From: Elusimicrobiaceae bacterium
GTDB lineage: Bacteria; Elusimicrobiota; Elusimicrobia; Elusimicrobiales; Elusimicrobiaceae
DNA length: 51,854 nucleotides
Direction: 5' to 3'
Assembly (NCBI GenBank): GCA_017961295.1
Contig: JAGCXL010000034.1
Coordinates: 1-51,854 of the forward strand
In this document: piece by piece, positions 1-51,854 of the stretch
How the letters are laid out: every line of letters starts with the position of its first letter
Position numbering within the stretch: the first letter of the stretch is position 1
The notes under the pieces: generated by a model
What the model saw: the letters and a program-made list of their open reading frames with translations, nothing else
Database searches by the model: none
Told to the model about the DNA's origin: nothing
Made by a program: the position numbers and the translations under genes

Positions 1-15
1 TATAGGGAGAAATAA

Positions 16-129
16 ATGAAAGTCAGAGCCAGTGTAAAAAAGATATGTCAAAAATGCAAAATCATTAAACGTAACGGCGTAGTCCGCGTGGTTTGCGAAG
101 TAGCAAAACACAAACAACGCCAAGGTTAA
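16..129 (+). CDS. rpmJ: 50S ribosomal protein L36 (bL36)
   Basis: A 37-residue basic protein starting [14 protein letters not shown], the usual length and N-terminus of bL36 of the large ribosomal subunit. Cys11, Cys14, Cys27 and His32 form the zinc-ribbon set of the zinc-binding (C+) form. An AGGGAG ribosome binding site at 4-9 precedes the ATG. It is the first gene in the window and sits 20 bp before rpsM, the standard position at the end of the spc operon. Identification is secure. Confidence 0.95.
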
Positions 130-149
130 TTTAAGGAGTATTAGATAAT

Positions 150-524
150 ATGGCTAGAGTCGCAGGTATTGATTTACCGAAAAACAAAAGAATTGATGTC
201 GCTTTAGAATACATCTACGGCATCGGCAAGAAAAACGCCAAAGAAGTACTCGCTAAGTTGGAAGGCCAGATTGATCCGGCCACCCGCGTGAAAGATTTAA
301 CCGAACAACAAGCCGGTTTGCTTAACACCATTTTGCAAAAAGAATACAAAGTGGAAGGTGAACTGCGCCGCGAAGTAGCGCAAAATATTCACCGCGCTAT
401 TGAAATCGGTTCGTATCGTGGTCAACGCCACCGCCGCAACCTGCCGGTTCGCGGTCAACGCACCAAAACCAACAGCAGAACCCGCCGCGGTCGCAGAAAA
501 ACGGTCGGTTCCAAAGTCAAATAA
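150..524 (+). CDS. rpsM: 30S ribosomal protein S13 (uS13)
   Basis: A 124-residue protein starting [20 protein letters not shown], the conserved S13 N-terminus with its helix-two-turn-helix region. The C-terminal tail is rich in Arg/Lys ([17 protein letters not shown]) and contacts 16S rRNA in the small-subunit head. AAGGAG lies just upstream at 134-139. Length matches the family. It belongs to the rpmJ-rpsM-rpsK-rpsD-rpoA-rplQ cluster and is presumably co-transcribed with it. Confidence 0.97.
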
Positions 525-544
525 TTTAACATAGGAATTTAATT

Positions 545-967
545 ATGGCAGAAGAAAAAGAAACAAAACAAGCCGAAGTGGCAGCCCCTGCCGCCAAAGC
601 TAAAAAGAAAAATGCCAAAGCACCGGTATTTGGTGTAGTGCACATTTTCTGTTCGTTTAACAACACCATCGTAACCGTGTCGGATGACAAGGGGAATGCC
701 CTAGCTTGGTCCACCGCCGGTTCTCATGGTTTTAAAGGCACCAAAAAATCAACGCCGTTTGCCGCGCAAATTACCAGCAACGCCGCTGCCGAAAAGGCCG
801 TGTCTATGGGTATGCGCGAAGTGGCCGTAAAAGTTTGCGGCCCGGGCCAAGGGCGTGAAACCGCCGTACGCGCATTAGCGCAAGCCGGGTTAGTCGTATC
901 CTCAATCAAAGACGTAACCCCCATTCCTCATAACGGATGCAGACCGCCCAAAGCACGGAGAGTATAG
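545..967 (+). CDS. rpsK: 30S ribosomal protein S11 (uS11)
   Basis: A 140-residue protein of the small-subunit platform. The core from about residue 30 has the family signature ([51 protein letters not shown] at the C-terminus). The first 25 residues are a charged Ala/Lys/Glu extension ([20 protein letters not shown]), longer than in most bacterial S11 proteins and probably disordered. The gene lies 20 bp after rpsM and 4 bp before rpsD. Confidence 0.97.
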
Positions 968-971
968 TTTT

Positions 972-1601
972 ATGTCAAGAAATATTGGAGCCAGCTGCAA
1001 AAAATGCAGAAAATTAGATTGCAAATTGTTCCTTAAAGGGACCAAATGCTACACCAACTGTGTCATCGACAAGTTGGCTGCTGCCACCAAACGCGGGGGT
1101 AAAGTACGCAAAGCCAAAGTGTCCGAATACGGCATCCGCTTGCAAGAAAAACAGAAAGCCCGCCTACAGTCCGGCATGTCGGAAATTCCTTTCCACAATA
1201 TGTTTGCCACCGCCGCTAAGGCCGAAGGGCAAACCGGTGAAAATTTCTTGCGCAAATTGGAAACCCGCTTAGACAACATTGTGCGCCGCTTAGGTTTTGC
1301 CGTTTCTTTAAAAACCGCGCGCCAACTCGTCTTACACGGGAACGTGACCGTTAACGGCAAAGCCGTCAACGTGCCTTCGTACCAATTGCGTATCGGTGAT
1401 AAAGTAACCTTGAATAGCAACATGGTAGAAAATGCCATGGTCAAACAAGGTTTAACCGAAGCCGAAAAACACAATCCGCGCCCGAGCTTTTTGGAATATG
1501 ATGCGGATAAATTGACCGGTAAATTGTTAAGATGGCCCGACAGAGAAGAAATGTCTTACCCTGTCAATGAGCAGCTGATTGTAGAATATTATTCTAGATA
1601 G
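972..1601 (+). CDS. rpsD: 30S ribosomal protein S4 (uS4)
   Basis: A 209-residue primary 16S rRNA-binding protein. The N-terminus carries a Cys cluster (C9, C12, C26, C30) like the zinc-binding form of S4. Residues about 98-160 form the S4 RNA-binding domain (RLDNIVRRLGFAVSLKTARQ). The C-terminus YPVNEQLIVEYYSR is typical. Its position just before rpoA is conserved; in many bacteria S4 represses its own operon, but I cannot show that here. Confidence 0.97.
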   Translation: MSRNIGASCKKCRKLDCKLFLKGTKCYTNCVIDKLAAATKRGGKVRKAKVSEYGIRLQEKQKARLQSGMSEIPFHNMFATAAKAEGQTGENFLRKLETRLDNIVRRLGFAVSLKTARQLVLHGNVTVNGKAVNVPSYQLRIGDKVTLNSNMVENAMVKQGLTEAEKHNPRPSFLEYDADKLTGKLLRWPDREEMSYPVNEQLIVEYYSR

Positions 1602-1615
1602 TTTGGAGGCATTAA

Positions 1616-2608
1616 ATGGCTTTAAACGAATTAGTCCTTCCCCAAAAAATTCAGTTAGAAGAAAAAACCGCTTCTGACTACTACGGCAAATTTATTGCCG
1701 AGCCGTACGAAAGCGGTTACGGTCACACCGTAGGTAACTCCTTGCGCCGCATTTTGCTTTCCGGTATGGAAGGTGCCGCGGTAACAGCGGTGCGTATTAC
1801 GGGTGCCGTGCACGAATTTAGTGCCGTGCCCAATGTGCGCGAAGATGTTATCAATATCTTGCTGAATTTCAAACACTTACGTGTAAAAATGGAAGGTAAA
1901 AACCGTGAGTATTTGCAACTCCATGCTTCCAAACCCGGCGTAGTAACCGCCGCTGATATTGAAGAAGTGGACGGTGTGGAAATTATCAATAAAGACTTGG
2001 TACTGGCTACTTTGGAAGCCGGTGGCAAGTTGGAAATTGAAATTGAAATTTCCCGCGGTAAAGGCTATATGGCCGGTGAGGAACTGGCTAAAGTACAACG
2101 CCCGGCGGGTTTTATCCCGGTGGATGCTTTGTTCTCGCCTATTGTAAAAGTTCACTACGATGTGGAACCTGCCCGTGTAGGACAAAAAACGGACTATGAC
2201 CGCTTAATCTTGGAAATTACGACTGACGGTACTTTAACCCCGGCCCGTGCTTTGCACCGTGCCGCGGTGTTGTTGTCCGGGTCTTTGCATATTTTCACGA
2301 TTGAAGGCGAAGATGACGGTGTCAAAACCGTAAGCGATGAAGCGGTGGAAGAAGTAACAGCCCCGGCGGCTGCCGTTTCTGCTGCGCAGAGCAAACAAGA
2401 AGATATGCTCAATCAATCCGTAGAATTTATTGAGTTGTCTTCCCGCTCTATCAATTGCTTAAAGTCCGAAAATATTCACACCGTACGTGACTTAGTCAAA
2501 AAAACCGAAGCTGACTTAAATATGATTAAGAACTTCGGGGCCAAGTCCATGGACGAAATTAAAGCAAAATTAGCCGAGATGAATTTGTCACTCGGTATGA
2601 AAATTTAA
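1616..2608 (+). CDS. rpoA: DNA-directed RNA polymerase subunit alpha
   Basis: A 330-residue alpha subunit. The N-terminal domain (about 1-235) contains the assembly region with GYGHTVGNSLRRILLSGMEG. A linker of about 30 residues rich in Ala, Val and Glu follows. The C-terminal domain (about 262-330) contains SVEFIELSSRSINCLKSENI and the helix-hairpin-helix region KNFGAKSMDEIKAKLAEM that contacts UP elements and activators. Length is normal. A GGAGG site precedes the ATG and rplQ follows by 15 bp. Confidence 0.97.
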   Translation: MALNELVLPQKIQLEEKTASDYYGKFIAEPYESGYGHTVGNSLRRILLSGMEGAAVTAVRITGAVHEFSAVPNVREDVINILLNFKHLRVKMEGKNREYLQLHASKPGVVTAADIEEVDGVEIINKDLVLATLEAGGKLEIEIEISRGKGYMAGEELAKVQRPAGFIPVDALFSPIVKVHYDVEPARVGQKTDYDRLILEITTDGTLTPARALHRAAVLLSGSLHIFTIEGEDDGVKTVSDEAVEEVTAPAAAVSAAQSKQEDMLNQSVEFIELSSRSINCLKSENIHTVRDLVKKTEADLNMIKNFGAKSMDEIKAKLAEMNLSLGMKI

Positions 2609-2623
2609 GGAGTATTTGTTTGT

Positions 2624-2968
2624 ATGATTAAAAATACCGGATACAGAAAACTGGGTAAAACGGCTTCGCACCGTAAAGCTATGCTTAACAACATGGCTAC
2701 CAGCATTATTCTGCACGAAGAAGTGACCACTACTTTGCAAAAAGCCAAAGAAGTGCGTCGCGTGGTAGAAGGTTTAATCACCTTAGCCAAAGCCAAAAAT
2801 GAACGTGCCGTAAAAGACACGCTCAAAGATGCTGCTGCCGTTAAGAAAGTGTTTGACGTGTTGGCTCCTCGTTATGAAAGCCGCCCCGGCGGTTTCTGCC
2901 GCATTTACCGCGCCGGCTTACGCCAGGGCGACAATGCGCAAGTAGCCATTGTTAAATTGGTGGACTAA
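2624..2968 (+). CDS. rplQ: 50S ribosomal protein L17 (bL17)
   Basis: A 114-residue bL17. It has the signature RKLGKTASHRKAMLNNMATS near the N-terminus and the C-terminal RYESRPGGFCRIYRAGLRQGD. Length is normal for a minimal bacterial L17. It is the last ribosomal gene of the cluster. Only 3 bp separate its stop codon from the mreB start, so the cell-shape gene is almost certainly in the same transcript. Confidence 0.96.
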   Translation: MIKNTGYRKLGKTASHRKAMLNNMATSIILHEEVTTTLQKAKEVRRVVEGLITLAKAKNERAVKDTLKDAAAVKKVFDVLAPRYESRPGGFCRIYRAGLRQGDNAQVAIVKLVD

Positions 2969-2971
2969 TTT

Positions 2972-4015
2972 ATGGTACTGGACTATCTGGGGGGGCTGTT
3001 TTCATCGGACCTGGGGATGGACCTGGGCACGGCTAACTGTCTTATTTACGTAAAAGACAAAGGCATTGTGCTCAATGAACCATCCGTAGTCGCCATGGAA
3101 AAAGAAACCGGCGAAGTAAAAGCTGTCGGTAAGCAAGCCAAACAAATGTTAGGCAGAACGCCTGCCAACATTGTGGCCGTGCGCCCAATGAAAAACGGAG
3201 TTATTGCGGACTTTGAAGTCACGCAAGAAATGATTCGTTATTTCATCCGCAAAGTGCACACGCGCAGTAGTTTGTTGCGCCCCCGGATTGTCATTGGAAT
3301 CCCCTCGGACATTACCGGGGTGGAACGCCGTGCCGTAGATGATGCTGCCCGTCAAGCGGGTGCCCGTGAAGTATATTTGATTGAAGAACCTATGGCTTCT
3401 GCTATGGGGGCTGATTTGCCTGTGGCCGAACCGCATGCCAGTATGATTGTAGATATCGGCGGCGGTACTACCGAAGTAGCCGTTATTTCGTTAGGCGGCA
3501 TGGTAGTGGCTAAATCAATTGATGTGGCCGGGGATGAGCTTACGGAGTGCATTGTTCAATATTTCCGCAAGAAATACAATTTAATCGTAGGTGAAACTAC
3601 GGCGGAAGAAGTAAAAATCAATTTAGGTTCCGTTTATCCGCTAAAAGAAGAAAAATCCATGGAAGTAAAAGGGCGCGATCAAACACAAGGTTTGCCGCGC
3701 ACATTGACGGTTACTTCGGAAGAAATCCGTCAAGCCCTCATGGAACCGGTGCGCCTTATCTTAGATGTCATTAAGAGCACCTTGGAAGAAACTCCGCCCG
3801 AACTTGCGGCCGATTTAGTAGATCGCGGGCTCATGGTTGCCGGCGGAGGTAGCTTACTTAGAGGTATTACCGAACTGATCCGCAAAGAAACGGATATTCC
3901 CGTTCACCGCGCTGCAGACCCGCTTAACTGTGTGGCCTTAGGTACGGGCAAATACTTAGAACAACTTAGCGAAAGAGGACATCATTTCTTCGGTTCCCGT
4001 CGCAGATCGTTCTAA
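2972..4015 (+). CDS. mreB: Rod-shape-determining actin homologue MreB
   Basis: A 347-residue bacterial actin that forms membrane-attached filaments guiding the elongation machinery. The phosphate-1 loop is [12 protein letters not shown], the phosphate-2 loop is [15 protein letters not shown] and an adenosine-type motif is [11 protein letters not shown]. The short N-terminus [13 protein letters not shown] is a plausible membrane-binding segment. It starts 3 bp after rplQ with no clear Shine-Dalgarno in the gap, which suggests translational coupling. A terminator at 4031-4069 separates it from mreC, so MreB output may follow ribosomal-operon transcription. Confidence 0.96.
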
Positions 4016-4030
4016 CATTAGTTTTACACA

Positions 4031-4069
4031 AAAACGGGCACAGTTCTTTTAGGGACGGTGTCCGTTTTT
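4031..4069 (+). terminator. Rho-independent terminator after mreB
   Basis: Left arm AAAACGGGCAC (4031-4041) pairs with GTGTCCGTTTT (4058-4068) through 11 bp including one G-U, with a 16-nt loop and a short T run. It ends the ribosomal-mreB transcript or attenuates read-through into mreC, which starts 23 bp downstream. Confidence 0.8.
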
Positions 4070-4091
4070 GAATTTTTAAGGGGCCTTTGGC

Positions 4092-4943
4092 ATGAGTACG
4101 CCTAAGCATCCAATTTCATTTAAGACCTATACAGGGCACTATCGGCGGCGCTATTTGTTGCCGGTAGGTTTTTTGTTGGTTTCTTTTCTTTTAATGGTAC
4201 TCCCGTTAGACGGGTTTGTGGCTTCCGTGAAAGCGGTCGTAGCATACATTTTTATTCCGCAAGTTCGGGCGGCTCATAGTTCAGTACAATATGCACAAGG
4301 GGTCAGCCAAACAGTACAAGAACTTCTGCAAACACATCAGGAAAATGAATCTCTTAAACAAGAAATACAGAATGCCCGCTTATCAGCTACGCAGGCACAA
4401 GAAGTTTTTGCGGAAAATGAGCGTTTATCGGCTTTGTTAAAATTACAATCCCAGCAACCGTGGCAAGGCGTATGGGCGAAAGTGGCTTACCGCGAGCCCA
4501 GCCAATGGAATAGTATTATTTTGGACAAGGGGTCTGCCCAGGGAATTAAAGAGCGAAGTGCCGTGATTGCCGTGGAAGATGGGCAAGTTGCTTTAGCAGG
4601 GGTGGTGGTAGAAGTCAATGAAAACACGGCTAAAGTACTTCTGGTGCGTGATGAAGAGTTTTCAGCGGCGGTTCGTTTGGAACAGGACAAAAGTGAAGGT
4701 CTGTTAGTAGGAGGCGGTTCGCGTGCGGTACAAATGAAGTATTTGCCCCTTTTAACGCAGATAGAGAAGGGAGAACGGGTATATACCTCTAAATCCAGCA
4801 GCGTATTTCCGGCGGGGATCTTAGTGGGGCAAGTAAACCGTGTAGGACCAAGTACCACTTTTCAAACGTCCCTTACGGTGGAGGTCTCTCCGCAAGTGCG
4901 TAGCGAAGCTGTACAGGAAGTATTTGTGATTTTGGATAAATAA
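4092..4943 (+). CDS. mreC: Rod-shape-determining protein MreC
   Basis: A 283-residue periplasmic scaffold of the elongation complex. After a basic N-terminus (HYRRRYLLP), residues about 18-40 form one membrane helix. Residues about 65-120 are a coiled coil (TVQELLQTHQENESLKQEI). The rest is the family beta domain with VAYREPSQWNSIILDKGS and GLLVGG. It is expected to bridge MreB/MreD and the penicillin-binding protein. Its stop is 1 bp from mreD. Confidence 0.92.
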   Translation: MSTPKHPISFKTYTGHYRRRYLLPVGFLLVSFLLMVLPLDGFVASVKAVVAYIFIPQVRAAHSSVQYAQGVSQTVQELLQTHQENESLKQEIQNARLSATQAQEVFAENERLSALLKLQSQQPWQGVWAKVAYREPSQWNSIILDKGSAQGIKERSAVIAVEDGQVALAGVVVEVNENTAKVLLVRDEEFSAAVRLEQDKSEGLLVGGGSRAVQMKYLPLLTQIEKGERVYTSKSSSVFPAGILVGQVNRVGPSTTFQTSLTVEVSPQVRSEAVQEVFVILDK

Positions 4944-4944
4944 T

Positions 4945-5439
4945 ATGATTAATGCATTGAAACTTATTTTTTTATTTGTGTGTGCTACGGTGCTTCATTG
5001 GGCGTTTGCGTCTTTTTTTGCCCGCTTTGGAGTGAGCGTAAATATTTTATTGGTATTTGTAACGGCTTTTTGCGCGTTGTTTAAATTGCCGTTTGCATAC
5101 ACGATTGCTTTTGTTTCAGGTTTGTTTTTGGATTTTTTTGGTACGAAACTTTTTGGAAATAATGCTGTTACATTTACCGTAGGTGCCTGTGTAAGTTGCA
5201 ATCTTGCCCCGCGGGTCGATTTTGATGAGCCTTTCCCGCAAATGGTCGCAGTATTTGGACTTACGTGGTTAGCAGGAGTTTTGAACACCCTTTTGGTGTT
5301 AGTATTTGCTTCTGCTACTGTTTGGCCTGGGTTTTTCAGTTTACTAGGCGGTTCGTTAATTGATGCTTTGTGTGCACCGATGATATTTTGGTGGGTGCGC
5401 CGTATCATGAATTATTCTTCCATTTTAAAACAGGTGTAA
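4945..5439 (+). CDS. mreD: Rod-shape-determining protein MreD
   Basis: A 164-residue, strongly hydrophobic protein with about five predicted membrane segments, at the conserved place between mreC and the penicillin-binding protein gene. MreD is poorly conserved, so context (mreBC before, mrdA-rodA after) and topology carry much of the call. The start is 1 bp after the mreC stop and the gene ends 5 bp before the chosen mrdA start. Confidence 0.85.
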   Translation: MINALKLIFLFVCATVLHWAFASFFARFGVSVNILLVFVTAFCALFKLPFAYTIAFVSGLFLDFFGTKLFGNNAVTFTVGACVSCNLAPRVDFDEPFPQMVAVFGLTWLAGVLNTLLVLVFASATVWPGFFSLLGGSLIDALCAPMIFWWVRRIMNYSSILKQV

Positions 5440-5444
5440 GCCCC

Positions 5445-7241
5445 ATGGCGGTTAACAAAAAGCAATTTAATACTCGTTTAAAAACGCTTTTTTGGTGTGC
5501 CGCATTAGCCGGGGGGGTTGTGGCATTACGGCTGATTGATATTCAAATATTGCACCATCGAAGCTACGTGGAATTAGCCGAACGCAACCGCACTCAAATT
5601 TTGTATCAAACCGCTCCCCGGGGGCGTGTGTTTACTGCAGATGGAGTGGCGTTAGCTTCCAATGCGCCTGCATTTAACTTATACTATTTGGGTTCCGGCT
5701 CCAAGGATCGTTCTTATTTGGAACGTTTAGCACAAGATATTGCGCCCTATATTCATATGGACTTCGGTGAGCTACTTACCAAGCTGGAGGCCGGTGGCAA
5801 AAGCGGGAAAGCTATTTCTTTGGCGGAAAATTTATCCACAAAAAATAGTGTCGCATTGCGGGAACTCCAACAATACTACCCGGATATTTATTTGTTGGAA
5901 GAATCTAAACGGGATTATCCGTACGGTTCTTTAGCCAGTCATTTGCTGGGATACATTGGCAGTATGACGGAGCAACAATGGCGCAAACGTGACCCTAGAC
6001 TGGGATACCGGCTAAACGCCAAAATCGGCAAAAGCGGAATTGAGCAAAAGTTTGAACCTCAGCTTAAAGGCAAAGACGGAGGGGTCTATTTGGAAGTGGA
6101 CTACCGCGGACGTGTAAAAAGTATTATTCAAGATAAAGAGTGGCTCCCCGGTAGTGATGTGTATTTAACCCTTAACTTCAAAGTGCAACAAGCCGCCGAA
6201 GAAGCCCTTAAAAATTCCAAAACCGGGCGTGGGGCGGCGGTAGCGTTGGATCCGCGTAGCGGAGCCGTACTTGCGCTGGCAAGCGCCCCGGCGTATGATC
6301 CTAATATTTTTGTGGCCTATAGTGACCAGGAAATCCCCGCTTCCGCTAAACGTATTAACGAATATAATTTGGCGATACAAGGTATTTATCCTCCGGCATC
6401 TACCTTCAAAATTATTACCGGGGCTGCCATACTGGAGGAAGGGGATATCGATATTCATCGCAAAATAAATTGTACCGGTAAATATGATTCCGGCCCGCGT
6501 ATATTCAAGTGTTGGGGCATACACGGCCCAGTAGATTTTTTTGATGGGATGAGTAACTCGTGCGATGTTTATTTTTATGCGGTGGCTGCCGCCATGGGGC
6601 CTGCCCCCATTGAGCGCATTGAGCGTAAATTTATGTTCGGTCGTCCAACGGGGATTGATTTACCCGGTGAAAAAGCCGGCAACCTCTACGGTCCTACTCG
6701 CCGCGCCCGCAATAAAACGTATTGGTTTGTAGGGGATACGTTAAATTTATCGATTGGGCAAGGAGAGCTGTTAGTAACTCCCATTAAATTAGCGCAGTTT
6801 GCGGCCGCTTTAGCGAGCCGCGGAAATGTGTATCGCCCATACTATGTAGATAAAATTGTCAGCAATCAAACCGGGAAGGAACAACAAGTGGGTCAGACGG
6901 AAATTTTACAACAAGCCGATTTAAAACCGCAAACATATGATACGCTCTATAAAGCGCTCAAACATACCGTAGATAACGGAACAGCTCGGCGTGCTAAAAT
7001 TAAAGGACTGGATGTGTATGCCAAAACAGGTACGGCCCAAAATCCGCACGGACCGGATCACGGTTGGTTTATGGCATTTGCCGGACGGGAAGGAGAGGAT
7101 CCTTCCTTTGCTTTAGCGGTTTTTATAGAATTTGGAGAAGGGGGTAGTTCCGCCGCAGGGCCGGTAGCCCGCGCCATGCTGGAAGCTTATTTTGATATCG
7201 ACCAACCCGCGGAGTCGGTTGCCCCACATATCGAGGAATAA
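5445..7241 (+). CDS. mrdA: Penicillin-binding protein 2 (elongasome transpeptidase)
   Basis: A 598-residue class B penicillin-binding protein that cross-links peptidoglycan during elongation. It has one N-terminal membrane helix (about 12-30), a dimerisation/pedestal region, then the transpeptidase domain. The catalytic motifs are S319-T-F-K, S372-C-D374 (the SxD version of SxN seen in many PBP2 proteins) and K527-T-G-T. I start it at MAVNKKQF (5445), not at an in-frame ATG inside mreD (5370), because the hydrophobic anchor then sits properly at the N-terminus and mreD is not overlapped. Confidence 0.94.
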   Translation: MAVNKKQFNTRLKTLFWCAALAGGVVALRLIDIQILHHRSYVELAERNRTQILYQTAPRGRVFTADGVALASNAPAFNLYYLGSGSKDRSYLERLAQDIAPYIHMDFGELLTKLEAGGKSGKAISLAENLSTKNSVALRELQQYYPDIYLLEESKRDYPYGSLASHLLGYIGSMTEQQWRKRDPRLGYRLNAKIGKSGIEQKFEPQLKGKDGGVYLEVDYRGRVKSIIQDKEWLPGSDVYLTLNFKVQQAAEEALKNSKTGRGAAVALDPRSGAVLALASAPAYDPNIFVAYSDQEIPASAKRINEYNLAIQGIYPPASTFKIITGAAILEEGDIDIHRKINCTGKYDSGPRIFKCWGIHGPVDFFDGMSNSCDVYFYAVAAAMGPAPIERIERKFMFGRPTGIDLPGEKAGNLYGPTRRARNKTYWFVGDTLNLSIGQGELLVTPIKLAQFAAALASRGNVYRPYYVDKIVSNQTGKEQQVGQTEILQQADLKPQTYDTLYKALKHTVDNGTARRAKIKGLDVYAKTGTAQNPHGPDHGWFMAFAGREGEDPSFALAVFIEFGEGGSSAAGPVARAMLEAYFDIDQPAESVAPHIEE

Positions 7242-7242
7242 A

Positions 7243-8583
7243 ATGGCTGTTTTTAGAACGATACGCGAATCTGCCCGTGAAAAAATGGATAAGCCTTTGT
7301 TTTATGCCATGTTGGGGCTTGTCTTGCTGGGGGCGTTATGTATTATGTCTGCGGTAAATAGTTTATCGTGGTCCAATGCTATTGTACGTACACATTTAGT
7401 GGCTTTGCCGTTGGGGCTTACGGCTTTTGCGGTAGGGTGGAGTTTTAATTATCAAATTTATAACGAACAGTGGAAATGGGTATACGGTTTTATTTTGGCG
7501 TTGTTAGTTGGGGTTTTGTTATTTGGTTCTTATCAACGGGGGAGTCGTTCGTGGTTTGTGTTGCCGTTTTTTTCTATGCAGCCCTCGGAAATTTGCCGTA
7601 TTTGTACGCTACTGGTGGTGGCTGCGTTTTTGGATAGACGTGCACGACAAATATATGACACATCTACTTTGTTGGGGGTAGGAGTTTTATTGGTTCCTAT
7701 TTTTGGCCTTATTATGATGCAGCCGGATTTCTCTTCGGTAGTGGTTACGTTACCGGCCATTGTGGTACTGCTTTATTGTGCGGGAGCCAACTTGTTTTAT
7801 TTGGGACTGGGCGCATTATTTGTGGGAGTAGCCGGGTTTTTTACGATTTGTTGGACTTATTTGTACTTGCACCCGGAGTTGGCTGAAACGTGGTTAGGTT
7901 CCGTTTTTTATCAGCTTGCCCACAACGGGTGGTATATGGCAGGGTTTTCACTTTTAGTGGCGGGGCTTGGATGGTTAACGTGGTGGTTTTTTAAGCAATT
8001 GCGTATCTTTTTGCCTACGTTGTATTTTGTATTGGCTACTCTTATGATATTGGCGGGGCTTTTTGGCGGAATTTTGTTGGAAAATCACATGAAACCTCAT
8101 CAACGCAAACGGGTGGAAACCTTTTTGGCCCCGGAGGCTGACCCGCAAGGGGCCGGTTACAATGTGCTGCAAGCGCAAATTGCCATGGGGTCCGGCGGGG
8201 TGCTTGGAAAAGGGTTATTTTCGGGAACACAATCCCGCCTGGGATTTGTGCCCGAAAAACATACGGATTTTATTTTAGCTGTAGCCGGGGAAGAATTGGG
8301 CCTTTGGGGTATGTTTTTGATGTTAGGGCTTTATTTGCTGATTTTGTGGCGTATAGTAGTAATTGGGTATGAATCCAGCGACTGGTATGGTTATTTGGTT
8401 TGTACCGGCATTTTTGGTATGTTTTTAACCTATATGCTGGTAAATTTTGGGATGCTCCTGGGGATTGTGCCCGTAGCGGGGATTCCGCTTCCGTTTATCT
8501 CGTACGGGGGGTCTAACCTAGTAGCCAGTTTATGGGCGTTAGGGGTAGTGCAATCGGTACATGCGCGGCGGTTGGGAGCATAA
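7243..8583 (+). CDS. rodA: SEDS-family peptidoglycan glycosyltransferase RodA
   Basis: A 446-residue polytopic protein, the glycan polymerase partner of PBP2. Family signatures are QPSEICRICTLL, LMMQPDFSSVVV-like (FGLIMMQPDFSSVVV), PEKHTDFILAVAGEELG and PLPFISYGGSNLVASLWALG near the C-terminus. The start used is MAVFRTIRES at 7243, preceded by GAGGA at 7233-7237 and 1 bp after the mrdA stop. An earlier ATG inside mrdA would add 17 unlikely residues. A large hydrophobic insertion around residues 190-290 makes it longer than the roughly 370-residue Escherichia coli protein. Confidence 0.93.
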   Translation: MAVFRTIRESAREKMDKPLFYAMLGLVLLGALCIMSAVNSLSWSNAIVRTHLVALPLGLTAFAVGWSFNYQIYNEQWKWVYGFILALLVGVLLFGSYQRGSRSWFVLPFFSMQPSEICRICTLLVVAAFLDRRARQIYDTSTLLGVGVLLVPIFGLIMMQPDFSSVVVTLPAIVVLLYCAGANLFYLGLGALFVGVAGFFTICWTYLYLHPELAETWLGSVFYQLAHNGWYMAGFSLLVAGLGWLTWWFFKQLRIFLPTLYFVLATLMILAGLFGGILLENHMKPHQRKRVETFLAPEADPQGAGYNVLQAQIAMGSGGVLGKGLFSGTQSRLGFVPEKHTDFILAVAGEELGLWGMFLMLGLYLLILWRIVVIGYESSDWYGYLVCTGIFGMFLTYMLVNFGMLLGIVPVAGIPLPFISYGGSNLVASLWALGVVQSVHARRLGA

Positions 8584-8588
8584 AAAAG

Positions 8589-9281
8589 ATGATAAAACCG
8601 TCAAAAATTTATAAAATGCGTATAGTGTTCCGCTTAGCGGCAGATGCCCCCGGGCGCGCCGATATTGTAGGAACATTGCGCCACATGATTATGACAAGCG
8701 GTGTGCCGTTCGCGCGCGCGAAGCAGAATCCAAACGTGCCGCGTATCGCGTATGGCCCGAGTGTCAAGCGCGGACAATTTGCCGCGCGGGAGTATGTGGA
8801 CATATACTTGTTTTCGTCTGTTAGTGCGTCAAAAGCGCAGGCGCAGTTAGTGGCTTGTCAACCGCAAGGGTTTACCATTTTGGATGCTCAGCGCGTCCCC
8901 TTTACCTTGGCGGGGGTGCAACAACTAGCGGATGTGGCGGCGTATGAAGTAAACGGAGATTTTGCTTCTTACGCGCCTAAGCAGACGTTTGAAAATTATA
9001 TTTCTGCCCCCCGGTTGGAAGTAACCCAACAGGCCGAAAACGGGATGAGTTTTACCCGTGATATTAAACCGTTTGTGCATAGTGCCCAAACGCTCGGCCC
9101 AGACAAGGTTTTGCTTAAGTTAAGACGTGTGGCAGAAAAATGGATTAACCCGTTGGAAGTAATCTGTGCGTGGCTGGGAATAGAAGTACCTGTCGGCGAA
9201 GAAGAAACGGGGGAACGTTTCATTATTACCAGGCAAGGGTTGTATTGGACGGATAGCGAAAACAACCTGCACCTAATTTAA
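8589..9281 (+). CDS. DUF2344 / TIGR03936 radical-SAM-linked protein
   Basis: A 230-residue soluble protein that matches the DUF2344 family by its opening (MRIVFRLAADAPGRADIVGTLRHMI), the region IAYGPSVKRGQFAAREYVDIYL and the downstream LNPLEVICAWLG-like segment. In other bacteria this domain is fused to, or sits beside, a B12-binding-type radical SAM protein and often precedes an RNase G gene. Here the RNase G gene follows by 32 bp but no radical SAM gene is in the window. Molecular function is unknown. The start at MIKPSKIYK avoids overlap with rodA. Confidence 0.8.
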   Translation: MIKPSKIYKMRIVFRLAADAPGRADIVGTLRHMIMTSGVPFARAKQNPNVPRIAYGPSVKRGQFAAREYVDIYLFSSVSASKAQAQLVACQPQGFTILDAQRVPFTLAGVQQLADVAAYEVNGDFASYAPKQTFENYISAPRLEVTQQAENGMSFTRDIKPFVHSAQTLGPDKVLLKLRRVAEKWINPLEVICAWLGIEVPVGEEETGERFIITRQGLYWTDSENNLHLI

Positions 9282-9313
9282 AGACTTTTAAAGTCTAAGA
9301 GAGGATTTATTGT

Positions 9314-10774
9314 ATGACTCAAGTTGTAGCCGAAGAAGAAAAGAAAACCGTAGAAGTGCTTGTAAACACTTCGTTTGAAGAAACACGTATTGCTATTTTG
9401 GAAAATGACCGCGTTAATGAGTTATTATGGGAACGGCGCGGGGCTTTGAACATTGTTGGCAATATTTACAAAGGGGTGGTGGAAAATGTACTGCCCGGTA
9501 TTTCCAGCGCATTTTTAAATATTGGTTACGAAAAAAATGCCTACTTGTATATTTCCGATGTGATTGGCGGGGATAAAAAGAACATTGATAAGGTGCTTAA
9601 AAAAGGCCAAGAAGTCATGGTGCAAGTAGTCAAAGATGCCATTAGTACCAAAGGGATGAAAGTAACCATGGACGTTACGTTGCCCGGGCGCTACTTGGTG
9701 TTAACCCCTAACCAAAGTTTTGTGGGGCTTTCTAAAAACATTGAAGATGCCGAAATGCGCCACAAATTAAACGATTTAATCCAAGATTTGGCCGACAAAC
9801 ACTTAAATGGGATGGGGTGTATTGTCCGCACAGAAGCCGAAGAGGCGACTAAAGATGAACTGGAGCGCGAGATTAAATATCTCTATCGTCAGTGGCAATC
9901 TATCGTCAAGAAATTTGAATCTGTGCATGGACCGCATTTGTTGCACGAAGATATGGATGCGGTGCTGCAGGTGGCGCGTGATGTGCTGTCCGAAAATGCC
10001 AAAGTTTATTTGCTAGACAATAAAAAAGATTACGAGCGCGTGAAAGATTTTGTAGAGAAAAACTCGCCCGATTTAGCTAACCGCGTACAACTTTACAAAG
10101 GCAAAACGCCTATTTTTGAAGCGTATAATATTGAGCCGGAAATTGATAATTTGCGCAAAATCAAACTGCCGCTTCCCAACGGAGGAAGTATTATCATCCA
10201 AGAGGCCGAAAGTTTGTGTGCGATTGATGTAAACACCGGTAAATTTACCGGCAGTAAATCGCAAGAAGAAACCGTTACGCAAACTAACATTGAAGCAGCG
10301 GGCGAGATTGCTCACCAGTTGCGTTTGCGCAACATCGGCGGGATTATTGTAATTGATTTTATCGATATGCGCAAAGCTTCCAGCCGCCACCGGGTAGTGG
10401 AAGCCCTTTCCCGTGCCGTGCAAGGAGACCGCGCCAAGATTCGCATTTTGCCTATTACTAAATTAGGACTGGTGGAAATGACACGGGAACGCAAACGTGC
10501 CAGCACCGGTAGTTTTATTAGCGAAGAATGCCCCCAGTGCCACGGTTCGGGTCGCGTGCTGTCGGCGGAAAGTATGCGCATTAAAATCCAACGTGAAATT
10601 TATGATTTAACGCACGGCCGTCCCGGTGGGAATTTGCGGGTTGTGTTGCACCCTGCGTTAGCCGAAGCATTGCGCCGCCACCAAGAAGATATTGAGAACA
10701 ATATTCACCGTTCTCTTAAAATCCAAGCGGACGCGCAGTTGGCGTGGGAAGAATACAAGATTGTACTAGAATAA
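9314..10774 (+). CDS. rng: Ribonuclease E/G family endoribonuclease
   Basis: A 486-residue endonuclease of RNase G length, acting in rRNA maturation and mRNA decay. An S1-like RNA-binding domain (about 38-125) opens with NIYKGVVENVLPGISSAFL. The DNase-I-like catalytic part holds D305 (CAIDVNTGKFTG) and D348 (IVIDFIDM), matching the magnesium ligands of RNase E. The zinc-link CPQC lies at 406-409. There is no long C-terminal scaffold tail as in RNase E. AGAGAGGA precedes the ATG at 9314. Confidence 0.93.
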   Translation: MTQVVAEEEKKTVEVLVNTSFEETRIAILENDRVNELLWERRGALNIVGNIYKGVVENVLPGISSAFLNIGYEKNAYLYISDVIGGDKKNIDKVLKKGQEVMVQVVKDAISTKGMKVTMDVTLPGRYLVLTPNQSFVGLSKNIEDAEMRHKLNDLIQDLADKHLNGMGCIVRTEAEEATKDELEREIKYLYRQWQSIVKKFESVHGPHLLHEDMDAVLQVARDVLSENAKVYLLDNKKDYERVKDFVEKNSPDLANRVQLYKGKTPIFEAYNIEPEIDNLRKIKLPLPNGGSIIIQEAESLCAIDVNTGKFTGSKSQEETVTQTNIEAAGEIAHQLRLRNIGGIIVIDFIDMRKASSRHRVVEALSRAVQGDRAKIRILPITKLGLVEMTRERKRASTGSFISEECPQCHGSGRVLSAESMRIKIQREIYDLTHGRPGGNLRVVLHPALAEALRRHQEDIENNIHRSLKIQADAQLAWEEYKIVLE

Positions 10775-10809
10775 TCGGGCGGGGAACTCCCCCGCACTTA
10801 ACAAGGGTT

Positions 10810-12534
10810 ATGAAACGTATTAAGTCTTGGGCGTTAAGCGGACTGCTACTTGTAGGAGCCGTTTTAGGACATGCACAGGGTAAAGTGTACTTCCAAGAGG
10901 AAGGACGCTCTGCCGGGTATGTCAGTGCCATTGAACTAAACGGTGTTACCTATGTGGATGTACAACGTACGGCACGCAAGTTAGGCGCGCAAGTGGAGTT
11001 ATTTGCCACTTCCAAGCAGGCCAAAATTACTTCCAAAGGTTTTTTTGCCATTTTAACAGCTTCTCTTAATGAAGTGATTGTCAACGGTAAACATATTCCC
11101 TTGCCTGGGGAAGTTATTGTCCGTGGCGGGCAGCTCATGAGCCCGGTAGATGTATTTTTGCTTCCCTCTTTTCAGTTGGCCGTTAACCGATATATTTCAT
11201 TTGAAGGTAATAAATTTATTGTGGAGCGTCGTTATAATGTGGAACTGTCTGATACGGTGCTCAACCCGGAAGAGAATTTATTGGTTTTTGATACCCAAAA
11301 AGAGGTGGAATATACTACCAACCAGTCCAATGTGCATACGGTATTGGTTACCTTGAAAGATACCGTTTTAAAACGGGATACGTACCAGCGCTTGCATACG
11401 GATTATATTTCCTCTATCCAACTGCGCCAAGTGCGTTCCAATGCGGAGTTGAAGGTCATTTTAGGTAGCCAAGCCAAACATTGGAGTTTTACCCCAACTA
11501 CTGAGGGGAAATTGGTATTTCGGGCCGGGGCTACTGCTGACACTTCTGTGACACCCGCAGTTGCGAAGAAACCCACTGCTGTCATAAAGCCCGAACCGAA
11601 TCCGCTGTCTATTACGGCGGCAAATCCGGAGCCGGTAGCAGAGGTAAGTGCCCCTTCTGTATTGGAAGAAGATGATTTTGAGGAAATGGTACTTGGGGCT
11701 ACGGACGACACCCCGGTTGTCCAAGTACCCGTAGAAAAACCGGAAATTGTAGCGGCTCAAAGCAAGCCGGAACCTGCTGCCCCCAAAACGCCCGTTGCTG
11801 CGCCGGTTATCAAAGCCGAGCCGCACCCGCTCGCCATTACTGCGCACAAAAAGATGCGTATTGTGGTGGACCCGGGCCACGGTGGGAAAGACCCCGGGGC
11901 GGTGCGTAGTAAATACCGTGAAAAAGATTGGAACTTGGCGGTGGGAAATGAGCTAGCCAAACTCTTAAAAAAAGGCAATTTTGAAGTAAAATCTACGCGT
12001 GAAACGGACGTATTTATTCCGCTTTACGATCGCAGCAAGATCGCTAATAATTTTAAAGCAGATTTGTTTGTTTCTCTTCATATCAATGCTACCAAAGATT
12101 CCAAAGCGAACGGGTTTCAGGTCTATTTCCGTTCCGAAAAAGCTACCGATAAGGAAGCCGCTGCCACAGCTGCTTTAGAAAACGAAGCCATGCAATATGA
12201 AGAAGTACACTATAATTTTGTAGATGCACTGCTGCAATCTTTAGCTAAAAACGAATATATTAACGAAAGTTCCAAACTGGCCGGTTACGTCAAAAATGCG
12301 GTGTATAAACAGGCCGGTATCGGGATTGCGGTGGACCAAAAAAACTGTATCCGCCAAGCTAATTTCTACGTGCTTAAAGGGGTGCAAAGCCCTTCCATTT
12401 TAATAGAAATGGGTTTTATCAGTAGTCCCAAAGACCGTGCCAAACTTTCTCAAAGTGCGGTACAAAAAAAGATGGCGCAAGGTATTTACAACGGCATTGT
12501 CAACTACGCCAAGCAAGAAGGCTGGGTTCATTAA
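10810..12534 (+). CDS. Secreted N-acetylmuramoyl-L-alanine amidase (Amidase_3)
   Basis: A 574-residue peptidoglycan amidase that removes stem peptides. A signal peptide covers about 1-22 (MKRIKSWALSGLLLVGAVLG, cleavage likely after HA). Residues about 25-135 resemble a copper-amine-oxidase-like N-terminal fold and about 140-240 an AMIN-like beta domain. An Ala/Pro/Glu linker follows (about 245-345). The Amidase_3 domain carries zinc ligands H357, E371 and H424 and catalytic E533. I use the start at 10810, because the in-frame ATG at 10744 lies inside rng and destroys the signal peptide. It resembles AmiC/LytC-type division or wall-turnover enzymes. Confidence 0.9.
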   Translation: MKRIKSWALSGLLLVGAVLGHAQGKVYFQEEGRSAGYVSAIELNGVTYVDVQRTARKLGAQVELFATSKQAKITSKGFFAILTASLNEVIVNGKHIPLPGEVIVRGGQLMSPVDVFLLPSFQLAVNRYISFEGNKFIVERRYNVELSDTVLNPEENLLVFDTQKEVEYTTNQSNVHTVLVTLKDTVLKRDTYQRLHTDYISSIQLRQVRSNAELKVILGSQAKHWSFTPTTEGKLVFRAGATADTSVTPAVAKKPTAVIKPEPNPLSITAANPEPVAEVSAPSVLEEDDFEEMVLGATDDTPVVQVPVEKPEIVAAQSKPEPAAPKTPVAAPVIKAEPHPLAITAHKKMRIVVDPGHGGKDPGAVRSKYREKDWNLAVGNELAKLLKKGNFEVKSTRETDVFIPLYDRSKIANNFKADLFVSLHINATKDSKANGFQVYFRSEKATDKEAAATAALENEAMQYEEVHYNFVDALLQSLAKNEYINESSKLAGYVKNAVYKQAGIGIAVDQKNCIRQANFYVLKGVQSPSILIEMGFISSPKDRAKLSQSAVQKKMAQGIYNGIVNYAKQEGWVH

Positions 12535-12537
12535 ACA

Positions 12538-13071
12538 GTGAAGTCTCTGTGTAAGCTTTTTTTTATTTTTGCCAAAATCGGCCTGTTTACGTTGGGCGGC
12601 GGGTATGCCATGTTGCCGCTGATGGAGCAGGAACTGGTTGGCACTTATTTATCCAAAGAAGATTTTCTAGACGTTACGGCTGTGGCGCAATCGGCCCCCG
12701 GCATTATGGCCATTAACGTAGCTATTTTAACGGGATACCGTTTACACAAAGTGCCCGGCGCCGTTTTTGCGGCGTGCGGGGCGGCACTTCCTTCGTTTGT
12801 TATCATTTTGTTAATTGCGCTTTTCTTTCAAAAATTTGCCGAAAATCCGGTTGTACACCGTGTTTTTATGGGAGTGCGGCCCGCAGTAGTAGCCCTTATT
12901 ATGGTGCCCGTATTTAATTTGGCTAAGTCAGCGGGCGTAACGCTTAAAACGGTGTGGGTATGTGTGGCGGTAGCCGTGGCGGTATGGTTATTTCAAATTT
13001 CCCCGGTATATGTGGTATTAATAGCGATCTGTTGCGGGTTATTGCTTGGTAGAAAGGAGCGTGCCAAATGA
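12538..13071 (+). CDS. Chromate transporter-family protein, first half
   Basis: A 177-residue membrane protein of the CHR family with a GTG start 3 bp after the amidase stop. The signature is KIGLFTLGGGYAMLPLMEQE followed by VAQSAPGIMAINVAILTGYR. There are about five or six membrane segments. It is the short (single-domain) form, and its partner gene overlaps it by 4 bp. Such pairs act together as a two-subunit transporter. Known substrates are chromate/sulfate-like anions, but the physiological substrate here is not evident. Confidence 0.87.
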   Translation: MKSLCKLFFIFAKIGLFTLGGGYAMLPLMEQELVGTYLSKEDFLDVTAVAQSAPGIMAINVAILTGYRLHKVPGAVFAACGAALPSFVIILLIALFFQKFAENPVVHRVFMGVRPAVVALIMVPVFNLAKSAGVTLKTVWVCVAVAVAVWLFQISPVYVVLIAICCGLLLGRKERAK

Positions 13072-13583
13072 TTTATCTAAAACTCTTTTTTACATTTTTT
13101 AAAATCGGGCTTTTTAATTTTGGCGGCGGATATGCTATGATTTCATTTTTGCAAAACGAAGTTGTAGCCAAACAAGCCTGGCTTTCTACGTCCCAATTTA
13201 CAGACATTGTGGCCGTTTCTCAAGTAACACCCGGCCCTGTCGGTATCAACCTGGCTACTTACACAGGCTACACTGCTGGGGGTACGTTGGGGGCCCTAAT
13301 TGCTACAGTGGCGGTATGTTTGCCATCTTTAATATTGCTTATCTTAGCGGGCAAATACCTTTTTGCTACGCGGGAGAAATTCCCGGTGGTTTGGCGCGTT
13401 TTGCGTTTAGTAGTAGTGGGGCTTATTGCGGCAGCGGCACTTACGCTTTGCAATGGGGAAAATTTTGCGGACTATAAAAGCGTGCTCTTGTGTGCGGGTG
13501 CTTTTTTGGCCGTATGGAAGTTCAAACGTGGGCCGGTTACCGTGCTTTTTTTGAGTGCGGCATTGGGGCTTTTATTATATTAA
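13068..13583 (+). CDS. Chromate transporter-family protein, second half
   Basis: A 171-residue paralogue of the preceding protein with KIGLFNFGGGYAMISFLQNE and VSQVTPGPVGINLATYTGY. Its ATG overlaps the upstream stop by 4 bp (ATGA), so the two are translationally coupled and probably form a heterodimer. In CHR pairs the halves insert in opposite topology. It is the last gene before a fresh promoter at 13628-13656. Confidence 0.87.
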   Translation: MIYLKLFFTFFKIGLFNFGGGYAMISFLQNEVVAKQAWLSTSQFTDIVAVSQVTPGPVGINLATYTGYTAGGTLGALIATVAVCLPSLILLILAGKYLFATREKFPVVWRVLRLVVVGLIAAAALTLCNGENFADYKSVLLCAGAFLAVWKFKRGPVTVLFLSAALGLLLY

Positions 13584-13627
13584 CCTAACTTTTATTTTAT
13601 TATTTTTTAGACGTTAAAAAATAGTAC

Positions 13628-13656
13628 TTGTTAGTCTAAGCTAACTTTTGTATAAT
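13628..13656 (+). promoter_or_regulatory. Sigma-70-type promoter for the 13680 gene
   Basis: TTGTTA (13628-13633), a 17-nt spacer and a perfect TATAAT (13651-13656). An AAGGAG ribosome binding site follows at 13665-13670 and the ATG is at 13680. An AT-rich hairpin around 13603-13624 just upstream may end the chromate-transporter transcript. Confidence 0.75.
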
Positions 13657-13679
13657 AAGTATATAAGGAGAATTATTAT

Positions 13680-14072
13680 ATGAAAAAGTTAGTTTTACTG
13701 ATTGTTTTAACACTCCCTACGTTAGGGGGCGCTCATAATTTAAGTGAGCCTGTTAACCGCGCGACTGCCAAAGCTATTGCCGCAACGGCGGTACAGGTGT
13801 ATGTAAAATTGGCTAAGCCGGTATATATGTCAGACGTTATGTTTCGCCCGGTACGTGGCAAAGATACGGTTATTCGGGTGGATTATAAAGAGCAAACCTG
13901 TATCGGCCGTTTGTCAGCCAAGAAAACGTACGTAGTGGTGCCCCTGTCGTGCGTAGCTGATGAAAAATACAAAGCTGCCAAAATAAATTTGGTCTTTGCA
14001 AACGGGCTACCTGTTCAAAAGACAGGCAACGCGGTAGAAAACCAAGGTAAGGTAGCTTATATCCGCCTTTAA
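13680..14072 (+). CDS. Small secreted protein, possible trypsin-fold remnant
   Basis: A 130-residue protein with a signal peptide (MKKLVLLIVLTLPTLGGA). I do not recognise the family with certainty. The only two cysteines of the mature part bracket CIGRLSAKKTYVVVPLSC, which has the spacing and hydrophobic pattern of the C-G-G-S-L ... T-A-A-H-C segment of trypsin-like proteases, but the catalytic His position would be Ser. No Asp/Ser catalytic block follows, so it would be a truncated, inactive barrel. It has its own promoter and a strong ribosome binding site and is followed by a bidirectional terminator. Confidence 0.6.
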   Translation: MKKLVLLIVLTLPTLGGAHNLSEPVNRATAKAIAATAVQVYVKLAKPVYMSDVMFRPVRGKDTVIRVDYKEQTCIGRLSAKKTYVVVPLSCVADEKYKAAKINLVFANGLPVQKTGNAVENQGKVAYIRL

Positions 14073-14126
14073 TTTGACGTATGCTTCGTGCGTTTAAGCC
14101 ACGCCGAAGTCTCCTATAAAAAGTAC

Positions 14127-14157
14127 GCCCCTTTGTAACAAAGGGGCTTTTCTTTCT
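14127..14157. terminator. Bidirectional terminator between convergent genes
   Basis: GCCCCTTT (14127-14134) and AAAGGGGC (14140-14147) with a 5-nt loop. A T-rich tract follows on the plus strand (14148-14157) and a T5 run on the minus strand (complement of 14118-14122). It serves the secreted-protein gene at 13680 and the minus-strand metallopeptidase gene. Confidence 0.85.
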
Positions 14158-14848
14158 AATTTGTGGAATTTTGTTGTTGTGAAATCTCTTGCGTCGGGGT
14201 TTCGGTTGAAGTTTCTTGCGGTGAGGTATATTTCAGTTCCACCTCGGCAAAAATAGCGTCTTTGTTTTCATTAAGCCAACGGCGGTGCAGCTTATAGTCC
14301 GGGCAATACTGGGCCACCAGTGCCCAATATTCCTGCCCGTGATTCATGTAAGTTAAGTGGCATAACTCGTGCACAATTAAATAATCTTGTACGGCGCTTG
14401 GCATCTTCACAATCCGGTAGGAAAAATTGAGATTTTTTTTGCCTGAACAACTAGCCCACAAGGTTTGTTGGTCCTTAATAAAAATTTGGTTAAATTCCAC
14501 ACCCATTTTTTGGGCCCACGCGGTTGTTTTTTGCACCAGCGTCTCTTTGGCGTTATGCTTAAGCCAATCTGTTACAAGGAGCGACGGGTTATCTTGCGCA
14601 GTTTGCAAATACACATGGAAAATTTTACCGTCAAACGTTACGCCCGGTGCTTGGTCCGGCGTTAGGTACAGTTGGGCCGGGAATAGATCCCCATTATAGA
14701 GCACCTTGTTATCGTGGGCAACGGGGGCCGCGGGCTCACCCGGTTTGGTTTCTTTTGAAGCGGCCGCGCCAAACACTTCGGGGAGGTCTTTTTTAAGGCG
14801 TTCCAGGAATAGTTTTACGTCACTGATTACGGTTTGCGTGTCGGACAT
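14156..14848 (-). CDS. YgjP-like (DUF45) zinc metallopeptidase
   Basis: A 230-residue cytoplasmic protein of the YgjP/WLM-type metallopeptidase group. H160-E-L-C-H164 is the zinc-binding helix and the downstream NHGQEYWALVAQYCPDYK region gives the third-ligand area of the family. The conserved central part includes LWASCSGKKNLNFSYRIVKMP. The N-terminal 50 residues and the Thr/Gln/Ser-rich C-terminal tail look disordered and lineage-specific. There is no ribosome binding site before the ATG; a -10-like TATACAAT lies 6 nt upstream, pointing to a leaderless transcript. It is divergent from gcvT. Confidence 0.82.
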   Translation of the reverse strand: MSDTQTVISDVKLFLERLKKDLPEVFGAAASKETKPGEPAAPVAHDNKVLYNGDLFPAQLYLTPDQAPGVTFDGKIFHVYLQTAQDNPSLLVTDWLKHNAKETLVQKTTAWAQKMGVEFNQIFIKDQQTLWASCSGKKNLNFSYRIVKMPSAVQDYLIVHELCHLTYMNHGQEYWALVAQYCPDYKLHRRWLNENKDAIFAEVELKYTSPQETSTETPTQEISQQQNSTN

Positions 14849-14854
14849 ATCTAT

Positions 14855-14887
14855 ATTGTATAAAAAATGGCGTAAATATTATACAAT
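14855..14887. promoter_or_regulatory. Palindromic divergent promoter between YgjP-like gene and gcvT
   Basis: A perfect 9-bp inverted repeat, ATTGTATAA (14855-14863) and TTATACAAT (14879-14887), separated by 15 nt. Read in either direction, one arm gives TTGTAT as a -35-like element and the other gives TATACAAT as the -10. Each arm ends exactly 6 nt from a start codon (14848 on minus, 14894 on plus). It could also be a repressor operator; the symmetric placement favours a bidirectional promoter. Confidence 0.6.
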
Positions 14888-14893
14888 GAACTT

Positions 14894-15970
14894 ATGATAC
14901 ACACTTTGAGAAAAACCGCCCTTTGCGCCGCATGCGAAAAGGCCGGCGGTAAAATGGTAGATTTCCACGGGTGGCTACTCCCCGTCCAATTTGATAGTAT
15001 TATTGCCGAACATCACGCCGTGCGTAACGCATGCGGGATGTTTGATGTGTCCCACATGGGGCAAATCCGTATCGTCGGTAAAGAGGCGTTGCACCTCTTG
15101 CAATACGTCAGTTGTAACATCATTAAAAGCGGTGCCAACGAAGGGACTTATTTTCATATGCTGACCGAACAGGGTACGATTATTGACGATGCCATTGCCT
15201 TTTGCCTGGGGCAAGAAGAATTTTTAGTGGTGGTCAATGCCGCCTGTGTAGATGAAGATTTTGCCTGGCTTACAAAACAAGCTGCCGCTTTTAAGGTAAC
15301 CGTTACTAACGAAAGTGACCAGTGGGGTATGATTGCTTTGCAAGGCCCTACCGCTGTAGGGATTGCGGATAAAATTTTGCCCGGTGTAATAGATTTGCCG
15401 CGCTTTCACATTAAAGAAATTGAACTTTTTGGCGCCAAGGGCTATGTGACCCGCACCGGTTATACCGGCGAGGACGGCGTAGAAATTATGTTGCCCAACG
15501 GTCAAATTGAGGCACTTTGGAACGCGCTTTTAAAATTGGGAGTTAAACCGTGTGGCTTGGGTGCGCGCGACGTGTTGCGCTTGGAAGCGGGGTACCTGTT
15601 AAACGGGGCTGATGCCAACCAAACCAAAACGCCTTATGAAGCCAACTGTGGTTGGGTAGTAAAATTAACCAAAGAAAATTTCATCGGTAAAGCGGCCTTA
15701 GAGGCTAAAAAAGCGGCCGGTTTTAAGACGAAGTTAAAAGCGTTTAAGCTTAAAACCCCGGGTGTTCCGCGTGAAGGATGCAAAGTTTTTTACCAAGGCG
15801 TAGAAACCGGCGTGCTGACTAGCGGTACGTTTTCACCTTTATTTAAAGGCATTGCCGTAGGGTACGTAGCCAGTGAAATTGCCGTCGGGGCGGAGGTGGA
15901 AATAGAAATCCACGGGCGCAAAGTGCCGGCTGAAGTTGTCAAAACACCGTTTTATAAAAATAGAGTTTAA
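14894..15970 (+). CDS. gcvT: Glycine cleavage system T-protein (aminomethyltransferase)
   Basis: A 358-residue T-protein that takes the aminomethyl group from lipoyl-GcvH and makes methylene-tetrahydrofolate and ammonia. The N-terminus has the folate-binding pattern GGKMVDFHGWLLPVQF and FDVSHMGQIRI. TGYTGEDGVEIMLP and GARDVLRLEAGYLLNG are family signatures. The C-terminal barrel ends VKTPFYKNRV. There is no Shine-Dalgarno before ATG 14894, and a -10-like element ends 7 nt upstream, so a leaderless mRNA is likely. It is the first gene of the gcv operon. Confidence 0.95.
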   Translation: MIHTLRKTALCAACEKAGGKMVDFHGWLLPVQFDSIIAEHHAVRNACGMFDVSHMGQIRIVGKEALHLLQYVSCNIIKSGANEGTYFHMLTEQGTIIDDAIAFCLGQEEFLVVVNAACVDEDFAWLTKQAAAFKVTVTNESDQWGMIALQGPTAVGIADKILPGVIDLPRFHIKEIELFGAKGYVTRTGYTGEDGVEIMLPNGQIEALWNALLKLGVKPCGLGARDVLRLEAGYLLNGADANQTKTPYEANCGWVVKLTKENFIGKAALEAKKAAGFKTKLKAFKLKTPGVPREGCKVFYQGVETGVLTSGTFSPLFKGIAVGYVASEIAVGAEVEIEIHGRKVPAEVVKTPFYKNRV

Positions 15971-15979
15971 GGAGTGAAT

Positions 15980-16360
15980 ATGTATAACCAAGAGAATTGC
16001 CGTTTTTTAAAAACCCACGAGTGGGCATTTGTAGAAGGGGAAAATGCCGTCGTCGGTATTTCTAATCACGCACAAGAGGAAATCAGCGATATTGTGTTTG
16101 TGGATTTGCCGAAAGTAGGTCGCCAAGTTAAAGTGGGTGAAAATTGCTGTGTGATTGAATCAGTAAAGTCCGCCAGCGAAATTTATGCCCCTGTATCCGG
16201 CGAAATTGTAGCCGTAAACGAAGCTTTAAACAGTGATCCGGCACTCGTCAACCGGGAACCGCATGCCGGCGGGTGGTTGTTTAAAATCAAAATGGCAGAC
16301 CCTAATGAAGTAAACGCACTTTTGGACTTTGCCGCCTATAGTGCCACGATTGCTAAATAA
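15980..16360 (+). CDS. gcvH: Glycine cleavage system H-protein
   Basis: A 126-residue lipoyl carrier shuttling the aminomethyl group between GcvP and GcvT. The lipoylation lysine is K63 in CVIESVKSASEIYAPVSGEI. FLKTHEWAFVEG opens the domain. I choose ATG 15980 because AAGGAG (15969-15974) sits 5 nt before it, and an in-frame GTG at 15974 overlaps that site. A terminator-like hairpin lies directly after the stop. Confidence 0.95.
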   Translation: MYNQENCRFLKTHEWAFVEGENAVVGISNHAQEEISDIVFVDLPKVGRQVKVGENCCVIESVKSASEIYAPVSGEIVAVNEALNSDPALVNREPHAGGWLFKIKMADPNEVNALLDFAAYSATIAK

Positions 16361-16365
16361 GTAAA

Positions 16366-16391
16366 CCCCCGCTAAGGCGGGGGGATTTTTT
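16366..16391 (+). terminator. Intra-operon terminator/attenuator after gcvH
   Basis: CCCCCGC (16366-16372) pairs with GCGGGGG (16377-16383) around a TAAG loop, followed by G-A and T6. It is as strong as an intrinsic terminator yet lies 16 bp before gcvPA, so it probably lowers GcvP expression relative to GcvT and GcvH, or stabilises the upstream mRNA end. Confidence 0.78.
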
Positions 16392-16406
16392 ATATAGGAC
16401 GTTTCT

Positions 16407-17732
16407 ATGTTTATTCCAAACACACTAGAAGACCAAAAGATCATGCTGGCCAAAACCGGGGCCAAAGATATTAAAGAGTTGCTTGCGCAAATTCCGCAAG
16501 AGTTTTTGTACCCGGCTTTAGATTTGCCAAAAGCACTTACCGAGCAAGAGTTGTCTGCCCATGTGCAAGAACTGGCTGCCAAAAACAAACCTTTAAAAAA
16601 CTTTATCGGCGCGGGGATGTATGAACATTTTATTCCTGCCGCGATACCGGCTCTATCGTCGCGCGGAGAGTTTTTGACGGCGTATACGCCTTATCAGGCG
16701 GAAGCCAGCCAGGGTACGTTGCAGACTATTTATGAATTTCAAAGCTGTATGTGTGCACTTCTTAATATGGACGTGGCTACCGCTTCCCATTATGACGGCG
16801 CTACTGCCATGACGGAGGCTGCCTTGGCGGCCCACCGCATTACCGGGCGCAAAGAAATTGTAGTGTCTACTCTCTTGCACCCGCATTACAAAGAAGTGCT
16901 CCAAACCTATACCCGCCACATGGGGATTACCTGGGTAGAGGCAAAAGTTACCAACGACGGTGTATTAGATTTAGAGGCACTAAAAGCCCAACTAAACGAC
17001 CAAACTGCCTGTTTTATTTTGCAAACGCCTAACTTTGTAGGACATTTGGAAGATGCGCAAGCAATATCTTCTGCTGTGCATAGTGTAGGGGCGTTGTTGG
17101 TAGCCGTAGTGAACCCGATTTCCTTGGGTGTGGTGCAAACCCCGGGTGAATATGATGCCGACTTTGCCGTGTGCGAAGGCCAACCCCTGGGCAACCCCGT
17201 CAGTTTCGGCGGGCCCGGCTTAGGGGTGATGACGGCTAAAAAAGCGTATGTACGCCAACTTCCAGGCCGCATGGTGGGAATTGCCAAAGACAAAGACGGT
17301 AAACGGGCTTTTGTGCTAACTTTACAAGCTAGAGAACAGCATATCCGCCGCGAAAAAGCAGCTTCTAACATCTGTTCCAATGAGGCCCTGTGTGCGTTAA
17401 ATGCAGTAATTTATTTGACGTTATTGGGGCCGAAAGGTTTAAAGGAAGTAGCTCAATTAAATCTGGAACGCGCGCATGCGCTAGCTGAAAAAATCAACGC
17501 AAAGAGCGGTTTTACGGTCAATACGAAAACACCGTTTTTTAATGAGTTTGTTGTGCAATGCCCTATACCGGCGGCAGAGGTTATTAAAAAAATGGAAGCT
17601 AAAGGGATTGCGGCCGGGTATGATTTGGGGCGGTTATGCCCGCAGATGAAAAATTGTTTACTCGTGTGCGCGACTGAAATGCGCACGCCCGAAGATTTAC
17701 AAGCGTATGTTGATGCGCTGGGGGGAATTTAA
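16407..17732 (+). CDS. gcvPA: Glycine dehydrogenase (decarboxylating) subunit 1
   Basis: A 441-residue N-terminal half of the split P-protein. Signatures include FIGAGMYEHFIPAAIPALSS, FLTAYTPYQAEASQGTLQTI and GRMVGIAKDKDGKRAFVLTL. It forms a heterotetramer with GcvPB, whose gene starts 1 bp after this stop. The split form is common in anaerobes and archaea, whereas many proteobacteria have one fused gcvP. No PLP lysine is expected in this half. Confidence 0.95.
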   Translation: MFIPNTLEDQKIMLAKTGAKDIKELLAQIPQEFLYPALDLPKALTEQELSAHVQELAAKNKPLKNFIGAGMYEHFIPAAIPALSSRGEFLTAYTPYQAEASQGTLQTIYEFQSCMCALLNMDVATASHYDGATAMTEAALAAHRITGRKEIVVSTLLHPHYKEVLQTYTRHMGITWVEAKVTNDGVLDLEALKAQLNDQTACFILQTPNFVGHLEDAQAISSAVHSVGALLVAVVNPISLGVVQTPGEYDADFAVCEGQPLGNPVSFGGPGLGVMTAKKAYVRQLPGRMVGIAKDKDGKRAFVLTLQAREQHIRREKAASNICSNEALCALNAVIYLTLLGPKGLKEVAQLNLERAHALAEKINAKSGFTVNTKTPFFNEFVVQCPIPAAEVIKKMEAKGIAAGYDLGRLCPQMKNCLLVCATEMRTPEDLQAYVDALGGI

Positions 17733-17733
17733 C

Positions 17734-19179
17734 ATGCAAGAAATTTTGAAAAACGAACTTTCTATTGAAAAGTCCCGCCCCGGGCGGCGCGGAGTGTGCT
17801 TTGCGCAAACACAAAAACAGGCAGCCGATTATTTACCTGCCGGATTGCTACGTAAAAGCGAACCTAATTTGCCGCAGTTAAGCGAATTTGATACGGTGCG
17901 GCACTTTACACGTTTATCGCAACAAAATTACAGTTTAGATGCGCAGTTTTATCCGCTGGGGTCTTGTACGATGAAATATAATCCCAAGGCCTATGACGTG
18001 TTAAGTGCGCTACCCGGTTTTGCCAATGCACACCCGTTCGCGCCCGAAAGCGCGGTGCAAGGCACGTTGGAACTGGCATATAACTTGCAAGAACTGCTCA
18101 AGAAAGTAACGGGGCTAGCCGCGTTTACGTTACAGCCGGCCGCCGGAGCGCATGGAGAGCTGACCGGCATTTTAACAGCACGTGCTTATCATGACACGCA
18201 TAACGGACAAAACCGTACCGAAGTAATTGTACCCGATACGGCCCACGGCACCAACCCCGCTACGGCCAATATGGCAGGTTACCAGGTGGTCAATATTAAA
18301 TCAGCCCCCAATGGATGTGTGGATAAGGAAGCTTTAAAAGCCGCGCTGAGTGAAAAAACGGCGGTTGTGATGCTGACGGTTCCTAATACGGTCGGTTTGT
18401 TTGAGCCGGAAATTAAAGAAATTGCCGATTTGGTACACAGCGTAGGGGCCCTGCTTTACATGGACGGTGCTAATTTCAATGCTTTAATCGGCCTAGCTAA
18501 ACCGGCTGATTTTGGCGTGGATATTATGCATTTAAACTTGCATAAAACGTTTGCTGCCCCACATGGCGGCGGCGGGCCCGGTTCCGGGCCGGTAGGTGCG
18601 GCCGCGCACGTAGCTCCGTTCTTGCCGCACCCGATTGTATCGCTTAAAAACGGTCAATATACTTTGGCAGATGAACGCCCGGAAAGCCAAAACCGCATGA
18701 AGGCATTTTACGGCAATATGGCGGTGGTCATCCGCGGCTATTGTTATTTGCGCCAATTTGATAAAGATATGCTCAAAACGATTGCGCAGAACGCTATTTT
18801 AAACGCCAATTATGTGCGTGCTTGTTTGAAAGGCAAGTTTAATGCGTTTTTTGATAGAAACTGTATGCACGAGTGCGTGCTTACGCCGCCGGACCCGCAC
18901 ACCACCGGCGTGCATACCAGCGATATTGCCAAACGGTTGTTAGATTACGGTTTTTATGCGCCGACGATTTATTTTCCGCTCATTGTGCCCGAGGCTTTAA
19001 TGGTGGAGCCGACGGAAACGGAAAATAAAGAGATGCTGGACGCCTTTGTGGCGGCGATGGAACAGATTTACAATGAAATCCAGACCAACCCGCAAGTTGT
19101 CAAAGACGCGCCGCATAATCAGCCCGTTAAGCGCATTGACGAGGTGTCGGCGGCAAGGCAGCCCAATTTAAGGTGGTAA
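17734..19179 (+). CDS. gcvPB: Glycine dehydrogenase (decarboxylating) subunit 2
   Basis: A 481-residue PLP-binding half of the P-protein, which decarboxylates glycine and loads the aminomethyl group on GcvH. The PLP lysine is K271 in NLHKTFAAPHGGGGPGSGPV. FYPLGSCTMKYNPK is the N-terminal family signature. The start at MQEILKNEL (17734) is 1 bp after the gcvPA stop; an earlier in-frame ATG lies inside gcvPA. No dihydrolipoamide dehydrogenase (L-protein) gene is in the window, so it must be encoded elsewhere. Confidence 0.95.
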   Translation: MQEILKNELSIEKSRPGRRGVCFAQTQKQAADYLPAGLLRKSEPNLPQLSEFDTVRHFTRLSQQNYSLDAQFYPLGSCTMKYNPKAYDVLSALPGFANAHPFAPESAVQGTLELAYNLQELLKKVTGLAAFTLQPAAGAHGELTGILTARAYHDTHNGQNRTEVIVPDTAHGTNPATANMAGYQVVNIKSAPNGCVDKEALKAALSEKTAVVMLTVPNTVGLFEPEIKEIADLVHSVGALLYMDGANFNALIGLAKPADFGVDIMHLNLHKTFAAPHGGGGPGSGPVGAAAHVAPFLPHPIVSLKNGQYTLADERPESQNRMKAFYGNMAVVIRGYCYLRQFDKDMLKTIAQNAILNANYVRACLKGKFNAFFDRNCMHECVLTPPDPHTTGVHTSDIAKRLLDYGFYAPTIYFPLIVPEALMVEPTETENKEMLDAFVAAMEQIYNEIQTNPQVVKDAPHNQPVKRIDEVSAARQPNLRW

Positions 19180-19184
19180 AAATT

Positions 19185-19205
19185 GGCCTGCCTTTAGGGC
19201 AGGCC
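19185..19205 (+). terminator. Hairpin after gcvPB
   Basis: GGCCTGCC (19185-19192) and GGCAGGCC (19198-19205) with a 5-nt loop. The T tract after it is poor (ATTTGATT), so termination may be partial and the lipoate ligase gene 15 bp downstream could still be co-transcribed with gcv. Confidence 0.6.
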
Positions 19206-19220
19206 ATTTGATTAAAGGAT

Positions 19221-19913
19221 ATGTTACTGACTACCCCTGCGTTAAATGTGTTTGAACACATGGCACTGGATGAAGTGCTGGTTCGCGTGCGGGCAAGTGC
19301 TAACACGTTGCGCTTTTACCGCTGGGCGGAAGGGCCGGCCGTTACGTTTGGGTATGCCCAGTTTATAAGTGAGGTGCGCCGCGCTGTACAAGATCAACAG
19401 TTTGAGGGCGCAATTTGCCGCCGGCCTACCGGGGGGGGAATTGTGTATCATATAGACGATCTTACCTTCTCACTCATTTTTTCGTCAACTGACAGACCGG
19501 CGGAAATTTATAAAAAATTGCATGGTTCTATTCAAGCCGCACTTGCACTTAGCGGACTCGCAGCCCGCGCGTTTGACCAAAAGTTAACTGCGGCTGCGTA
19601 TGCGCCAAGTCAAAATCATAATGCCAGCGCTTGTTTTGTAAACCCGGTGGAAAATGATTTGTTACTAGAAAACGGGCAAAAAATGCTGGGTGGGGCAATC
19701 CGGCGGTTTGGCACAACGGTGCTTTATCAGGGCTCTTTGCAAATGTCCGGCGCACGAGAAAATAGAAAGTACAAACAAGCCGTTGTGAACGGTGTACGCA
19801 GTTTTTTAGGTACGGATTTACAGATTCAAGCTGCGCAAGAAATTTGGCTGCAGGAAGCGCGCCAATTGGCATTAGCGCAATACAAAACCCCCGCATGGAC
19901 GGAGAAATTTTAA
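19221..19913 (+). CDS. Lipoate-protein ligase A / lipoyl-octanoyl transferase family
   Basis: A 230-residue BPL/LplA/LipB-fold protein that attaches lipoate or octanoate to carrier lysines. It has RRPTGGGIVYH, the family substrate loop, and NGQKMLGGAIRR with K154 as the likely catalytic/substrate-contacting lysine. It lacks the C-terminal accessory domain of E. coli LplA and so could instead be an octanoyltransferase of the LipM type; sequence alone does not settle this. Its place right after the gcv genes suggests GcvH as the target. AAAGGA precedes the ATG. Confidence 0.82.
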   Translation: MLLTTPALNVFEHMALDEVLVRVRASANTLRFYRWAEGPAVTFGYAQFISEVRRAVQDQQFEGAICRRPTGGGIVYHIDDLTFSLIFSSTDRPAEIYKKLHGSIQAALALSGLAARAFDQKLTAAAYAPSQNHNASACFVNPVENDLLLENGQKMLGGAIRRFGTTVLYQGSLQMSGARENRKYKQAVVNGVRSFLGTDLQIQAAQEIWLQEARQLALAQYKTPAWTEKF

Positions 19914-20596
19914 TGAAACGGTTTTTAAAATTTTTACTGGCGTGTGTATTAGTCCCGGTGATGTGCTTGGTCGTGTGGCAGGATGTGCGTATTTTGCTGG
20001 GAGTTTTAGAACACTTAAGTGCGGCCATTTGTTTTATATTGGGGGGCGCCGTCTATGCGGGGATTCATTACAAGTACTATAATTTTTCCCGCATGTATGT
20101 ATTTATGCACGAGATGACCCACGCGGTGGCTGCTATTTTATGCGGAGTACGGATTAAAGATGTGCATGTGGGCAAAGCAAGCGGTTACGTGAAAATGAGC
20201 CGTACCAATACGTTTATTGCGTTAGCCCCGTATTTTGTGCCGGGGTATGTGGTGTGTGTGGCACTTTTGTATATGTTATTAAGTTTTTTTATGGACTTAA
20301 CCCCTTACCGCCAAATCGTATTATTTTTAGTCGGGTTTTTTATGACGTTTCATTTTATTCAAACTTTTCACACCCTTTGGGAGGCAGATCAGCCCGATTT
20401 AAAGTTGGCGGGAGGGAAGTTCTTTTCGTGTGTGAGTATTGTGCTGGTCAACATGTTGGTACTGGCGGTGGTGCTTAAAATCTTATTTCCGCAGGACGTA
20501 GCCTTGTGGCAAGCCGTCAAAGAGGTAGTTAGCCAGTTAAGCACGGGAGGGAAAATTATAGTAAACTATATACTGGAGAAGATTAAACAAGTATGA
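19913..20596 (+). CDS. M50-like integral membrane metalloprotease
   Basis: A 227-residue membrane protein with about five or six helices. H66-E-M-T-H70 lies at the start of a helix, as in site-2-type membrane proteases (M50B-like), and a later WEADQPDLK segment could carry the third metal ligand. Its substrate is unknown. The start ATG (19913) overlaps the ligase stop by one base (TAATG) and puts the first hydrophobic segment at the N-terminus; an earlier in-frame start lies inside the ligase gene. It overlaps the AsmA-like gene by 4 bp, which suggests a joint envelope role. Confidence 0.65.
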   Translation: MKRFLKFLLACVLVPVMCLVVWQDVRILLGVLEHLSAAICFILGGAVYAGIHYKYYNFSRMYVFMHEMTHAVAAILCGVRIKDVHVGKASGYVKMSRTNTFIALAPYFVPGYVVCVALLYMLLSFFMDLTPYRQIVLFLVGFFMTFHFIQTFHTLWEADQPDLKLAGGKFFSCVSIVLVNMLVLAVVLKILFPQDVALWQAVKEVVSQLSTGGKIIVNYILEKIKQV

Positions 20597-22896
20597 CACC
20601 TCCCCGGCGGCAACGTGCCAAAAAACGATTATTTGTACGCAAAACTAAACGCTATAGCAAGGTTAGTATTTTAACGGTATGGCGTTTGATGTTATTTGCC
20701 GCCATGTTGTTATTGCTTTTATTTTGTGTGGCGTGGGTGTTTTTGCTACGCACGTTTAACGCGCAGCACATCAGCGAAATGGTCACTCAAACACTTCAGC
20801 AGAAATTAAACCGTCCGGTGAAAATTTCGTCCTTAAATTTAAAATATTTAAATACCGTGGAGCTAAAAGGGTTTTATGTCTTGGATACGTACGGGGAGCC
20901 GGGCAAGCCGTTTTTGGCGGCCGATTCGGTAACGCTGGCTTTTGATATTTTGCCATTGTTGGAAAATAAAATGGTTATTCACGAGGTTACGCTAAACGCT
21001 CCGCGTTTTAATTTAGTACGTACGCAAGAAGGTCTTTACAATGTACCTCGCGTAAAAATGGGGAATACGCAGCCCTCTACTTACACAAGTGGAACGGGAC
21101 GGAAATTTGCCGTAAGTGTAGAGGACTGGCGCATAAAAGACGGTGTCTTTAGTTTTAAAGATTTGACTTCCGGCGCAGCGCACGCGCTTTACGGTGTAAA
21201 TGCCACATTTGAAAATTTGAAATTTAACGAATTGTCCGCGTTTCACATTAACATGGTGCTACGCAACGAGTGGCAGGAAAAAATTTCCGAAATAGAAATT
21301 GCTGCCGACGGGCAAATTAATTTTGGTGATTTTGATTGGAGTCAGTTTGCTCTGCGGGGTGTTAATAGCCAAGTACACTTGTTTGCTAACCCTGTGGAAG
21401 TGGAACTAGATGCCGATAATTTGGTAGAACCCAGGTTTAAGTTTTCTGCTACGGTGCCGTCTTTTAATGCTAAAGATGTGTCTTTGTTTGAAATGAATAA
21501 AATGAATTTTGACGTGCCGGTTTCTGCCGTTTCCGCCCAAGGAACGCTTAGTGAAAACTACCACAAACTAACGGTTGAAAATGTAACGGCGCAAGTGGGT
21601 GATTTGACGGTTGAAGCAAAAGGTTGGGCAGATTTTTCACAGGATCCCTGGAATGCGCAAGTTGATTTTTCAACGCCCATGTTTACGCTGCCGGGTAAAG
21701 GGAATCTATGGCCTGCGTTAAAACAATACAAACTAACGGGGCGCGGCAGCGTGGCCGGGCAAGCGGCCCGCCAGAACGGGAAATTTACATTGCCTCTTTT
21801 GAACGTACAGGTCGATAATGTATCGGGTGATTTCTACGGTTTTAAAGCAAATGGTATAACGGGGAATTTTCAAGCTAAACAAAACTTTGCCGATTTGTAT
21901 GTGCGTACACAAACCGGACAAGTGAAAGTGGACCGTTCCACATTTGATAAACTGCAGTTAAGCGGGACTTGGCGCAAAGGGAATTTGTATGCCAATATCG
22001 GTTCTTGTGAGTTAAACGGTGAGGCGCTTAAGTTGAATTTGGAAGTACAAAATTTGAAGAAAGATGACCGCAAAATTCACACACACTTGCATTTTGGAAA
22101 TTTTGATCCGATGGCGTTTATCGATGTAGTGAAAGATTTTGTAACAGTGATTACACCGCTGACAAACGCCACCCCTACCCCCGAAGTAACCGGAGAGTTG
22201 GCGTGGCTACGCAATTTCCGCGATCGGTTACCGGATTTTATGCCAAATTTGGCCGGAACTTTATCGGCGGGGACGTTTTCTTCTACCGTACTTTCCGGTA
22301 ACGATTTTAAAGCGGAGTTTGATTTAACGGGCCTGCAGGCCGGGGCTAAAATGTTATCGGGGACCATTGAACTTAAATTGCAGGACGGCGTAATTCACCA
22401 AATGGAGAAATTAGCCGCCGAACAGGAAGCACTTAATGTTACTTTCCAACCGTTCATTATGATGCACCGCATGGAACGTGCGGGAAGCTTTAGCGTAGGG
22501 AAAGTATTGCGCGATGTAGAAGTAAAAGAGCTGGCAGCTTCGGTACGGTTTGCCGGAGGCGGTATGGAAATTAACAATGCTTATACCGTTGGACCGACGA
22601 TTTCCGCCGCGGTAAGCGGGTGGACCGATTGGGTAAAGGAAACGTTTGATTTAACTATTTTTACCATGTTTACCAATACCTCTAAAAGTGTAGTGCTGGC
22701 AGAAAATTTAACAGACGAATCCGGTAACCCGGCCTTGGCGTTTCGGGTTTCGTCTTCCATGACAAAACCCAAACTGGAAATGCTACGCGCCAAAAAAGCC
22801 GGGCAGACCATCCGTACTGCCCAAGAAAAAGGGGTAACAACCGATTTTAGCGAAGTAGAAAAATTTATTCAAGGAGACTTCCATGCCACGAAATAA
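20593..22896 (+). CDS. AsmA-like outer-membrane biogenesis protein
   Basis: A 767-residue periplasmic protein with a very basic cytoplasmic head (RRQRAKKRLFVRKTKR), one membrane helix at about 28-50 and a long beta-rich body. The N-terminal region (QHISEMVTQTLQQKLNRPVK) followed by L-K-Y-L and V-T-L-A-F-D-I-L-P-L-L has the AsmA/TamB-like pattern. The C-terminal third (about 590-745) resembles the AsmA C-terminal domain. Family members are proposed bridge-like lipid carriers between the membranes. It overlaps the upstream protease gene by 4 bp and pyrE by 14 bp. Confidence 0.78.
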   Translation: MTPPRRQRAKKRLFVRKTKRYSKVSILTVWRLMLFAAMLLLLLFCVAWVFLLRTFNAQHISEMVTQTLQQKLNRPVKISSLNLKYLNTVELKGFYVLDTYGEPGKPFLAADSVTLAFDILPLLENKMVIHEVTLNAPRFNLVRTQEGLYNVPRVKMGNTQPSTYTSGTGRKFAVSVEDWRIKDGVFSFKDLTSGAAHALYGVNATFENLKFNELSAFHINMVLRNEWQEKISEIEIAADGQINFGDFDWSQFALRGVNSQVHLFANPVEVELDADNLVEPRFKFSATVPSFNAKDVSLFEMNKMNFDVPVSAVSAQGTLSENYHKLTVENVTAQVGDLTVEAKGWADFSQDPWNAQVDFSTPMFTLPGKGNLWPALKQYKLTGRGSVAGQAARQNGKFTLPLLNVQVDNVSGDFYGFKANGITGNFQAKQNFADLYVRTQTGQVKVDRSTFDKLQLSGTWRKGNLYANIGSCELNGEALKLNLEVQNLKKDDRKIHTHLHFGNFDPMAFIDVVKDFVTVITPLTNATPTPEVTGELAWLRNFRDRLPDFMPNLAGTLSAGTFSSTVLSGNDFKAEFDLTGLQAGAKMLSGTIELKLQDGVIHQMEKLAAEQEALNVTFQPFIMMHRMERAGSFSVGKVLRDVEVKELAASVRFAGGGMEINNAYTVGPTISAAVSGWTDWVKETFDLTIFTMFTNTSKSVVLAENLTDESGNPALAFRVSSSMTKPKLEMLRAKKAGQTIRTAQEKGVTTDFSEVEKFIQGDFHATK

Positions 22897-23458
22897 CTTA
22901 GATGTACTCTGCCTCTTGCAGGAGCATGGGGCCATTGTGGAAGGCCATTTTGAAATGCCTTCCGGTTTCCACAGCCAAACGTATATTCAAACGTCTTTGC
23001 TGCTCCAACACCCGCATTTAGCACAAAAAATTGCGGGGGCGTTATCCGAAAAATTTACCAAAAAAGCGGATGTCATTTTGGCACTTACTCCTTCCGATAG
23101 CGTGCTGGCGCAGGAAGTGGCACGTGTGCGTGGGGCCCGGGCTATTTTTGCCTCTAAAGATGAAAACGGGGAGATGATTTTAAAACATAATTTTGCCATT
23201 AAACCCGGTGAACAGGTGCTCATTGTAGACGACGTGGCCGTATCGGGCCGGAAAATTAACCGCGCCATTGATTTAGTGGGCCGTTTGGGTGGAGACGTAA
23301 TTGGCGTGGGCGTTATTATTGACCGCTCCATGGGATATTTGCCACTTACGGTACCGTTGCGTGCCCTTTTATCCTATCCGTTGCAAACTTTTACCGCAGC
23401 TCAATGCCCATTATGCGCAGCTAAAATTCCTTTTACCCAAATGGAGGAAATGAAGTGA
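22883..23458 (+). CDS. pyrE: Orotate phosphoribosyltransferase
   Basis: A 191-residue type I phosphoribosyltransferase converting orotate and PRPP to OMP in pyrimidine synthesis. The substrate-binding opening EGHFEMPSGFHSQTYIQTSL and the PRPP loop VLIVDDVAVSGRKI are clear. A CPLC pair lies near the C-terminus, as in several PyrE proteins of anaerobes and archaea. AAGGAG (22872-22877) precedes the ATG inside the 3' end of the AsmA-like gene. No other pyr gene is in the window. Confidence 0.9.
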   Translation: MPRNNLDVLCLLQEHGAIVEGHFEMPSGFHSQTYIQTSLLLQHPHLAQKIAGALSEKFTKKADVILALTPSDSVLAQEVARVRGARAIFASKDENGEMILKHNFAIKPGEQVLIVDDVAVSGRKINRAIDLVGRLGGDVIGVGVIIDRSMGYLPLTVPLRALLSYPLQTFTAAQCPLCAAKIPFTQMEEMK

Positions 23459-24627
23459 TTGAAATTAAACTAAAGGCCAAGGAAGAACGCCGCCTAAACG
23501 CCGGGCATTGGTGGGTGTTTTCCAACGAAATTGACAAGTTGGATACGTCCATTGAGCCGGGTACGTTGGTACGCGTTTTATCACAAGAAGGCAAACAAGT
23601 GGGACACGGATATTTTAATCCGCATAGTTTAATTGCAGTGCGTCTTTTGCAGAAAGGGGAAGGGGAACTTGCGGAAGATTTTGTGTTTGAAAACCTGGAT
23701 AATGCTTACAGCTACCGCAAAGAAATTGGTGTACGCAAATATGGGCGCATGTGCTACGGCGAGGCGGACAATATGCCGGGGCTGGTGGTAGACCGCTATG
23801 GGGATATTTTGGTGGTGGACGTATTGACGGCCGGCATGGAAAAATTAAAACCTCAAATTACCAAGGCCTTGCAGAAGATTTTTAAACCTACCGGAATTTA
23901 TTACAAAAACGATAGCGCGTTTCGCGCGTTGGAAGGGCTTACCAATACGCCTGAAATTATCGGCGAAGTGCCGGACCAAGTGGAAATTGAAGAAAACGGC
24001 ATCAAATATTTAGTGCCGCTTCGCGGGGGCCAAAAAACCGGTTTTTATTTTGACCAACGCGAAAACCGCGAATTTTTAAAACCCTATTTTAAAGATAAAT
24101 TGGTCTTGGACTTATATTCTTATATCGGTTCTTTTGGCATTACTGCCGCTAAAGCGGGGGCTAGCCAAGTGTGGGGGTGTGACAGCTCCGCTGCGGCCGT
24201 AGAGTGCGCCAAAAAGAACGCGGAGCTTAACGGCGTGCAAGAGAATGTGGTGTTTCACCGCGACGATGCCGAGCGGTTACTCTCGGCCCTTAAAAAAGGT
24301 GAACTGCCCGATCAGCCGGATATGATTTTATTAGACCCGCCCGCTTTTGTAAAAAGCCGCAAAGCTTTGCCGCAAGCGGTGGGGTTGTACGTGAAATTAG
24401 TAAAAATGGCATTAGAGGGTATGAAAGCGGGCAGTTATTTAGCGTTTTCAACCTGCTCTCACCATATTTCGCGCGAACTGTTTGTGGATATTATCCGTCA
24501 AGGGGCCAGCAAGGCCGGTCGGCAAGCGGTGCTAGTGGAACTGCGCGGGCAAGCCAAAGACCATCCTATTTTAATTGGCATGCCGGAAACGGAGTATTTA
24601 CACTTTGCGCTTATACAGGTAAAGTAA
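23455..24627 (+). CDS. rlmI: Class I rRNA methyltransferase (RlmI-like)
   Basis: A 390-residue SAM-dependent 23S rRNA (cytosine-5)-methyltransferase of the RlmI type. An N-terminal PUA domain (about 1-75, RRLNAGHWWVFSNEI) is followed by an EEHUD-type linker and a Rossmann methyltransferase domain. Motif I is VLDLYSYIGSFGITAAKAGA, motif IV is ILLDPPAFVKS and FSTCSHHIS holds the catalytic cysteine. The GTG start overlaps the pyrE stop by 4 bp and has GGAGGAAA upstream. The modified nucleotide is inferred from the family. Confidence 0.88.
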   Translation: MIEIKLKAKEERRLNAGHWWVFSNEIDKLDTSIEPGTLVRVLSQEGKQVGHGYFNPHSLIAVRLLQKGEGELAEDFVFENLDNAYSYRKEIGVRKYGRMCYGEADNMPGLVVDRYGDILVVDVLTAGMEKLKPQITKALQKIFKPTGIYYKNDSAFRALEGLTNTPEIIGEVPDQVEIEENGIKYLVPLRGGQKTGFYFDQRENREFLKPYFKDKLVLDLYSYIGSFGITAAKAGASQVWGCDSSAAAVECAKKNAELNGVQENVVFHRDDAERLLSALKKGELPDQPDMILLDPPAFVKSRKALPQAVGLYVKLVKMALEGMKAGSYLAFSTCSHHISRELFVDIIRQGASKAGRQAVLVELRGQAKDHPILIGMPETEYLHFALIQVK

Positions 24628-24640
24628 AACGTTTGCTTAT

Positions 24641-24673
24641 AAAAATCCCCCGAGAAACCTCGGGGGATTTTTG
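24641..24673. terminator. Bidirectional terminator after the RlmI-like gene
   Basis: ATCCCCCGAG (24645-24654) and CTCGGGGGAT (24659-24668) with a 4-nt loop and T-rich flanks on both strands (T5 after the plus-strand stem, T5 on the minus strand). It separates the convergent methyltransferase gene and the minus-strand secreted-protein gene. Confidence 0.88.
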
Positions 24674-24692
24674 TGTCTAATAAATGGTAGAA

Positions 24693-25445
24693 TTACCAAC
24701 GTTGCACACCATCGGGATACCAGGGGCATTTGTTCATTTTAACCGGCCCGCGGTAAGAATAATCACCGCCCGGAGTGGTTTGGGTGGCTTCAAAATAAAA
24801 TGCCTCCTCGTCAAGCCATCCCGACAGCGCTACATACAATCTGCGCTTCCAAACGGAATTGCCTTGTGCATTCTGTTTGATGATATATTGGCTGATAAGT
24901 GCGCGGCGTATGTGGTGCCCTTTCACAAAATCTATACATCCCGGCCAGGCACGGCATGCATCGCGGTTTTCCATATCACGCAAGTAACCTGTTCTTTGGT
25001 ATACTTGCTTTATATGTTCGGTGGGTTTATCGGCAAGGGGGTGACCCGGGAATTTTTTGATTAGTACAGGGGCCGCATAAGAATAGTTTCCTTCCCCGCG
25101 TTGAAACACATATGATTTGATTTTTCCGTCTTCTTGGGTTTTCACATAAAAGCGGTGTTTCCAAACAGCCTCGCCATTTTCCCATTTGCTTACCCAGCGT
25201 TCTACTTCGGCATCTATGATTCCAAAAGAGGAGTCTTTGGCTGCCCGATTGTTTGCCCATTCCATACAGGTAGGCCATTCTTGGCACATTTGCCGTACGC
25301 GGTTGCTAGCAAAGCCGGCCAGCATTTTTTTTGAAATTTCTTGTTCCAGTGCGTTAGAGAAGTGATTAGGTGTTTTTGCCTGTGGCGTTGCAAAGGCAGT
25401 AACAAGTAATAGTGTGCTAAATGCAGGTAATAAGATTTTTTTCAT
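24693..25445 (-). CDS. Secreted protein with two tandem homologous domains, unknown function
   Basis: A 250-residue protein with a signal peptide (MKKILLPAFSTLLLVTAFA) and AAGGAG before the ATG. I do not know the family. Two repeats of about 85-100 residues are visible: each has C-x4-WP-x-C, then VWKxRxYV, then an aromatic strand and (G)NYSYAAPV or GDYSYRGPV. Repeat 1 is about residues 50-140 and repeat 2 about 155-245. The cysteine pair of each repeat probably forms a disulfide in the periplasm. It lies 46 nt downstream of tRNA-Phe on the same strand and may share its promoter. Confidence 0.7.
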   Translation of the reverse strand: MKKILLPAFSTLLLVTAFATPQAKTPNHFSNALEQEISKKMLAGFASNRVRQMCQEWPTCMEWANNRAAKDSSFGIIDAEVERWVSKWENGEAVWKHRFYVKTQEDGKIKSYVFQRGEGNYSYAAPVLIKKFPGHPLADKPTEHIKQVYQRTGYLRDMENRDACRAWPGCIDFVKGHHIRRALISQYIIKQNAQGNSVWKRRLYVALSGWLDEEAFYFEATQTTPGGDYSYRGPVKMNKCPWYPDGVQRW

Positions 25446-25491
25446 CAATACTCCTTTTGTGACAAACGACATTTTTCAAAGGAAAAAAGAA

Positions 25492-25563
25492 TGCCGAGGG
25501 ACAGGATCGAACTGTCGACACCTGGTTTTTCAGACCAGTGCTCTACCACTGAGCTACCTCGGC
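25492..25563 (-). tRNA. tRNA-Phe (GAA)
   Basis: A full cloverleaf on the minus strand. The acceptor stem is GCCGAGG/CCTCGGC, the D stem GCTC/GAGC, the anticodon stem CTGGT/ACCAG with loop CTGAAAA (anticodon GAA) and the T arm GACAG/CTGTC. The discriminator is A. CCA is not encoded; a T-rich tract follows. Confidence 0.95.
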
Positions 25564-25574
25564 ATTACCTCTAC

Positions 25575-25604
25575 ATTATATCAAAGTTAGGGTCTATCCC
25601 GCAA
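25575..25604 (-). promoter_or_regulatory. Promoter of tRNA-Phe
   Basis: On the minus strand TTGCGG (complement of 25599-25604), an 18-nt spacer and TATAAT (complement of 25575-25580). The predicted start is about 5 nt before the mature tRNA. Confidence 0.65.
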
Positions 25605-25624
25605 GAAGTTGGAACGAGTTTCTA

Positions 25625-26161
25625 CTATTTTACGGCGTCAAAACCGGCTTGTAGGGCTTTCTTATTTAGGGCCAGCATTTCGGGTTTGGCGCGCTTGTAA
25701 ACCTTCTTCATGGCGTCAGCTACGGCCTCTAAAGTAACGGCTCCGGTCAATTTAATAAATGCTCCCAACGCTACCAAATTGGCAATACGGTCCATGCCCA
25801 ATTTTTGAGCAATCTCATTACAAGGTACGCAGACGGTTTTAATATCCGTGCGCGTCGGGCGTGAATTGATTAAAGAACTGTTTAAAATTAAAAGACCGCC
25901 TGCTTTAAGCATGGGTTCAAATTTCGGCAACGAGGGCTCGTTCATGACAATTACGCTGTCCGGGCGGGACACAATAGGCGTGTAAACCTCTCCGTCGCTT
26001 ACTACTACCGAGCAGTTGGCCGTTCCGCCGCGCATTTCGGGCCCGTAAGAGGGGAGCCAGCTTGCGTTTAATTTGTTTTCTACGCCGGCTTGCGCCAGTA
26101 AAATCCCGGCGGAAATAACGCCTTGTCCGCCAAATCCGGCAATACGAATACCTTGATACAT
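25625..26161 (-). CDS. 2-oxoacid:ferredoxin oxidoreductase, gamma subunit
   Basis: A 178-residue gamma-domain subunit of a four-subunit 2-oxoacid:ferredoxin oxidoreductase. It begins IRIAGFGGQGVISAGILLAQ and contains SYGPEMRGGTANCSVVVSD, both family hallmarks. The enzyme oxidatively decarboxylates a 2-oxoacid to acyl-CoA with reduction of ferredoxin. It is the last gene of the minus-strand operon; its start abuts the beta-subunit stop with a 1-bp overlap. Confidence 0.92.
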   Translation of the reverse strand: MYQGIRIAGFGGQGVISAGILLAQAGVENKLNASWLPSYGPEMRGGTANCSVVVSDGEVYTPIVSRPDSVIVMNEPSLPKFEPMLKAGGLLILNSSLINSRPTRTDIKTVCVPCNEIAQKLGMDRIANLVALGAFIKLTGAVTLEAVADAMKKVYKRAKPEMLALNKKALQAGFDAVK

Positions 26162-26907
26162 TAGTCAGCCCCCTTGTCTTTGAAAATGCCTAACGGATAT
26201 TGCGGCATCATTTTGGTGCGGACAAATTCTAAGGCTTGTTGTACATCGGCATGCCAGTTGGTGGGGCATTGGGAAATGACTTCCACCATGGAAAAACCGA
26301 CGTTGTTAATTTGATTTTCAAAAGCTTTTCTCAAATATTGTTTGGTTTTAAGCACATTTTGCGGGGTGTCTACCGCGCCGCGCGCTAAAAATTTGCTACC
26401 CGTAATTTGGGCAAGCATTTCGCACATATTGATTGGCCAACCTTGCAATTTAGGGTCGCGCCCTTTGGGAGCGGTGGTGGCTACTTGGCCCACCAGCGTA
26501 GTGGGGGCCATTTGACCGCCAGTCATCCCGTAAATAGCATTGTTAATAAAAATGACGGTAATGTTTTCGTTACGCACCGCGGCGTGCACAATTTCCGCCA
26601 TACCGATAGAGGCCAAATCTCCATCGCCCTGGTAAGAAAATACAATGGCTTGCGGTTTGGAGCGTTTAATGCCGGTAGCAATCGCGGGGCCGCGTCCATG
26701 AGCACCTTGGACACAATCGCACGCAAAGTAAGAATCTGCAAATACGGCGCACCCCACCGGAGCTACGCCGATTGCGCGGTCGGCTACGTTTAGTTCTTCC
26801 AATGTTTCAGCAATTAAGCGGTGCACAATCCCATGCCCACAACCGGGGCAGTAGTGCATGGGTACATCAGTTAAAGCGTTTGGTTTTTTAGCTAAAACGG
26901 TACTCAT
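26161..26907 (-). CDS. 2-oxoacid:ferredoxin oxidoreductase, beta subunit (thiamine-binding)
   Basis: A 248-residue beta subunit. It has YCPGCGHGIVHRLIAE near the N-terminus, GVAPVGCAVFADSYFACD, and the thiamine diphosphate motif GDGDLASIGMAEIVHA followed by NNAIYGMTGGQMAPTT. The cysteines could hold the conserved iron-sulfur cluster of the short-chain families. It overlaps the alpha gene by 4 bp. Substrate could be a branched-chain 2-oxoacid or 2-oxoglutarate; motif reading does not decide this. Confidence 0.93.
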   Translation of the reverse strand: MSTVLAKKPNALTDVPMHYCPGCGHGIVHRLIAETLEELNVADRAIGVAPVGCAVFADSYFACDCVQGAHGRGPAIATGIKRSKPQAIVFSYQGDGDLASIGMAEIVHAAVRNENITVIFINNAIYGMTGGQMAPTTLVGQVATTAPKGRDPKLQGWPINMCEMLAQITGSKFLARGAVDTPQNVLKTKQYLRKAFENQINNVGFSMVEVISQCPTNWHADVQQALEFVRTKMMPQYPLGIFKDKGAD

Positions 26908-28070
26908 TTGGTTTCCCCCTTGCGATCCCCTTGGACGCCCAATTTGAGGTCGCGTGTGCAGTTATAGGTAAAACCGGCGGCATGGTCTTTGAGTGAGAAG
27001 AGTCCTTCTTTTTTGCCGGTTAAAAGGGATTTAGCCGCAGTTAGAATTTGCGCACCGTCAGGTTGCCCGCCGGAAGGATAGGCATTTAATCCTACAGGAA
27101 CTTTATCCCCTACGGAAAGTTTTACGTCTTGCACCAGTTGGCCTAAACTTTGTTCTACTACCAAAATAGCTTTGGTTTTTTGCGCTAGTTCCGCCAAGCG
27201 TTTAGACGGGAACGGCCACAACGTAATGGGGCGGAAAAGGCCGAGTTTGAGGCCCTGTTCTTTAGCGTGGTTGACGGCTTCTAAGCAAGCGCGCGAAGAA
27301 AGACCGTATGCCACTAAAATCACGTCGGCATCTTCGCAGTTACGTTCTTCAAAGCGTTGTTCAGTTTGTTCTACTAAACCGTAGCGTTTGGCGCGTTCCA
27401 CCACGTCGGCAATCAAGTTATCGCCTTTGTAGGAAAACACGTTGTTTTTAGCACGACCGTTTTTGTGGATGTCTACTGCCCAGTCAAATTTACCCAGTTT
27501 ATTGGGGTCCACCGGGTCAAAATTAAAGGACATACTTTCCATCATTTGCCCCAAAATGCCGTCGGCTAAAATCATAGCGGGCATGCGGTATTTTTCGGCC
27601 AAATCAAAAGCCAGTTTGGGGAAGTTGCCCAGTTCTTCTACAGAGTTAGGAGCCAAAACAATCACGTGGTAATCCCCGTTACCGCCGCCGCGCGTAGCTT
27701 GGAAGTAGTCCCCTTGGGCACCGGCAATACTGCCCAGGCCCGGGCCGCCGCGCATGACGTTAACGATAAGGCAAGGCAAATCGGCACTGGCCAAATAGGT
27801 AATCCCTTCTTGTTTTAAGCTAATGCCCGGTGAAGAAGAAGACGTCATCGCACGCGTGCCGGTAGCGGCAGCGCCATACACCATGTTGATAGCAGCCAGT
27901 TCACTTTCGGCCTGGACGAAGGCACCGCCTTCATCGGCAATATGGGCCGACATATATTCCGGCACTTCGTTTTGCGGCGTAATCGGGTATCCGGCAAAAA
28001 AACGCACCCCAGCGCGAATGGCGCCTTCAGCGAGGGCTTCGTTTCCTTTACGTAAAGCTTTTTCGGTCAT
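26904..28070 (-). CDS. vorB: 2-oxoacid:ferredoxin oxidoreductase, alpha subunit (VorB-type)
   Basis: A 388-residue alpha subunit starting MTEKALRKGNEALAEGAIRA with FFAGYPITPQNEVPEYMS, the pattern usually annotated as 3-methyl-2-oxobutanoate dehydrogenase subunit VorB. TSSSSPGISLKQEGITYLA and MRGGPGLGSIAGAQGDYFQA follow. I set the start at 28070; an upstream in-frame ATG (28148) would overlap the ferredoxin subunit gene. Branched-chain 2-oxoacid oxidation is the favoured role, 2-oxoglutarate the alternative. Confidence 0.9.
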   Translation of the reverse strand: MTEKALRKGNEALAEGAIRAGVRFFAGYPITPQNEVPEYMSAHIADEGGAFVQAESELAAINMVYGAAATGTRAMTSSSSPGISLKQEGITYLASADLPCLIVNVMRGGPGLGSIAGAQGDYFQATRGGGNGDYHVIVLAPNSVEELGNFPKLAFDLAEKYRMPAMILADGILGQMMESMSFNFDPVDPNKLGKFDWAVDIHKNGRAKNNVFSYKGDNLIADVVERAKRYGLVEQTEQRFEERNCEDADVILVAYGLSSRACLEAVNHAKEQGLKLGLFRPITLWPFPSKRLAELAQKTKAILVVEQSLGQLVQDVKLSVGDKVPVGLNAYPSGGQPDGAQILTAAKSLLTGKKEGLFSLKDHAAGFTYNCTRDLKLGVQGDRKGETK

Positions 28071-28081
28071 ACTATAAATCC

Positions 28082-28288
28082 TTAATCTTTCAAAACGGTA
28101 ATAGCCACATCGGGGCACATTACATAACACATTTTGCACCCGATGCAATCCTGCGGGCGTTCTTGCACCGCGGTAAAATATCCTTTCTTGCTAATGGTGC
28201 TACTTTTGCCCAAGCATTTTTTGGGGCACACGCTTATGCATAAATAACATGCTTTGCAGCGGTTTTGATCTACTTCAACTTTTGGCAT
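28082..28288 (-). CDS. Ferredoxin-type delta subunit, 2x[4Fe-4S]
   Basis: A 68-residue bacterial-type ferredoxin. Cluster ligands are C11, C14, C17, C21 and C48, C51, C54, C58, each set ending in CP. It passes electrons from the thiamine subunit to free ferredoxin. It is the first gene of the operon. The start at MPKVEVDQN has CAGGAG upstream; a longer in-frame version runs into the divergent msrC region and is not credible. Confidence 0.92.
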   Translation of the reverse strand: MPKVEVDQNRCKACYLCISVCPKKCLGKSSTISKKGYFTAVQERPQDCIGCKMCYVMCPDVAITVLKD

Positions 28289-28319
28289 AAAACTCCTGGG
28301 GCCATAGGGCCTTATTTCT

Positions 28320-28349
28320 ATTTTAAGTCTTTTTGCGGTAAAAATGCAA
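28320..28349 (-). promoter_or_regulatory. Promoter of the oxidoreductase operon
   Basis: Minus strand TTGCAT (complement of 28344-28349), 18-nt spacer, TAAAAT (complement of 28320-28325). It overlaps the divergent msrC promoter by 17 bp, so the two polymerases should compete. Confidence 0.55.
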
Positions 28350-28361
28350 TAATAGTACAAT
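28333..28361 (+). promoter_or_regulatory. Promoter of msrC
   Basis: TTGCGG (28333-28338), a 17-nt spacer, TACAAT (28356-28361). The msrC ATG begins 7 nt after the -10, at the expected transcription start, and has no Shine-Dalgarno, so a leaderless mRNA is predicted. Confidence 0.6.
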
Positions 28362-28367
28362 ATTTTT

Positions 28368-28829
28368 ATGAGTAAATCCCAAGTATATTCGCTTCTGCTC
28401 AAGCAATTGGAAGGCGTGCTATCCATGGAAACCGACCCTGTTGCCAATATGGCTAATATGGCGGCCGTTCTATTTAGCGAGCTGGAAAATTTGAACTGGG
28501 CCGGGTTTTATGTGCGGCGCGGGAGCGAACTGATATTGGGCCCTTTTCAAGGCAAACCCGCCTGTGTGCGCATTAAATTAGGTAAAGGCGTATGCGGGAC
28601 TGCAGCGCAAACCGGGCGAACACAACTTGTGGAAGACGTGCATCAATTTGCGGGGCACATTGCGTGCGACAGTGCCTCTAAGAGTGAAATTGTAATTCCT
28701 ATTTTTAAGAACGGCCAAGTGTGGGGCGTGTTGGATATAGATTCCCCCATATTGGCGCGGTTTGACGTAGAAGATCAAACTAGTTTAGAGCAGGCCGTAG
28801 AAATTTTTACCGCGCATACTTCCCTTTAG
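28368..28829 (+). CDS. msrC: Free methionine-(R)-sulfoxide reductase
   Basis: A 153-residue GAF-domain enzyme that reduces free methionine-R-sulfoxide. The three redox cysteines are in KPACVRIKLG, GKGVCGTAAQTG and GHIACDSASKSEIVIP; the surrounding NWAGFYV and VLDIDSP are family signatures. Length is typical. It diverges from the oxygen-sensitive oxidoreductase operon through overlapping promoters, which makes an oxidative-stress pairing plausible. Its stop overlaps the convergent transporter stop by 4 bp. Confidence 0.92.
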   Translation: MSKSQVYSLLLKQLEGVLSMETDPVANMANMAAVLFSELENLNWAGFYVRRGSELILGPFQGKPACVRIKLGKGVCGTAAQTGRTQLVEDVHQFAGHIACDSASKSEIVIPIFKNGQVWGVLDIDSPILARFDVEDQTSLEQAVEIFTAHTSL

Positions 28830-29995
28830 TTTTTGGCTTTTAAACCGGCCCAGGCACCGGGTAAAAGCAGTAAACTGGCTATAAAAACGGCTGTTTTTAA
28901 CGTCCAAGTGTCGGATATCCACCCAATAAGTGTAGGGGATAAAGCATCCCCCAATAAATGAATTATAAAAATATTAACGGCAAACGCCATAGAACGTATT
29001 TGAGGGGCCGTTGTAGCCACTAAAGCTGCGGCAATGGCACCGGTAGGCATAAATAATAATACAAGCGCTACACCTAAACAAACCAGTACGGCGCTTGCCT
29101 GCGTTAAGCACAGTGCCAACCAACAAAAAGGAAGGGCAGTGGCAAAGCAAATGGCAATTAGTTTGTAATAAGCTTGCGGGGTGCGTTTTAAAAGCCAAGC
29201 GGCTACGTGCCCACCTATATAAGTACCCAAAGCTCCGCAACTAATCACTAAAATCCCAAATTGGGTACCGGCTTGTGCGGTGCTAAACCCTAAATAGCGG
29301 TGCAAATACATGGGCATCCAGGCGGCTAAACCGCCCATTACAAAGGTCATCATCGCTTCGGCAAAACAGACCCGCAAAAAAGGTTTATTGTGAAATAAGG
29401 GGAAATAATCTTTGAGTGTGGGGCGTACGGTTTGGGTCTGGCGCGCTTTATCTTTAAGGAACATAAGGGCGAGTAATGCCAAAAATAACCCCGGGATTGC
29501 AACTACCATAAAAGCAACACGCCAACCCCAATGTCCGCCGATAAGTCCGCCGAGTACATACCCCAGCGCGCTACCAACAGGCAGAGCTAAACCAAAAGCA
29601 GCCAGTACGGGGGCGTGCTTTTCTTGCGGGTAGTGCTCTGCCAAAAAGGGTTGCGCAATCGTAGTAAAACCGCCTTCACCTACGCCGATGAGTGCCCGCG
29701 GAATTAACAGCGAAATGTAGTTGCGGGCAAACCCGCAGGCCAGGGTAGCCCCGCTCCACAAAAAAGCACTTAAGGCAATTAATTTAGGGCGGGAAAAACG
29801 GTCGGCCAAATATCCTACACAGGGGGCATAACACATATAAACGAGCATAAAGACAGAAGCTAACGCGCCTAATTGGAAATCATTTAAATTTAGATCGGTT
29901 TGTAAAAGCGGGAAAACAGCATAAAGCACTTGCCGGTCTATATAATTAAGCAAGTTTAAGCCAAATAAAATCCAAAAAAGATACTTGATTTGCAT
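28826..29995 (-). CDS. Major facilitator transporter, Spinster-like
   Basis: A 389-residue 12-helix transporter. It starts QIKYLFWILFGLNLLNYIDR, whose NYIDRQ is typical of the Spinster/phthalate-type MFS branch. The loop 2-3 motif is GYLADRFSRPKLIALS, and helix 4 has ALIGVGEGGFTTIAQPFLAE. Substrate unknown; related proteins carry sphingolipid-like lipids, sugars or organic anions. It is convergent with msrC with a 4-bp overlap. Confidence 0.85.
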   Translation of the reverse strand: MQIKYLFWILFGLNLLNYIDRQVLYAVFPLLQTDLNLNDFQLGALASVFMLVYMCYAPCVGYLADRFSRPKLIALSAFLWSGATLACGFARNYISLLIPRALIGVGEGGFTTIAQPFLAEHYPQEKHAPVLAAFGLALPVGSALGYVLGGLIGGHWGWRVAFMVVAIPGLFLALLALMFLKDKARQTQTVRPTLKDYFPLFHNKPFLRVCFAEAMMTFVMGGLAAWMPMYLHRYLGFSTAQAGTQFGILVISCGALGTYIGGHVAAWLLKRTPQAYYKLIAICFATALPFCWLALCLTQASAVLVCLGVALVLLFMPTGAIAAALVATTAPQIRSMAFAVNIFIIHLLGDALSPTLIGWISDTWTLKTAVFIASLLLLPGAWAGLKAKN

Positions 29996-30027
29996 ACAAA
30001 TTTCTTTTATTCTATAAAATAACAGGC

Positions 30028-30033
30028 TATAAT
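30028..30033 (+). promoter_or_regulatory. -10 element before the small pilin-like gene
   Basis: A perfect TATAAT 17 nt before the ATG at 30050, with a GAGAG purine tract between. No good -35 hexamer is visible. Confidence 0.4.
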
Positions 30034-30049
30034 AATAGAGAGAACTTAT

Positions 30050-30259
30050 ATGAATAAAGGATTTGGACTTATAGGATTATTGGTGGCAATACTTATCATT
30101 GGGTTGTTGGCGGTGTGGATGCTACCGCAATATACCCACCACGTGCAAACACAACATAACAACCAGGTACAAGCAGTTAATCAGGTGCGGCAGGTAGAGC
30201 AACAACTTAAAAAGCAGCAACAACAGCAAGCGCGTCAACTGGAACGCTTAGGTTATTAA
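30050..30259 (+). CDS. Very short prepilin-like protein with Gln-rich tail
   Basis: A 69-residue protein. MNKG/FGLIGLLVAILIIGLL looks like a type IV prepilin leader and N-terminal helix, with peptidase cleavage after Gly4. The conserved Glu at mature position 5 is replaced by Gly. After the helix comes a Gln/His-rich segment that ends in a coiled-coil-like stretch (VEQQLKKQQQQQARQLERL). There is no globular head, so it cannot be a normal pilin subunit; a minor pseudopilin or assembly factor is possible. A pilin gene follows by 41 bp. Confidence 0.65.
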   Translation: MNKGFGLIGLLVAILIIGLLAVWMLPQYTHHVQTQHNNQVQAVNQVRQVEQQLKKQQQQQARQLERLGY

Positions 30260-30273
30260 AACGGTTATAAATT

Positions 30274-30282
30274 TGGTACAAT
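30274..30282 (+). promoter_or_regulatory. Extended -10 promoter before the pilin gene at 30301
   Basis: TGG-TACAAT (30274-30282), an extended -10, with GGAGAGG at 30291-30297 and ATG at 30301. It suggests the pilin is not only read through from the small upstream gene. Confidence 0.45.
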
Positions 30283-30300
30283 AAAATTCAGGAGAGGAAT

Positions 30301-30744
30301 ATGAATTATAAAAATACAAATGGCAAGGTTTTGACCCAAAATAAAAATGCCTGCAAAGGTTTGTTCTGCGGCGGGTTTACACTGATTGAATTGTTAATTG
30401 TCATAGTGATGGTTGGTGCTTTAGTCGCGGTGGCATTACCCAGATATCAACGGGCTGCAGAGCGCGGACGTGCATTAGAGGGATTAAATAACGCACGTTA
30501 TGCCGCAGAGTATATATACACCAAGCAATTGATAACCGGAACGACCCCTAGTGTAGTGCAAGATATTACTAAATCAAGATATTTTGGAGCTCCTGCAATT
30601 AGCGGAGGTAGCGTGACAGTTACCCGCAACGGAGGAGGATGGAATTATTGGTTTGTGGCGAATATCGGAGAACATGTGAGCGTTACCTGTCAGGATAATG
30701 ATAATAAGACTTGTGAACAGTTAGGGCTGAAAGACATAAATTAA
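30301..30744 (+). CDS. Type IV prepilin-like protein
   Basis: A 147-residue prepilin. The leader is unusually long (24 residues, MNYKNTNGKVLTQNKNACKG...) and ends in GG before FTLIELLIVIVMVGALVAVA, the class III signal with Glu5 intact. The globular part has a Gly/Thr-rich beta region and a C-terminal pair of cysteines (VTCQDNDNKTC) that probably forms the D-loop disulfide. Small size fits a minor pilin or pseudopilin. It is followed by a strong terminator. No pilus assembly ATPase or peptidase is in the window. Confidence 0.85.
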   Translation: MNYKNTNGKVLTQNKNACKGLFCGGFTLIELLIVIVMVGALVAVALPRYQRAAERGRALEGLNNARYAAEYIYTKQLITGTTPSVVQDITKSRYFGAPAISGGSVTVTRNGGGWNYWFVANIGEHVSVTCQDNDNKTCEQLGLKDIN

Positions 30745-30768
30745 TTGTAAAATGGGTTGGTTTATTAT

Positions 30769-30791
30769 GGGCCGCGTGAGCGGCCCTTTTT
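30769..30791. terminator. Terminator between the pilin gene and trmL
   Basis: GGGCCGC (30769-30775) and GCGGCCC (30780-30786) with a GTGA tetraloop and T5. On the minus strand it follows the trmL stop directly, though the tract there (CATAATAAA) is poor. Confidence 0.85.
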
Positions 30792-31242
30792 ATTTGTGTT
30801 GACGCAACGTTTCAAATAAAACAATGGCGGCAGAGCTGGACAGGTTAAGTGAACGCACCGGGCCTGTCATGGGAATGGTAAACAGGCGGTCTTTGTAAAT
30901 TTCGTAAAATTCCTTGGGTAGTCCAAACCCTTCGGCTCCAAAACACAAAAAGGCATCAGCGGGAATTTGTACATCCCAATAGGCGGTTTTCCCTTTAGTA
31001 GAAAGAAAAAACAGTTTTTCACGCGCGGGTTTTTCACTCTCTAAAAATGATTCCCACGTTTCATAGCGGCGATAATCTAAATTGGGCCAATAGTCCAACC
31101 CGCTTCTGCGGATTTCTTTGGAAGCAATTTTAAAGCCAAGTTTACCCACCAAATGCAAACGCGTACCGGTAGCCACGCACGAGCGGCCGATATTACCGGT
31201 ATTAAAAGGGATTTCCGGGTTAATTAAAACAATATTTAGCAT
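30790..31242 (-). CDS. trmL: tRNA (cytidine(34)-2'-O)-methyltransferase
   Basis: A 150-residue SPOUT methyltransferase modifying the wobble base of tRNA-Leu. MLNIVLINPEIPFNTGNIGR, GAEGFGLPKEF and MTGPVRSLNLSSSAAIVLFE are the three SPOUT/TrmL motifs that build the knotted SAM site. Length is typical. No Shine-Dalgarno precedes the ATG; a TATAAA lies 7 nt upstream on the coding strand, so it may be leaderless. Confidence 0.92.
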   Translation of the reverse strand: MLNIVLINPEIPFNTGNIGRSCVATGTRLHLVGKLGFKIASKEIRRSGLDYWPNLDYRRYETWESFLESEKPAREKLFFLSTKGKTAYWDVQIPADAFLCFGAEGFGLPKEFYEIYKDRLFTIPMTGPVRSLNLSSSAAIVLFETLRQHK

Positions 31243-31354
31243 AATTCAATTTATAAAGATGGGCGCGCTATTCTATTGAGTACAAAGGGCAAAGTTACGC
31301 AAGAAAATTATGAAACCCCGCTAGGCTCTTTTGGGCACGCTTTTAGATTATTTT

Positions 31355-32362
31355 TTATAATGCCACGCATTCCGACTTATACAGATCACAATATTCCGGC
31401 GCGTCCTTGAATGATTGAGTCACAATATCTGGCATTTGTTTACCTGCAAACGCTTGCTGCAAAGATTGTTTGGTTCTTTCAGCAGCTGCTCCAGATAAAT
31501 AGATTTCTATCTTGTTTACGTTATTAGCCTTGTCATAGAAAAAGGCTTCTGAAACTGCTGAGGGATAATCGGGGATGTGACGAATTTTTTCGGAATCAAA
31601 ATATCCACCACTTGTCCAAAACCCGTAGTGTGCGAGCAAATGCCCTTGTCTATCAAAATCATCGCGTGCTGTGATACCCCGTGCTGTAACCACGTAGATA
31701 ATGCTTTTGGTTCCATCTGCAAATTGTATTTCTTGACATATTTTATCCCAATTCTTATATTCTGTACCCCGGTTAGGACACGCAATTTCCCGGCGGCCAA
31801 TTTGCGCTTGTCCTTTTAGCCCTTTAATAGAGGACAATCCGGGTAGATAAAATTTATTTGAAGCTGACATAGCAGGTGTAGCTGTTTGCGTGGTTGCTAA
31901 TGAGCGGTCTTGTTGCAGCATTTTAAGGGCTTGTTGATGGGCGGACAGTATTTGCTGGTATTTAGTTTGTTCTTCCGCGGAAAGATGTTGTACATGTAAA
32001 TCTTCATACAAATCGGGCATAATACGAACGTGATAACCCTTGGCGGCGTAAGACTGTCCCATTTTTTCACTTTCGGTATCTGATAATATTGGCTCAAATA
32101 ATTTTTTAATTCTAGCGGCGATTTCCTCGTCAAAAGGAGGGGTGAAAGCTTTATGAGAGGAGGAATCTGGTTTCTTTTCGAAAGTTTGTGATTTGGCAAC
32201 GGATTGTATCTGCTTTTTGGGCGCGCCGGAAGGTTCAGCTTCTTTGTGCACCGGCTGCGTTTTCATAATAGAAACCAACAAAGCCCCTAGTAGAAAAATA
32301 GTGATTAATAATACTCCCAGCAACCCCAATAATACCCATAAAGTATTTTTATTTTCTTTCAT
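31355..32362 (-). CDS. Membrane-anchored protein of unknown function
   Basis: A 335-residue protein I do not recognise. Residues about 8-33 form one membrane helix after a short charged N-terminus, so most of it is periplasmic. A Lys/Ser/Pro-rich linker (about 40-75), a helical, Gln-rich stretch (about 75-160) and a C-terminal domain (about 170-335) follow. The C-terminal part has TDG/AD-type repeats reminiscent of polypeptides that describe text-like RHS/MORN strands (FDRQGHLLAHYGFW), but this is too weak to name. Cysteine pairs occur in it and at the C-terminus. AGGAGG precedes the ATG and a TATAAT lies further upstream. Confidence 0.55.
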   Translation of the reverse strand: MKENKNTLWVLLGLLGVLLITIFLLGALLVSIMKTQPVHKEAEPSGAPKKQIQSVAKSQTFEKKPDSSSHKAFTPPFDEEIAARIKKLFEPILSDTESEKMGQSYAAKGYHVRIMPDLYEDLHVQHLSAEEQTKYQQILSAHQQALKMLQQDRSLATTQTATPAMSASNKFYLPGLSSIKGLKGQAQIGRREIACPNRGTEYKNWDKICQEIQFADGTKSIIYVVTARGITARDDFDRQGHLLAHYGFWTSGGYFDSEKIRHIPDYPSAVSEAFFYDKANNVNKIEIYLSGAAAERTKQSLQQAFAGKQMPDIVTQSFKDAPEYCDLYKSECVAL

Positions 32363-32419
32363 TATTTTCCTCCTACTAGGTTCTATTAGATTATAACGAA
32401 ATATCCTTTTCTCTACTCA

Positions 32420-32936
32420 CTACTTACCAAAAGGTTTAACGTACCACCCACGCTCTTTCAAATACATACACACTTGTTGTCCCAATTGGGTTTTATAAAC
32501 ACACATGCGTTTCCACATATCAACATTTTTGGGTTGTACTTGCATGCTAAACATATAGTCTATTTGGTCCAAAGAATATTGAGCGGATGAGTTAGTTTTC
32601 AAATGAGCTACATTGAGCGTGCACTTTTCAACATTGCATTGGCCTGTATACATAAAATTTTGCCCCACACAAGCGTTATCCTGTTTTTTACATGTGGCCT
32701 GTAAATTAGGAAATATGCCTGCTTGCATAAATGGGTTGAAAGTTTGGGTCGGGAAATTTCTTGTTGTCAAAATATAGGTTGTTATATCCCTTCTCAATTG
32801 CAAAGCTAACTGTTCGGTTTGCTTAGCTAGTGCATTATCGTTTGTTTTACTTTGTGCGGCCCCAAGTTTAATAAAACCTAACCCACACCAAAATAAAAGC
32901 AATAATACTAAAACAAAAGATATATTTTTTATTCAT
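32420..32936 (-). pseudogene. Secreted small protein with apparent single-base frameshift in its signal peptide
   Basis: An open frame of 160 codons (32902 to 32420, from a TTG) lacks a proper start. Upstream, ATG at 32936 has a strong GGGAGGAG site, but after MNKKYIFCFSII its frame stops within 22 codons. Removing one A from the A6 run at 32925-32930 gives MNKNISFVLVLLLLFWCGLG, an ideal signal peptide fused to the long frame. So it is a recent mutation, a phase-variable run, an assembly error, or starts at a rare codon. The mature part has six or more cysteines; its C-terminus (C-x8-GQQVC-x2-L) resembles that of the pilin at 35947. It starts 1 bp after the glgP stop. Confidence 0.6.
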
Positions 32937-32937
32937 T

Positions 32938-35493
32938 TTACTCCTCCCATCTAATAAATAACGGCGTTAATACACTGGGTAGTGCATCGTTTTTTGGCAG
33001 TACGCGCAAAGCATAATCTTGCCGGCCGCTATTTTGCGGGGCCACAGCGGCTTCGTAGATATACGTTTCACCGTTTTTGCCGGTGTTTTTCATGGGGATA
33101 GTAGCCAGTTTTACAATGCCGCCCACGTTACCGCGCCGGCCCAAAAAAGCTTCCACTTGCACTTCTTCCGGCTTTAAATTACCCAACGATACTTGGGCTT
33201 TAAAGTGTACTTTGTCGCCCATTAAAATAGCTTCTTGCGGGGCGGCGGTAAGGTCTTTAATGCTTACACGGTACCAGTTATCGGCAATTTGCTTGCGCCA
33301 TGCGGATACGGCTTGTACTTTGCCGGGTTCATTTAATCCTAACCCGTAGTTGTGCGCCGGTACATAAAAGCGTTCGTAATATTCTTTGACCATGCGGTTG
33401 GTGTTGAAAACCGGGGCAATATGCTTGACCGATTCCTTCATCAAAGCCACCCAAGCCGCCGAGAAAGTTTCTTTGTCACTCTTGGCGTAATAGGCAGGGG
33501 CAATATCTTGTTCAATTAAGCTATACAAGGATTCGGCTTCCACGCTGTCGCGTTCTGCGTCGGATTTATAAGTTTCGTTTCCGCCGATAGACCACCCAAA
33601 ATCACAGGGGCCTACTTCATCCCACCAGCCGTCCAAAATAGATAGCGCAAGTGCCCCGTTTAGCGCGGCTTTCATACCGCTGGTGCCGCTGGCTTCCATG
33701 GGGCGGATCGGGTTATTAAGCCACACGTCAACCCCTTGCACCATATAGCGGGCTACGTTCATGTTGTAGTCTTCCACAAACACGATTTTGCCTTTAAAGC
33801 GCGGGTCGTTTTGCGTGAGGCTGACAATGAGTTTAATAAATTCTTTACCGGCAGTATCGGCCGGGTGAGCTTTACCCGCAAAAACAAACTGGACCGGGCG
33901 GGCCGGGTTGTTAATGATTTTGTCTAAGCGGTTTAAATCTTTAAATAGTAGCGTGGCACGTTTGTAGGTAGCAAAACGGCGTGCAAAACCAATGGTCAAT
34001 ACATCCGGGCGCAATACCTGCGATGCTTTTTTTACCGTCATTACGTCCATCCCTTGGCGTGTGAGTTGGCGTTGCAGACGGTTGCGTACCATGGTAATAA
34101 GTTTGTTTTTGCGAATCGTGTGCACATCCCACAGCTCCCCATCCGGGATATTGGACATTTTGTTCCAGGGTTCCGGTTCGGACGGATCAATGTATCCTAA
34201 TTGATTGTTGTTATACAAATATTTGCGGTACAAGTCGTTGAGTTCATGTGAAATCCACGACGAGCTGTGAATCCCGTTGGTAATGCTGGTAATCGGCACT
34301 TCTAATTTAGGCAAATTCGGCCATAAGTTGTGCCACATTTCGCGGCTGACTTCGCCATGTAATTTGGCAACTCCGTTGCAAAAAGCCGACAGGCGCAGCG
34401 CCACTACCGTCATACAATACGTAGGTGATTGCGGTGTTTCTTTGCCGATTTCTAAAAATGCATCCCACCCGATGCCCATTTCATTGGCGTAATATTCCAT
34501 GTATTTGCGTACGAGGGCCGGGTCAAAATGTTCGTTGCCGGCAATGACGGGGGTATGAGTTGTAAACACAGAGGTTGTCCATACTTTTTCCCGCGCTTGG
34601 TCAAAGGTGAGTTTTTCATTTTTCATGAGGTCAATGATACGCTGGAAAAGTAAGAACGCGCTGTGCCCTTCGTTAATATGATAAACAGTGGGGAAGATGC
34701 CCATGGCGGTTAAAGCTTTCACACCGCCGATACCGAGCACTACTTCTTGGCGGATGCGGTTTTCGCGGTCACCGCCGTAAAGTTTTTCGGTAATGACACG
34801 TTGCGCCGGGGTGTTTTCTTGCAAGTTGGTGTCTAACAAATAAAGCGAGGTGCGCCCTACCGGTACGCGCCACACGCAGGCTTTGACCGTTTCACCGCCT
34901 AACGGAATATCTACGATAATATCTTTGCCGTCTTTTTGCACGTGCTCTACGGGCATGTGGGCCCAATCGTTATCGGGGTATTCCTCGTTTTGCCAGCCTT
35001 CGCGGTTAATAAGCTGTTGCACATAGCCTTGTTTGTAAAACAAACCCACACCGATAATCGGCATACCCAGATCGCTGGCGGATTTGATGTGGTCCCCGGC
35101 CAGCATACCTAAACCACCGGAATAAATCGGCAGTCCCTCGCCGATACCATATTCCATAGAAAAATATGCGGTTAAGAGGTTGCCGTTTTCTTGGTGGTGG
35201 TCTTTATACCAAGTATGTTGTTCGTTTTTGTAGGCGTAGTAACTGTCTTTGACTTGATTTAATAAATTGACAAAGTTTTGGTCTTTGCTTAATTCTTCAA
35301 AGCGTTTTTGCGGCACACAACCTAAAAACCATTTGGGGTTGCGCTTGGCGGCGGTCCAAAGTTGCGGGTCAATTTGCACAAACAGTGCAATCGCGTGGGC
35401 GTTCCACGTAAACCACATATCACTGGCAAGTTCTTCTAAAAATTTGATGTTGTCCGGTAAATTGGGTTGGACATTAAACGAGTGGATTTTCAT
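32938..35493 (-). CDS. glgP: Alpha-glucan (glycogen/maltodextrin) phosphorylase
   Basis: An 851-residue GT35 phosphorylase releasing glucose-1-phosphate from storage glucan. The N-terminus (NIKFLEELASDMWFTWNAHA) is the DUF3417 region of the shorter TIGR02094 subfamily found in Thermotoga and many anaerobes. YFSMEYGIGEGLPIYSGGLG and VYHINEGHSAFLLF are family motifs, and the PLP lysine is K608 in GTSGMKAALNGAL. Its last codons encode the Shine-Dalgarno of the following frameshifted gene. No other glycogen gene is in the window. Confidence 0.94.
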   Translation of the reverse strand: MKIHSFNVQPNLPDNIKFLEELASDMWFTWNAHAIALFVQIDPQLWTAAKRNPKWFLGCVPQKRFEELSKDQNFVNLLNQVKDSYYAYKNEQHTWYKDHHQENGNLLTAYFSMEYGIGEGLPIYSGGLGMLAGDHIKSASDLGMPIIGVGLFYKQGYVQQLINREGWQNEEYPDNDWAHMPVEHVQKDGKDIIVDIPLGGETVKACVWRVPVGRTSLYLLDTNLQENTPAQRVITEKLYGGDRENRIRQEVVLGIGGVKALTAMGIFPTVYHINEGHSAFLLFQRIIDLMKNEKLTFDQAREKVWTTSVFTTHTPVIAGNEHFDPALVRKYMEYYANEMGIGWDAFLEIGKETPQSPTYCMTVVALRLSAFCNGVAKLHGEVSREMWHNLWPNLPKLEVPITSITNGIHSSSWISHELNDLYRKYLYNNNQLGYIDPSEPEPWNKMSNIPDGELWDVHTIRKNKLITMVRNRLQRQLTRQGMDVMTVKKASQVLRPDVLTIGFARRFATYKRATLLFKDLNRLDKIINNPARPVQFVFAGKAHPADTAGKEFIKLIVSLTQNDPRFKGKIVFVEDYNMNVARYMVQGVDVWLNNPIRPMEASGTSGMKAALNGALALSILDGWWDEVGPCDFGWSIGGNETYKSDAERDSVEAESLYSLIEQDIAPAYYAKSDKETFSAAWVALMKESVKHIAPVFNTNRMVKEYYERFYVPAHNYGLGLNEPGKVQAVSAWRKQIADNWYRVSIKDLTAAPQEAILMGDKVHFKAQVSLGNLKPEEVQVEAFLGRRGNVGGIVKLATIPMKNTGKNGETYIYEAAVAPQNSGRQDYALRVLPKNDALPSVLTPLFIRWEE

Positions 35494-35667
35494 AAATTCT
35501 CCCTGAAAAATAATATAGGTTTATTATATAAAAAAATATCTTTAAGGGGGGCATTGTTGTACCTGCAATTTTTACAAGAGGAGGATATCCTCGAACCCTG
35601 CGGGCCGACAACTCGGGGGTAACAAGCGTGAAAATCGTCCGGCTGATATATAGTAGTTTGGGTAATA
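35494..35667. other. Gene-free stretch with small inverted repeats, between glgP and the leader RNA
   Basis: It holds the glgP ribosome binding site, an AT-rich block, then a row of small hairpins: GAGGATATCCTC (35581-35592, from the preceding G), CCC-TGC-GGG and CCGA-CAAC-TCGG. AATCGTCCGG at 35633-35642 is repeated in the leader RNA at 35802-35811. I see no credible protein or tRNA in it. Confidence 0.4.
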
Positions 35668-35690
35668 TGTTATAATAAATATGTTATAAT
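35668..35690 (+). promoter_or_regulatory. Tandem extended -10 promoters for the leader RNA
   Basis: TGTTATAAT occurs twice, 35668-35676 and 35682-35690, 14 bp apart within a repeated ATATGTTATAATAAA block. Both are perfect -10 hexamers with the TGn extension. No clear -35 is seen. The downstream copy predicts a start near 35697. Confidence 0.65.
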
Positions 35691-35720
35691 AAAACAAAGT
35701 AGTACTTACAATTTGAAGAA

Positions 35721-35902
35721 GATTATTTGTTGAAGTGTGGGGGAAGCCCACACTGAGCAAAGGGAAGCTGTTTTCCCCGCGCAAATTTGCGGTCAACAAG
35801 TAATCGTCCGGTCTTACCCATTTCTTAATTGAAGTGGGTAGACGGCGATTATTTGTTAAGGGTTACCGCAAATTGCTTTTAACAAAGATCGCCGTCTTTT
35901 TT
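35721..35902 (+). ncRNA. Structured leader RNA, riboswitch-like attenuator upstream of a pilin gene
   Basis: Stem P1 pairs 35721-35733 (GATTATTTGTTGA) with 35793-35805 (13 bp, one G-U). Inside it are P2 (AGTGTGGG/CCCACACT, 35734-35754), P3 (GGGAA/TTCCC, 35762-35777) and P4 (CGCA/TGCG, 35780-35791), a four-way junction. The 3' strand of P1 can instead pair with a near copy of its partner at 35846-35857, as part of a long hairpin spanning 35795-35857. That hairpin excludes the terminator at 35840-35902. This is the layout of a transcription OFF riboswitch. I cannot match it to a known class; a plain regulatory sRNA is the alternative. Confidence 0.6.
35840..35902 (+). terminator. Switchable intrinsic terminator in the pilin leader
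   Basis: AGACGGCGAT (35840-35849) pairs with ATCGCCGTCT (35888-35897); above a small internal loop TTTGTTAA (35852-35859) pairs with TTAACAAA (35879-35886). T6 at 35897-35902 follows. Its left arm is shared with the alternative antiterminator hairpin. Confidence 0.85.
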
Positions 35903-35946
35903 GTTGGCTGAATTTGAAGTGATAAAAATAGGACTGGAGGTAGTTT

Positions 35947-36465
35947 ATGATGTACAACCAAAATACCCGGCGAGGTTTTACGCTTATTGAGCTGTTGGTA
36001 GTGGTTCTTATTATCGGCGTTTTAGCTGCTATTGCTGTGCCGCAGTATCAATTTGCTGTAGATAAAAGCCGAGTAGCACGATATTTAACCCGAATAAAAG
36101 ATTTAGTAAACGCACAACACGTATATTTTTTAGCCAATGGCGTATATGTATGTGATATGAGAAAGCTTGATATTGATTTGACAAAGCTATGTACTCTTGC
36201 AGGTACCGAGTATAATGAATTACGCTCTTGTGAGGGGGGACTATGGGGTGTAAATGCACGTGCCACAAGAAATGAGGACGGAGATTGTTCTGTATGGGCC
36301 ATCTCTTTGTATTATTGTGAGAAGGGATCCATTTGTTATCATGGTACGGATGCGACAGAAAAGCATTTTGACTTATGGTTTAGCATTAACGATGGAAGTG
36401 TGAAAAGCTGTAGTTCGTTCTCAACGCGCGGTCAAAGACTTTGTAAGTGGCTCAAACCGACCTAA
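35947..36465 (+). CDS. Type IV prepilin-like protein
   Basis: A 172-residue prepilin: leader MMYNQNTRRG, then FTLIELLVVVLIIGVLAAIA with Glu5 and a conserved PQYQFAVDKSR. The globular head is cysteine-rich and ends CSSFSTRGQRLCKWLKPT, a probable D-loop disulfide. A GGAGG site (35936-35940) serves ATG 35947 or 35950. Expression should depend on the leader and terminator just upstream. It stands alone without pilus assembly genes and could be a major or minor pilin or a secretion pseudopilin. Confidence 0.87.
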   Translation: MMYNQNTRRGFTLIELLVVVLIIGVLAAIAVPQYQFAVDKSRVARYLTRIKDLVNAQHVYFLANGVYVCDMRKLDIDLTKLCTLAGTEYNELRSCEGGLWGVNARATRNEDGDCSVWAISLYYCEKGSICYHGTDATEKHFDLWFSINDGSVKSCSSFSTRGQRLCKWLKPT

Positions 36466-36517
36466 TAGTTTGTCTTACTTATTTCTTTTATAAATTTGGG
36501 AACTATTAGAGTGCGGG

Positions 36518-37576
36518 TTATAATACCGCTGTCAAAATAAAGAAGTAGGCAATCATCAAGACTAAACCCAACCCAAACGCGGCTTTGACCCACTCTTTGC
36601 TTTTAATTCCCAGTTTAGAGGCGCAAATAATGTTGGGGATATTCCCCGGGATTAGCATCCCGCCGGAAACCACTAAGCTCATTAAGAGGAACGTGAGCGT
36701 GCGGTCGTCAATAATAGGGGTTACTTCAATAGCGGCTAAGGTAGCATTGTCTAGCACCGCAGAGAGCATGTTAATCCAGTAGAGCCAACCGGCACTTAAG
36801 TGAGTAATGGTTTTTAGAGCAAGCGGTTTTAATCCATCGCCCAAAAATACAAGGGCCACCACAAATAAATACACCTTGGCGGCGCGGATTACAATGCCTT
36901 TAATGGAATTATCTCCGCCGATTTGTACGGCTTTGGCTCCAGGTGCGTGGCAAATAGTACACTCGCGAATAGAGCTGGCCATACCCGCCATAAAAAGTAT
37001 ACCGCCCAGTACAAACCAACCTAAGTGTTGAATTAAGTAGAAAAATCCGGCGTGGTGGGGTGCACCCGAGAGTTTGGAAATAACCACCGTTCCCAATGGT
37101 TCCCCGATAGAGGTTAAAATGGCTCCCATCCCAATGGCATAACAGGAAAACGTAATTAGTTTAATGCGCCCTGCTCTTTCCAACGGGAGCATAACTGTGA
37201 TTTCAGACAAAATTAAAGCCGCAATAATGGCGGTAATAATACTGGACATAAGCCCCAAGATGAGCACAATTAAAAACAACGTCCACCGTAGCCCGATAGC
37301 TTTGACTGCTTTTTGGGTCAGTTTTTGCAAATGGGTGTTAAGGTAACGGAAAAGGAGCCCGGCAATCAGTACCGCCAGGGTAATTTTAATGGGGTCTTTT
37401 AAGGCGGTAAATACCAGATGCCCGCTCCACATATGCGAAACGGTGACCGCAAACGCACCGCAACAAAACAAAAAAGCTTCCAAATTTTCTTCTACTTTAT
37501 GAACGGTAAGAGGCAAAACAAGTACAACTACAATCAAAGCGGAAAGCAAAACGGTTTGTAAGGTGGAAAGTTCCAT
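36518..37576 (-). CDS. DUF1646 family membrane protein (putative ion transporter)
   Basis: A 352-residue protein with about ten membrane segments. EENLEAFLFCCGAFAVTVSH near the N-terminus, SSIITAIIAALILSEI, and GGMLIPGNIPNIICASKLGI near the C-terminus match my recollection of DUF1646, a family placed near cation/ion antiporters. A short loop with CTICHAPGAKA is unusual. No substrate can be given. AGGAG precedes the ATG. It is convergent with the pilin gene. Confidence 0.72.
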   Translation of the reverse strand: MELSTLQTVLLSALIVVVLVLPLTVHKVEENLEAFLFCCGAFAVTVSHMWSGHLVFTALKDPIKITLAVLIAGLLFRYLNTHLQKLTQKAVKAIGLRWTLFLIVLILGLMSSIITAIIAALILSEITVMLPLERAGRIKLITFSCYAIGMGAILTSIGEPLGTVVISKLSGAPHHAGFFYLIQHLGWFVLGGILFMAGMASSIRECTICHAPGAKAVQIGGDNSIKGIVIRAAKVYLFVVALVFLGDGLKPLALKTITHLSAGWLYWINMLSAVLDNATLAAIEVTPIIDDRTLTFLLMSLVVSGGMLIPGNIPNIICASKLGIKSKEWVKAAFGLGLVLMIAYFFILTAVL

Positions 37577-37720
37577 AAAGGCTCCTAATGATATACCCTA
37601 TTATAGCAAATTAAGGGGCTAGGTTATATCGGGAATGCTACCTAATTACCAAATCCGATCCGCAAAGGAACATATGGGCCTAGTATCTTGGGAAATTTTA
37701 TGCGGAAAATTCAAAAATAA

Positions 37721-37729
37721 TGGTATAAT
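37721..37729 (+). promoter_or_regulatory. Extended -10 promoter of the autotransporter gene
   Basis: TGG-TATAAT (37721-37729), a perfect -10 with TGn extension and no clear -35. It implies a 5' untranslated region of roughly 95 nt before ATG 37830; AAGGGAG lies at 37815-37821. The remaining 37577-37720 stretch shows nothing else I can name. Confidence 0.6.
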
Positions 37730-37829
37730 AAAACGTCTGTTTATACATAATGGTTGTTTTTATGCTAGGACAGCTTCGAAGTAAATAATTAATTTGAAGG
37801 TTACATATTCTAAAAAGGGAGATAAATTA

Positions 37830-40800
37830 ATGAACAGGAAACAGGGTAAAAGTACGTTATCCAAAACGATGGCGTATTTGATAAGCTGTGCAATGTTAGT
37901 AAGTAACGTAAGCCCGGCTTACGCAGCTTCTGACATTACCATTGATGATTTCGGGTCCGGCTCGCTTCATTATATCTCTGGTTATGCAAATACCGACTAT
38001 TTGTATGCCCGGGATGATGGATCGGCCTCCCCAAGCGATTATACACAAAGGTTTTCAAACTGGGTAGGTGACCCGTTTGACGATACGTTAACGATGAACG
38101 GCGGCGCATTGAACACCTATGGCTTAACGCAAAACGGTGCTTTGTATGCCAATAGCGGCAACATCACCGTAAATAGCGGACAATTAAACATTGCAAGCGG
38201 TTCCTACATCAGCGATGCTGCTAATTTAAGCCTGCTTTCCGGTTCTTTGTTGGTGCTTACGGGTGGTAATGTAACCATCAATGCAGGAGATTCTATTAAT
38301 TCCGGTGCTAACATTACAGCTTTTGACGGTAACTTGTCATTTACCGGTGGAACGCACTACATCGGCAGCGGGTCTAGTATCGCCAGCAATCTGAATATCA
38401 CAGACGGTACGGTTGAAGTGGCGAATGCCAATTCGTTACAAACCGACTTTAGTAACGCGGGCAATCTTACACTGGCCGGCGGTACGCAAGCCCATGCTAT
38501 TAGCGGAACCGGGAATGTGGCGATTACCGGAGATGTTACGAACACCGGTACTATCAGCCAAACGGATCTGAGCAACACCAGTACCTTTACTAACAACGGC
38601 ACTGTAAATGCAAATTTAACCAATGCCGGCGTATTGAAAGGAACCGGAAATATCACTACCAAAACCGGGGCATCGTCTAACACGGATGCTCTCTCCCAAA
38701 CGAACTTAACCAACAATGGTACGTTTGACAACAACGGACAAATTACATTAGCGGGCAGCTTAACTAACAATGAAGCTGCCACTTTTAACACCAATGCGGG
38801 GTTATTAGCTTCTGCAAACGGTGTTTCTAACGCAGGTATTTTGAATTTTACCGGTGGTACCAATACGAACGTAGTTACCGGGGACGGTACCCTCAATGTT
38901 ACGGGGGATTTAGAGAACCAAGAATCTATCTCTCAAAAAGATATTACCGTTGCAAGCGGTAAAGTAGTTACCACCAATGCTTCCAATATGACCGCTAGCG
39001 ATGCCATTACCAACGATGGTATTATTAACTACACGGCGGGTACCACTGCTAATATTATTAATGGTAACGGGCGCATTGATGTTACCGGATATGTAACCAA
39101 CAGTGGCGATATTGATCAAACCACTGTAAGCAACAGCGGTGTGTTCACAAACAATGGTACTGTAGATGCGAAGCTCGTCAATACAAATGCAATTGAAGGG
39201 ACGGGTTCTATCACTACCAAAGCCGGGGTTTCCTCCAACTCGGGAACGATTGAACAAGATTCTTTAACCAACAACGGTACGTTTGACAACAACGGCCATA
39301 TTACTCTAACGGGTGCTTTGACCAACAACAGTACCTTTAATACCCATGCGGACCTAGTTTCCGCGGCGGGCGGTATAGACAACCAAAGTGCTTTGAATAT
39401 CACCGGCGGTACAAACAAAAACGTGATTACCGGCGGTGGAACTACCTCTTTTACCAATAACGTTACCAACAGCGCTGCTATTACGCAAGCATTGGTTAAC
39501 AACAGTGGTAATTTAACGAACAACGCGCTTATTACTGCGGACGTTGTGAATAGTGGCACGTTGACTAGTAACGGGGCCAATATTAACGGGGCTATCGGAA
39601 ACACCGGTTCTTATGTTATCACCGATGGCAATAACGCCAATGATATTATCGGTGCGGGCGGTACAACTTCTATTTTGGGGGATACCACCAATACCGGTAC
39701 CATCATGCAAGAATCGTTGAAAATTGCCAACAGCGGTAGTTTTACGACTGATGCGGAATCTGTAGTAGCATCCGTTACCAACGATGGCAGATTGACGTGG
39801 AACGCGGGTGCCGCTAACGAGAATGTGATTAACGGTTCTGGTCAATTAGACATTACCGGTGGTGATATTGTCAATAGTGCTTCTATTAAACAAAATAAGA
39901 TTAAAATCGCTGGCGGTTCTTTAACTAGCGACGCTGACTTATTGGCTTCTACCAATGGTATTACCAACAATGTAGCGGACGGCTTAACCCTAACGGGTGG
40001 CACAAACTCCAACGTGATTGACGGTACGGGTTCCATGTCCATTTCTGGGGATGTAACGAACCAAGCCGCAATCGGACAAGATTCTATTACCGTCAGCAAC
40101 GGTACGTTAACCACCGCGGCCGACTTACTTACCGCCGCGAACGGCATTACCAACAATAGTGCCATTTCTTTCACAGGTGGTGACAACAATAATGAAATTA
40201 CCGGTACCGGTACTACACTCATTGATGGAACCGTACAAAACTTGGCGGACGTGTATACCAAAGTCCAGGTCAATACGGGTGCCCATTACGGTACTGCTAC
40301 CGACGTGCAAGCCCAAATAGACAACCGCGGCACCACGGACCTTATTGATGTCGACATCTTAGCCGGAGGTAAGATTTCCGGTACAGGTACTACCAACATC
40401 TTAGGGGATACAGTTAACAACAACAGCATTTCCCAAAGTGCCTTGAATATTGCTGCGGGTGGTTCCTTAACCACTAACAGCCAAAGTGTTGAAGCAGCCG
40501 TTACCAACGACGGAAACTTAATTTGGAATGCAGGTAACTCCAATGACAACGTCATCAGCGGTAGCGGTGCTTTGAATATCGCCGGCGGAAACATTACCAA
40601 TAATGCCGCTATTAGTCAAGGCAGCATTAGCATTACCGGCGGTAGTTTGACCTCTAATGCTGACTTGCTTGCTTCCGTTGCAGGCATTACCAATGACACT
40701 GCTTTAACCCTCAATGGCGGTACTAATACCAACGATATTACCGGTACGGGTGCTTTGACCACACAAGGCGAAGTAACCAACCAAGCTGCTATTGACCAAA

Positions 40801-43800
40801 CCACTCTTATCAATGATGGTACTTTGCTCAACGCAGGAACCATCAAAGCCAATGTAACCAACAACGGTAATTTGGCCAGTGATGCGGACGATATTGAAGG
40901 GAATATCGCCAACGAAGGTACGTATGCAATTACGGACGGCGATAACACCAACAATATTACCGGTGAGGGTGATTTACAGATCCTGGGCAAAACTGCTAAC
41001 AATGCAACCATTCACCAAGATACTATTACCATTAATACAGGTGCTACATTGGTAGCCGCAAATATGGGTAATATTACGACCTCTACGAAGATTGATAATG
41101 CCGGTGTTTTTGAAATGCAAGGCGGTACCAACAGTAACGTGATTGAGGGTGACTTCGGTGCATTAAAAGTAACTGGAGCAGTAACCAATACCTCTGGGGT
41201 AAACATCAAGCAAGATAATTTAGATATTGCCACGTTGGGTAGTTTGACGGCGGATGCGGATGACTTGAAAACCGTAAACGGTATTACCAACGCGGGTGCT
41301 TTGACTTTGGGGAACGGTACCACCGCTAATGCGATTAGCGGAAGCGGTAAGTTAACGATTGCTTCCGGTGCGGATGTGACCAACACAGGAAACATTGATC
41401 AAAAGTCCTTAACCAATAACGGGACCTTTACCTCTAAGGCCGACCTATTGGCCTTTGCCAACGGTATTGCTAACAGCAATACGTTGAACTTAACCGGTGG
41501 TACGAATAACAATGTCATTACGGACAATACGGGTACTACCAACTTTACCGGTGATGTTATCAACAACGGTGCCATTGAGCAAGCCGCTGTTACTAATGAT
41601 ACCGGCGTATTAACCAACAATGCCGCTATTGATGCTGCTTTTACCAATAATGGTGGGACGGTCAATAACGAAGCAGCCATTACCGGTGCCATTACCAATA
41701 CCGGCACGATTAACTCTACCGCAGACAACTTGAACGGTGCCGTAACAAACGACGGTACGTTGAACGTCGCCGGCGGTTTAGTAAAAGGTGACATCACCAC
41801 TACGGTGACGGACAGTACCATGAACATTACCGATAACTTGATCAACGATTATAGCATTGAACAAGCTACGGTGTATAACACTGCCCACTTTACCAACAGA
41901 GGTGCGATTACAGCTGACCTTGACAACGAAGGGATGATTGATAATACGGCTGCTATTGTGGGTAACATTACCAACCACAACAACGGTACGATCGACTCTT
42001 CCGCTGACTATTTGCAAGGGCCTATCGCCAACGATGGTACGCTTAATATCGCGGGCGGAACGATGCAAGATGTTGTTACGGGTTCCGGCGAAATGAACAT
42101 CATCGATGACTTGAACACCAATGACTTTACCATTGAACAAGGCAGTGTAACCAACGATGCGGTCTTAACTAATACTGCTGCTATTACCGCAACTACCATT
42201 ACCAATAACGGTACGATTAAGGGTAAAGCGGCTGATTTAATAGCCTCTGGCGGTATTACAAATGACGGAATTTTAGAATTTAATGCAGCCTCTACGGGCG
42301 TCAGCGCAATCAGCGGCGCCGGTAACGTAGAAGTAACGGCTAACACTACCTTGACGGGTAGTAATACCTATACGGGTACGACTTTGATTGACGGCGCTGA
42401 CTTAACGATTGCCGGTCAAAACAATATCGGCTCCGGGGATGTATTGTTCGCCAACAACGGCTTGTTAATCGCGGCAGGTTCGTTGAGTAACAACTTGCGC
42501 GGCAACGCTGCTACGGAAGATGTTCTCGTACAAAACGACGCTGCTTTAACCTTAAACGGTACGATTGGTTCCGCGGCTGATTTCCGTAAATCAGGTGCCG
42601 GAACTATGACCTTGGCTATGGCTTCCAACAACTACACAGGAAGTACCTATGTAGATGAAGGAACCTTAGTAGGAAATACGCAAAATATCAAAAATACTGT
42701 CAAAGGTGCTGCTGATACAACGGTTGAATTTACCGATACTACCGATGCGGTACTGAACGAAATTGACACTCTGGGCAATTTTGTCCAAAGTGGCAGTGCT
42801 GTTTTGAACATATCCGATAATGCCTTTAGCGCAAAACAAGCGGATATTAACGCCGGTACTTTTGCTGCTAACCGTGATGTAACGGTTACTACTGCGTTAA
42901 ACGTGAACGACGGTGCCACCTTGCGCGGTAACGGAAATATTTCCGGTACAGTAAATGTAAATAACGGCGGGACCATTGCCCCCGGCAATAGTATTGATAC
43001 GTTGACAATTACGGGGGATGTAAACTTCGCTTCCGGTAGTACAACGGCTATTGAAATTAATGAAACTCCTGCAAGTGATAAATTGGTCATTACAGGTAAT
43101 GCCAATATCGCTAGCGGAGCTAATTTAGCAGTATCCAACGAAAACGGAAGATACTTTGAATGGAAGTCGTTTGAAATCGTCGATGCCGGTAACGTGGCGG
43201 GCGAATTTACGTACGACGGTACTATTACCGACTACGATGCCAGCCGTATTGACGTAGAAGTAGATTACAGTGATCCGACAAAGGTCGTTTTATTGGCTAA
43301 ACGTAAAGCCACCGATTATACCGGAACGACCAGCTTATCGCGCAACCAAAGCGAAGTAGCTCGTGCGATAGATGCTGTTTCTACCGGTTATGAAGGTGAT
43401 ATTACCAATGCCTTGTTGCAATATGAACAATTGGGTGGCTTAAATCCGCAAGGGGTTACACTTATTAACGCGGCATCTACCTTGCAATCTGCCTTAGATG
43501 ATACGGACGGCGTGTTGTATGCCAATAGTGCGTTGACTCCGTTGTTTAATGCTAAGACGGCTCATGTATATGACCGTATTGCTAAACGCAATCCCTCGGC
43601 CGGCAAATGCTCTACCTGCCATGATAACGTGTGGGCGGAGTATTATAGCCAGTACGATAAAGTATATGCAGATGCCAATTCACCGCGCTTTACCAATAAC
43701 ATGACCGGTGTATTAGTAGGGTATGATCGTTCTTCCGATGAGGCACTCTTAGGTGTGTACGGCGGTGCCGGTAAGAGCGATTTGCGCCAACAAAACGATG

Positions 43801-44426
43801 CAATGGATATTGATGACGTATCCCTGGGTATTTACGGTGGATACAGACCGGGCAATTGGGTCCTCAAAGGAACCTTGTTCGGGGGTTATCAAACCTATCA
43901 TGGTAAACGTCGCATTGATTTCATGGCACGTAATGCGGAAGGTAAATATCATGGTTTGAATATGGCCTTAGATTTGGAAGGCGGTTATAACATCGCCGTC
44001 TATGACTGGCTCAACCTCAAACCTTTTGCCGGAGTATTGGGTAACTACACGCACTTAGAATCCTTTACGGAAACGGGTGCAGGTGCCCTTAACTTACACG
44101 TAGAAAGCAAAAACCAGTTCAACACACAAGCCCGTTTAGGGGTGCAGTTGGAAGGAAAAATCGGCAAGAGATTCAACTGGTACGGTTCTGCCGCTGTTAA
44201 ACAGTTCATCGGCGGTGATTATGCCAAACTGCATATGTCTTTGGACTTGCCCGGAACACGCATGGAAATTATCAGTGCTGAGCTGGGCCGCACCTACTTT
44301 AGCGGTCAAGTGGGCGTAAGTTATGCGCTTACCAACCACTGGACGGTCTTTGGTAACTTAGACACCGGTGTGAACAACAAGTCCGCTAACTGCTACGGTA
44401 ACGTAGGTTTAGCATATGCGTGGTAA
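37830..44426 (+). CDS. Giant repeat-containing type Va autotransporter
   Basis: A 2198-residue surface protein. The signal peptide covers about 1-34 (MAYLISCAMLVSNVSPAYA). The passenger is Asn/Thr/Gly-rich beta-helix: about 17 degenerate repeats at about 215-1500, then autotransporter-associated strand repeats (TGSNTYTGTTLIDGA, SNNYTGSTYVDEGTLVG) and a PGNS motif near 1715. A helical linker, then C1927-S-T-C-H1931, leads into the C-terminal barrel (about 1932-2198) ending in Trp. An in-frame TTG at 37794 precedes the signal; I use ATG 37830 with AAGGGAG upstream. Likely adhesin or surface layer; function unproven. No protease motif is seen. Confidence 0.9.
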   Translation: MNRKQGKSTLSKTMAYLISCAMLVSNVSPAYAASDITIDDFGSGSLHYISGYANTDYLYARDDGSASPSDYTQRFSNWVGDPFDDTLTMNGGALNTYGLTQNGALYANSGNITVNSGQLNIASGSYISDAANLSLLSGSLLVLTGGNVTINAGDSINSGANITAFDGNLSFTGGTHYIGSGSSIASNLNITDGTVEVANANSLQTDFSNAGNLTLAGGTQAHAISGTGNVAITGDVTNTGTISQTDLSNTSTFTNNGTVNANLTNAGVLKGTGNITTKTGASSNTDALSQTNLTNNGTFDNNGQITLAGSLTNNEAATFNTNAGLLASANGVSNAGILNFTGGTNTNVVTGDGTLNVTGDLENQESISQKDITVASGKVVTTNASNMTASDAITNDGIINYTAGTTANIINGNGRIDVTGYVTNSGDIDQTTVSNSGVFTNNGTVDAKLVNTNAIEGTGSITTKAGVSSNSGTIEQDSLTNNGTFDNNGHITLTGALTNNSTFNTHADLVSAAGGIDNQSALNITGGTNKNVITGGGTTSFTNNVTNSAAITQALVNNSGNLTNNALITADVVNSGTLTSNGANINGAIGNTGSYVITDGNNANDIIGAGGTTSILGDTTNTGTIMQESLKIANSGSFTTDAESVVASVTNDGRLTWNAGAANENVINGSGQLDITGGDIVNSASIKQNKIKIAGGSLTSDADLLASTNGITNNVADGLTLTGGTNSNVIDGTGSMSISGDVTNQAAIGQDSITVSNGTLTTAADLLTAANGITNNSAISFTGGDNNNEITGTGTTLIDGTVQNLADVYTKVQVNTGAHYGTATDVQAQIDNRGTTDLIDVDILAGGKISGTGTTNILGDTVNNNSISQSALNIAAGGSLTTNSQSVEAAVTNDGNLIWNAGNSNDNVISGSGALNIAGGNITNNAAISQGSISITGGSLTSNADLLASVAGITNDTALTLNGGTNTNDITGTGALTTQGEVTNQAAIDQTTLINDGTLLNAGTIKANVTNNGNLASDADDIEGNIANEGTYAITDGDNTNNITGEGDLQILGKTANNATIHQDTITINTGATLVAANMGNITTSTKIDNAGVFEMQGGTNSNVIEGDFGALKVTGAVTNTSGVNIKQDNLDIATLGSLTADADDLKTVNGITNAGALTLGNGTTANAISGSGKLTIASGADVTNTGNIDQKSLTNNGTFTSKADLLAFANGIANSNTLNLTGGTNNNVITDNTGTTNFTGDVINNGAIEQAAVTNDTGVLTNNAAIDAAFTNNGGTVNNEAAITGAITNTGTINSTADNLNGAVTNDGTLNVAGGLVKGDITTTVTDSTMNITDNLINDYSIEQATVYNTAHFTNRGAITADLDNEGMIDNTAAIVGNITNHNNGTIDSSADYLQGPIANDGTLNIAGGTMQDVVTGSGEMNIIDDLNTNDFTIEQGSVTNDAVLTNTAAITATTITNNGTIKGKAADLIASGGITNDGILEFNAASTGVSAISGAGNVEVTANTTLTGSNTYTGTTLIDGADLTIAGQNNIGSGDVLFANNGLLIAAGSLSNNLRGNAATEDVLVQNDAALTLNGTIGSAADFRKSGAGTMTLAMASNNYTGSTYVDEGTLVGNTQNIKNTVKGAADTTVEFTDTTDAVLNEIDTLGNFVQSGSAVLNISDNAFSAKQADINAGTFAANRDVTVTTALNVNDGATLRGNGNISGTVNVNNGGTIAPGNSIDTLTITGDVNFASGSTTAIEINETPASDKLVITGNANIASGANLAVSNENGRYFEWKSFEIVDAGNVAGEFTYDGTITDYDASRIDVEVDYSDPTKVVLLAKRKATDYTGTTSLSRNQSEVARAIDAVSTGYEGDITNALLQYEQLGGLNPQGVTLINAASTLQSALDDTDGVLYANSALTPLFNAKTAHVYDRIAKRNPSAGKCSTCHDNVWAEYYSQYDKVYADANSPRFTNNMTGVLVGYDRSSDEALLGVYGGAGKSDLRQQNDAMDIDDVSLGIYGGYRPGNWVLKGTLFGGYQTYHGKRRIDFMARNAEGKYHGLNMALDLEGGYNIAVYDWLNLKPFAGVLGNYTHLESFTETGAGALNLHVESKNQFNTQARLGVQLEGKIGKRFNWYGSAAVKQFIGGDYAKLHMSLDLPGTRMEIISAELGRTYFSGQVGVSYALTNHWTVFGNLDTGVNNKSANCYGNVGLAYAW
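38476..42330 (+). repeat. About 17 degenerate protein-coding repeats in the autotransporter passenger
   Basis: Units of roughly 60-80 residues share the core G-G-T-N-x-N-x-I-x-G-x-G-x-L-x-I-x-G-D-V-T-N-x3-I-x-Q, often followed by LTNNGTF or ADLLASANGITN. The repeats are strong at protein level but diverged in DNA, so they are old rather than freshly expanded, apart from some closer pairs such as the units at about 38710 and 39270 (NNGTFDNNGxIT). Confidence 0.8.
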
Positions 44427-44444
44427 GTTAGGAGTTAGAGAGCT

Positions 44445-44921
44445 ATGAAAAAAATTATAGTATTATTGGGGTCCGTCTTGGTGGCAGGTTGTTTTATCTG
44501 CCACAAGACGCAGCCGCAAAAGAAACCTGAGGTACAGCGTATTGTGGAACAACGTGTTCCGGTGCCTGAAGAAAAGGTCATTACTCGTCATTCCATTGTA
44601 GAGGCCGCGAATTTCAATTTTAATAGTAGTGAAATTCGCTCTGATATGAATAAAATGGACGAGTTGGAAAAAGATATCAAAGCCAATCCCGATGCCATTA
44701 TTTTGGTAGAAGGGCATACGGATAATATCGGTACGGAAGAATACAACAAAGAACTTTCTTTTGACCGTGCCAAAGCCGTAGCCGCTGTGTTGGCTAAACA
44801 GGGATATCCCAACCAAATTCGGGTTTATGGAGCGGGGAGTTCTAATCCCATTGCTTCTAACGAGACTGCAGCCGGTCGTGCGCAAAATCGCCGGGTAGAT
44901 GTAGTCTTGGTACGCGAATAA
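44445..44921 (+). CDS. OmpA/Pal-like peptidoglycan-binding lipoprotein
   Basis: A 158-residue lipoprotein with lipobox LVAGC (acylated C16, followed by Phe, so outer-membrane directed). Residues about 50-158 form an OmpA C-terminal domain: FNFNSSEI, VEGHTDNIGTEEYNKELSFDRAKAV and AGRAQNRRVDVVL include the diaminopimelate-contacting Asp/Arg. It starts 18 bp after the autotransporter and before a terminator, so the two are probably co-transcribed. It may anchor the outer membrane near the autotransporter. Confidence 0.88.
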   Translation: MKKIIVLLGSVLVAGCFICHKTQPQKKPEVQRIVEQRVPVPEEKVITRHSIVEAANFNFNSSEIRSDMNKMDELEKDIKANPDAIILVEGHTDNIGTEEYNKELSFDRAKAVAAVLAKQGYPNQIRVYGAGSSNPIASNETAAGRAQNRRVDVVLVRE

Positions 44922-44937
44922 CTTAGAGTTGCGATTA

Positions 44938-44974
44938 AAAGGGCCCTTTGAGTGTTCATCAAAGGGCCCTTTGC
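44938..44974 (+). terminator. Strong terminator after the OmpA-like lipoprotein gene
   Basis: AAAGGGCCCTTTGA (44938-44951) pairs with TCAAAGGGCCCTTT (44959-44972), 14 perfect bp, with a 7-nt loop. The 3' T run is short, but stem strength makes termination likely. Confidence 0.8.
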
Positions 44975-45012
44975 ATTTAAACCGTTGCTATACGACAGAT
45001 TACATTAAAAAA

Positions 45013-45086
45013 CGTCCCGTACGAGATTCGAACTCGTGATCTCCGCCTTGAGAGGGCGGCGTCCTGGACCACTAGACGAACGGGAC
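45013..45086 (-). tRNA. tRNA-Glu (CTC)
   Basis: A minus-strand cloverleaf. Acceptor GTCCCGT/ACGGGAC, anticodon stem CCGCC/GGCGG with loop CTCTCAA (anticodon CTC), T arm ACGAG/CTCGT with loop TTCGAAT, discriminator G. CCA is not encoded and a T6 run follows directly. Confidence 0.94.
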
Positions 45087-45133
45087 ATTATCCATATTTT
45101 AGCAAATTATAGGCTTGCCGTACAAAACTGCAA

Positions 45134-45562
45134 TTAAGGCATGATATATTCCCGCCAATCTTGACTATTGATAAGTAATTGTTTGGCGATAGCGGGCTGG
45201 CCGGGGGTATAGGAGTAAACGACCTCAAATTTAAGGGTTTCATTGTTGCGTTTGCGGAACAAATTGTCTAACCGTTTGGCGTCCGTTTCCGGGATATAAA
45301 AACGGCATTGGCGGCCCCAACGGGCTTTTTTGCAAAAATTTTCACGGAGGCATTTTCCCCCGGGGAATTGTGTACAATCGGCTTGTGCCCAGTCAATTTC
45401 ATATTGAATATAGTGGCCGGAAAGCAAGTCGCGCGGGTCATAACCTGTTACGGGGACTGTTATTTCAAGGCCGTGGGAACGTTGCCAGGTTAAGTGAAGA
45501 GTCCAAGCGAGCAAGCAAAGAAAGGGAATCGCAAAGGAAAGGGCTAAAAGCTTGTTCTTCAT
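45134..45562 (-). CDS. GDYXXLXY-domain protein
   Basis: A 142-residue protein with one N-terminal membrane helix (about 5-25) and a periplasmic domain. TVPVTGYDPRDLLSGHYIQY is the family signature (here GHYIQY in place of GDYxxLxY), and FYIPETDAKRLDNLFRK follows. Such proteins sit beside DUF2157 membrane proteins in many bacteria, as here with a 4-bp overlap. Three or four cysteines (DCTQFPGGKC, FCKKARWGRQC) are likely disulfide-bonded. Function unknown. Confidence 0.78.
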   Translation of the reverse strand: MKNKLLALSFAIPFLCLLAWTLHLTWQRSHGLEITVPVTGYDPRDLLSGHYIQYEIDWAQADCTQFPGGKCLRENFCKKARWGRQCRFYIPETDAKRLDNLFRKRNNETLKFEVVYSYTPGQPAIAKQLLINSQDWREYIMP

Positions 45563-46530
45563 TTAAAGGCCTCCATATTTTTGACATAGCGGGAGGTGCG
45601 CCTAAAAAGGTAAATCAGTCCTAAAATGCCAAGCCCTCCTAAAATAAAACCGATGCCGGACATGAATAAATTGCCAAAGGCACTGGCAAAGAGAACAAAT
45701 AGATAAATTTCCAACAAGATAGCATTGCGGCGGAAGGAAACAAGATTTTGTGTGCGTACCGCTAAAAATAAGCGAAGGGCAAAAAAAGCAAATACAATTA
45801 AATTAGCCGGTAAGGTTGTGTAGAGCGTAATACGTCCCAAAGTTCCCCAACGCAAACCGATAAACCAAATGCAGAAATAGGTCAGCCATAAAGTTAGTTT
45901 TTCAAAAGCCTGGGGCAACAATGTGTAGGGATGCAGCGTTTCGTCTAATTTCTTACCCGCGTAACTAAGTAAATACAAAACTACTACCGCAGCCAGAGTA
46001 CTACTATTTAGATGACGAAATAGTTGATCTAATAGGTTTTCCAACCATCTAAAGTTAAAGGAGCTAATGAGTAAACATAGCCACCCTAAGTTAAAAAATA
46101 AGGCGCGGCTTACGATTACAAAGGGGATTGCCAGTAGTGCCCAAAATAAGGCAAACGAACTCCAACCTCCCTCTAAATTAAATACTTGGCCGATCAAACC
46201 GATAGTGCCGCCAATCATCAAAAAGGACAAAATGGCAAATAATTCCGTAAGCCCCTTTTTTTGATGAGTAATGCACCAAAACGTGGTATAAAAAAGGCCC
46301 CCCAACAGCAAGAAATCGCCGATTATTTTGAAAGTACTTCCCAGGGCTTTCCAGTTGGCGGCTATCAAAAGACAAATGCCCAGCCCAATAAGTAAGCCAG
46401 CAACGATAAAGGCCCCACGCCAAAAAGTATGACCGGAACGTTGGCGTTCAAAAGCTAAAATTTGATCGCACTGTGCTTGGGTAATAAAATTTTGTTCTTT
46501 CCAACGTGCTAGTTTGGTGGCGAGTGACAT
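45559..46530 (-). CDS. DUF2157 family membrane protein
   Basis: A 323-residue protein. A soluble N-terminus (LATKLARWKEQNFITQAQCD) leads into GLLIGLGICLLIAANWKALG, the DUF2157 signature, and about nine further membrane segments. The family is widespread and uncharacterised. It is first in a two-gene minus-strand operon with the GDYXXLXY gene. A TATAAT lies 17 nt before the ATG and GAGG before the start. Confidence 0.82.
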   Translation of the reverse strand: MSLATKLARWKEQNFITQAQCDQILAFERQRSGHTFWRGAFIVAGLLIGLGICLLIAANWKALGSTFKIIGDFLLLGGLFYTTFWCITHQKKGLTELFAILSFLMIGGTIGLIGQVFNLEGGWSSFALFWALLAIPFVIVSRALFFNLGWLCLLISSFNFRWLENLLDQLFRHLNSSTLAAVVVLYLLSYAGKKLDETLHPYTLLPQAFEKLTLWLTYFCIWFIGLRWGTLGRITLYTTLPANLIVFAFFALRLFLAVRTQNLVSFRRNAILLEIYLFVLFASAFGNLFMSGIGFILGGLGILGLIYLFRRTSRYVKNMEAFK

Positions 46531-46583
46531 ATAAACCTCTTTTTCAAATTATATAAAATTTCCAATTTAGCGTAGAAAGTTTG

Positions 46584-46623
46584 AAAATGCTAAAATATCT
46601 TTATAGACTTTTAGCATTTTTTT
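46584..46623 (+). other. Hairpin with T tract in the ychF upstream region
   Basis: AAAATGCTAAAA (46584-46595) and TTTTAGCATTTT (46609-46620), 12 bp, 13-nt loop, T continuing to 46623. It looks like a weak intrinsic terminator but lies between divergent genes, 21 bp before ychF, so it may be a leader attenuator or part of the promoter region. Confidence 0.5.
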
Positions 46624-46644
46624 GTCGTCCCAGGAGTTTTGATT

Positions 46645-47718
46645 ATGGAAATTGGTATTGTAGGCCTGCCCAACGTAGGCAAATCCACCCTTTTTAATGC
46701 ATTAACGTGTGCCGGAGCAGAGGCCAGTAACTATCCCTTTTGCACCATTGAGCCTAACGTGGGGATTGTGGCTATTCCCGATAAACGGTTAGATAAGCTG
46801 TTTGAAATGTTTAAACCGCCCAAGAAAACCGCCGCCTTTATTAAATTTGTGGATATTGCCGGGATTGTAAAGGGGGCCAGTCAGGGGGAAGGATTAGGCA
46901 ACAAATTTTTAGCCAATATCCGCGAAGTAGATGCCATTATCCACGTGGTGCGCTTGTTTGAGGACGAAAACGTGACCCACGTGATGAACTCGGTAGACCC
47001 GCTGCGCGACATTGAGGTTATCAATACAGAGCTTATGCTGGCGGACCTGGAAAGTGCCACCAAAATTTGCGAACGTTTGGCGTCTAACGCCAAATCGGGC
47101 AAGAAAGATGCCGTCGCCGCGTGGGAACGCATGAAGGAGATTAAAGTTGCGCTGGAAAACGGCAAGCCGGTGTCTTCACTCGGTTTAGAGCCCGAAGAAC
47201 TCAAAGAATATCAGTTTTTAACGTCTAAACCCGTACTTTACGTGGGCAATAACAGCGAAAAACGCAACGAGCAAAACGCCGCCAAAGTAGCCGCATACGC
47301 CAAAGAAAACGGAGCCGGATTTGTGGAACTTTCCGTCAAGTTTGAGGCCGATATTGCCGAGTTTAGCGAAGAAGAAAAGAAGGCCTTTTTAGCCGAAACC
47401 GGTAACGAATATACCGGCCTTGAAAAAGTAGTGCGCGAAGGCATGAAACTACTTAATCTGTGCACCTACTTTACTGCCGGGCCGGAGGTAGAAGTGCGCA
47501 GTTGGCTCATCCCGGTGGGGTGCACCGCGCCGCAAGCCGCCGGTAAAATTAATAGTGATTTTGAAAAAGCTTTTATCCGCGCCGACGTCTATACATATGA
47601 CGATTTGGAAAAATACGGGTCCGAAAAAGCTTTGCGCGAACACGGTTTAATCCGCAGCGAAGGCAAAGATTATATTGTTAAGGATGGCGACGTTTGCCTG
47701 TTTAAAATCAATGCCTAA
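46645..47718 (+). CDS. ychF: Ribosome-binding ATPase YchF (Obg family)
   Basis: A 357-residue ATPase. The P-loop is [10 protein letters not shown]3 is [11 protein letters not shown] and the specificity motif is NNSEK (NxxE, which makes the family prefer ATP). The C-terminal TGS-like domain ends [15 protein letters not shown]. It binds ribosomes and takes part in stress and translation control in other bacteria. Start at ATG 46645 with CAGGAG 8 nt upstream; a TTG two codons earlier is in frame but poorly placed. Confidence 0.95.
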
Positions 47719-48931
47719 CCTTACCTGTAAACATTTCGGCACGTGCGGCGGCTGCACGCTCTTAAACCTGTCCTATGATGAACAGGTGCAAAAAAAGTGT
47801 GCCCGCCTGCAAGATATTTTAAAAGATTTTTGGCAACAAGAAATCCCCGTTACCGTAACGGATGACCCTATTTATTTCCGTAATAAAGTGGAGCTCGGTT
47901 TTTGCCACCAAGTCAAATGGCGCGAAGATTACGATAAAAAAGACCCTGCCAATAAAACGCGTCCCTTAGAATTTGAACAATGCGTAGGTTTTAAGCTCAA
48001 AGGCCGTTGGGACCGCGCCGTAGATTTGCAAGAGTGCTGGCTCTTTAGTGAAAAATTAGTACCGCTTGTGGCCGCTATCCGCGCGTGGGCACAAAAAGAA
48101 AATTTGCCGTATTACGACCAACGCAAACACACCGGCATTTTGCGCCACCTCATGGTGCGCGAAGGCAAAAACACCGGCGAGCAAATTGTAGTACTGTTTG
48201 TGACGGACGATTTTAACGAAAAAACGTTTGTAGCCGCGGTAGAAAGTGTACTGCCGGGTGCCCATATTATGGCCGCTGTTAATAACGGTCTGGCCGATAC
48301 CGCCGAGCCGGAAAGTTTACGCGTTTTAAAGGGCAAGGACCATATTTTTGAGAAAATTTTGCTTAGCGGCGCGGACGGAAAAATTGAGCGCGAAGTAGTT
48401 TTTAAACTCTCGCCGCAATCGTTCTTTCAAACTAATACCAAAACAGCGCAAAAGATGTATAGCCGCGTGCGCAGTGTGGTCAAGCAAATTGCACCGAAAA
48501 AAATTTATGATTTATATGGCGGCGCGGGTAGTTTTTCACTCTCGTGCGCCGATTTGTGCGAAAAAAGTATTTGCGTGGAGTCGGTGGCCCCGGCTATTTA
48601 TAACGGCATTGAAAACGCCAAACTAAACGGGGTAAAAAACGTGCAGTTTTTCTGCACGCGCGTGGAAGATTTTGTGCGCCAGCAACCGATAGAAAAAAAA
48701 GACGCGCTTATCATTTTGGACCCGCCGCGCGGCGGGATGCACCCGCGTGCGTGCACGGCCGTGGCCGAAAGTGGTGTGGAAAATGTGCTGTATATTTCGT
48801 GCAATCCGGTTACGCTGGCAACGGATTTAAAAACACTCACAGAGCATTATGATATTTTGCACGTGGAAGCGTTTGATTTCTTTCCGCACAGCGAACACAT
48901 TGAAACATTCGTGCAGTTAAAACTAAAGTAA
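47711..48931 (+). CDS. 23S rRNA (uracil-5)-methyltransferase, RlmC/RlmD family
   Basis: A 406-residue RumA-type SAM-dependent methyltransferase. C6, C12 and C15 (CKHFGTCGGC) plus a later Cys (QCVGFK) fit the [4Fe-4S] site. Motif IV is DPPRGGMHPRA and YISCNPVTLATDL has the catalytic cysteine. There is no N-terminal TRAM domain, as in RlmC. The target uridine (747 or 1939) cannot be decided. The ATG overlaps the ychF stop by 8 bp; an earlier in-frame start lies wholly inside ychF. Confidence 0.87.
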   Translation: MPNLTCKHFGTCGGCTLLNLSYDEQVQKKCARLQDILKDFWQQEIPVTVTDDPIYFRNKVELGFCHQVKWREDYDKKDPANKTRPLEFEQCVGFKLKGRWDRAVDLQECWLFSEKLVPLVAAIRAWAQKENLPYYDQRKHTGILRHLMVREGKNTGEQIVVLFVTDDFNEKTFVAAVESVLPGAHIMAAVNNGLADTAEPESLRVLKGKDHIFEKILLSGADGKIEREVVFKLSPQSFFQTNTKTAQKMYSRVRSVVKQIAPKKIYDLYGGAGSFSLSCADLCEKSICVESVAPAIYNGIENAKLNGVKNVQFFCTRVEDFVRQQPIEKKDALIILDPPRGGMHPRACTAVAESGVENVLYISCNPVTLATDLKTLTEHYDILHVEAFDFFPHSEHIETFVQLKLK

Positions 48932-48945
48932 AAGGAGAATAACTT

Positions 48946-49551
48946 ATGCAAAAACCTAGTTTTTGGCGGTTGTTTGGGGCGTATGTAATAGATTTTTTTA
49001 TACTAATTGCTGCACAAGGTATTTACATGTGTATAATCATAGACAGTACTATGCGTGGCTCTTATCATTGGCATGATAGTAACGGAATTGGACATACTAC
49101 TTGGGACGAACCTATATTCCCGTGGCTTGCCTCTTTTTTGGAACATGTTCCATTTGTTGTTCTTTACTTCCTTATTCCTCTTTTAATTGGATATTGCTAT
49201 TTTGTAATATCAGAAAGTTTGAAGGGAAAAACATTTGGTAAAAAAATATTTCGTTTAAAATCATTGTATTTTGATGGGCAACAGGCATCTTGGTGTAGAA
49301 TATTGGTAGCGTATTTTATAGATTTATTTTTATCTTTTGGAATTTGTGCTATTTTGCTTTTGTTATGGAGGTGTATACCCATACAGTTAGTTTTCCGTAT
49401 TCGGCTTTTGTTGATTCCACTCTTATTAAGTTGGATAGTGTTCCCTTCACTTTATTTCTCTATTTGTGAATCCCGTTGGGGTAAAACTTTAGGTAAAAAG
49501 CTCATGGGGTTGCAAGTCGTGCAAGATGTACCCGCTAACAAAAATGAATAA
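48946..49551 (+). CDS. RDD family membrane protein with duplicated motif
   Basis: A 201-residue membrane protein with about four or five helices. FWRLFGAYVIDFFIL is the RDD hallmark, with Arg and Asp in helix 1, and ESLKGKTFGKKIFRLKSL the conserved loop. Both recur: WCRILVAYFIDLFLS and ESRWGKTLGKKLMGLQVV at the C-terminus. Substrate unknown; some family members affect Na+/H+ exchange. AAGGAG precedes ATG and the helicase gene follows by 2 bp. Base use is AT-richer than in its neighbours, hinting at later insertion. Confidence 0.78.
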   Translation: MQKPSFWRLFGAYVIDFFILIAAQGIYMCIIIDSTMRGSYHWHDSNGIGHTTWDEPIFPWLASFLEHVPFVVLYFLIPLLIGYCYFVISESLKGKTFGKKIFRLKSLYFDGQQASWCRILVAYFIDLFLSFGICAILLLLWRCIPIQLVFRIRLLLIPLLLSWIVFPSLYFSICESRWGKTLGKKLMGLQVVQDVPANKNE

Positions 49552-49553
49552 CC

Positions 49554-51854
49554 ATGACCGTAGAAGAAGCTATTAACTCCCTTAACCCGCAACAAAAAGA
49601 AGCCGCCCTATACGACGGTGGGCCGTGCCTTATTGTGGCCGGCGCGGGGACCGGGAAAACTAAAACCTTAACTACTAAAATTGCAAAATTAATCGCAGAT
49701 GGCTATCATCCCGCGCGCATTTTGGCCGTCACGTTTACCAACAAAGCCGCCGGCGAAATGCGCGAGCGCGTGGACGCTTTAGTCCCAGGTGCTGGGCGGC
49801 GCGTGTGGATTCACACGTTCCACTCCTTTGGCGTGCGGCTACTGCGCCAAAATGCCGAAAGACTCGGCCTTACCAAAGATTTTGCTATTTATGATGAAAG
49901 TGACCAGAAAAAAGTGGTCACCTTACTCTTGGAGCAAATGGGCGTCAAAGAGCCCAAAAAAGAAGTCAACCAAATTGTCGGCATTATTTCCCGCGCCAAA
50001 GACGATATGGTAACGCCGGACGGACTTATGCAGCAAGCTACGGCAAGCGGCCTGGACAGTAAAATCCGCGCCGCCGAAATTTACCGCCGCTATGACCAAA
50101 AACTCAAAGAAGCCGGCGCGTTGGACTTTGGCGATTTGTTGGTCAAGACCGTTATTTTACTGCGCGATCATACCGACGTACGCGAGTATTACCAAGATTT
50201 TTTCCAGTACGTTTTGGTGGACGAATACCAGGATACCAACCGTACGCAGTATATGATTACCAAGTATTTAACTGCCAAATCGCGCAAGCTTTGTGTGGTG
50301 GGGGACCCGGACCAGAGTATTTATTCGTGGCGCGGAGCCAATATCCGCAACATTTTAGATTTTGAAAAAGATTTTAAAGATGCCAAAATCATCACGCTAG
50401 AGCAAAACTACCGCTCCACCAAAGCCATTTTGGATGCTTCCAACCGCCTAATTACTAAAAATAAAAAGCGCAAAGATAAAAACTTATTTACCGATAAAGG
50501 CGCGGGTGAACCGATAGAAGTTCACTCCTGCCAAACCGAAGGGGACGAAGCGCGGTGGGTGAGCGTACAAATCCAAAAACTGGTGGAAAACGAAGGCGCC
50601 AGTTTAAAAGATATTGCTGTTTTTTACCGCACTAACGCGCAGAGCCGCAGTTTTGAAGACTATTTTAGAAGATACCAAATTCCGTATCGCTTAATCGGTA
50701 CGGTGCGGTTCTATGACCGTAAAGAAATTAAAGATATTTTGTGCTACGGGCGGCTCTTGGTAAATCCGGCCGACAATGTCAGCTTACTGCGTATCATCAA
50801 CACGCCTACGCGCGGTCTGGGCAAAGTGGCGCAGGACCGCTTACTGGCGTACGCCGAGCAAAACCAAATTGCTCTGTATGACGCGCTTAAAAAAGCGGCT
50901 TACGTGCCCGGGCTGGGGAGTGCGGCTATGAAGGCCGCTGTTAAGCTGGCCCAACTGTTTGAAAAGTGGCGCGGCGATATGCTTTTGACCGCCCCGGCCG
51001 ATATTTTTAACAAGATTTTATTGGAGTCCGGCTATTTACAAAGCGTTAAGGACGAAATGGAAAAGGACCCGGAGGCCGAGTCCCGCTTGCAGAACTTGGA
51101 CGCGTTAATTAACGCCGTCAAAGAGTATGAGGACCGCTGCACGCGTGGGGAAAAAGAGCCCAGCGTGGCTGATTTTTTGCAAGAAGTTTCTTTGCTTTCC
51201 GGTGAGGATGAGTCCCAAGCCGGGGAGGGGGGCGCGGTTACTTTAATGACGGTGCACCTAGCTAAGGGGCTTGAGTTTCAAAACGTGTTTGTAACCGGGC
51301 TTGAAGAAAATTTATTTCCGATCGGTTGCGATAATGAGGACGACACCGAAGAAGAACGCCGCCTGTGCTACGTGGCGATGACGCGGGCCAAAGAAAAACT
51401 CTTTTTAACCTATGCGCAGTCCCGCCGCAAGTTCGGCCAACGCCAGGAAAACCCGCCCAGCCGGTTCTTGTTTGAGAGCGGACTTGTAACCGAGGAAGAA
51501 GTACGTGAGCGCCAAACCCGTTTTGCGTGGGGGGGTAATTCCTCTTATAACGGCGGCAATTACGAACGCTTTTCCGCGCGCAAACGCCAGTTTGACGGCG
51601 GGCTTTACGTCCGCAAGAGCCGTTTTCAAAAAGAGTATGATGAAAACGGTTACGAAATTGAACGCGCCGAAGATAATGATTTTCCGTCTTATGATGATAT
51701 CCCGCCGGTTAGTGCTTTGTACGCCAAACCTAAAACGGCGGCCCCGCGCTTGGCAGATCCGCGCCGTGTACCCGGCTTTGTACAGGAACCCAAAGTGCCG
51801 GAAAAACCAGGCCCCAAAAACGAGGACGGTGTAGCCGTAGGGGGGCTTGTAAAA
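49554..51854 (+). CDS. UvrD/PcrA-type DNA helicase, 3' end outside the window
   Basis: At least 767 codons open to the window end with no stop. Superfamily 1A motifs are all present: GAGTGKT (I), TFTNKAAGEM (Ia), DEYQDTN (II), VVGDPDQSIYSWRGA (III), EQNYRST (IV), TLMTVHLAKGLEF (V) and VAMTRAKEKL (VI). It unwinds DNA 3' to 5' in repair and replication-conflict handling. From about residue 650 the sequence turns Gly/Arg/Pro-rich and disordered, as in the tails that contact RNA polymerase in PcrA. The start 2 bp after the RDD stop has no strong Shine-Dalgarno. Confidence 0.93.
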   Translation, partial: MTVEEAINSLNPQQKEAALYDGGPCLIVAGAGTGKTKTLTTKIAKLIADGYHPARILAVTFTNKAAGEMRERVDALVPGAGRRVWIHTFHSFGVRLLRQNAERLGLTKDFAIYDESDQKKVVTLLLEQMGVKEPKKEVNQIVGIISRAKDDMVTPDGLMQQATASGLDSKIRAAEIYRRYDQKLKEAGALDFGDLLVKTVILLRDHTDVREYYQDFFQYVLVDEYQDTNRTQYMITKYLTAKSRKLCVVGDPDQSIYSWRGANIRNILDFEKDFKDAKIITLEQNYRSTKAILDASNRLITKNKKRKDKNLFTDKGAGEPIEVHSCQTEGDEARWVSVQIQKLVENEGASLKDIAVFYRTNAQSRSFEDYFRRYQIPYRLIGTVRFYDRKEIKDILCYGRLLVNPADNVSLLRIINTPTRGLGKVAQDRLLAYAEQNQIALYDALKKAAYVPGLGSAAMKAAVKLAQLFEKWRGDMLLTAPADIFNKILLESGYLQSVKDEMEKDPEAESRLQNLDALINAVKEYEDRCTRGEKEPSVADFLQEVSLLSGEDESQAGEGGAVTLMTVHLAKGLEFQNVFVTGLEENLFPIGCDNEDDTEEERRLCYVAMTRAKEKLFLTYAQSRRKFGQRQENPPSRFLFESGLVTEEEVRERQTRFAWGGNSSYNGGNYERFSARKRQFDGGLYVRKSRFQKEYDENGYEIERAEDNDFPSYDDIPPVSALYAKPKTAAPRLADPRRVPGFVQEPKVPEKPGPKNEDGVAVGGLVK

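Follow-up and report, generated by a model that had tools for sequence, protein, structure and literature searches.

Introduction

The closest described relatives of the arrangement considered here are the TA-led or −10-adjacent leaderless genes. In these genes a TANNNT box lies 6–7 bp before the start codon, there is no Shine–Dalgarno (SD) sequence, the −35 element is weak or dispensable, and the class is found genome-wide alongside SD-led genes (Zheng et al. 2011, PMC3160421; Zhong et al. 2025, PMC12340547). Transcription starts about 7 bp after the −10 element, and tests in Deinococcus radiodurans showed that −10 boxes adjacent to the start codon drive leaderless mRNA (PMC12340547). In the parts of these accounts drawn on here, the class is known from Deinococcus-Thermus and Actinobacteria, its consensus is TACACT, and nearly one-third of D. 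radiodurans genes are leaderless. Zheng et al. already described orthologues that had changed from one signal, SD or TA, to the other, and they view bacterial leaderless genes as likely ancestral remnants (PMC3160421). As far as the excerpts consulted go, the literature pairing "Elusimicrobi" with "leaderless" contains no apparent description of a leaderless class in the phylum, and the section of PMC10783764 that concerns Elusimicrobia and Endomicrobia lists them only for their anti-SD type.

Two further systems invite comparison. Bidirectional promoters built on −10 symmetry share one −10 element between divergent transcripts, and the usual distances between the two starts are 10, 18, or 23 bp (Warman, Grainger and others; PMC12825309). 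Two polymerases are probably not present together; in E. coli, mutual exclusion is described when one direction is strongly activated, and separate divergent promoters are not counted in the class by these authors. In the lysG/lysE region of M. tuberculosis, an inverted repeat lies in overlapping divergent promoters beside a regulator gene, whose product binds it; lysE has one leaderless transcript (PMC5648196).

The ygjP/gcvT Intergenic Region

The window is the whole stretch of 51,854 nucleotides that was analysed, from a gut bacterium of the Elusimicrobiaceae. The features of interest in it are the following.

14156–14848, minus strand: ygjP, a YgjP-like metallopeptidase gene, 230 aa (Pfam PF01863, E 9.8e-41)
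14846–14848, minus strand: ATG of ygjP; transcription start predicted at 14848 from the 7-bp rule
14855–14860, minus strand: ygjP −10 box, which reads TACAAT on its own strand and ends 6 nt before the ygjP ATG
14855–14887: palindrome ATTGTATAA-N15-TTATACAAT, two −10 regions back to back
14861–14881: the 21 bp separating the two −10 boxes, into which the upstream contacts of the two promoters must fit
14882–14887, plus strand: −10 box of gcvT, TACAAT, 6 nt from the gcvT ATG
14894–14896, plus strand: ATG of gcvT; transcription is predicted to begin at 14894
14894–15970, plus strand: gcvT, aminomethyltransferase, 358 aa (Pfam GCV_T PF01571, and PF08669)
from 15974: gcvH, the next gene after gcvT (Pfam GCV_H, PF01597)

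The two genes are divergent, with ygjP running leftward from 14848 on the minus strand and gcvT rightward from 14894 on the plus strand. The palindrome arms are identical 9-mers in inverted orientation, ATTGTATAA at 14855–14863 and TTATACAAT at 14879–14887, with 15 nt between them. The coordinates bear out the initial annotation in that both ATGs stand 6 nt from their own arm; for ygjP and gcvT alike, the A of the ATG is 7 positions past the last base of TACAAT. The same annotation had stated that neither start has an SD sequence, and this agrees with what we find: no GGAG, GAGG, or AGGA lies within 18 nt upstream of gcvT, and none was seen upstream of ygjP when that sequence was read by eye. 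Each ATG is the first ATG, GTG, or TTG after an in-frame stop, so no common start codon further upstream is possible for either gene. With a TANNNT-type box 6–7 bp upstream and no SD sequence at either start, ygjP/gcvT is, by its sequence, a further case of the known leaderless −10-adjacent class. It differs from the described members in that two such promoters stand back to back, a layout also seen at other gene pairs (see below).

Nine perfect inverted repeats with arms of at least 9 and a spacer of 8–22 occur in the window, against 2–7 in 20 Markov resamplings. The sequence TATACAAT is present in two copies, both within the ygjP/gcvT palindrome, against 2.4 expected in the window. As a bare repeat, the palindrome is unremarkable when set against chance; what lies beyond chance is the placement, since both starts have a −10-like box at a distance of exactly 6 nt. 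A sigma-70 two-hexamer scan of 2001 bases reported 4 sites, where shuffled sequence gave 2.6, and did not list the ygjP and gcvT promoters. No Rfam match at gathering score was obtained for an RNA element or riboswitch before gcvT, in the segment 14000–19500 of the window. An RNA element in the palindrome itself was rejected, since a transcription start at the ATG would leave the palindrome untranscribed.

We propose that two housekeeping-type promoters very probably stand back to back here, each with its −10 box exactly 6 nt before an ATG, and that both mRNAs are leaderless. RNA polymerase would start on the A of each ATG, and ribosomes would initiate on the 5′-terminal AUG. The palindrome would then be a by-product of two similar boxes that face opposite ways. 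With 21 bp between the boxes and 46 bp between the predicted starts, there is probably room for a single polymerase at a time, much as at the bidirectional promoters, and polymerases would exclude one another at this locus. Overlapping polymerase sites thus predict competition or exclusion, rather than the co-control of ygjP and gcvT that had been suggested. The distances also set the locus apart from the class of bidirectional promoters with a symmetric −10, to which the initial annotation had assigned it: that class shares one −10, and the common distances between its starts are 10, 18, or 23 bp in the portion of PMC12825309 drawn on, whereas ygjP and gcvT have separate boxes.

The −10 Box and the Proposed −35

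The consensus of 41 leaderless sites in the host genome (see the next section) consists of an A/T-rich stretch from −20 to −15, a G at −14 in 51%, and then TAYAAT, whose third base is T in 56% and C in 27%. The six bases that follow end in T in 95% of these sites, and then comes the ATG. The host consensus is the reason why the −10 box is taken as TACAAT and not as TATACA. This choice is confirmed by relatives that lack the C and have TATAAT in the same position. The known TA-led consensus is TACACT, whereas the consensus here is TAYAAT.

The initial annotation had given each palindrome arm a double role, as the −10 of one gene and, through TTGTAT, as a −35-like box for the other. The first role holds, as TACAAT lies 6 nt before each ATG. 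The second does not. TTGTAT matches TTGACA at 3 of 6 positions. Its distance from TACAAT is 20 bp here and 19 bp in most relatives that have the palindrome, and its distance from TATACA is 18 bp; the spacing is wrong for a −35, and leaderless promoters of the host carry little −35 signal. Matching to TTGACA is weak in the 41 host sites at all spacers tried, from 13 to 23. The best spacer, 17 bp, gives a mean of 2.07 matches out of 6, with at least four matches in 7 of the 41 sites. A slight −35 preference is visible in the leaderless promoters of the host and counts against the proposed explanation. In the proposed explanation, each promoter would be composed of a TAYAAT box and the A/T-rich stretch just upstream of it, with no clear −35.

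The Predicted Leaderless Class in the Host Genome and in Elusimicrobiales

The host genome assembly has 897,454 bases in 38 contigs and is 66.65% complete. Spacings of 0–39 nt before the start were surveyed in 41 sources, the window and 40 further stretches (578,763 bases, with 519 open reading frames called mechanically, so that the choice of start is approximate). A box was defined as a TA...T hexamer with at least five of the six TATAAT letters. Such a box lies exactly 6 nt before an ATG in 41 cases, whereas the 39 other spacings average 6.9 cases and none exceeds 13 (Poisson p ~1e-18). GTG and TTG starts show no peak at 6 nt, with one case each. The 41 cases amount to about 8% of the 519 mechanical reading frames, a far smaller share than is described for D. 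radiodurans. Of 387 first-ATG starts, 199 have an SD-like motif 4–16 nt upstream, whereas a control position downstream gives 16; the SD system is thus the main one in this host and leaderless genes are a minority; an SD-like motif near a candidate start is also present in 5 of the 41 reading frames with a 6-nt box.

The same signal extends across the order. In 61 Elusimicrobiales genomes, TATAAT-N6-ATG has 2904 matches against 625 for the reversed pattern, and the control with N4 has 1332 against 890 reversed. The N6 pattern exceeds its own reversed control in all 61 genomes and exceeds N4 in 59; both exceptions belong to the other family, which contributes 24 genomes, and the N6 signal is not equally clear in all genomes of the order. 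The genome-wide enrichment that characterizes the leaderless −10-adjacent class is thus found both in the host and in the order.

These counts bear on a more conventional explanation, in which both genes have ordinary leaders transcribed from more distant promoters and the boxes are an A/T-rich coincidence. The region is indeed A/T-rich, and leaderless starts are predicted here from sequence. On the other side, no SD sequence is within reach of either start, a distant promoter for gcvT would sit at or inside the divergent ygjP, and the 6-nt spacing recurs throughout the genus and shows genome-wide enrichment. We regard distant promoters as hardly credible. The claim that both mRNAs start at the AUG gains from the conserved ygjP spacing (see the next section) and from the genome-wide 6-nt class, which point to back-to-back leaderless promoters.

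ygjP and gcvT Leaders in Relatives

The genus table has 48 rows, in which near-duplicates of one species are possible: 33 of the 37 genus genomes and 15 further loci. G005, G006, G014, and G025 have no row of their own, as the gcvT start was not found whole on a contig; L135, which is in the table, appears to be the G025 locus. The initial annotation had looked to conservation of the palindrome and of both 6-nt spacings, and the outcome is uneven. The ygjP −10 lies at 6 nt in 45 of the 47 rows with a ygjP start (none was found in G032) and at 7 nt in the other two, G034 and L114, whereas the gcvT spacing is 6 nt in only 7 of 48 rows and no more than 14 of them carry the palindrome.

In other lineages, ygjP is not beside gcvT and has the upstream form TTTTTATARAAT, which the ygjP arm of the window resembles. 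Read by eye, the distance to the ATG is 6 nt in five of six such loci and 7 nt in L174. The 6-nt spacing across the genus and in other lineages indicates that leaderless ygjP is old and independent of gcvT.

The gcvT gene is a different case. Its 6-nt form without an SD sequence is found in G000, G017, G018, G026, G009, L103, and L104; the other 41 rows have a leader of 18–28 nt with an SD sequence, and no intermediate between the two forms occurs in the 48 genus rows. The sequence TTATACAAT is upstream of gcvT in 45 of the 48 rows. Among the 14 palindromic rows, gcvT is leaderless in 3 and SD-led in 11. Thirteen loci lie outside the genus. Of these, L142 and L145 are leaderless at gcvT (TATAAT, 6 nt, ATG), L136 and L139 have the same box followed by GATTTT and then a longer leader with an SD-like motif, and L138 has a 19-nt leader without an SD motif as defined; the script found no gcvT box in 4 of the 13.

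A GcvT tree, built on gcvT alone, contains 51 rows (49 of the 80 named loci, the window, and G017). The leader state changes three times on it, and the leaderless genes fall into a window clade of five, L115 (G018) alone, and L142 with L145. A single clade for the six leaderless genus rows is rejected (p-AU 2.5e-5). The G018 spacer, GAACTT, is identical to the 6-nt spacer of the window, and the tree places G018 elsewhere; from these sequences, G018 gcvT may owe its leaderless form to exchange between species and not to an independent loss.

The outlying lineages mostly bear a leader, which would make leader loss the simpler direction. In that direction, gcvT would have become leaderless in the window clade through loss of a short SD-bearing leader, with the −10 kept, beside a ygjP that would have been leaderless since ancient times.

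The Palindrome across Genomes

One copy of the palindrome per genome is found in 10 of the 61 genomes, all of this genus and all at the ygjP/gcvT locus. On the tree, the palindrome changes three times in 37 scored rows. The gap from box to box is 20–21 bp in palindromic rows and 29–1191 bp in the others; for L104, L113, L133, and L143 the distance used is inexact by a few bases. In G026 (L034/L102), about 1.2 kb separates the promoters, and both boxes and both 6-nt spacings are kept. G017 is the nearest relative, with a GcvT 99% identical, and has no palindrome; there the ygjP box reads TATAAT, and 29 bp separate the two −10s. The DNA of G017 and the window is 91–98% identical in the first 600 columns of gcvT and 75–79% in 14701–14892, and an exchange of promoter forms between species is a possible reading of the two sequences.

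An operator or a single two-way element should be kept whole. The arms persist singly, and the earlier view of the palindrome as the working unit is not supported. According to that view, the region is one symmetric bidirectional unit, in which each arm serves as −10 for one gene and −35 for the other and the genes are co-controlled. Its arms are identical 9-mers in the window and reach 11 bp in most palindromic relatives, and the tight 20–21-bp spacing recurs in 14 of the 48 genus rows. Yet the gcvT arm is still present, with no partner, in 31 of the 34 rows without the palindrome, and the ygjP −10 is at 6–7 nt in all 47 rows with a start. TTGTAT, 19–20 bp from TACAAT with half of the TTGACA letters, and the 46 bp between starts, against the much shorter distances in the described shared −10 promoters, speak against it as well. 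A symmetric unit is thus improbable.

An operator for a repressor or a LysR-type activator, after the model of lysG/lysE, is a still weaker candidate to which we give very little weight. The inverted repeat, with arm centres 24 bp apart, does lie between divergent genes, and the M. tuberculosis locus, as presented in the portion of PMC5648196 drawn on, is a precedent for overlapping divergent promoters around such a repeat. There, however, the repeat is a regulator site beside the regulator gene, whereas the ygjP/gcvT repeat is two −10 boxes, and by Pfam neither neighbour is a regulator gene. The −10 boxes account fully for the arms, either of which may be lost or kept without the other, and the unit is not kept when the promoters move. 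A search for further copies that might reveal a regulator site, as the initial annotation had advised, gave only the single copy per genome in those 10 genomes and none elsewhere; a repeated site or regulon operator was rejected on this ground.

Other Predicted Back-to-Back Leaderless Pairs

Two predicted leaderless promoters back to back also occur at other loci. With a pattern of TAYAAT 6 nt from an ATG on both sides and a T before each ATG, 34 divergent pairs with gaps of 5–35 are found in 28 of the 61 genomes, and 23 with gaps of 36–66 in 21 of 61; the reversed pattern gives 0 in both ranges. Twenty-eight loci (L182–L209, e.g., L184:1097–1154) were translated and represent several unrelated gene pairs. 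Ten proteins were named by Pfam and unscanned partners by BLAST likeness. The pairs include CsgG-like with HAD hydrolase, C_GCAxxG_C_C with CinA, alpha/beta hydrolase with DUF2157, nucleotidyltransferase with a DUF2157 relative, and SmpB with radical SAM; there is also a Sir2 gene. The gap is 27–29 bp in 20 of the 28 loci with gaps of 5–35, among them five unrelated pairs and the ygjP/gcvT of G017. A preferred gap of 27–29 bp between divergent leaderless boxes is not claimed, as gaps of 36–66 are also common. In the incomplete host genome, only ygjP/gcvT matches the pattern.

With these findings, the leaderless −10-adjacent class gains a further phylum, Elusimicrobiota. Switching between SD-led and leaderless forms is as such already known, and the gcvT series is a single-locus instance of it: the same −10 box precedes a gene that has an SD-bearing leader in most species and lacks one in a few. 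Such a natural series could allow the cost or benefit of leaderless translation to be measured. If the direction given above is true, gcvT would be a recent leaderless gain, in contrast to the ancestral-remnant view of Zheng et al. (PMC3160421). It is tempting to go further, if only speculatively, and to suggest that genes of Elusimicrobiales have switched repeatedly between SD-led and leaderless forms by exact leader loss, with the −10 held in place and the 6-nt spacing selected, and that back-to-back pairs act as polymerase-competition switches, here between the glycine cleavage operon and ygjP. We consider this broader scheme rather doubtful.

Other Features of the Window

The reading frame at 28368–28829 on the plus strand has TACAAT exactly 6 nt before its ATG and is, from this spacing, probably a third leaderless gene of the window. 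An open frame of 2210 aa with a TTG start extends from 37794 to 44426 on the plus strand. Between the 3′ ends of the reading frame at 13680–14072 and ygjP, a terminator-like hairpin of 9 pairs occupies 14127–14147, and the sequence downstream of it on the plus strand is T-rich.

Follow-up and report, generated by a model that had tools for sequence, protein, structure and literature searches.

Transcription attenuators of the trp type are built on three competing pairings (1:2, 2:3 and 3:4) among four RNA segments, with an intrinsic terminator as the last of them. In T-box leaders and other antiterminator riboswitches, a large structured 5′ domain feeds the choice between antiterminator and terminator. 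In front of a pilin gene, a related decision is taken by Cdi-2-4, a class II c-di-GMP riboswitch which precedes pilA1 of Clostridioides difficile and acts as an ON switch (PMC6366702).

Here, we analyse a leader at positions 35697-35902 of the window, i.e. the whole stretch of 51,854 nucleotides under study; all window features given below lie on the + strand. The likeness to Cdi-2-4 is that of a leader located before a type IV pilin gene which chooses between an intrinsic terminator and read-through (PMC6366702). However, whereas Cdi-2-4 is an ON switch, the Elusimicrobiota leader is predicted to be terminated in the form in which its helix P1 is closed. Covariance-model searches against Rfam gave no family at the leader, so that it carries no known c-di-GMP aptamer. 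Cdi-2-4 is the nearest functional analogue that we found in print, yet it is a different RNA.

With the trp-type attenuators, the leader shares the logic of three pairings among four segments. In contrast to them, the window copy has no leader peptide over segment 1, two hairpins (P2 and P3) are placed between segments 1 and 2, and a locus-specific helix, here called the ‘barcode’, links the junction to the terminator loop. To our knowledge, no barcode-type helix is present in Cdi-2-4. A structured 5′ domain ahead of the antiterminator/terminator choice also recalls the T-box leaders, but the Elusimicrobiota leader matches neither the Rfam T-box model nor that of any riboswitch. We propose that it is a cis-acting transcription attenuator RNA of the strand-exchange type, a model to which we assign a probability of about 80%.

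Pairing scheme of the leader

The predicted transcript starts at about 35697, downstream of an extended -10 promoter-like box (TGTTATAAT, 35682-35690) which is present in a second copy at 35668-35676. A sigma-70 pair scan gives no call for the box at 35682-35690. In many relatives, a perfect TATAAT is found 15-30 nt 5′ of segment 1. Directly 5′ of this segment, the box TACAATTTG (35707-35715) is conserved in many relatives and several subtypes. A tandem duplicate (TATGTTATAATAAA) occupies 35666-35693 and presents two TATAAT boxes 14 bp apart, 5′ of the leader. Within the genus, the motif CGTACGCG recurs near promoters, 5′ of the leader at loci L072, L087 and L091 and in intergenic regions at L193, L194 and L206.

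Segment 1 (35721-35733, GATTATTTGTTGA) is complementary to the strand 35793-35805 (TCAACAAGTAATC) over 13 pairs, including one G-U, which form P1. Two hairpins follow segment 1: P2 (35735-35753; stem 35735-35741/35747-35753, loop GGAAG) and P3 (35762-35777; GGGAA/TTCCC), with a GC/GC pairing at the base of P3 (35757-35758 with 35781-35782) that is conserved in the alignment. Segment 2 (35793-35808) comprises both the 3′ strand of P1 and the 5′ strand of the antiterminator, AT (35795-35808). Its part 35795-35806 is complementary to 35846-35857 (CGATTATTTGTT), which belongs to segment 3 (35840-35864). This segment is the left arm of the terminator, T, and its portion 35844-35857 doubles as the 3′ strand of AT, the tip of which is formed by hairpin P5 (35816-35839). 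Segment 4 (35875-35902) supplies the right arm of T and the T-run.

The terminator (35840-35902) is a G+C-rich hairpin which runs out in TTTTTT, on the same strand as the downstream gene and about 45 bp 5′ of its start codon. It goes uncalled in a simple scan for terminators that allows loops of up to 8, perhaps because its own loop of about 10 nt is too long. The whole region 35697-35902 folds at -82.4 kcal/mol compared with a mean of -49.1 (sd 4.2) for 200 dinucleotide-preserving shuffles, none of which folds as well (z -8.0).

A further helix of 9-12 bp, the barcode, is absent from the account given by the sequence-only reading. Its 5′ strand (35781-35793, with a bulged A at 35783) pairs with 35865-35876, i.e. 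the terminator loop (ACCGCAAATT) plus the two bases that follow it. The 5′ strand was previously assigned to a third hairpin; its pairing with the loop region lengthens the antiterminator hairpin, which spans about 35781-35876. The earlier description of the locus is thus modified in two places. Of the junction of three hairpins, P2 and P3 are retained, whereas the third one, around GCAAATTTGC, is particular to the window copy and unconserved. Likewise, the pairing within an antiterminator hairpin at 35795-35857 is correct but its extent is not. The dual complementarity of segment 2 and the strong terminator, both pointed out in the same reading, are confirmed; the terminator has its T-run at the end and arms that covary in relatives.

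An apparently undescribed family with competing helices

About 115 relatives were collected, which form a family of leaders of ~190 bases, and the helices could be assessed by comparison. A first alignment of 14 copies found by DNA similarity was made with plain MAFFT, free of structural information. In this alignment, 91.6% of the cells pair for the antiterminator fold, with 28 pairs showing double changes, whereas sliding the partners leaves 40-47% paired. The barcode alone is 95.8% paired and has 7 double-changed pairs. From this alignment and the antiterminator structure, we made the covariance model R1, a short-calibrated model whose E-values are rough. As P1 and T were left out of it, the support for these two helices in later matches is not circular. 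Conversely, the matches were selected for AT and barcode pairing, for which the 14-sequence alignment provides the independent test.

Among 95 distinct sequences, the set P1, P2, P3, P5, T and barcode is 91.8% paired, with 1201 double-changed cells compared with 330 in shuffles; the antiterminator fold reaches 94.5% overall. By helix, the paired fraction is 89.6% for P1 (double changes in 8/12 pairs), 98.2% for P2 (7/7), 91% for P3 (6/6), 94% for P5 (9/9), 92.7% for AT, 96.4% for the barcode (10/10 core pairs) and 75-97% for the helices of T (10/17 pairs). Compensatory changes occur in P1, T, AT and barcode, at values reached by none of 500 shuffles, which are phylogeny-blind controls. In addition, the T-run is conserved across 94 aligned copies. 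P1 (1:2), AT (2:3) and T (3:4) compete mutually for their strands, and all three covary; both pairings of segment 2 and those of segment 3 are among them. A conserved pairing incompatible with the terminator is thereby present, as the AT helix and the barcode covary. The AT pair in alignment columns 119:256 (35807 with 35845), which lies outside P1, shows 28 double changes and 2 unpaired cells, and AT is therefore more than a by-product of near-repeats in segments 1 and 3. The covariation check in homologues proposed earlier, here run by pair counting, bears out the competing helices.

The strongest covariation among the helices is that of the barcode. Barcodes are specific to their locus: 48 different 5′ sequences are found among 65. 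With its own partner, the barcode is paired 9/9 in 60 of the 65 cases, compared with 1.7% when other partners are used. Where one genome carries nine copies, each barcode pairs 9/9 with itself only. One subtype (L084, L118, L121 and L129) carries a conserved barcode, CTTTGGAA or CTTTGGAG, and stands 5′ of a conserved protein of 76-78 aa, whose L121 member has no family in a Pfam scan.

The family is restricted to one phylum. When 61 related genomes were searched at the DNA level, clear copies turned up in several that belong to the same genus, with as many as several per genome. With the covariance model, 52 of the 149 genomes from the order contain copies, and these genomes all belong to Elusimicrobiaceae, the family of the window; for the phylum, the count is 62 of 341, exclusively Elusimicrobiaceae and Endomicrobiaceae. 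Their hosts are gut Elusimicrobium/Elusimicrobiaceae and termite-gut Endomicrobium, mostly represented by metagenome assemblies. A pattern scan of 84,980 species yielded 31 matches, 26 of which belong to Elusimicrobiota and fit the model (one ends at a contig end). The five others (Bacteroidales, Paraprevotella, Clostridia, Levilinea and Maribacter) do not fit the covariance model and were rejected. Phage and plasmid collections gave no match to the leader; a single pattern match in a viral contig lies inside a coding gene, does not fit the model and is attributed to chance.

Two arrangements deviate from the usual single full copy. At L070, a single gene is preceded by two full tandem copies (1266-1461 and 1501-1695, - strand) with about 40 bp between them. 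At L043 (2692-2793, - strand; genome G026), the copy stops right after P1, is devoid of a terminator and abuts the uvrB start codon; it is either left over from a deletion or a translational variant.

The assertion that the leader resembles no known family is upheld. An Rfam 15 cmscan of the window at the gathering threshold finds no family at the leader, and a scan of 35400-36100 relaxed to E 10 returns nothing there beyond two evident chance hits. In 20 diverse relatives, the leader again has no Rfam match, and three weak hits fall elsewhere in the loci. We rejected the weak hits (mir-7 and NRON; Leu_leader and others elsewhere in the loci) as chance. A literature search, which took in few subscription papers so that an earlier description is possible, retrieved nothing joining Elusimicrobi- terms, pilin and riboswitch, nor anything on such RNAs. 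The leader is thus apparently one copy of an undescribed RNA family.

Predicted strand exchange and what may set it

We infer that the RNA is made and that it terminates in the cell. During transcription, the first pairing would be that of segments 1 and 2 in P1, by which a three-way junction with P2 and P3 is closed. With the emergence of segment 3 and the barcode, the latter would serve as a toehold from which segment 3 could draw segment 2 out of P1, forming an antiterminator of roughly 25 bp. Segment 4, emerging last, could reclaim segment 3 for the terminator, and P1 would re-form. If P1 holds, either because something binds or stabilises the junction or by folding kinetics, the terminator would form and the gene would be off; a persisting antiterminator would allow the gene to be read.

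Minimum-free-energy folds are consistent with this order. Transcripts cut after segment 2 contain P1 in 92 of 94 cases, and those stopped before segment 4 contain AT plus barcode in 92 of 94, with P1 left in a single one. For the full-length molecules (n=94), P1 and T are predicted in 59 and AT in 29, and forcing the barcode pairs costs 5 kcal/mol on average; as the ViennaRNA state energies lie a few kcal/mol apart and pseudoknots are ignored, the winning state is not reliably predicted by these numbers. The stage-wise folds indicate that the RNA can go from P1 to AT and then to T, with a close final choice.

Some signal would presumably bias this choice. Five alternative readings were weighed. 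In the first, a special case of the attenuator, the P1-P2-P3 junction would be the binding site of a small molecule that stabilises P1 and turns the gene off. The closed junction coupled to an expression platform agrees with such a true riboswitch, the surface-gene target set resembles that of c-di-GMP riboswitches, and the last G of the P2 loop (invariant in all copies), the A after P1 and the GC/GC below P3 are conserved. Together with a bulged A, however, these are nearly all the conserved unpaired bases that the P1-P2-P3 domain offers, few of its unpaired positions reaching 90% identity. In addition, a variable 10-nt strand runs within the junction, and no Rfam relation to a known aptamer was found. 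The sequence-only reading had proposed an OFF riboswitch: its attenuator logic of strand exchange before a prepilin gene stands, and by the features tested the leader is classed as an attenuator, whereas a riboswitch is a hypothesis. We regard a metabolite switch as possible, although with clearly less than even odds. So small a set of conserved unpaired bases is scant for a metabolite pocket, and control by a protein or by the ribosome, or the absence of a dedicated signal, are serious rivals to a riboswitch.

Covarying helices with little sequence conservation are usual for RNAs recognised by structure-reading proteins. An RNA-binding regulator which sits on P2/P3 or on P1 and selects terminator or antiterminator would fit this pattern, as well as the invariant last G of the P2 loop, a loop that is mostly GNAAG in the subtype of the window. 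We consider such a protein-binding attenuator rather unlikely.

Slightly less probable still is a leader devoid of any dedicated signal, in which two nearly iso-energetic folds lead to a kinetically set partial read-through, i.e. noisy or low expression of surface genes for bet-hedging or dosage. The split of the full-length folds and the cost of the barcode pairs point in this direction, and the downstream pilins, outer-membrane proteins, glycosyltransferases and methylases are of kinds often varied in bacteria. Against this, the conserved P2-P3 domain would be superfluous in a simple timer.

A ribosome-coupled attenuator akin to the trp leader is improbable, even though the segment order 1:2, 2:3 and 3:4 is that of trp-type leaders and 9 of 20 Endomicrobia copies carry, just upstream, a Shine-Dalgarno sequence and then a start codon directly followed by a stop. 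In the window, the region 35697-35792, from the predicted start to segment 2, contains neither an ATG nor a Shine-Dalgarno sequence, and thus no leader peptide ORF over segment 1. An upstream survey of the relatives revealed no conserved leader peptide across this segment either, and P2 and P3 covary as RNA helices. In the nine copies (L173, L174, L178, L179, L183-L186 and L189), the start-stop (ATGTAA/ATGTGA) lies 10-13 nt after a Shine-Dalgarno-like stretch and about 19-38 nt before the model start, mostly followed by a small hairpin, e.g. AAGCC...GGCTT. Among the Elusimicrobiaceae copies whose promoter is distal, many have AGGAG at the place of the start-stop, devoid of an ATG.

Lastly, a mobile DNA repeat (MITE/REP-like) or palindromic recombination site in place of a regulator is very improbable: the copies are dispersed, several per genome and once in tandem, and the leader and pilin gene occupy a site that is empty in relatives, but the copies are divergent with compensatory changes, share the strand of a downstream gene and mostly lie close before it, keep the T-run after the last helix and have no phage or plasmid match beyond the chance viral one. 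An identity as integron attC or MITE was rejected on the grounds of fixed orientation, divergence and T-run.

Target genes, origin and significance

The presumed cis target of the attenuator in the window is a type IV pilin-like gene (35947-36465) with a Shine-Dalgarno GGAGG at 35936-35940; it encodes 172 aa with an N-terminal methylation motif (PF07963, E 4.6e-9). The second copy of the leader in the host genome (C19:36954-37138) also precedes a pilin. In the family, the called downstream genes are on the strand of the leader, and most copies have a gene with a ribosome site whose start codon is 17-70 nt away; some copies are 100-360 nt from a called ORF. Where a gene is called downstream of an Elusimicrobiaceae copy (87 cases), it is a pilin in at least 51, whereas none of the 20 Endomicrobia copies examined has a recognised pilin behind it. 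Other targets identified by Pfam are outer-membrane beta-barrels, a sulfatase-family enzyme, GT8 and GT61 glycosyltransferases, an EcoRI-type methylase, a DNA methylase with a weak type I R-like region and a PH-domain protein; several further downstream proteins have no Pfam family. The host genome (897 kb) has a large set of 32 genes with a prepilin N-terminal motif, and the leader precedes 2 of the 32. Given this fraction and the other targets in relatives, the leader is not specific to pilins.

At the window site, promoter, leader and pilin gene all reside in the gap between a glycogen-phosphorylase-like gene (32938-35493) and a transporter gene (36518-37576). In about 20 relatives, these two genes adjoin each other with a gap of about 95-130 bp. 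The simplest reading is that promoter, leader and pilin were gained together; a loss in all other relatives is less likely. Past the transporter gene, the window encodes a repetitive, autotransporter-like surface protein of 2210 aa (37794-44426, + strand).

More tentatively, and with a little less than an even chance in our view, the barcode toehold switch with its locus-specific helix may be a new class of regulatory RNA in gut Elusimicrobiota, which would govern dispersed surface and DNA-modification genes by a common signal or by a built-in near-balance. If our interpretation is true, a little-studied phylum would harbour a large RNA family, as yet undescribed, in which three helices that exclude one another all covary strongly. 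As the presumed toehold differs by locus while the rest is conserved, the family would offer a test case for co-transcriptional strand exchange. Furthermore, it would give a first handle on the control of many pilins and other surface genes in gut Elusimicrobiota.
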